A program made the position numbers and the translations under genes. A stretch of DNA of 20,911 bases. It comes from a virus. Location: positions 1 to 20,911 of IMG/VR virus record IMGVR_UViG_3300009285_008221; one strand, written 5' to 3'. How positions within the stretch are numbered: the stretch's first letter is position 1; every line of letters begins with the position of its first letter. Below are positions 1 through 20,911 of this stretch, piece by piece. Below the pieces are notes generated by a model. That model made no database searches. It was not told the origin of the DNA and saw only the letters and a list, made by a program, of their open reading frames with translations.

Positions 1-965
1 CTCTTGCAACCCCCTAATGGGATGTCTTGGGGGCCAGCATTCTGACTGACCCACTCGCCCCACTGCTTAAAGAAAAACGGCACGCGCGACACCCGGCACT
101 GATCGCGCAGCGAGCGGAACCAGTCCGGATGCGCCGGCCGCGCCTTCGGGCCGCTCTCGCCCCCTGCGATCACCCAATGAATGCGGCCGTACGCGCTGCC
201 GTCGGGCGGATCATCGAACGCATTGCCGCAGTCGATTTCGTCGCGGAGCGGTTCGCAGCTGACGAAGCGCACGGCCGCGGGCACCTCGGCGAGCTGCGAG
301 ACGCGCTCGTCGAACGTCTGTTGATTCTCCGCGCTTACGCCGAGCCAGACGTGGGTCAGCGCCTGCATGGGGTTGTAGCCATTGTGCGGCAGGCGGCTGG
401 CGAGATACAGGCCGCGGCCGTCGTTCTGCGCGAAGCGCAGGCGCGTGCAGAAGTCGAGCATGCGGGCGGGGCGCTTGGTGAGGATCTGGAAGGTGTGCGA
501 GGCCACCAGCCGGCCGCGCTCCCCGCCGAGCCGCCGCGTGAAGCCGTTCTGGCATTCGCGCATCACGTCGAACACGTCGAGGATCAACTCATCCGGCACC
601 CACTCGCCGAACAGGTCCGTCTGCGAGCAAACGAAGACGCGTCGTGGTTCTCGCCAGCGCAGCGGATGCGTGAGGATACGCTCGTCGAGGAACAGGTCCA
701 CCAGGTCGCGCGAGCGCCGGTCGAACGGCAGGCCGGTGCCATTGTTGGGCAGGCAGCGGCTGTTGTTCGTCTCGCTGTAGCAGTTGCGGCAGGCGTCGGA
801 GACCCGTTCGCAGTGCGGGCCGACGTGGCCGGCCATCTTCGCGGCGATGTCGACAAGCGACGTGTAGCCATGAGCGCGCGCAATGTCGTACGCGTCCATC
901 TTCACCTGGGCGCGGACCGGTGTCCAAGTGGCGTCGGTCCATTCGATGGGGCTTGACTCGGCCAT
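1..965 (-). CDS. DUF5131 (phage Gp37/Gp68 family) protein, 3' end beyond window
   Basis: Open from ATG at 965 to the left edge (about 321 codons) with no in-frame stop, so the C-terminus is missing. The protein begins MAESSPIEWTDATWTPV, the typical N-terminus of the DUF5131/Gp37-Gp68 family (S-x-IEWTDATW). A Cys cluster follows around residues 50-65 (HCERVSDACRNCY), then motifs such as ILTKRP, WLGVSAE, RFVSCEPL and WVIAGGESG that I associate with the same family. The family is distantly related to spore-photoproduct-lyase-like radical SAM proteins; its role in phages is not known to me. It lies 2 nt after the stop of the upstream gene (TGA at 970-968), so the two are probably co-transcribed. 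Family call is fairly sure, function is not. Confidence 0.85.
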   Translation of the reverse strand, partial: MAESSPIEWTDATWTPVRAQVKMDAYDIARAHGYTSLVDIAAKMAGHVGPHCERVSDACRNCYSETNNSRCLPNNGTGLPFDRRSRDLVDLFLDERILTHPLRWREPRRVFVCSQTDLFGEWVPDELILDVFDVMRECQNGFTRRLGGERGRLVASHTFQILTKRPARMLDFCTRLRFAQNDGRGLYLASRLPHNGYNPMQALTHVWLGVSAENQQTFDERVSQLAEVPAAVRFVSCEPLRDEIDCGNAFDDPPDGSAYGRIHWVIAGGESGPKARPAHPDWFRSLRDQCRVSRVPFFFKQWGEWVSQNAGPQDIPLGGCK

Positions 966-967
966 GA

Positions 968-1366
968 TCAGTAGGGCCGTTCATCGTCGGGATCTGTATC
1001 GCCGGCGACAGTGCTGTCAACGCGCCTGTAGCCGAGTTGTTGCAACTTGCCCGGCGCCACGGCCTCGAGCGCTTCGCGCAGGTCCCATACCCCGACCGGC
1101 TGCAGCTTCAGGCCCGCGGCGGTACTGCGCGCTGTGATCTCATCGACGAACGTGATCGCATAGATGGCGCCGTTGCCGTAGAGCTTGGTGAAGCCGGGGA
1201 TCGGCGCCTGGCCGTTCGCCTGCTCGATCGGCGGCACGTCCACGCGCACAAAGGCGCAGCCGCCGATAGTGTGCTCGCTGATCCGGCCGGCGATGCGCTG
1301 GTGGCCGAAGATCTCGACGATGGCCCACTGCTCGATCGGCGCTTCCGTGTTGTTCTGAGTCTGCAT
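968..1366 (-). CDS. Conserved phage protein of unknown function, 132 aa
   Basis: A 132-residue protein. I chose ATG 1366 because GGGAG lies about 8 nt upstream; an alternative ATG at 1381 overlaps the reverse transcriptase stop by one base (TAATG) and would add five residues. The N-terminal part (IEQWAIVEIFGHQRIAGRIS ... GCAFVRVDVP ... FTKLYGNGAIYAIT) resembles a small conserved phage protein I have seen in early regions of proteobacterial phages, probably a beta-rich fold. The acidic tail ends DTDPDDERPY. No catalytic motif is visible. It is the first gene after the DGR and looks translationally linked to it, but nothing suggests it is part of the DGR mechanism. Confidence 0.75.
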   Translation of the reverse strand: MQTQNNTEAPIEQWAIVEIFGHQRIAGRISEHTIGGCAFVRVDVPPIEQANGQAPIPGFTKLYGNGAIYAITFVDEITARSTAAGLKLQPVGVWDLREALEAVAPGKLQQLGYRRVDSTVAGDTDPDDERPY

Positions 1367-1380
1367 AGTGAGGGCTCCCA

Positions 1381-2748
1381 TTAGCGATAGGTCTTGGTGA
1401 AGGTGCGATTGACGGCATGTCCGCGCTGGCGTACCAGCCGCGCGATGCGGGTGCGGTCGGTATGGCTGGCCGAGGCCTGCCGCAGCATGCCGAGGTAGCT
1501 GTTGGCGGACGCGTAGACCTCCTCGGCCGGCATGTTCCGCAGCCGGCTCAGCGCCTCATTGAACGTCCGCCGGCGGATGGTGCTGCGGTGCGGCTTGATG
1601 ACATGGCCGACGAAGTCGATGCCGCGGGCGATTGGCTGCAGGATCGTCTTGGCCGGGTTGAGGCGCGCGTGCAGCCGCTCCGCGAGGAACGCGCCGATCG
1701 CCGCGGCCGCGGCGTTCAGCCACTGGGCCGAATCGTGCAGCAGGATGAAGTCATCGACGTAGCGCACGTAATGCCGCGCGCGCACCTGGTGCTTGACGAA
1801 CTGGTCCAGCGGATCCAGATACACGTTCGCGAAAAACTGCGAGCTCAAGTTGCCGATCGGCAGCCCCAGGTGCGCCGGTTGGTTCCATAGGCTCTTGTGC
1901 GGCGGCACGCGCTCCAGCAGGTGGCGCGGCGTGCGCATGTCCACCTCGGGGCGCGGGTCGTGCATGAGGATCTGCTCGGCCAGGGCCATCGTCCAGGGCT
2001 CGGGGATGCGCGCGGCGAGCAACTCGCGCAGGATGCGCTTGTCGATCGAGACGAAGAAATTGGCCAGGTCCAGCTTCAGGTAGTACGCTGGCCGGGTCCA
2101 GTTCTCGGTGACGCTGCGCACCTTCGCCCCGAGGCGCTGGGCGGCGTACAGGGTGCCGCGACCCGGGATGCAGGCGCAGGTGTCCGCGATGAAGCTGCGG
2201 TGAAACCGGTCCGCGATGCGGTTGTAGAGCAGGTGATGCACCACGCGGTCGGTGAAGGGCGCGGCCCACACCTCGCGCGGCTTCGGGCGGGTGATGACGA
2301 AGCACGTCGAGCGTCCGGGCCGGTAGCTGCCGTCGCGCAGCGCCTGGTACAGCGCGAAGAGGTGGCGCTCCTGGTGCATTTCGAAGGTGAGTGCGCCCCG
2401 GGTGTTGCGCTTGGCGCGGCGGCAGTCGGTGTAGGCCTGGATCAACTCCTCAAAGGAAACATCAGCATGGCGGGCAGCGGTTTCACCTGCGGACGACGAA
2501 GGCCCGGTACTCGTTCGACTTGTGGTTGTTGTTCTGATTGCCGTTGCCGAAGTTCTGGATCCAAGCGTAGTCGTCGTTGAACTCGTTCTGCGTCCATTCG
2601 TGCTATCCACGTCGCCCCGCCGAAGGCCCGTGTCGGCGCCGATCAGCGGGGTAACTGCGCCGGACGCGTCTCGGCCGCCGAACAGATCCGGCTGGTCGAA
2701 GGTATCCGCGGTGCGCATGTCGGTGACCATGATGCGAGTCAGCGGCAC
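1381..2748 (-). CDS. DGR-type reverse transcriptase
   Basis: Reverse transcriptase of a diversity-generating retroelement; it copies TR RNA into adenine-mutagenised cDNA that replaces VR. From GTG 2748 the ORF is 455 aa. The RT core starts near residue 96: first catalytic Asp in LKLDLANFFVSID (D227), the DGR-typical LGLPIGNLSSQFFANVYLDPLD (294-315), and YVDD at 330-333 in the palm. PFTDRVVHHLL (165-174) is also typical of the clade. Residues about 52-88 are encoded by the template repeat itself. No usable in-frame start exists between TR and the conserved core, so translation must begin upstream of or within TR (GTG 2748, ATG 2730, ATG 2718 or GTG 2610; none has a good Shine-Dalgarno sequence). 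It lies 24 nt after avd. The order target-avd-TR-RT matches the Bordetella BPP-1 DGR. Start uncertain, function firm. Confidence 0.93.
   Translation of the reverse strand: MPLTRIMVTDMRTADTFDQPDLFGGRDASGAVTPLIGADTGLRRGDVDSTNGRRTSSTTTTLGSRTSATAIRTTTTSRTSTGPSSSAGETAARHADVSFEELIQAYTDCRRAKRNTRGALTFEMHQERHLFALYQALRDGSYRPGRSTCFVITRPKPREVWAAPFTDRVVHHLLYNRIADRFHRSFIADTCACIPGRGTLYAAQRLGAKVRSVTENWTRPAYYLKLDLANFFVSIDKRILRELLAARIPEPWTMALAEQILMHDPRPEVDMRTPRHLLERVPPHKSLWNQPAHLGLPIGNLSSQFFANVYLDPLDQFVKHQVRARHYVRYVDDFILLHDSAQWLNAAAAAIGAFLAERLHARLNPAKTILQPIARGIDFVGHVIKPHRSTIRRRTFNEALSRLRNMPAEEVYASANSYLGMLRQASASHTDRTRIARLVRQRGHAVNRTFTKTYR
2487..2593 (-). repeat. DGR template repeat (TR), 107 bp
   Basis: A 107-bp near-copy of the 3' ends of both target genes, between avd and the RT core. 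Read on the minus strand in the target-gene frame it encodes an Asn-rich segment (many AAC codons), the usual TR design, because AAC mutated at adenines reaches many residues without creating stop codons. The invariant end (2487-2507, ending CCGTCCGCAG-like on the sense strand) is GC-rich and identical in TR, VR1 and VR2, as expected for an initiation-of-mutagenic-homology region. On the plus strand 33 of 107 positions are T (sense A), and only these differ from the VRs. Confidence 0.95.
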
Positions 2749-2772
2749 GACCAGATGAAAATACGCACGGTT

Positions 2773-3162
2773 TTAATCGCCTTGACGATTGAAAAGCTGG
2801 CGTTGCTGCGGGCTGCCGAGTTCCTTCATTCGCGAGCGCCAGGCGTTGGTCTGCCGGCCGATCGACTGGGTGCGCTCGACGATATCCGCGTAGTGCTTCG
2901 CCGGTATCCAGCCTTTGTCCCGGCAGACGCGCGCGATCAACTCGATCACCTCCAGGCGCTCCAGCAGCCGCGCGAGCTCGGGCTCCTTGTCCTGGTCGAT
3001 GTTGGCCTGGCGCAGGTGGAGATCGAGCGCGATGCAGCTGTCGAGGATCCGGGCGCCCAGCGCGGTCTTGATGTCGCGCCGCATGTTGCGGATGACATCG
3101 CTCACCACGCCGAGCAGGTCGTAACACGCCCGGTACAGCGGAAGCTCGGAATGAAGGGCCAT
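2773..3162 (-). CDS. avd: DGR accessory variability protein Avd
   Basis: A 129-aa basic, almost entirely helical protein. LPLYRACYDLLGVVSDVIRN near the N-terminus, followed by MRRDIKTALGARILDSCIAL and a second helical half (PELARLLERLEVIELIARV), fits the four-helix-bundle Avd family, which forms a barrel-like pentamer, binds the reverse transcriptase and the TR RNA, and is needed for retrohoming. Position supports it: between the last target gene (stop 3190) and TR, as in phage BPP-1. The start ATG 3162 lacks a clear Shine-Dalgarno sequence and follows a run of seven T on its strand. The C-terminus is Gln/Arg-rich (SPQQRQLFNRQGD). Confidence 0.88.
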   Translation of the reverse strand: MALHSELPLYRACYDLLGVVSDVIRNMRRDIKTALGARILDSCIALDLHLRQANIDQDKEPELARLLERLEVIELIARVCRDKGWIPAKHYADIVERTQSIGRQTNAWRSRMKELGSPQQRQLFNRQGD

Positions 3163-3172
3163 GCTGAAAAAA

Positions 3173-3201
3173 ATTATTGAATGGTTAAATTACTGAATGG
3201 G
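3173..3201 (-). repeat. Conserved segment downstream of VR1 (copy 1)
   Basis: A 29-bp stretch overlapping the target-gene stop and trailing region, matching 3745-3773 behind VR2 at 23 of 29 positions. It contains repeated CCATTC motifs on the sense strand. In characterised DGRs the region just after the initiation site carries a structural element important for homing; whether this segment plays such a role or is just a duplication relic is unknown. I see no strong hairpin in it. Confidence 0.5.
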
Positions 3202-3729
3202 AATTCTGCGGACGACGAAGGCCCGGCACTCGTTCGACTTGCGGTAGGTGCTCTGACCGCCGTAGCCGAAGCTCTGGATCCAAGCGGAGCCGTCGAGGAA
3301 CTCGTACTGCGTAGAGGTCCAATGCCACGCGGCGGGGAAATGCCCTTTGCCGTTGACGTAGCCGAGGCGCGCTTCCTGCCGCGCGGCGATGTAGTAGTCC
3401 TGGTGGCCGTGGAGGTTCAGCCCCAGCACCTTCTTCGCGAGCTTGCTGCCCGCGGCGGCCATCGCCTGCGTGTTGGCGAGGCCGTCGTAGTCACTGAGCG
3501 CGCCGGGCACCTTGCTGGTAGGTCCCCACGCGCCTTTGAGTTCGTGATCGAGCCCCACGAGGTGATAGTCCGGCTGTCCCTGCTCGCCGCGGATCGCGCC
3601 GAGGTAGCGCCCGCCCTGGCCGGGCCAGAGCTCGCCGACGCGCGGCGGATCGATGGAGGCCGCTCTTGCCGGAACGGTGCGGGTGATCTTGTGCGGCGTC
3701 GCGCTGGTCGGTTTCTTCTTCGTGGCCAT
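3190..3729 (-). CDS. DGR variable target protein 1 (DUF1566/C-type-lectin-like)
   Basis: A 179-aa protein from ATG 3729, chosen for GGGAG six bases upstream and the lysine-rich N-terminus MATKKKPTS; longer upstream frames are shadows of the neighbouring target gene. There is no signal peptide. The C-terminal half (YDGLANTQAMAAAGSKLA, then HWTSTQYEF, AWIQSFGYGGQS, and RAFVVRR) fits the DUF1566/Lcl C-terminal domain, a C-type-lectin-like fold used by many DGR targets. Variable repeat VR1 occupies codons up to nearly the end, leaving IPIQ after the invariant block. Compared with the template, 12 residues differ (for example N to Y, L, S, G, T and H to R), so this copy has been diversified. It is a paralogue of the upstream target gene. 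The ligand is unknown. Confidence 0.88.
   Translation of the reverse strand: MATKKKPTSATPHKITRTVPARAASIDPPRVGELWPGQGGRYLGAIRGEQGQPDYHLVGLDHELKGAWGPTSKVPGALSDYDGLANTQAMAAAGSKLAKKVLGLNLHGHQDYYIAARQEARLGYVNGKGHFPAAWHWTSTQYEFLDGSAWIQSFGYGGQSTYRKSNECRAFVVRRIPIQ
3206..3312 (-). repeat. DGR variable repeat VR1
   Basis: Aligns to TR over 107 bp without gaps, with 14 substitutions, all at TR positions that are T on the plus strand (A in the sense strand). The first 21 bp (3206-3226) are identical to TR and VR2. Substitutions go to C, G and A, as expected from random incorporation opposite template adenines. Confidence 0.95.
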
Positions 3730-3744
3730 GAAAGCTCCCTGCGA

Positions 3745-3773
3745 ATGGTTGAATGGGTAAATCAGCGAATGGG
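3745..3773 (-). repeat. Conserved segment downstream of VR2 (copy 2)
   Basis: Counterpart of 3173-3201, covering the last codons and stop (TGA 3764-3762) of the upstream target gene. Here CCATTC occurs three times on the sense strand within about 35 bp. The TR itself is not followed by this sequence, so the segment could help tell VR from TR. Confidence 0.5.
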
Positions 3774-4286
3774 TTCTCTGCGGACGACGAAGGCCCGGTA
3801 CTCGGTCGACTTGCGGAGGCTGTCCTGATCGCCGTAGCCGAAGAGCTGGATCCAAGCGTAGTCGTCGTTGAACTCGTTCTGCGTGGATGACCAATACCAC
3901 TTGGACTCGAAGGCCTCGGCACCGTTGTCCCCGAAGAGCGGGCCGGCCGCCGCTACGTTGCCGCGAACCACAAGCAGATCCTGGCGGCTGGGGATATGCC
4001 AGTCGTTGAACCCGCCGAGGCGCAAGCCCTGCGCCCACTTGGCGAGCTCGCTGCCGGCCGCGGCCATGGCGCGGGTGTTGGCCAAGCCGTCGAAGTAGCT
4101 GAGCGCACCATCGACGCGCTTGAGCGATTTGTTCCAGGCGATGACGTCCTGCCGGCCTTCGGCTTTCGGTGCAACGATGATCGCGTAGGGCAGCGCGTCG
4201 ACGAACACGTGGCCGAGGCAGAAGCCGCCGGCGCATGCGGCGCCGATGGCGGGAACGATGAGGCGGGGTGTATCGGTGGCGTTCAT
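3762..4286 (-). CDS. DGR variable target protein 2 (DUF1566/C-type-lectin-like)
   Basis: A 174-aa protein from ATG 4286 with AAGG eight bases upstream. It is a paralogue of the next gene: YFDGLANTRAMAAAGSELA matches the corresponding block, followed by IPSRQDLLVV, KWYWSSTQNEF, AWIQLFGYGDQ and RAFVVRREPIR. KWYWSSTQ...AW.Q.F is the classic DUF1566/Lcl_C signature. The C-terminal ~36 residues are encoded by VR2; eight residues differ from the template (N to L, Y, D, D, S, L, T; H to R). No signal peptide is evident, although GAACAGGFCLGHVFV near the N-terminus is mildly hydrophobic. It is the first gene of the DGR cassette, 104 bp after the helicase-methyltransferase stop. Binding partner unknown. 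Confidence 0.88.
   Translation of the reverse strand: MNATDTPRLIVPAIGAACAGGFCLGHVFVDALPYAIIVAPKAEGRQDVIAWNKSLKRVDGALSYFDGLANTRAMAAAGSELAKWAQGLRLGGFNDWHIPSRQDLLVVRGNVAAAGPLFGDNGAEAFESKWYWSSTQNEFNDDYAWIQLFGYGDQDSLRKSTEYRAFVVRREPIR
3778..3884 (-). repeat. DGR variable repeat VR2
   Basis: 107 bp aligned to TR without gaps: 10 substitutions, all at sense-strand adenines. The end distal to the invariant block (3852-3884) is identical to TR, so differences cluster in the middle. This is compatible with partial cDNA replacement or with fewer rounds of mutagenesis than VR1. Confidence 0.95.
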
Positions 4287-4296
4287 GTTTTACCTT

Positions 4297-4394
4297 TCAG
4301 TTGTTCAGGGTGGGGCTTCTTTCGTTCCACTTCCGGATCGCTTCTTCGCGTCATCGCCGCAGAACGGGCAGGGCTGGATGTCGATATCGCTCAC
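4297..4394 (-). pseudogene. Remnant of Lar-like zinc-ribbon protein
   Basis: From GTG 4394, overlapping the preceding TGA as GTGA, the frame reads MSDIDIQPCPFCGDDA, the start of a Lar-type (restriction alleviation-like) CPFCG zinc ribbon, and stops at 4305 after 29 residues. The typical C-terminus of the same family, REEAIRKWNER, is found immediately afterwards in another frame, ending at 4297. The second zinc knuckle and the middle are absent. I infer an internal deletion that also shifted the frame. The 29-residue product could still be made but lacks half the zinc ligands. Family recognition rests on the two short motifs. Confidence 0.6.
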
Positions 4395-7300
4395 GCCGCC
4401 TCCTCCAATGCGTCCAGGTCGAACAGCGTCGGCATGGCAAGCCCGCGCTCGGCGGCGCGGCAATAGATGATCGAATCACGCCAGTAGGCGGCATTGAGCT
4501 CGCAGCCGAGGCCTCGCCGGCCGAGCTTTACCGCGCGCATGGGCACCGTTCCGAGCCCGGCGAACGGGTCGAAGACCGTCTCCGACTCCATCGAGAACCG
4601 CGTGACGAGCCTGTCGACGATGTCGAACTGCAGCGGGCAGAGGTGCATCTCGCGGCCCTTGGCCGCCTGGTCCGCGTTGAGCGTGCGCATGCGCGTGACA
4701 TCGGTCCACACGTCCGGGTGCCAGGACTGCGGTTGCAGTAACATGAAGGTCGACGGCAGCCAGCCGGAGCGGTCTACATGCTCGGCCAGGGCCACGTCCC
4801 GCTCGAAGTCGTAGACGTTCTCCAGGGAATATTTTCGGAACAGCTTAAAAATCGCCGCCTGGGGCAGCCCGTCCAGGTCTTCCGGTGCCAGCAGCCGGTC
4901 ACCGCTCGAGCGCCAGTAACCGTGCGCGTCGAACTGCCAGCGCGCCCGCGTGTACTTGTCCTTCGATTTCACGACCGGCACATCGGCGTAGCCGTTGGAG
5001 CGATCGGTGGGAGGCTTGCGAAAGAGCATCACATACTCGGGCAGGCCATTGCCCATGCGCGAGCCGTCTTTGCATTGCTCGGTCCAGCCGAGGCGATAGG
5101 TCTGGTTGTTCTCCCGGACGACATCGATCGGGATCGTGATGCGGCCGAGGAACGCGAAGCCGTGCTTTTCGAAGTGATCGGCGCAGGCGTCCGATATCCT
5201 GGTCACGGTCTGGAAGCCAAATCCGTTGATGCCGCCCGGGGTGATCCGATCCTTCACGTGGATGGCGCACACCCGGCCGGGCTGCAGCACGCGCAACAGT
5301 TGCGGCGTCAGGAAGTCCATCTGCCGCCAGAAGTGCGCGTTGTCGTCGGTGTGGCCGAAGTCGTTGTAGGAGGGCGAGTACTCGTACTGATGCGAGAACG
5401 GAATCGAGGTGACGATCAGGCCGACGCTCGCCGCCGGCATGGCTTGCGTCTCTTCCACGCAATCGTTGTGCACCAGGGTGAAGCGCTCACCGGAGGCCTC
5501 GATGCGCTCGCAGCCAATGGTGCGGCCCAGCATGTTCGCGATCGAGGCGTTCGAAAGCCCGAACTCGCGGATGATCTCGGTCATCCTGGCCACGAGCACG
5601 GTGTGCTGTTGCCACTTGCGCTCGAGCTCGCGGCGCACCTCGCGCTCGGCCTCGGTGTAGATGATATGCACCTTGCACGGGTGCTCTTGGCCAAACCGCT
5701 GTATCCGGTGGATCGCCTGCAGGAAATCCTGAAACTTGAACCCGATACCGGCAAAGACCATCTGGTGCGCCTGCTGCATGTTGACGCCGGCGCCATACAT
5801 CATCGGCTTGCTCAGGAATGCGAGTGTCTCCCGGGCCTTCCACTTCGCCAGCAAGGCCTCGCGCTCGTCGATGTCTTGGCTGCCGAACAGCGAAGAGTAC
5901 GAAACGCTGAGCGCTTGGAGCGCGGCGCCAATGGAGTCCTGCTCGTCGTTCAGGTCGCACCAGAGGACCCATTGCGAGCCGTCGCCGGCCGCGACAATCT
6001 CCCGGAGCCTGGCCACGCGGGCGGCCAGACTTGCGCGCTTCTCGCGCGAGGCCTCGGTGACGCCTATCGCTGCGTTCTTGAAGAGGCGGTTTTGCCCATC
6101 CTTCTCTGCGCCGGCGGCACGGTGATCCGAAGGAATCTCATGCCAAATGACATCAAGGGCCGGTAGCTGGTACCCCTCGTTGCACCTGCAGGTCAGCGAA
6201 CATCCGTTCAGGAGTCCAGCCGAGCTTGTGGCGGCTGTGGAGGAGCCAGTAGTTGGCGCCGAACTCTTCGGCCCATGCGGCGAGCGATTGGGTGCGGTCG
6301 CCGTGAGTGATGAGGATGGATCGTCGGGTGTTTCGGGCTTGGGCTTTTCGGGTTGCCCAGTGGCAGTTTCCGGGCGAGTAATGCCCGTCGTTGTCACGTC
6401 GCTCGATGGTTGCTCCTGGTGGCGGCTCTCCCATGTCGGCGAGGAAGTTCTCGAAGGACTTCCAGCGCTCGCAGACGATGATGCCGCGTCCGCCGTATTC
6501 AGCCCAGTTCTTGTGCTCGCGGCGCCGGCAACGGTCGAGCATTCCCTGCCAGATGGAGAAGGCGCGGGTTCCTTTTCCGCCGTGCTTGGGGCGGGCGCAT
6601 CCGCAACTGGTGTTACGGCCTTCGAGGAGATGGGTTGAGAAAGATCGGCGGGTATTGCCGCAGTCGCATCGGCAGCGCCAGGCGCCGTCCTGCCATCCTT
6701 CGACGATGAGCTTCCCGAATCGCTGACCTGTGAGTTCTTTGCGTCGCATTGGCAGATGTCGCTCGGTCGGGTGATGAACAGGGCCCAGCTGCTGACCCAC
6801 ATCCAGAATTCTTCTATTTTATGCGGGTGCAGCGTCAACGCGTCGGCCTTCTCGGAGTTCCGCTTGAAGAACCGCGTCTTCGCTTGTCCGACGTCCATGA
6901 CGCCGAGGAAGGCGCCATAGGCGAGCAACTCGATGTACTCGTTCGGGCTGGGCGTGGCCGTGGCCACGAACCGGAACGGCACGCCGGCTGATTCGACGCG
7001 CTGCGAGCGGTCGCGCCGATCGTCGCCGGCAAATAGCGCCATCGACTCGCGAAACGTCTTGGTGCCGCCGAAGCCGCGCAGGATAGAAGCCTCGTCCAGG
7101 CTTACCGCGACGGGCCTGAGCGCGGCGACATCGAGGATCCCCTCGCGCACCGATTCGTAGTTCGTGAGGTAGATCGAGCGCTCGTCGTCCACCTCGCCCG
7201 CGCGCCGGATGAACTTGAGGCGCACCGCATGCTCGCCCCCGAAGTGCAGCTCTGCGTCGCGGAAGAACTCCTGGCGGACGCCGAGCGGCAAAGTGATGAG

Positions 7301-7528
7301 CCGGATGCCCGGGCGTCGCACGCCGATCAAGCGCATCAGCTCGATCTGCGTCACGGTCTTGTGCAGGCCGAAGGCGGCAAAGATCGCCCGGCGCCCGCCA
7401 GCAGCCGCCCATTGCACGACCTCTTGCGTGAAGGGCTTCAGCGCCGGATTGATCTCGGCCGGATCGACATCGAACCCGGCGCGCTCGCCGAGCTTGATCT
7501 TGGCTTCGAGGAAGGCGCGGTAGTCCAT
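4391..7528 (-). CDS. Helicase-DNA methyltransferase fusion, interrupted in frame by HNH gene
   Basis: A 1045-codon ORF from ATG 7528 (overlapping the upstream TGA as TGATG). Residues 1-258: SF2/SNF2-like helicase with Walker A-like FGLHKT (53-58), DEAS (145-148) and ATATPSP (189-195). Residues 447-660: second RecA half, with GFKFQDFLQAIHRIQRFGQ (motif VI). Residues 685-1045: amino-methyltransferase with TSIPFS as motif IV and FDPFAGLGT (about 987-994) as the SAM-binding motif, in the order of beta-class N4/N6 MTases. Residues 259-446 are a Ser/Thr/Pro/Ala-rich stretch where the DNA also encodes an HNH endonuclease in another frame; without it the protein is 857 aa, close to family members I recall. 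Walker A has His where Gly is usual. It probably modifies phage DNA. Whether the long form is functional is unknown. Confidence 0.85.
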   Translation of the reverse strand: MDYRAFLEAKIKLGERAGFDVDPAEINPALKPFTQEVVQWAAAGGRRAIFAAFGLHKTVTQIELMRLIGVRRPGIRLITLPLGVRQEFFRDAELHFGGEHAVRLKFIRRAGEVDDERSIYLTNYESVREGILDVAALRPVAVSLDEASILRGFGGTKTFRESMALFAGDDRRDRSQRVESAGVPFRFVATATPSPNEYIELLAYGAFLGVMDVGQAKTRFFKRNSEKADALTLHPHKIEEFWMWVSSWALFITRPSDICQCDAKNSQVSDSGSSSSKDGRTAPGAADATAAIPADLSQPISSKAVTPVADAPAPSTAEKEPAPSPSGRECSTVAGAASTRTGLNTADAASSSASAGSPSRTSSPTWESRHQEQPSSDVTTTGITRPETATGQPEKPKPETPDDPSSSLTATAPNRSPHGPKSSAPTTGSSTAATSSAGLLNGCSLTCRCNEGYQLPALDVIWHEIPSDHRAAGAEKDGQNRLFKNAAIGVTEASREKRASLAARVARLREIVAAGDGSQWVLWCDLNDEQDSIGAALQALSVSYSSLFGSQDIDEREALLAKWKARETLAFLSKPMMYGAGVNMQQAHQMVFAGIGFKFQDFLQAIHRIQRFGQEHPCKVHIIYTEAEREVRRELERKWQQHTVLVARMTEIIREFGLSNASIANMLGRTIGCERIEASGERFTLVHNDCVEETQAMPAASVGLIVTSIPFSHQYEYSPSYNDFGHTDDNAHFWRQMDFLTPQLLRVLQPGRVCAIHVKDRITPGGINGFGFQTVTRISDACADHFEKHGFAFLGRITIPIDVVRENNQTYRLGWTEQCKDGSRMGNGLPEYVMLFRKPPTDRSNGYADVPVVKSKDKYTRARWQFDAHGYWRSSGDRLLAPEDLDGLPQAAIFKLFRKYSLENVYDFERDVALAEHVDRSGWLPSTFMLLQPQSWHPDVWTDVTRMRTLNADQAAKGREMHLCPLQFDIVDRLVTRFSMESETVFDPFAGLGTVPMRAVKLGRRGLGCELNAAYWRDSIIYCRAAERGLAMPTLFDLDALEEAA
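6153..6749 (-). CDS. HNH homing-type endonuclease nested in methyltransferase gene
   Basis: A 198-aa protein from ATG 6749. The N-terminus ([16 protein letters not shown]) and a four-Cys knuckle (CRCDCGN...SCGC) precede the HNH region: [42 protein letters not shown] and RNTRRS, the well-known signature of free-standing phage HNH endonucleases. [23 protein letters not shown] looks like a C-terminal DNA-binding segment. Its ATG lies 3 nt from the host-gene junction, and its last 12 codons run into the downstream host coding sequence in another frame, so almost no noncoding DNA accompanies it. It has no separate promoter that I can see; ATG is preceded only by host coding sequence. Such enzymes cut an uninterrupted allele and spread by repair. 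Confidence 0.85.
   Translation of the reverse strand: [198 protein letters not shown]
6178..6190 (-). repeat. Imperfect direct repeat at downstream HNH insertion junction
   Basis: Partner of 6741-6754. Immediately after it the host protein resumes with EGYQLPALDV, while the endonuclease frame continues to its stop at 6153. Confidence 0.6.
6741..6754 (-). repeat. Imperfect direct repeat at upstream HNH insertion junction
   Basis: TGCCAATGCGACG on the minus strand resembles TGCAGGTGCAACG at the other junction (6178-6190): TGC-NNN-TGC-RAC-G. Their starts are 564 nt apart, a multiple of three. Collapsing the two restores PSDI-C-x-C-(D/N)-EGYQLP, the contiguous host reading that I expect from the family. 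Confidence 0.6.
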
Positions 7529-7797
7529 CAGGCGAACAACGCCTTCTGGCTGTGCGTCGGGCAGCCCGGCGGGATGTCGGCGCGCAGGATCGTGCCGTAG
7601 CGGTCGGCGTGTACCGGGATGTCGGCCTCGAAGAACCGGCAACGGTTGTGCGGGGCACGGCGGCTGCCGTCGACGCTGACTTGCCCGTGTGGTGCGGAAT
7701 ACCAGAGGTACTTGCAGCCGTTGCAGGCGGGCCCGCGTGTCAGGTCTTCGCTCGCGTACGGGTTGTCAAGCGCCGGATCGTGGCAGTCGTCGCTCAC
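7528..7797 (-). CDS. Small Cys-containing hypothetical protein, 89 aa
   Basis: Starts at GTG 7797, overlapping the stop of the DndC-like gene by GTGA, and stops with TGA overlapping the ATG of the helicase-methyltransferase. The protein carries CNGC and two further Cys (NRC and PPGC), a possible metal site, around WYSAPHGQVSVDGSRRAPHN. I do not recognise a named family. The tight overlap on both sides indicates that it is a genuine member of the DNA-modification operon. Confidence 0.75.
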   Translation of the reverse strand: MSDDCHDPALDNPYASEDLTRGPACNGCKYLWYSAPHGQVSVDGSRRAPHNRCRFFEADIPVHADRYGTILRADIPPGCPTHSQKALFA

Positions 7798-9020
7798 GGC
7801 GCTGGCTCCTTGAACAGCAGCGGCTGGACCGCACCGTTCTGATAGACCGTCTCCAGCAGCTCGTCGGCGCCGGGCTCGTCGCCGTCCCAGCCCTGCGGCC
7901 AGGTCTTCGCCGCGATCAATTCGCGGATGCGCGCCTCTTCCTCTGCGTTGAGGATGTCGATCGGCGGATGGTCAAGCAGTCGCGCCGCCTCGTTGCAGTC
8001 GCGCTGGACCCACAGCACCTGATCGAGCGCCCACAGCCGCGCCTCGAACGTGAGCGGGCCCATGCGCTGAGGATTCTTTGCGATCGAACCGTCTTTCAGC
8101 GTCTCGGCGCCCGCTTTGCGCAACCGGCGCTGCGGCTCACGCAGTGCTCGGTACAGCGGCTTCAGCCGCCTCAACGGGTCCAGATAACGCCAGTACGGCT
8201 TCTCAAGGATCGTGTCGAGCGCCTTCTCCTCCTGAGCGAGCGGGCAGCCGATGCAGCCAGTGCGAGCGTTGATCTCTTGCGCCTCATCGCCGCCGTAGGC
8301 ATCAGCGATCGGCCTGGTGGGCCAGTCGCCGTATTCCGGGTCCGGCGCAAAGAAGTTCAGCCAGTCCCACACGTGGCAGACCCGCCAGTGCAGCAGTGGT
8401 GCGAGCGTCGCGATGCGCCCACGAAGGCCCTTCGCCTCGGGCAGCACCTGTTGATACCAGCCTTGCCCGCACTCCGCGCCGTCCTTCGAGCAGCTCATTT
8501 CGATGCGGCGGTCGCGAATGGCGCTCTCTCCCTGGCGTACTCCGGTGATCATCAGTGCCGATCCACCGAAGGTATCGAGCGTGTGCGCCAGCGCCTGCTG
8601 CATCGGTTCGACCTTGATCTGGCGCGTGCACCAGCGCAGCGTGTTGTTGTTCGGCGGTGGCACTCCACGGCCCAGGATGTAGACGAGGAAGCGCTTATCG
8701 AGCGCTGCGGTGACGACCCGAACATTGATGTCGCGGCGGCGCAACTCGTCCATGATTTGCAGCGCAGCGATGGCGAGCGGCGGCAGCTCCATGCGGGTGT
8801 CGGCGTAAAAGACCGTCAGACGCTTCGGCGGCTGGATCTGCCCGCTCGCTATAAGGTGGCAGACGAGCGTCAGGGTGGCGCTCGAATCCTTGCCGCCGGA
8901 CCAGGCGATGGCCCAGTGTGCATGCGCGGGCCCGTACGCCGCGAGCGACTGGACGGTAAGCTCGATCGACTCGGTCATTTGCATCCGCCGGCCGCCGTCG
9001 AAGAAGCTCGTCTGCTTCAC
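7794..9020 (-). CDS. DndC/PAPS-reductase-like ATP-pyrophosphatase
   Basis: 408 aa from GTG 9020 (overlapping the upstream stop as GTGA); ATG at 8984 is an alternative. AIAWSGGKDSSATL puts the PP-loop SGGKDS at residues 41-46, followed by TVFYADTRMELPPL and RWCTRQIKVEP (Cys131), then RTGCIGCP (Cys256, Cys259), a Cys pattern shared with DndC-like proteins that use an iron-sulfur cluster. DndC adenylates the DNA backbone for phosphorothioation; PAPS reductases reduce sulfate. No dndB, dndD or dndE homologue is visible in the window, so neither activity can be assigned. The position, between two methyltransferase genes, favours a nucleic-acid modification role. The family call to PAPS-reductase/DndC superfamily is firm. 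Confidence 0.85.
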   Translation of the reverse strand: MKQTSFFDGGRRMQMTESIELTVQSLAAYGPAHAHWAIAWSGGKDSSATLTLVCHLIASGQIQPPKRLTVFYADTRMELPPLAIAALQIMDELRRRDINVRVVTAALDKRFLVYILGRGVPPPNNNTLRWCTRQIKVEPMQQALAHTLDTFGGSALMITGVRQGESAIRDRRIEMSCSKDGAECGQGWYQQVLPEAKGLRGRIATLAPLLHWRVCHVWDWLNFFAPDPEYGDWPTRPIADAYGGDEAQEINARTGCIGCPLAQEEKALDTILEKPYWRYLDPLRRLKPLYRALREPQRRLRKAGAETLKDGSIAKNPQRMGPLTFEARLWALDQVLWVQRDCNEAARLLDHPPIDILNAEEEARIRELIAAKTWPQGWDGDEPGADELLETVYQNGAVQPLLFKEPAP

Positions 9021-9250
9021 GCCGCGACTTTCGCTTGCAGTGGCGCGAGCAACTCGGACTCAAGCAGCCACCAGTAGTCGCCGTCGTCCAATTCGCAGCC
9101 GGTGTCTTCGTGAAGCCACTTTGCGCCGCGCCACATGAAAATGCCGACGAGATAGAACGCGTCTTCGTCCTCATCCGGCTCGCGTGTGGCAATCAGGGCT
9201 GTGATGGGCTCGGCCGTGCCGGGCTGCTCTGAAATGGGGCGCCAGTTCAT
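9017..9250 (-). CDS. DUF551-like small phage protein, 77 aa
   Basis: From ATG 9250 (ATGA overlap with the methyltransferase stop) to TGA overlapping the GTG of the next gene. MNWRPISEQP at the start, acidic stretches and the Trp-rich end DGDYWWLLESELL resemble DUF551-type phage proteins, which begin W-x-P-x-x-x-x-P and end with a WMP/WWLP-like motif. Function unknown. An in-frame ATG at 9274 is inside the upstream gene and is less likely. Confidence 0.75.
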   Translation of the reverse strand: MNWRPISEQPGTAEPITALIATREPDEDEDAFYLVGIFMWRGAKWLHEDTGCELDDGDYWWLLESELLAPLQAKVAA

Positions 9251-10655
9251 GCGGCCTCCAGCATCGCTGCACAAAGTGCCGTGCCTGTGCGGATCGGGAC
9301 AGCGTTGCCGATTTGCTTCGTGATCTCGGTCGCGGTGCCGGTGAACCGGTACGGGCGGCCCTCGTCCTCGAACGAGGTGGCGCGCGCGAGCTCGGTCCAG
9401 TGCAGCATCCTGTAAAGAATGTCTATGCAGTACTCGCCGCCCAGGGCTGGGGCAGCGACCGCCAGTTCTCCGCGATTCGCGCCGGTAATGGTCGGGAGCG
9501 GCTCCGACACGCCGCGGGCGCGATTCGAGCGGTCGTGATGCGTGATGTGCGCAACGAACGGCTCGGCGAGCTGGATGTGACCGCTCGCGGCGATCGTTGG
9601 CGCGGGCTCCATGATCGAGTGCGTGCGCGGCGCCTGGCCGGGGCGCTCGCCGAAGTTCGGGACGAGGAACGGCGTGGCCACGCCGAAGCGGTTTGCCGTG
9701 TCCTGAGCGGGCAGCGGGTCGTCGGATTGACTGATTCTCTGGCTTTCGCCGTGATACGCAGCGAGGAACGGCGTCGCGAGCGCGAAGCGATCCTTCGTTC
9801 CTTGGGCGGGCAGCGGTTCGTTCGCGCTCTGTCCGGTGAGGCCGCTACCGGCGCCGTAGTACGGCGTGATGATCGGTTGGGCGAGAAAACCCGCGCCGTT
9901 CGTTGTCACTGTGGGTACCGGCTCGCCGACGCTACGGGCGCTGCGGCCGCCGGCGCTGTTCATCTTGTGCAGGATGATGGGCTCCGCGAAATGCGGCGTG
10001 GCGCCGTGCCCTCCCGTGGTGAGTGTAGGAATCGGTTGATCGACCCCGCGGGCCGCGCCGCCGGCGCCTGTGGCCATGACGAGCGGGGTGCCGAGTTGCA
10101 GCGCGATGATTGCGGCCTCGTCCCGCGAGACATGGAGCCGAGGCGGCCGGCCATCGATCAGCGCCTGCAGCGCCTCGATGTGCTGCCGCGGCCAGTGATT
10201 GCGGGTCGCCCCGGCCAGCAGCCGCGTGAGCGTGTTCGCCACGAGCGGGCGCTTACGCGTGAAGATGCTCGATCCCGGCCGCGACCAATCGATGATCTCG
10301 GCCGCCGCGCGCCAGGGTTTGCGGGCGCTCACGAGATCGACATGGCCGCCTCGGGCGTGCGTCGGCTCGGGCCAGCGCAGCGCCTTCGCGTCGCTGCGCG
10401 CGTAGTAGAAGAAGCGCTCGCGGGTGGTCGCGTCGCCGAAGTTCGCGCACGTCAGCACCCGCCATTCCCCGCGCATGCCGATCGCTCGCAGTGCCTGGAC
10501 CCAGGCGCGGAAATATTCGCCGCGGCGCTTCTTCAGCGGCTTGCCGGTGCGCGCGTCGCACGGTCCCCAGTCGCAGAATTCCGGAACGTTCTCGACGATG
10601 AGCCGATGCACGCGCAGGTCCGTGCACCAGCGTACGACGTGCCATGGGTCCATGC
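9247..10655 (-). pseudogene. C5 cytosine DNA methyltransferase lacking its N-terminus
   Basis: The remaining 468 residues begin MDPWHVVRWCTDLRVHRLIVENVPEF, where IVENV is motif VI of C5 methyltransferases, and end TKQIGNAVPI, the GNAVP motif X. ATTRERFFYYARSD is motif VIII. Missing are motif I (FAGxGG, SAM binding) and motif IV (the catalytic Pro-Cys), normally in the first ~115 residues. The upstream DNA instead encodes the first domain of a sliding clamp in another frame. The target-recognition region holds about six degenerate ~34-residue repeats (EP-x-PT-x-T ... A-x-PF). Without motif IV it should be catalytically inactive alone. An assembly error at about 10655-10672 is an alternative explanation. 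Confidence 0.75.
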
Positions 10656-11029
10656 GCTGCTTTTGCCTCGAGCGTGATCTCGATCGGCTCGTCCTCTTCC
10701 GCGCCGAGCAGCGGAAAATCTTCGGGCGGCAGCGTGTTCAACTCGAAGCGAGTCGGCCCCGAGGTGATGATCAGTTGCTTGTGGCTCACCTTGAGGTCGA
10801 TCTCGGCGTCTTCGGGCAGCGCCTTCAGCACCTTGGTGAGGCGCGCGGCCTGTACGCAGAAGGCAGCCTTGGCGAGCGCCTGCGGCAGCTCGATCGGGAT
10901 CTCGATCTGCTGCATGGTGTCGGTGGCGATGATGTGGCCGTTCGCCACGCGCACGCAGGCGAGGATCGGGAGCGTGGCGCGCGACTCAGCCACGTGGGCG
11001 GCCAGGGCGATGGCTTCGCGGACGTTCAT
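10253..11029 (-). pseudogene. Truncated DNA polymerase III beta-like sliding clamp
   Basis: Starts at ATG 11029 (ATGA overlap with the upstream gene, GGGGG just ahead). Roughly the first 125 residues resemble beta-clamp domain 1: LPILACVRVANGHIIATDT, KALPEDAEIDLKV and RFELNTLPPEDFPLL (compare RFxLxTLPAxDFP). A full clamp has three such domains and about 370 residues. At about 10660 the frame passes into DNA that encodes the C5 methyltransferase in another frame, so residues after LEAKAAH are out-of-frame read-through up to the stop at 10253. A deletion joining the two genes is the simplest explanation. A phage clamp would act as a processivity factor; this one cannot form a complete ring. Confidence 0.7.
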
Positions 11030-11280
11030 TGCACCCCCAGATGATTGAGAAAGGTCTGCGTCCAGTAGCCGCTGTAGAACAGCGCGATCAGCAGCATTCC
11101 TGGCTGGCGCCCGTGAACCGTGGCGAGGATCCACAGCGGCTGCGAGGCGAGCATCAGGCCGTAGCCGAGCGTGAGGCGCGGATCGCCCGCGGCGAGCGAC
11201 GAAAGGTAGAGACCGGGCACTGAAAGGCCCACGATGAGCACCTGCAGCGCGATCTCGCCGGGCGTCATGTTGAGCGTCAC
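11026..11280 (-). CDS. Small membrane protein, 84 aa
   Basis: Begins at GTG 11280 with GGGAGG four to five bases upstream, overlapping the MazG-like stop; an internal ATG at 11268 has no ribosome site. Three hydrophobic segments are visible: ALQVLIVGLSVPGLYLSSLA, LTLGYGLMLASQPLWILATV and GMLLIALFYSGYWTQTF, suggesting two or three inner-membrane helices. The composition is similar to small phage membrane proteins with LGYGLMLASQPLWI-like motifs. No function is recognised. It ends in an ATGA overlap with the clamp gene. Confidence 0.75.
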   Translation of the reverse strand: MTLNMTPGEIALQVLIVGLSVPGLYLSSLAAGDPRLTLGYGLMLASQPLWILATVHGRQPGMLLIALFYSGYWTQTFLNHLGVQ

Positions 11281-11846
11281 GCTGCCTCCCGCCTGTATGG
11301 GAAAGCGGCGTCACCTTCGGTGGCAATGCGCAGGGCATGGGCACCGAGCTGCGCGGCGCTGCCCTCGAGCGCTTCCAGGCCGAGCGGCTCGCCGCGTCGG
11401 CAGCGTTCGGCGACGTCCTCCATCAACTGGCACAGGCGCCCGGCCGCGCGCGTCAGGCGTTGGTAGTTGCCGGCGTTGCCGGGGTAGGCGTTGCGGATCT
11501 CTTCGAGCCGCCGGGCGACATGGCCAAGCACGCGATCGGTGGCGACTGAGAGCGGCGATGAGCGAGCGTCGCGAACGAGCTTCAGGCTCTCATCGCCTTC
11601 GGTCGCACAGCGCACCGCCATGCAGGCCACCTGGATTGCTTCAGCGCGCACGGTGTGCGCCGCCTGGCCCTCGTACTTGTGCTGCAGCAGCGCTTGCGCG
11701 AGCTCGCCCACTTCTTCCATGAGGGCGACGAACGTGTCGCCGGTCCCCGGGTGCTTGGCGCGGGCCCGCGCGAGCTCGTCCTCCACTTCATGCAGCGCCC
11801 AAGCATCGGCCGTGGTGAAGACGCGGCGCTCGGGCGTGGCGTTCAC
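11277..11846 (-). CDS. MazG-like nucleotide pyrophosphohydrolase-like protein
   Basis: 189 aa from GTG 11846, the start fixed by a GTGA overlap with the stop of the 28-codon gene upstream. FVALMEEVGELAQALLQHKYEG followed by VRAEAIQVACMAVRCATEGD fits the EExxE...E-x-x-(x) helix pattern of MazG/all-alpha NTP pyrophosphatases, which hydrolyse noncanonical or excess nucleotides. The second acidic motif (ExxD) is imperfect (EAIQ). A C-terminal part repeats an alanine-rich helical pattern ending in RIATEGDAAFPY, echoing CATEGDESLK, so the protein may contain two related halves. Fold call moderate; activity unproven. Confidence 0.65.
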   Translation of the reverse strand: MNATPERRVFTTADAWALHEVEDELARARAKHPGTGDTFVALMEEVGELAQALLQHKYEGQAAHTVRAEAIQVACMAVRCATEGDESLKLVRDARSSPLSVATDRVLGHVARRLEEIRNAYPGNAGNYQRLTRAAGRLCQLMEDVAERCRRGEPLGLEALEGSAAQLGAHALRIATEGDAAFPYRREAA

Positions 11847-11929
11847 CGGCCGCCCGCCTTCGCCCAGGCGAGGTGCCAGCTGTAGTCCAGACGGCTGTAG
11901 AACTTCCAGGCGAGCCAGATTCGTTTCAT
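11843..11929 (-). CDS. 28-residue Trp-rich micro-protein
   Basis: ATG 11929 is preceded by GAAGGGAG at good spacing, and the TGA overlaps the GTG of the MazG-like gene. The sequence begins MKRIWLAWKFYSRLDYSW and ends with WAKAGGR; I recall very similar micro-proteins (W-A-W...YSWHLAWAKA) in early regions of proteobacterial phages. Conserved aromatic and basic residues suggest a membrane-associated amphipathic helix. It also provides translational coupling for the next gene. Confidence 0.7.
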   Translation of the reverse strand: MKRIWLAWKFYSRLDYSWHLAWAKAGGR

Positions 11930-11953
11930 GGTTTTCGCTCCCTTCGGGTCGCA

Positions 11954-12184
11954 TCAGTGCTGCTTCCTGCGTCGTTTCGCCATCTCCTCGGCGGTGTCTT
12001 TCAGGCAAATTGCGATGGCCGGAACCGACATCGCCTGTTCATAGGTCATGCAGCGCTTCAATCCCGGGCAGCTTTCATACGCATCGCGGGGCGTGATCGG
12101 CAGGGCGTCGGTGTCGAGCGGCAGGGCGGGCTGTTCGCTCATCGGAGGCTCGCCTCTCGAGGGGTAAAGAGGGCTGCTGTTCAT
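11954..12184 (-). CDS. Small hypothetical protein, 76 aa
   Basis: ATG 12184 has AAGGA at ideal spacing, inside the end of the previous gene; an internal ATG at 12142 (MSEQPALPLD) is an alternative start giving 62 aa. The C-terminal half is helical and very basic (AICLKDTAEEMAKRRRKQH), with CPGLKRCMTYEQAM before it. No known domain recognised. Confidence 0.65.
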   Translation of the reverse strand: MNSSPLYPSRGEPPMSEQPALPLDTDALPITPRDAYESCPGLKRCMTYEQAMSVPAIAICLKDTAEEMAKRRRKQH

Positions 12185-12187
12185 GCG

Positions 12188-12388
12188 TCAGTCCTTCTGC
12201 CTCTCGCGGCAGCTGGCGCAGTGCTCGGGGCGCCAGGTGCTGGCCGCCTTGCATTGGCTGCAGCGCGCGCTGTCGGTGTGGCGCTGCTCGCGGCGCGGAC
12301 CGGGGTGGCGCTCGGTCCACAAGCGCGGCTCGAATAACGGCTTCGTGTTGAACAAGATCCCTCCCAGGAGGATGAGCGAGGCGTTCAC
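12188..12388 (-). CDS. Small zinc-knuckle protein with N-terminal hydrophobic segment, 66 aa
   Basis: Start GTG 12388 overlaps the previous stop as GTGA, which sets the frame. A short hydrophobic stretch (ASLILLGGILF) precedes a basic region and two CxxC pairs, CSQC and CASC, about 12 residues apart, suggesting a small zinc ribbon. It may be membrane-tethered. Four bases separate it from the next ATG (12184). Function unknown. Confidence 0.65.
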   Translation of the reverse strand: MNASLILLGGILFNTKPLFEPRLWTERHPGPRREQRHTDSARCSQCKAASTWRPEHCASCRERQKD

Positions 12389-12558
12389 GCGGCCTCGGGC
12401 GTTGTGGGTTGTTGTTGCGGCTCGGGCTTCAGCGGCCCTGCGCGCGGCTCGAGGCGGAAAAACCCGTCCGCGTCTTCCGTGGCTTCCATGTCGTAGCGCT
12501 GGCATAGCTTGAGCGCCGCGGCATGGGTGAGGTTCGGGTGCAGGACGACGTTGCTCAT
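12385..12558 (-). CDS. Small hypothetical protein, 57 aa
   Basis: ATG 12558 overlaps the upstream TGA (ATGA) and its own TGA overlaps the next GTG. The first 35 residues (NLTHAAALKLCQRYDMEATE, then DGFFRLEP) look like a helix plus a short beta hairpin, followed by a Pro/Gln-rich tail. I associate this N-terminus with small conserved phage proteins but know no function. Confidence 0.7.
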   Translation of the reverse strand: MSNVVLHPNLTHAAALKLCQRYDMEATEDADGFFRLEPRAGPLKPEPQQQPTTPEAA

Positions 12559-12647
12559 TGCAGAGAGGCTCGCACCCGCGCTTCGAACGCCTGTACATCT
12601 ATTCGCTGGCGCAGGGCGTCTATGTCGTCCAACTGCGGCGCGCTCAT
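12555..12647 (-). CDS. 30-residue micro-protein
   Basis: ATG 12647 with AAAGGAC upstream at acceptable spacing; both ends overlap neighbouring genes through ATGA. The product is one predicted amphipathic helix (LDDIDALRQRIDVQAFEARV). Support comes from the overlaps and the ribosome site rather than homology. Confidence 0.55.
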   Translation of the reverse strand: MSAPQLDDIDALRQRIDVQAFEARVRASLQ

Positions 12648-12781
12648 TGGCTGTCGTCCTTTCGCTGACGTGCCCGCTGCTCGTCGCCGATCACGATGGC
12701 CACGTAGGCCGCCGCGAAAATCACGGCGAGAATCACCGCGCCGGCGAGCATGCCGATCAGGTCGGCGAGGAACTCGCTCAT
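12644..12781 (-). CDS. 45-residue single-pass membrane protein
   Basis: ATG 12781 overlaps the lipoprotein-gene stop (ATGA) and the stop overlaps the next ATG. One transmembrane helix (MLAGAVILAVIFAAAYVAIV, residues 11-30) is followed by a charged tail (GDEQRARQRKDDSQ), probably cytoplasmic. Function unknown. Confidence 0.65.
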   Translation of the reverse strand: MSEFLADLIGMLAGAVILAVIFAAAYVAIVIGDEQRARQRKDDSQ

Positions 12782-13011
12782 CGCCCGAGCTCCGCGCACC
12801 ACTTATTGACGAAGCCCGAGCCCACGACGTAGCCGACCAGGCCCGCGGTGAACACCATGCCGACGGCCGCGGCGCTGTTGCAGGCGGGCACCAGGTAGTC
12901 GGCGCGCACGCTCGATTCCTGTTCCGGCGCCGGGGCCGGCTCAGGGATTTGCTTGGGCTCGTTTGTCGCGCAGCTCGCGAGCAGCACGAGCGCGATCAGG
13001 GCTCGCTTCAT
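12778..13011 (-). CDS. Small lipoprotein, 77 aa
   Basis: ATG 13011 with GGGAGG five bases upstream. MKRALIALVLLASCAT is a short lipoprotein signal with lipobox LASC, so the mature protein should be acylated at Cys14. A Pro/Glu-rich segment (EPKQIPEPAPAPEQE) follows, then a hydrophobic Gly/Ala helix (AVGMVFTAGLVGYVVGSGFV), which suggests a second membrane contact. Its 5' end overlaps the previous ORF by 71 nt in a different frame. A surface or exclusion role is possible but only a guess. Confidence 0.7.
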   Translation of the reverse strand: MKRALIALVLLASCATNEPKQIPEPAPAPEQESSVRADYLVPACNSAAAVGMVFTAGLVGYVVGSGFVNKWCAELGR

Positions 13012-13276
13012 AGAACCTCCCGGTGACGGTGATGCACGGTGATTTCTTGTGGTTCGGGTCGTGCGAGATCACAACGACGACTAGCTCGAGCGGCGCCGGC
13101 CTGGGGCAGGTGACGGTGACGGTGGCGGGGCGAGCGGCGCGTTCGCTCTGAATGCGCTCGGTCCACAGCTCCAGTACACTGAACAAACCGACGATCGCGG
13201 CGGCGATGAGCACGAGCATGAGCCACTCGATGCGGCTCGGGCCGTGGTTGCTGGTGTCCCCTCCCAGGGTGTGCAT
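12941..13276 (-). CDS. Hypothetical membrane-anchored protein, 111 aa
   Basis: From ATG 13276 (ribosome site weak; ATG 13219 is an alternative). One N-terminal transmembrane helix (WLMLVLIAAAIVGLFSVLEL) followed by a mostly soluble region with VTVTCPRPAPLELVVVV and a Lys/Arg-rich tail. Type II topology would place the C-terminus outside. Its last 71 nt overlap the lipoprotein gene. Codon pattern and topology support it, but the long overlap lowers confidence. Confidence 0.55.
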   Translation of the reverse strand: MHTLGGDTSNHGPSRIEWLMLVLIAAAIVGLFSVLELWTERIQSERAARPATVTVTCPRPAPLELVVVVISHDPNHKKSPCITVTGRFYEASPDRARAARELRDKRAQANP

Positions 13277-13326
13277 GGCGGGTCAGTGCCTGGGGTGTAA
13301 GCTGCGCAATTCAGGGGGGAATTGCC

Positions 13327-13695
13327 ATGGGCACGCTGAAGGAACGCATTCTGCAGTTCGTGCGGGACAATCCGGGCGCATCATTTGTGCACCTTTGCAG
13401 GGCTCTTCCGGAGTGTGCGGGCGACCTTGCGCTGAGCCCGATCGCCTCGCCGCTGATTGCGTTCTGGTTCACGTCCGCCGAGGCCGCCGACGCCATCAGG
13501 GAACTCGTACGGGATGAAAAGCTGCACCTTGAGATAACGACCCGGCTCGTGTACGAGATCGACGGGGCGAGCGGCCGGGACCAGGCCCTCAATCTTCCGC
13601 GCGTAAAAGGGGCCTACCAGTATTCGCGGATCCACTGGCTGCCGGTGCTTCTTTGTGAGGGCCCGCCACAGTTCGGGAAAGCCCTCCCGCAGTAG
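13327..13695 (+). CDS. Winged-helix-like conserved hypothetical protein, 122 aa
   Basis: ATG 13327 is preceded by GGGGGGAATTGCC, a strong ribosome site. KERILQFVRDNPGASFVHLC at the N-terminus and EAADAIRELVRDEKLHLE in the middle look like a winged-helix regulator, with LVYEIDG as the wing and LPRVKGAYQ...HWLPVLL near the end, a pattern I recall from small proteobacterial proteins of unknown function. It points against the surrounding leftward genes and begins 50 bp from the leftward gene starting at 13276, so that gap must hold divergent promoters if it is expressed; I see no convincing -10/-35 pair there. A conflicting leftward ORF overlaps it almost completely. Confidence 0.65.
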   Translation: MGTLKERILQFVRDNPGASFVHLCRALPECAGDLALSPIASPLIAFWFTSAEAADAIRELVRDEKLHLEITTRLVYEIDGASGRDQALNLPRVKGAYQYSRIHWLPVLLCEGPPQFGKALPQ

Positions 13696-13758
13696 CTCCA
13701 TGTGCTCTGCGTTGTGACGGTCGAAGCGCACTTCGGTGCGTTCCGGGCGTTGGCTCAT
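13381..13758 (-). CDS. Possible leftward gene overlapping the opposite-strand gene, 125 aa
   Basis: ATG 13758 overlaps the stop of the upstream gene (ATGA), which suggests translation at least starts here. MSQRPERTEVRFDRHNAEHM and the next 40 residues look plausible, but the second half (Arg/Gly-rich) reads like antisense of the rightward gene 13327-13695. Either the two are truly antisense-overlapping or this one is not a real full-length gene. No family recognised. Confidence 0.35.
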   Translation of the reverse strand: MSQRPERTEVRFDRHNAEHMELLREGFPELWRALTKKHRQPVDPRILVGPFYARKIEGLVPAARPVDLVHEPGRYLKVQLFIPYEFPDGVGGLGGREPERNQRRGDRAQRKVARTLRKSPAKVHK

Positions 13759-14135
13759 CGGGCGCTCCTCGGCGGGTGCTTGACCGCCGCGGCGCGGATG
13801 CGGTTGAGGCGCGCGCCGTAGCGCTCGGCCTCGGCTTTGGTGATCAGGTCGAGCAGCTGCGCGAAACTGATGGCGCCGGAGGCCTCGGCACTGAACTGCT
13901 TGAGGCTGCGCATGGAGCGGCGGACAAACTCGAATTCGCTGAAGGCATCGCGGCGCTTCCACCGCGCGAGCTGGCGCAGCTTCCACCGGAGCCAGTAAGT
14001 GGCCGCGAGGCGCTGCGCCGTCAGTGGGCGCGGCGGGGCGTAGACGTAGGAACGGGACGGGCGGCGGCCGGTGGCGCAGAGGTTCGGGGCCTCGACGGCG
14101 TAGATACTGTCTTTAAGGTGGCTGCGGGCATTCAC
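13755..14135 (-). CDS. First gene of leftward early operon, basic hypothetical protein, 126 aa
   Basis: GTG 14135 begins about 7 nt after a -10 element, so the mRNA would be essentially leaderless. The protein is basic and helical (AATYWLRWKLRQLARWKRRD; LLDLITKAEAERYGARLNRIR). No known domain. In lambda-like phages the first gene after the leftward promoter is often an antiterminator or regulator; the basic character fits RNA binding, but there is no recognisable N-protein motif. The early hairpin GCGGGC-GTGAAT-GCCCGC lies over its start. Confidence 0.6.
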   Translation of the reverse strand: MNARSHLKDSIYAVEAPNLCATGRRPSRSYVYAPPRPLTAQRLAATYWLRWKLRQLARWKRRDAFSEFEFVRRSMRSLKQFSAEASGAISFAQLLDLITKAEAERYGARLNRIRAAAVKHPPRSAR

Positions 14136-14142
14136 GCCCGCA

Positions 14143-14172
14143 GTTATAAACCATCAGTTGATGCTGTGTCAA
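14143..14172 (-). promoter_or_regulatory. Early leftward promoter
   Basis: Minus strand: TTGACA (14172-14167), 18-bp spacer, TATAAC (14148-14143). The -35 is a perfect consensus and overlaps the operator at 14169-14183. The expected start of transcription is at or next to GTG 14135. Confidence 0.75.
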
Positions 14173-14183
14173 CTGCGGGTTGA
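14169..14183. promoter_or_regulatory. Repressor operator, left
   Basis: TCAACTGCGGGTTGA: TCAAC and GTTGA arms around 5 bp, differing at only two spacer positions from the operator at 15014-15028. It overlaps the leftward -35. A CAGTTGA half-site at 14155-14161 is inverted relative to TCAACTG here and could extend the operator. Confidence 0.7.
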
Positions 14184-14203
14184 TGGTCGCGCAGAACGCT
14201 GAG

Positions 14204-14521
14204 TCAGGGTTTGCTTTTGGTTTTGTCAGCAGCGGCTTCCAGATCGGCCTGGAGCTTGTCTGACACATCAACAACGGCACCGAACCCCGAACGACGCAGA
14301 ATCGCGTTGCCCTGCTCGTTTATCGGGTCAACGTAGGGTTTCAATTTGTCGCGCACTGGTTTAACGAGTGAGTAGATAAACAAAAATCCGCGCCACACCA
14401 CCCATCCAACACCATATACGACAAGCAGTCGAATGAAGATTTCCGGCTTGCCGCTGATGATGTCGGCCAACAAGGCTGCAACGAGCGGTGCCCATAAAAA
14501 CACTTTGGTGCGGGTCTTCAT
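14204..14521 (-). CDS. Membrane protein downstream of repressor, 105 aa
   Basis: ATG 14521 with GAAGGAG eight bases upstream, inside the last codons of the repressor gene, so the two form an operon expressed in the lysogen. MKTRTKVFLWAPLVAALLAD and FIRLLVVYGVGWVVWRGFLF give two hydrophobic segments, then a charged soluble tail (KLQADLEAAADKTKSKP). Position and topology suggest a superinfection-exclusion or other lysogenic-conversion membrane protein, as often found beside phage repressors, but that is inference. A less GC-rich codon choice than its neighbours is noticeable. Confidence 0.75.
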   Translation of the reverse strand: MKTRTKVFLWAPLVAALLADIISGKPEIFIRLLVVYGVGWVVWRGFLFIYSLVKPVRDKLKPYVDPINEQGNAILRRSGFGAVVDVSDKLQADLEAAADKTKSKP

Positions 14522-14525
14522 TGAT

Positions 14526-14993
14526 CTACTCCTTCTTCTCGTTATCGACCTTCTTTCTCTCGGCCATGTCTTTCTTGATATCATCGATCATTGCCAAATA
14601 ATGCGATAGACGCTCAGATGCGACAAGGGAGTCTGCTCGCTCGATTTTATAACGAATGAAATCGAGTACCTGCTGGGCACTGTCATCGGGTAACGCGCCG
14701 ACGAGCTCGTTTAAGGATGATTCGGCTTGCTCAGGACCTTCGCCAAATAGGAGCCACCCCTCGCGAACGCCAAAGAACTCGGATAGCACCCGAAGATTTT
14801 CCGGTGTGATCGCGCCGCCTTTGCTCCACTTGTGCATTCCCTGGGGGCTGATTCGAATGCCCGTCTTTCGGTAAATAGCGTCAGACAACGCTTGATAGGC
14901 CATCCCCCCGCGTAGTCTTTCAAAGCGGTCTGCAAAGGTTCCCGTTTTCTCAACCATTGGTTGATTGTCTGGACGCTCCTTGACCGGGTCCAT
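14526..14993 (-). CDS. CI-like phage repressor
   Basis: From ATG 14993, 155 aa; ATG 14957 (143 aa, MVEKTGTF) is equally possible and neither has a good ribosome site. The N-terminal domain FADRFERLRGGMAYQALSDA, then GIRISPQGMHKWSKGGAITP and LRVLSEFFGVREGWLLFGEG is a classic XRE-type helix-turn-helix repressor. There is no Ser/Lys LexA-type peptidase domain; the C-terminal part is a short helical region (SAQQVLDFIRYKIERADSLV) ending in a charged tail, so induction must differ from lambda CI. It is divergent from the Cro-like gene across the operator region, and ATG 14957 sits inside an operator palindrome. Confidence 0.88.
   Translation of the reverse strand: MDPVKERPDNQPMVEKTGTFADRFERLRGGMAYQALSDAIYRKTGIRISPQGMHKWSKGGAITPENLRVLSEFFGVREGWLLFGEGPEQAESSLNELVGALPDDSAQQVLDFIRYKIERADSLVASERLSHYLAMIDDIKKDMAERKKVDNEKKE
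14950..14964. promoter_or_regulatory. Repressor operator overlapping repressor start
   Basis: TCAACCATTGGTTGA is a perfect palindrome of the TCAAC-N5-GTTGA type. It overlaps the alternative repressor start codon (14957), so binding here could give negative autoregulation. It may instead be a chance site, since it lies in coding sequence if translation starts at 14993. Confidence 0.5.
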
Positions 14994-15003
14994 AACCTCA
15001 TGG

Positions 15004-15032
15004 TTGACGTTTATCAACTGACGGTTGATAAT
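15004..15032 (+). promoter_or_regulatory. Early rightward promoter
   Basis: TTGACG (15004-15009), 17-bp spacer, GATAAT (15027-15032). Transcription would start around 15038-15039, at the ATG of the Cro-like gene. Confidence 0.75.
15011..15031. promoter_or_regulatory. Repressor operator, right
   Basis: TTATCAAC-TGACG-GTTGATAA, a 21-bp palindrome with perfect 8-bp arms covering the spacer and -10 of the rightward promoter. Its 15-bp core (15014-15028) matches the left operator. An extra GTTGA half-site at 15003-15007 suggests a second, weaker site. Confidence 0.75.
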
Positions 15033-15038
15033 TCCAGA

Positions 15039-15275
15039 ATGCATAAGCATCCCTTTGTGGAAGCCGTCGAGCTTGTGGGCAACAATCAATTGGCGCGCCA
15101 GCTGGGCGTAAGTCCGGAAATGGTCTCGAAGATGAAGCGGCGAGCCGCGCGCGAGCCGAGCTATCTCATCCCGTCGCGCTACCTGAAGCCTGTCGAATCC
15201 GCAACGCACGGAGTCGTGACGTGTGAGCGTCTTCTGTCGCCCCGGTGCGCGGCCGAAGAGGAGAAGGCCGCATGA
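15039..15275 (+). CDS. Cro-like/YdaS-type HTH regulator
   Basis: 78 aa from ATG 15039, which coincides with the predicted transcription start, so translation may be leaderless. FVEAVELVGNNQLARQLGVS followed by PEMVSKMKRR is a helix-turn-helix, then LIPSRYLKPVESATHGVVTC, the conserved end of the YdaS/Cro-like family (compare P-x-x-x-x-IE-x-A-T-x-G-x-V-T). It should bind the same operators as the repressor and favour lytic growth. The C-terminal 20 residues are extra compared with many Cro proteins. Confidence 0.85.
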   Translation: MHKHPFVEAVELVGNNQLARQLGVSPEMVSKMKRRAAREPSYLIPSRYLKPVESATHGVVTCERLLSPRCAAEEEKAA

Positions 15276-15277
15276 GC

Positions 15278-15514
15278 TTATTTCCCTGCATCGACGCGCC
15301 GCAGCGCATCCGCGAGAGTGGTCGCTCCATCCTTGATCTGCACCGCCAGGTGCTCGATGGCGCCCATGGGTGTGCCGGCGTCGCCATTGCCAAGGTATTT
15401 CAACTGAACCGCGATGCTGCCGAGTGCCTTGGCGATCGCGCCAAGCTGTGCGTCGTGAACCTTCGCCAGTTCCCGGATAGCCGCGGCCAAATCATTTCCT
15501 TGCGAGGTTGCCAT
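15278..15514 (-). CDS. Helical hypothetical protein opposite to early operon, 78 aa
   Basis: ATG 15514 with AGGAAG eight bases upstream, and TAA 2 bp from the end of the Cro-like gene. The product is largely helical and Ala/Leu-rich (LAAAIRELAKVHDAQLGAIA; AVQLKYLGNGDAGTPMGAIE), which reads as real protein. Its start codon shares bases with that of a rightward gene (CATG at 15512-15515). A rightward ORF on the same DNA (15272-15520) is less protein-like although it has a good ribosome site. Function unknown. Confidence 0.65.
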   Translation of the reverse strand: MATSQGNDLAAAIRELAKVHDAQLGAIAKALGSIAVQLKYLGNGDAGTPMGAIEHLAVQIKDGATTLADALRRVDAGK

Positions 15515-15704
15515 GTCTAGTTCTTCCTATGTGGGCCAGGTTGTTCGGTATCGCCGCGTTGGCGAGACCGTCTTGACGCAGTCTGTCATTGTCGAGGTCT
15601 TCTCCGAACAGCGCACGGCTCGCCTGGAAAACGGCGACCTGATGCGCACGGATCCGGCGCTTTACCCGGCCGGTGATCCAGCCGAGGACGCGACATCGGC
15701 ATGA
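15513..15704 (+). CDS. Small hypothetical protein, 63 aa
   Basis: ATG 15513 with GCGAGG six bases upstream. YVGQVVRYRRVGETVLTQSV and DLMRTDPALYPAGD suggest a small beta-barrel (SH3-like) protein with an acidic tail. The start codon overlaps that of the divergent gene. A TGA overlapping ATG 15701 would allow coupling to the next gene. Confidence 0.65.
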   Translation: MSSSSYVGQVVRYRRVGETVLTQSVIVEVFSEQRTARLENGDLMRTDPALYPAGDPAEDATSA

Positions 15705-15754
15705 AACCACTTCCCCAAGAGCGGCGTGAGCTCCAGCGCCAAGTAGGAGTATCC

Positions 15755-15907
15755 ATGACTGAATCCACCTCTGAAGCCCCCCGGCTGGACGAACGGCCCG
15801 CCGAATCGAAGCCTGAGCCCGTTGTAGGGCTGCTCGCTGAAATCCTCGAAGAGTTGCGGTGGCTACGCGCCGAAGTGCGACGCCTCAGTGCAGGAGGAGC
15901 GCCATGA
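15755..15907 (+). CDS. Small hypothetical protein, 50 aa
   Basis: ATG 15755 has AGGAG six bases upstream; a start at 15701 (ATGA coupled to the previous gene) would give 68 aa. Acidic, Pro-rich N-terminus and a C-terminal helix (LLAEILEELRWLRAEVRRLS) that looks like a short coiled coil. Overlaps the end of the opposite-strand gene by 23 bp. Function unknown. Confidence 0.55.
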   Translation: MTESTSEAPRLDERPAESKPEPVVGLLAEILEELRWLRAEVRRLSAGGAP

Positions 15908-16088
15908 CGGCCTGCCGGTCGACTTTCAATTCCTCGACCGCTTGGGAGAGCCAGTCCTGCGCTGGCGGCAGGGGTGGTGCGCCGTCTTTGAAAGCTTCCT
16001 TCGGCAGAGATGCATTGCGCAGTTCCTGGGCGCGACGCATGACAGCGAGCGTGATCAGGTATTCCAAAGACGTTTCGACTGCGGACAT
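15885..16088 (-). CDS. Small helical hypothetical protein, 67 aa
   Basis: ATG 16088 with GGAGG inside GGGAGGCCTCC just upstream. The sequence (ETSLEYLITLAVMRRAQELR and QAVEELKVDRQAVMALLLH) is helical and looks genuine. It shares its leader with the gene at 16337-16588: both start after the same GGGAGGCCTCC and code for S-x at position 2. Function unknown. Confidence 0.65.
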   Translation of the reverse strand: MSAVETSLEYLITLAVMRRAQELRNASLPKEAFKDGAPPLPPAQDWLSQAVEELKVDRQAVMALLLH

Positions 16089-16152
16089 GGAGGCCTCCCT
16101 GGTGGTTGAGATCGGGCGATCGCAACCGTACCACGGAGCGCCTCCGTGTGCC
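16082..16152. repeat. Duplicated leader, copy A
   Basis: 71 bp matching 16582-16656 almost perfectly at both ends, with a divergent middle of unequal length. It holds the GGAGGCCTCC palindrome with the ribosome site of the 16088 gene and a perfect hairpin CACGGAG-CGC-CTCCGTG (16132-16148). Confidence 0.75.
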
Positions 16153-16168
16153 TCGAAAGGCAGGCGGC

Positions 16169-16324
16169 ATGAACGCCGACTGGCGTGAGCAATGGGACGC
16201 CGAATGTCGCCTGCTGTGGGGCGTGTTGTACACAGACTACCTCGCCGAAGAGGCCGCTATCGCCGCGGCACGTGCGTGTGAAGCCAGCCCTGCGCCACGG
16301 GCCAACCCCGACAAATCGCTATGA
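16169..16324 (+). CDS. Small hypothetical protein, 51 aa
   Basis: ATG 16169 with an AGGCAGGCGG purine-rich ribosome site. EQWDAECRLLWGVLYTDYLA and EEAAIAAARACEA form helices, with a Pro/Asn tail. It starts 17 bp beyond copy A of the duplicated leader. No family recognised. Confidence 0.55.
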   Translation: MNADWREQWDAECRLLWGVLYTDYLAEEAAIAAARACEASPAPRANPDKSL

Positions 16325-16336
16325 GTGCCTTTCGCG

Positions 16337-16588
16337 TCAATGCTGCAGACCTCCAGGTGATTGATACCCTGCGCTGGCAAGCGTCTGAATTGCCGTTTTT
16401 AGGCATTCGATTAATTCCAGCGTCTGTTTTGGCGTCATCGCATAGTGTCTGCTTGGTATGGACTCGCGAAGAGGTTGCATTGAGGACACAAGATAGTAAG
16501 GGCGAATCAGAATGAGTCCTTCTGTTGCAACGGTGCGAACATCCATTGATGCAACAGGAAAAATCGCGATGTCGTTTTGCTCGGACAC
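16337..16588 (-). CDS. Small hypothetical protein, 83 aa
   Basis: GTG 16588 with GGAGG in the same GGGAGGCCTCC leader as the 16088 gene. VASMDVRTVATEGLILIRPY, then SSMQPLRESIPSRHYAMTPK and LIECLKTAIQTLASAG give a beta-beta-helix pattern that I recall in small phage proteins and that faintly resembles BssS-type proteins; I would not assign that name. It is less GC-rich than its neighbours. A rightward ORF on the same DNA (16321-16515) begins with an ATGA overlap but looks less protein-like. Confidence 0.65.
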   Translation of the reverse strand: MSEQNDIAIFPVASMDVRTVATEGLILIRPYYLVSSMQPLRESIPSRHYAMTPKQTLELIECLKTAIQTLASAGYQSPGGLQH

Positions 16589-16656
16589 GGAGGCCTCCCT
16601 GGTTACGGTTGATCGGCTCGCAACGACAACCGTACCACGGAGTGCCTCCGTGTGCC
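16582..16656. repeat. Duplicated leader, copy B
   Basis: 75 bp, counterpart of 16082-16152. The hairpin is CACGGAG-TGC-CTCCGTG (16636-16652): the arms are identical to copy A and the only change falls in the loop. It lies between the gene 16675-16866 and GTG 16588. Confidence 0.75.
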
Positions 16657-16674
16657 CCAGAGGGCGGGCCCCCT

Positions 16675-16866
16675 TCACGCCGGCCGCGGCGTCCAGCCGT
16701 GAGCGGTCCGGTCCTCGAACGCGAGACAGATCAGGCACTGCCGCTCGCTCTCGTCCCAGTAGTACCAAAGGTGCTGGCATGACTGCGCGGCGGGCGTTTC
16801 GGTCTCGTGGTGATGCGAGCGCCAAGGGCGCCGGCGTGCGGTGCACGGAGCTGGGATGGTGAGCAT
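16675..16866 (-). CDS. Small Cys/His protein, 63 aa
   Basis: ATG 16866 with AAGGA eight bases upstream. The C-terminal half contains CQHLWYYWDESERQCLICLA, a C-x-H...C-x-x-C arrangement typical of a small zinc finger, ending HGWTPRPA. The N-terminal part is basic. It is the first of the leftward genes here. Function unknown. Confidence 0.6.
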   Translation of the reverse strand: MLTIPAPCTARRRPWRSHHHETETPAAQSCQHLWYYWDESERQCLICLAFEDRTAHGWTPRPA

Positions 16867-16896
16867 CGGTCCGATCCTTCTTGTTGGTTCTGAAAC

Positions 16897-16923
16897 GGAT
16901 GCCAGTCGGCATTCTCTTTTTTT
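16897..16923 (+). terminator. Rho-independent terminator
   Basis: ATGCC-AGTC-GGCAT stem-loop, extendable by two more pairs including a G-T, followed by TTCTC and seven T. It could end rightward transcription before the replication unit. Confidence 0.6.
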
Positions 16924-16949
16924 GTCCGGCAAAAGTCTGTCCCTGCCTG

Positions 16950-16964
16950 TCCCTGAAACAGGGA
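16950..16964. repeat. Short inverted repeat with adjacent direct repeat
   Basis: TCCCTG-AAA-CAGGGA, a perfect 6-bp hairpin, preceded by two copies of CTGTCCCTG (16937-16945, 16947-16955). It is 20-45 bp ahead of the CII-like gene start (16983) and could be an operator for that gene; I cannot identify the protein. Confidence 0.45.
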
Positions 16965-16982
16965 ATCACCAGGAATGACCAT

Positions 16983-17388
16983 ATGAGCGAATCCGCTGCA
17001 CTGCCGTTTTTCGCCGATTGGAACGATGCGCTCACCGCGGTCGTGCACGCGTTGGGCGGGTTCAAACGAGCGGGCCTGGAGCTGCGGCCGGAGCTGCAGA
17101 CCAAGCACGAGGCCGCCGCGCAGTGGCTGCGCGATTGCCTCAACGCGGAGAAGCGCGACCGACTCTCGCCCGACCAGGTGCTGTACCTGCTGCGCCGGGC
17201 GCGCGAGATCAATTTCCACGCCGCCAAATACTGGTTCGATAGCGAACTCGGCTATCAGCAGGGGCCGCCGATCGCACCGCGCGATGAGCTCGCCACGCTC
17301 TTGCACCGGCAGGAGCAGCTGCCACCAGGCCGATCGCATCGAGCGCCTCACCAGGCCTCCGCTGCAGTCGCTCAAGAGCGTGGCCTGA
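16983..17388 (+). pseudogene. CII-like phage regulatory protein with apparent 1-nt frameshift
   Basis: ATG 16983 with CAGGA upstream. The first ~113 residues (LPFFADWNDALTAVVHALGG; AAQWLRDCLNAEKRDRLSPD; QVLYLLRRAREINFHAAKYW) resemble phage CII/CP76-type regulators: a helix-turn-helix with the LNP-x-x-x-x-L(S/T)P-like block. Around 17319-17323 (CTGCCACC) the original frame turns into a Pro/Arg/Ser-rich tail ending at 17432, while the +1 frame continues with HQADRIERLTRPPLQSLKSV and stops at 17388, which is what I expect from the family. One extra C explains this. A sequencing error or programmed frameshift are alternatives. As the first gene of the replication unit it may control lysis-lysogeny. 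Confidence 0.65.
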
Positions 17389-17463
17389 AAATTTTTTTGC
17401 CTTTCGCTTCGACGATCGGCGACACGTTGTAAAACGCCAGCGACAGCCCGGGAGGGCAGTGCG

Positions 17464-17709
17464 ATGGAAGAAGAACCAGGCATCTCGATCGAGGAAGCCG
17501 AGGCGCGTAATCCCGGCTGTCTCATCGTCGCGGTGCAGTACGGCAAGCCGGTGCTGCCCGAGTACCCGAAAGGCTGCTGGTGCTTACTCGCGGTGCCGAC
17601 GGCGAAGCTCGACTGGGTGGACACCTCGAAGCTGCCGGAGGCGCTGCGTTCGTTTGTTGAGTTCCGGCCGCGCTGCCTGGAGCTCCACGTGCCGAAGGCG
17701 GCGCCGTGA
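17464..17709 (+). CDS. Small hypothetical protein, 81 aa
   Basis: ATG 17464 with GGGAGGG upstream. Acidic N-terminus (EEEPGISIEEAEARNPGCLI), then a beta-rich Cys/Trp region (YGKPVLPEYPKGCWCLLAVP) and a C-terminal helix. Ends in GTGA overlap with the next gene and so belongs to the primase operon. Function unknown. Confidence 0.7.
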   Translation: MEEEPGISIEEAEARNPGCLIVAVQYGKPVLPEYPKGCWCLLAVPTAKLDWVDTSKLPEALRSFVEFRPRCLELHVPKAAP

Positions 17710-17918
17710 GCTACTTCGGGAGGGGCGATCGGGTGATTACGCCGACCGGCGAGACGGCGCAGGTAGTGTCCGTCGCGCCGGACGACCGGCTGCACCTCGA
17801 GTACGTCGGCGCGCTGCGGCGCGATCACGCGCAGCTTTCCCTACCGGCGAAGCTCTGCCGCAAGATCGAGCCGGGGCAGCGCGTCCCGGAACCGGCGCGG
17901 GTGAAGGTGCTGGCCTAA
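17706..17918 (+). CDS. Small beta-barrel-like hypothetical protein, 70 aa
   Basis: GTG 17706 overlaps the previous TGA; TAA overlaps the primase ATG (TAATG). FGRGDRVITPTGETAQVVSV followed by LHLEYVGALRRDHAQLSL reads like a small SH3/KOW-type barrel (G-D-x-V-x-x-P-x-G-x-x-G-x-V pattern). It may bind nucleic acid or the primase, but that is a guess based on fold and context. Confidence 0.7.
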   Translation: MSYFGRGDRVITPTGETAQVVSVAPDDRLHLEYVGALRRDHAQLSLPAKLCRKIEPGQRVPEPARVKVLA

Positions 17919-20446
17919 TGGTTCCCGAAGCACTCAAGACTCTCTCGCAGTGGCTGGGCTGGAAGCTCGAGCAAAAGTCCGGGCAGAAGAAGCCGGCGAA
18001 GATGCCGTACTACGTGGATGGCGGGCGGCGCGTGGGCACGCAGGGCGATGAGCGCGATCGGCAGCGCCTCACCACGTTCGAGCATGCCATGGAGCAGATG
18101 AGTCGCGCTCGCTATGACGGCGTAGGCTTCGCGTTCCTCAAGGGCGACGGCCTGATCGGGATCGATCTCGACAGCGTGATCAACCCGGAAACGGGCGAGA
18201 TCTCGGAGCGCGCTCTGGCGATCGTGACGGCCTGCAACAGTTTTACGGAGTATTCGCCGTCGGCGACGGGCCTGCACATCTACGTGCAGGGCGAGACGAC
18301 GACGTTCAAGTCGAACGACATCGGCCTCGAGGTGTTCTGCGGGGCGCAGTATTTCACGGTGACGGGGAAGCACTTCCCCGGCTCACCCGAGACGGTGAAC
18401 CCGATCAGCGCGGCGGTGCTGAGCCGCCTGCGCGCGACGGTGGACCAGGCGAAGGGCAAGCGGCAAGCGGCACCGCCGAAGCAGAGCGCCGGCACGGCGA
18501 ACGACTTCGCGCGGGTGAACGAGGCGGCGCTCGCGAGCCTCGACGCGTGGGTGCCGACGCTCTTCCCGAGCGCCAAGCGCGCCCAGAACGGCTATCGCGT
18601 GCCGCAGCGCGATCTCGGCCGGGATCTCCAGGAGGACCTGTCGATCCACCAGGACGGCATCGTCGACTGGGGTGTGGCCGACATGGGCGATCCCAAACAG
18701 GGCAAACGCACGCCGATCGACCTGGTGCTGGAGTGGGGCAACTGTAGCAAGCCCAACGACGCGCTGCACTGGCTTGCGTCCCGGCTGAACGTCGAGGTGC
18801 AGAGGCGGGCACCGCGGGGAAGCGGCGCGAAGAAGTCGAGCGGGGGAAGCGCGTCGCAGGAACCTCCGCCCGAAGATCCCCCTCCTCCCGATGACCAGGG
18901 GGAAGAGCGCCGCCACGGCAAGCTCGTCATCAAGTGGCGCGAGGGGCAACTGCACGAGATCGTCGATCTCGCCGAGCGGGCGCTTCTCGAGGCCACCGAG
19001 CGCATCTACCAGCGCGACAAGCTGCTGGTGCGCGTGACGCGCCGCGCTGCGCCCTCGGTGCGCAACTACAAGCGCCCGGCGGGCTCGCTCGGCCTGCAGA
19101 CCGTCGATCCGCCGTATCTCACGGAGCTGCTCACCCGCTCGGCGTACTGGGAACGGTGGAACGCGAAGGCCGACGACTGGCGGCCGATCAATGCACCCGA
19201 GAAGGTGGCGATCACCTATCTCGCGCGTTCGGGGCACTGGAAGCTCCCGGAGCTGTGGGGCGTGATCACCGCGCCCACCCTGCGACCCGACGGGACGATT
19301 CTCCAGAAGCCCGGGTACGACCCGGATCTCAAGGTCTGGTACGACCCATGCGGGATCGAGTTTCCCGAGGTACCGGAGCGGCCTACGAAGAGCGAGGCGA
19401 CCGCGGCGCTGAACGATCTCGACGAAGCGTTCGACCAGATGCCGTTTCGCGAGAACGTCGATCGTGCGGTGGCGCTCTCGCTCGCGCTGACGGCGCTGGT
19501 GCGCCGCAGCCTTCCCGCGGCCCCGCTTGGGGCCATCACGGCGCCCATCCCGGCCGCCGGCAAGACTCTGATCGCTGATTGCATCGCCATCCTCGGCACC
19601 GGATCGCCGGCACCGGCGATGAGTTACTCGGACAACGACGACGAGGCGAAAAAGACTGCGCTCGCCGTGCTCATGGAAGGCGATGTCGTGGTGCTCATCG
19701 ACAACATCGAGCGCCCGCTGCAGGGCGACTGGTTGTGCTCGATCCTCACCTCGGAGCAATTCAGCCAGCGCGTGCTGGGCCGCACCGAGATGGCGAAGGT
19801 GCTCACCACGACGCTGTTTCTCGCCACGGGCAACCAGCTCGTCATTACCGGCGACCTGCGCACCCGCGCTCTGTTGTGTCGGCTCGATCCGCAATGCGAG
19901 CGGCCCGAGGAGCGCGAATTCATGGTGGACCTGCGCGAGCAGTTCCTCCGACTGCGCCCGCGCCTGGTGACGGCGGGTCTCACGGTGATGCGTGCGTTTC
20001 TCGCGAGCCGGGAGTCGGTGCCCGTGAAACCGTGGGGGCGCTTCGAGTCCTGGTCGGACATGGTGCGCGCTCCCCTCGTGTGGCTGGGCTACGCAGATCC
20101 GTGCGAGTCACTGCGCACGATCGAGACCGATGACCCCGAGCGCGGGCTGCACCTGCGCTTCATGCTCGCTTGGCTGCAGGAGTTCGAGGGTAAGCCGAAA
20201 ACCTCGCGCGAGGCCATCACCTGGGTGGAAGAGGCTGCGCTTAGGGGGATCGACCCCACACCCCTGATGGATGTGATCCGCGATATCGCCACCGACCGCG
20301 GCGAGAAACTCAACGTGAAGCGTCTGAGCGGCTGGATCGGGCGCCACGTGAGCCGAATCGTCGCTGGCATGCATCTGCTGAAAGACGGCCAGCACAACCA
20401 CACCGATCTCTGGAAAGTGGAAAAAGTCATGCAAAACACGAGCTAA
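17918..20446 (+). CDS. Phage primase-polymerase/helicase
   Basis: 842 aa from ATG 17918. Residues 1-170: PrimPol-like domain, with GLIGIDLDSV (79-88) providing the D-x-D metal ligands, SATGLHIYV (115-123) the S-x-H-type motif, and EVFCGAQYFTVTGKHF (138-153). A Pro-rich acidic linker covers about 300-330. Residues 500-690: AAA+/SF3-like helicase with APIPAAGKT (542-550) as Walker A, VVLIDNIE (591-598) as Walker B, and FLATGNQL (634-641) as sensor 1. The Walker A lacks the usual Gly before the loop (GxxGTGKT), but K549-T550 remain. It should prime and unwind phage DNA and is typical of single-protein primase-helicases in phages and NrS-1-like elements. It is followed by a terminator. Confidence 0.88.
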   Translation: MVPEALKTLSQWLGWKLEQKSGQKKPAKMPYYVDGGRRVGTQGDERDRQRLTTFEHAMEQMSRARYDGVGFAFLKGDGLIGIDLDSVINPETGEISERALAIVTACNSFTEYSPSATGLHIYVQGETTTFKSNDIGLEVFCGAQYFTVTGKHFPGSPETVNPISAAVLSRLRATVDQAKGKRQAAPPKQSAGTANDFARVNEAALASLDAWVPTLFPSAKRAQNGYRVPQRDLGRDLQEDLSIHQDGIVDWGVADMGDPKQGKRTPIDLVLEWGNCSKPNDALHWLASRLNVEVQRRAPRGSGAKKSSGGSASQEPPPEDPPPPDDQGEERRHGKLVIKWREGQLHEIVDLAERALLEATERIYQRDKLLVRVTRRAAPSVRNYKRPAGSLGLQTVDPPYLTELLTRSAYWERWNAKADDWRPINAPEKVAITYLARSGHWKLPELWGVITAPTLRPDGTILQKPGYDPDLKVWYDPCGIEFPEVPERPTKSEATAALNDLDEAFDQMPFRENVDRAVALSLALTALVRRSLPAAPLGAITAPIPAAGKTLIADCIAILGTGSPAPAMSYSDNDDEAKKTALAVLMEGDVVVLIDNIERPLQGDWLCSILTSEQFSQRVLGRTEMAKVLTTTLFLATGNQLVITGDLRTRALLCRLDPQCERPEEREFMVDLREQFLRLRPRLVTAGLTVMRAFLASRESVPVKPWGRFESWSDMVRAPLVWLGYADPCESLRTIETDDPERGLHLRFMLAWLQEFEGKPKTSREAITWVEEAALRGIDPTPLMDVIRDIATDRGEKLNVKRLSGWIGRHVSRIVAGMHLLKDGQHNHTDLWKVEKVMQNTS

Positions 20447-20461
20447 CGCGCCCTTCCCCTG

Positions 20462-20481
20462 CCGGCTTCGGGCCGGTTTTT
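20462..20481 (+). terminator. Rho-independent terminator after primase-helicase
   Basis: CCGGC-TTCGG-GCCGG stem-loop followed by five T (20477-20481), 15 bp after the primase stop. Confidence 0.8.
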
Positions 20482-20503
20482 AAAAAACCCGCCCCCGCGC
20501 GGG
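20482..20503 (-). terminator. Possible leftward terminator
   Basis: On the minus strand CCCGC-GCGGGG-GCGGG is followed by six T (20487-20482). It abuts the rightward terminator, giving a back-to-back pair, although no leftward gene ends here within the window. Confidence 0.55.
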
Positions 20504-20515
20504 CAGGGACAAGCA

Positions 20516-20645
20516 CGGGGATCACGGGGATCTCGGGCCTCTTTTCTTTCTATCGCGCGAGAAATGGCAAAGAAGAAGAAAGAAATAAAGATGCGAAAAA
20601 TAGGAAAGCGGTTGGAAACAACTCCCGCGATCCCCGTGATCCCCG
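20516..20645. repeat. 22-bp inverted repeat flanking A-rich segment, possible origin
   Basis: Left arm 20516-20537 contains CGGGGATCACGGGGATC; right arm 20624-20645 contains GATCCCCGTGATCCCCG; 21 of 22 bp pair. Each arm holds two CGGGGATC units in tandem. The 86-bp interval is A/G-rich on the plus strand, unlike the surrounding DNA. It has no convincing gene. An iteron-like origin of replication or a long RNA hairpin leader for the next gene are both possible. Confidence 0.6.
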
Positions 20646-20679
20646 ATCCAGTCAAGCCGTTCAACCTGGGAGTCAGAGC

Positions 20680-20911
20680 ATGAGCGCCGTTGAAAAAAAG
20701 CGCGGGCTGGAAGAGCAAGTGGGCGTGGCTGTCAATGCCTCGGTGCTCGTTGCGTCGCCCAGTATCGAGCGCCCGCACCAGGACGAGACAGCGCTGCTGC
20801 GGATCGCCGCCATGGGTGGAGCGGCTCGCAGGATGGCGGCGAACGCGGATCTCGGCCGGCCGCTGCTGGCGGCCGGCGCGCTCTCCCGCCTGGAGGCGCG
20901 CAGTCGCATCG
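20680..20911 (+). CDS. Hypothetical protein, 3' end beyond window
   Basis: ATG 20680 with GGGAG eight bases upstream and open to the right edge (77 complete codons). MSAVEKKRGLEEQVGVAVNA, then hydrophobic and Ala/Arg-rich helices (LLRIAAMGGAARRMAANADL). No family recognised in the part present. As the first gene after the inverted repeat it probably begins a new transcription unit. Confidence 0.65.
   Translation, partial: MSAVEKKRGLEEQVGVAVNASVLVASPSIERPHQDETALLRIAAMGGAARRMAANADLGRPLLAAGALSRLEARSRI

Follow-up and report, generated by a model that had tools for sequence, protein, structure and literature searches.

The best explanation of the cassette described here is a DGR that rewrites two paralogous C-type-lectin genes, and we consider this reading, together with the roles inferred below for its transcript, for the RT-15 RNA and for the octamer arrays, to be very probable. 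The window, that is, the whole stretch of DNA analysed, is a 20,911-base IMG/VR virus contig. The cassette runs from target 2 through target 1, avd and TR to RT (to 1381), with all of its features on the minus strand:

3762..4286, minus strand: target gene 2 (174 aa), encoding an Lcl_C / C-type lectin fold with VR2 at the C-terminal end (Pfam, AlphaFold2)
3778..3884, minus strand: VR2, 10 differences from TR, all at TR adenines
3743..3770, minus strand: octamer array (ATTY-N4)x4, next to VR2 on its 3' side, candidate mark of the recipient (pattern scan, family statistics)
3190..3729, minus strand: target gene 1, paralogue of target 2, about 179 aa from ATG 3729 (the open frame extends further upstream), VR1 at its C terminus
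3206..3312, minus strand: VR1, 14 differences from TR, all at TR adenines
3171..3198, minus strand: octamer array (ATTY-N4)x4, just 3' of VR1, without a hairpin (pattern scan)
2773..3162, minus strand: avd, accessory protein, 129 aa (phrog_3206, NF033474, PF22296)
2591..2805, minus strand: RT-15 structured RNA (Rfam RF03018), overlapping the avd 3' end and abutting TR (cmscan)
2487..2593, minus strand: TR (template repeat), 33 adenines (alignment to the VRs)
1381..2772, minus strand: RT open reading frame including TR; candidate starts GTG 2748, ATG 2730, ATG 2718 and GTG 2610
1384..2466, minus strand: part of RT aligning with relatives (IGxxxSQ and YVDD motifs by eye)
2680..2694, minus strand: QPDLF in the RT N-terminal extension, possible beta-clamp-binding motif, at the same place as the motifs of relatives

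The original prediction had described the repeats, avd and RT; it mentioned neither the RT-15 RNA nor the octamer arrays that follow the VRs, nor that TR lies within the RT frame.

Repeats, proteins and targets of the DGR

First, TR was aligned with VR1 and VR2. Both alignments were ungapped over 107 nt, the predicted coordinates of all three repeats proved exact, and the predicted counts of 14 and 10 differences were reproduced. All 24 differences were located at plus-strand T, corresponding to sense-strand adenines of TR, and none at the 74 non-A positions, so that the adenine-only substitution claimed before was confirmed. If the differences were placed at random, the chance that all of them fall on A would be 6.7e-9 for VR1 and 2.6e-6 for VR2. 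The homology ended abruptly past the repeat limits on both sides, and a scan of the whole record found only these three copies. It had also been stated that VR1 and VR2 differ at mostly independent positions. This wording was loose, since six of the ten positions changed in VR2 were also altered in VR1, three of them to the same base; the overlap was still near the chance expectation of 4.2 (P = 0.17 for at least six). It thus matches what independent mutagenesis predicts, and is no extra proof of that mutagenesis.

Subsequently, the proteins were compared with known families. The avd product matched the PHROGs family phrog_3206, "Avd protein of DGR", with an E-value of 6e-21; its matches to NF033474 of NCBIfam (E 1e-10, below the curated cut-off) and to PF22296, bAvd (E 2e-8), were both below cut-off. 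The best solved relative of RT was 8ub7 (E 2e-38), which we take to be the BPP-1 DGR RT; the next was a group II maturase (E 2e-9), and no group II or retron RT came close to 8ub7 as a match. The motifs LPIGNLSSQ and YVDD were found by eye at the expected places. Accordingly, the prediction that avd and a DGR-type RT are adjacent was borne out, with RT assigned by its best PDB match and by motifs read by eye. Target 2 matched Pfam PF07603 (E 2e-11). Its AlphaFold2 model, built on 30 family members, had a mean pLDDT of 92; the top PDB match was 8q4e (Lcl C-terminal domain), and then came C-type lectins, whose E-values were weak. The two targets are paralogues with 46% identity, and both were of the Lcl_C / C-type lectin kind by Pfam, one of the two matches being weak. 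Taken together, the adenine-only changes, Avd, the BPP-1-like RT by best PDB match and the C-type-lectin targets support a genuine DGR, complete and with two tandem targets as originally proposed.

The RT search yielded a family of 80 viral and 22 genomic loci, mainly from Pseudomonas and Burkholderiales phages and prophages. In a TR-anchored scan of 103 loci, 2661 mismatches were located at A sites versus 79 at other sites. Paralogous targets show that a duplication did occur here, and TR and the VRs might have been repeats left by gene duplication or recombination. However, the same 107-nt limits recur in three contexts, every change between the repeats is at an adenine, and Avd and a DGR-type RT adjoin them. 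The repeat alignment and the family scan refute such an origin in practice, and we give it virtually no chance. The same scan found two VRs in 71 loci and three in 16, so that two tandem targets are the standard layout in this family. DGRs with more than one VR have been known since 2012, when those with two to four VRs were listed for Pseudomonas, Burkholderia, Ralstonia and Collimonas by Schillinger et al. (PMC3521204), and they accounted for 28.6% in a later survey (PMC6642488). Burkholderia phage Magia and Pseudomonas phages LPPA56 and Cruim01 share the RT family and the order of RT-15 and avd with the window, whereas their RT identity to it is 62-66%. In Cruim01, RT-15 is annotated beside the RT, and the annotation of Magia mentions a potential DGR target with an IMH-like region.

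Activity in the family and the VR flanks

Near-identical pairs of loci were uninformative as an activity test, as 15 of 15 were identical duplicates. Hence, we turned to sister loci whose TRs had no more than one difference and whose RTs were 93-96% identical. Between these loci, the VRs differed at 50% of the TR-A sites versus 0.56% of the other sites. Such a pattern in the compared sequences is strong evidence for retrohoming in the family, and it is at this family level that the active or recently active state proposed before is well supported.

The flanks of the VRs were then analysed. An array with a period of 8 nt, ATTY-N4 in four units, was located directly after each VR of the window and was missing after TR; these two arrays were the only matches of the pattern in 20.9 kb (expected, 0.00). 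In the family, at least three TT at exact 8-nt spacing were observed in 114 of 125 VR flanks, where shuffled sequences give 1.6, and none of 63 TR flanks had two TT at this spacing. GC hairpins of the BPP-1 kind followed the VR in 62 of the 125 flanks. BPP-1-like hairpins were also considered for the window and rejected: the script found no stem of at least 5 within 90 nt after its VRs, and folding gave a z of about 0.3. The window thus differs from the Bordetella phage BPP-1 DGR, which has a hairpin after VR where the octamer array is found here. The BPP-1 hairpin was described by Guo et al. and is needed for efficient homing (PMC3240598); in a text search, neither "direct repeat" nor "iteron" turned up in that paper. 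We regard the octamer array as a new candidate recognition element.

These results also bear on whether the DGR of the window phage still works, or whether mutagenesis has ended and left VR1 and VR2 fixed as its remnants. The sole near-identical contig, L004 (5283 nt), was 100% identical to the window, both VRs included, as would be expected of a stopped element; this identity is weak evidence, because L004 may share the source population. The missing hairpin points in the same direction, given its importance for BPP-1 homing, but half of the family VRs also lack it by the same detector. Against a stopped DGR, RT, avd, both targets and the octamer arrays are intact, and neither VR has accumulated a single non-A change. 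We therefore consider it quite improbable that the element has ceased to function.

RT-15 RNA and the reading frame through TR

A structured RNA was detected beside TR with cmscan. RT-15 (RF03018) matched the window over its full length with 147.9 bits (E 1e-35; gathering score, 82); its 3' end reaches the first bases of TR, and about 180 nt of it sits 5' of TR. The RNA occupied the same place in ten diverse relatives, including phages Magia and LPPA56, and of the 32 predicted pairs, 20 showed two-sided compensatory changes when 28 rows (27 distinct sequences) were aligned. As an unbiased check, we searched 300 genomes from a single bacterial order with the RNA model: each of the six hits that exceeded the cut-off was located directly before a DGR RT with VRs nearby; three matches below the cut-off had no adjoining DGR RT. 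In Rfam, RF03018 is classed as an sRNA gene; in the window it sits next to a DGR template, on its 5' side, and shares sequence with the RT frame.

This arrangement was compared with the BPP-1 DGR (mtd-avd-TR-brt). The two are alike in the single strand and the order of target, avd, TR and RT (PMC12875486, PMC3240598), in the VR at the 3' end of a C-type-lectin gene and in adenine mutagenesis. In BPP-1, however, avd abuts TR and 144 nt separate TR from brt (BPP-1 record annotation); once folded, this spacer brings in RT-Avd and provides the adenine used for priming (PMC12875486). The structured RNA of BPP-1 is thus 3' of TR, whereas RT-15 is 5' of it and there is no 3' spacer: in the window, about 20 nt lie between the end of TR and the aligned RT start, with no structured spacer RNA between them. 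A BPP-1-like spacer hidden in the RT coding sequence was also considered and set aside, because a synonymous-site scan detected no constraint in the first RT codons and these therefore gave no sign of one.

In the window, the RT frame was open through the whole of TR, up to the avd stop codon, and no ATG, GTG or TTG was found in this frame from the TR 5' end to the aligned RT start at 2466. We compared the frames in 151 non-redundant loci. The distance from the TR end to RT varied from 4 to 48 nt, and one phase was kept in 147 of the 151. As this count takes related loci as independent, more weight belongs to how many distinct lengths occur. Loci were grouped into Pseudomonas-type and others by TR motif, not by phylogeny. 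From the RT-15 ATG site through TR, the RT frame was stop-free in 96 of the 101 loci that were not of the Pseudomonas type, versus 19 and 6 for the other two frames over the same span. The RT-15 ATG site was in phase zero in 87 of these 101 and out of phase in 14. The Pseudomonas-type loci served as an internal control: they have ATGATG within TR, and the phases of their RT-15 ATG site scatter (32, 13 and 2). In most Pseudomonas loci, the predicted RT start is inside TR.

The start codons were examined in 102 loci, and an in-frame start codon upstream of TR was present in 93. Most of the nine others have a start inside or directly after TR. In one of them (L240), an ATG coincides with the RT start, and in L103 and L251, the latter from the RNA search, TR is in another phase and an ATG follows just after it. 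Since L103, L240 and L251 start after TR, translation of TR is not essential to such a DGR. From these frames we conclude that TR is probably translated as part of RT in most of the family, the start codons being candidates. The RT-15 ATG as the sole start was too strict a proposal, as several upstream starts exist and 12 of the 87 in-phase loci have no ATG at that site. An upstream start shared with avd was rejected as well: the window's avd stop shares the RT frame, but at other loci the frame is a different one.

The N-terminal extension that this frame would encode carries a short motif at one place in several RTs: QPDLF in the window, QLDLF in L074, L097 and L220, QLALDF in L078 and QLPLF in L116. 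L220 and L074 use different synonymous codons for QLDLF, which points to selection at the protein level. The motif resembles QL[SD]LF, presumably the beta-clamp-binding consensus, and may possibly bind the clamp, which we offer as a lead only. A group II intron RT has been reported to act with DnaN at the fork (PMC8914252).

The open frame could also be explained by an ordinary DGR with a non-coding TR, in which the frame is a by-product of base composition and RT-15 structure and RT starts at a non-canonical codon before the conserved domain. Indeed, stop codons are scarce in GC-rich structured RNA, the open frame often extends beyond the RT-15 ATG in the 5' direction, the window has a TTG at +21, and no clear Shine-Dalgarno sequence precedes the RT-15 ATG. 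However, in 25 loci the other two frames were open in just 1 and 3, and base shuffles predict 2.8 open frames. The phase is kept while the distance from TR to RT varies in length, many loci have no ATG, GTG or TTG between TR and RT or in the first 20 codons, and the conservation of QLDLF across synonymous codons also speaks against a non-coding origin. We consider a non-coding TR unlikely.

TR/RT overlap as such is not new, because DGRs in which TR overlaps the annotated RT ORF were grouped and tabulated in 2012 by Schillinger et al. (PMC3521204), and the present cassette is like their DiGReF structural group 3 in this respect. As far as its accessible text goes, that study deals with the diversity of arrangements and contains neither a frame or start analysis nor a link to a structured RNA. 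The literature searched, with most subscription journals outside it, contained no report of the frame test, of the connection with RT-15 or of the two modes of starting.

Proposed mechanism and its meaning

For a DGR with a translated TR, we propose the following course. One transcript would run from avd via RT-15 and TR into RT, and RT-15 would act as the docking, and perhaps the priming, domain for RT-Avd in place of the BPP-1 3' spacer. The same RNA would be the RT mRNA, with translation starting upstream of TR in the window or inside TR in the Pseudomonas relatives. Adenine-mutagenised cDNA would then replace VR, the recipient being marked by the A-poor 3' end of the repeat and the octamer array that follows it. 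If the template RNA is the RT mRNA, template use and RT translation should therefore compete. A more specific version is put forward tentatively, as a possibility of which we are far from confident: translation would start inside RT-15 or TR, RT bound to RT-15 for docking or priming would repress its own translation, the octamer repeat would mark VR, and the TR-linked N-terminal extension of a sub-clade that includes the window may bind the replication clamp and bring RT to replication forks.

To our knowledge, recognition and priming of the DGR template RNA have been worked out for BPP-1 only. In the present family, the recognition RNA seems to lie at the opposite side of the template, which itself seems to be part of the RT gene, and the general rule thereby becomes testable. 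The adjacency of RT-15 to a DGR template hints at a role for an Rfam family that has had none assigned. The compact cassettes are of interest for directed protein evolution in laboratory strains. A template inside the coding sequence of the enzyme that copies it would be unusual and can be tested, and it predicts a built-in competition between enzyme production and template use.

Gene content around the DGR

The genes surrounding the diversity-generating retroelement (DGR) in the window were as follows.

4391-7642, minus strand: single long ORF, adjoining the DGR, that combines an N4/N6 DNA methylase domain with a helicase C-terminal domain
7794-9020, minus strand: PAPS-reductase-like protein (phrog_12882)
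9247-10653, minus strand: C5 cytosine methylase
17459-20446: primase-like ORF

The PAPS-reductase-like gene, the C5 cytosine methylase, and the primase-like ORF look like an early region; with such gene content, the DGR targets were not seen near tail genes.

Template repeats of related loci

A template repeat (TR)-anchored scan of the family loci showed that adenines have been lost from the TR in L021 (18), L083 (19), and L081 (23), compared with 25-31 in most relatives. In these three loci the TR is positioned just upstream of the reverse transcriptase (RT). The TRs of L021 and L083 were almost identical to their own variable repeats (VRs), as if a VR-like sequence had overwritten the TR, and L083 carried a stop codon inside the RT as well. 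In L045, L063, L091, L095, and L099, the scan revealed a third VR that lies outside the cassette by several kb, at offsets between -3414 and -7576.

N-terminal extension of the RT

In the related locus L102, the TR lies ~210 nt upstream of the RT start (9992), and the RT frame running through it matches the frame in which the VR is read, namely the lectin frame; accordingly, the RT extension would include a lectin-like TR peptide.

The extension of the window RT contains a short motif.

2680-2694, minus strand: QPDLF

QLDLF, QLPLF, or QLALDF was observed in the corresponding extensions of L074, L078, L097, L116, and L220. These motifs, including that of the window, possibly represent a beta-clamp-binding motif.
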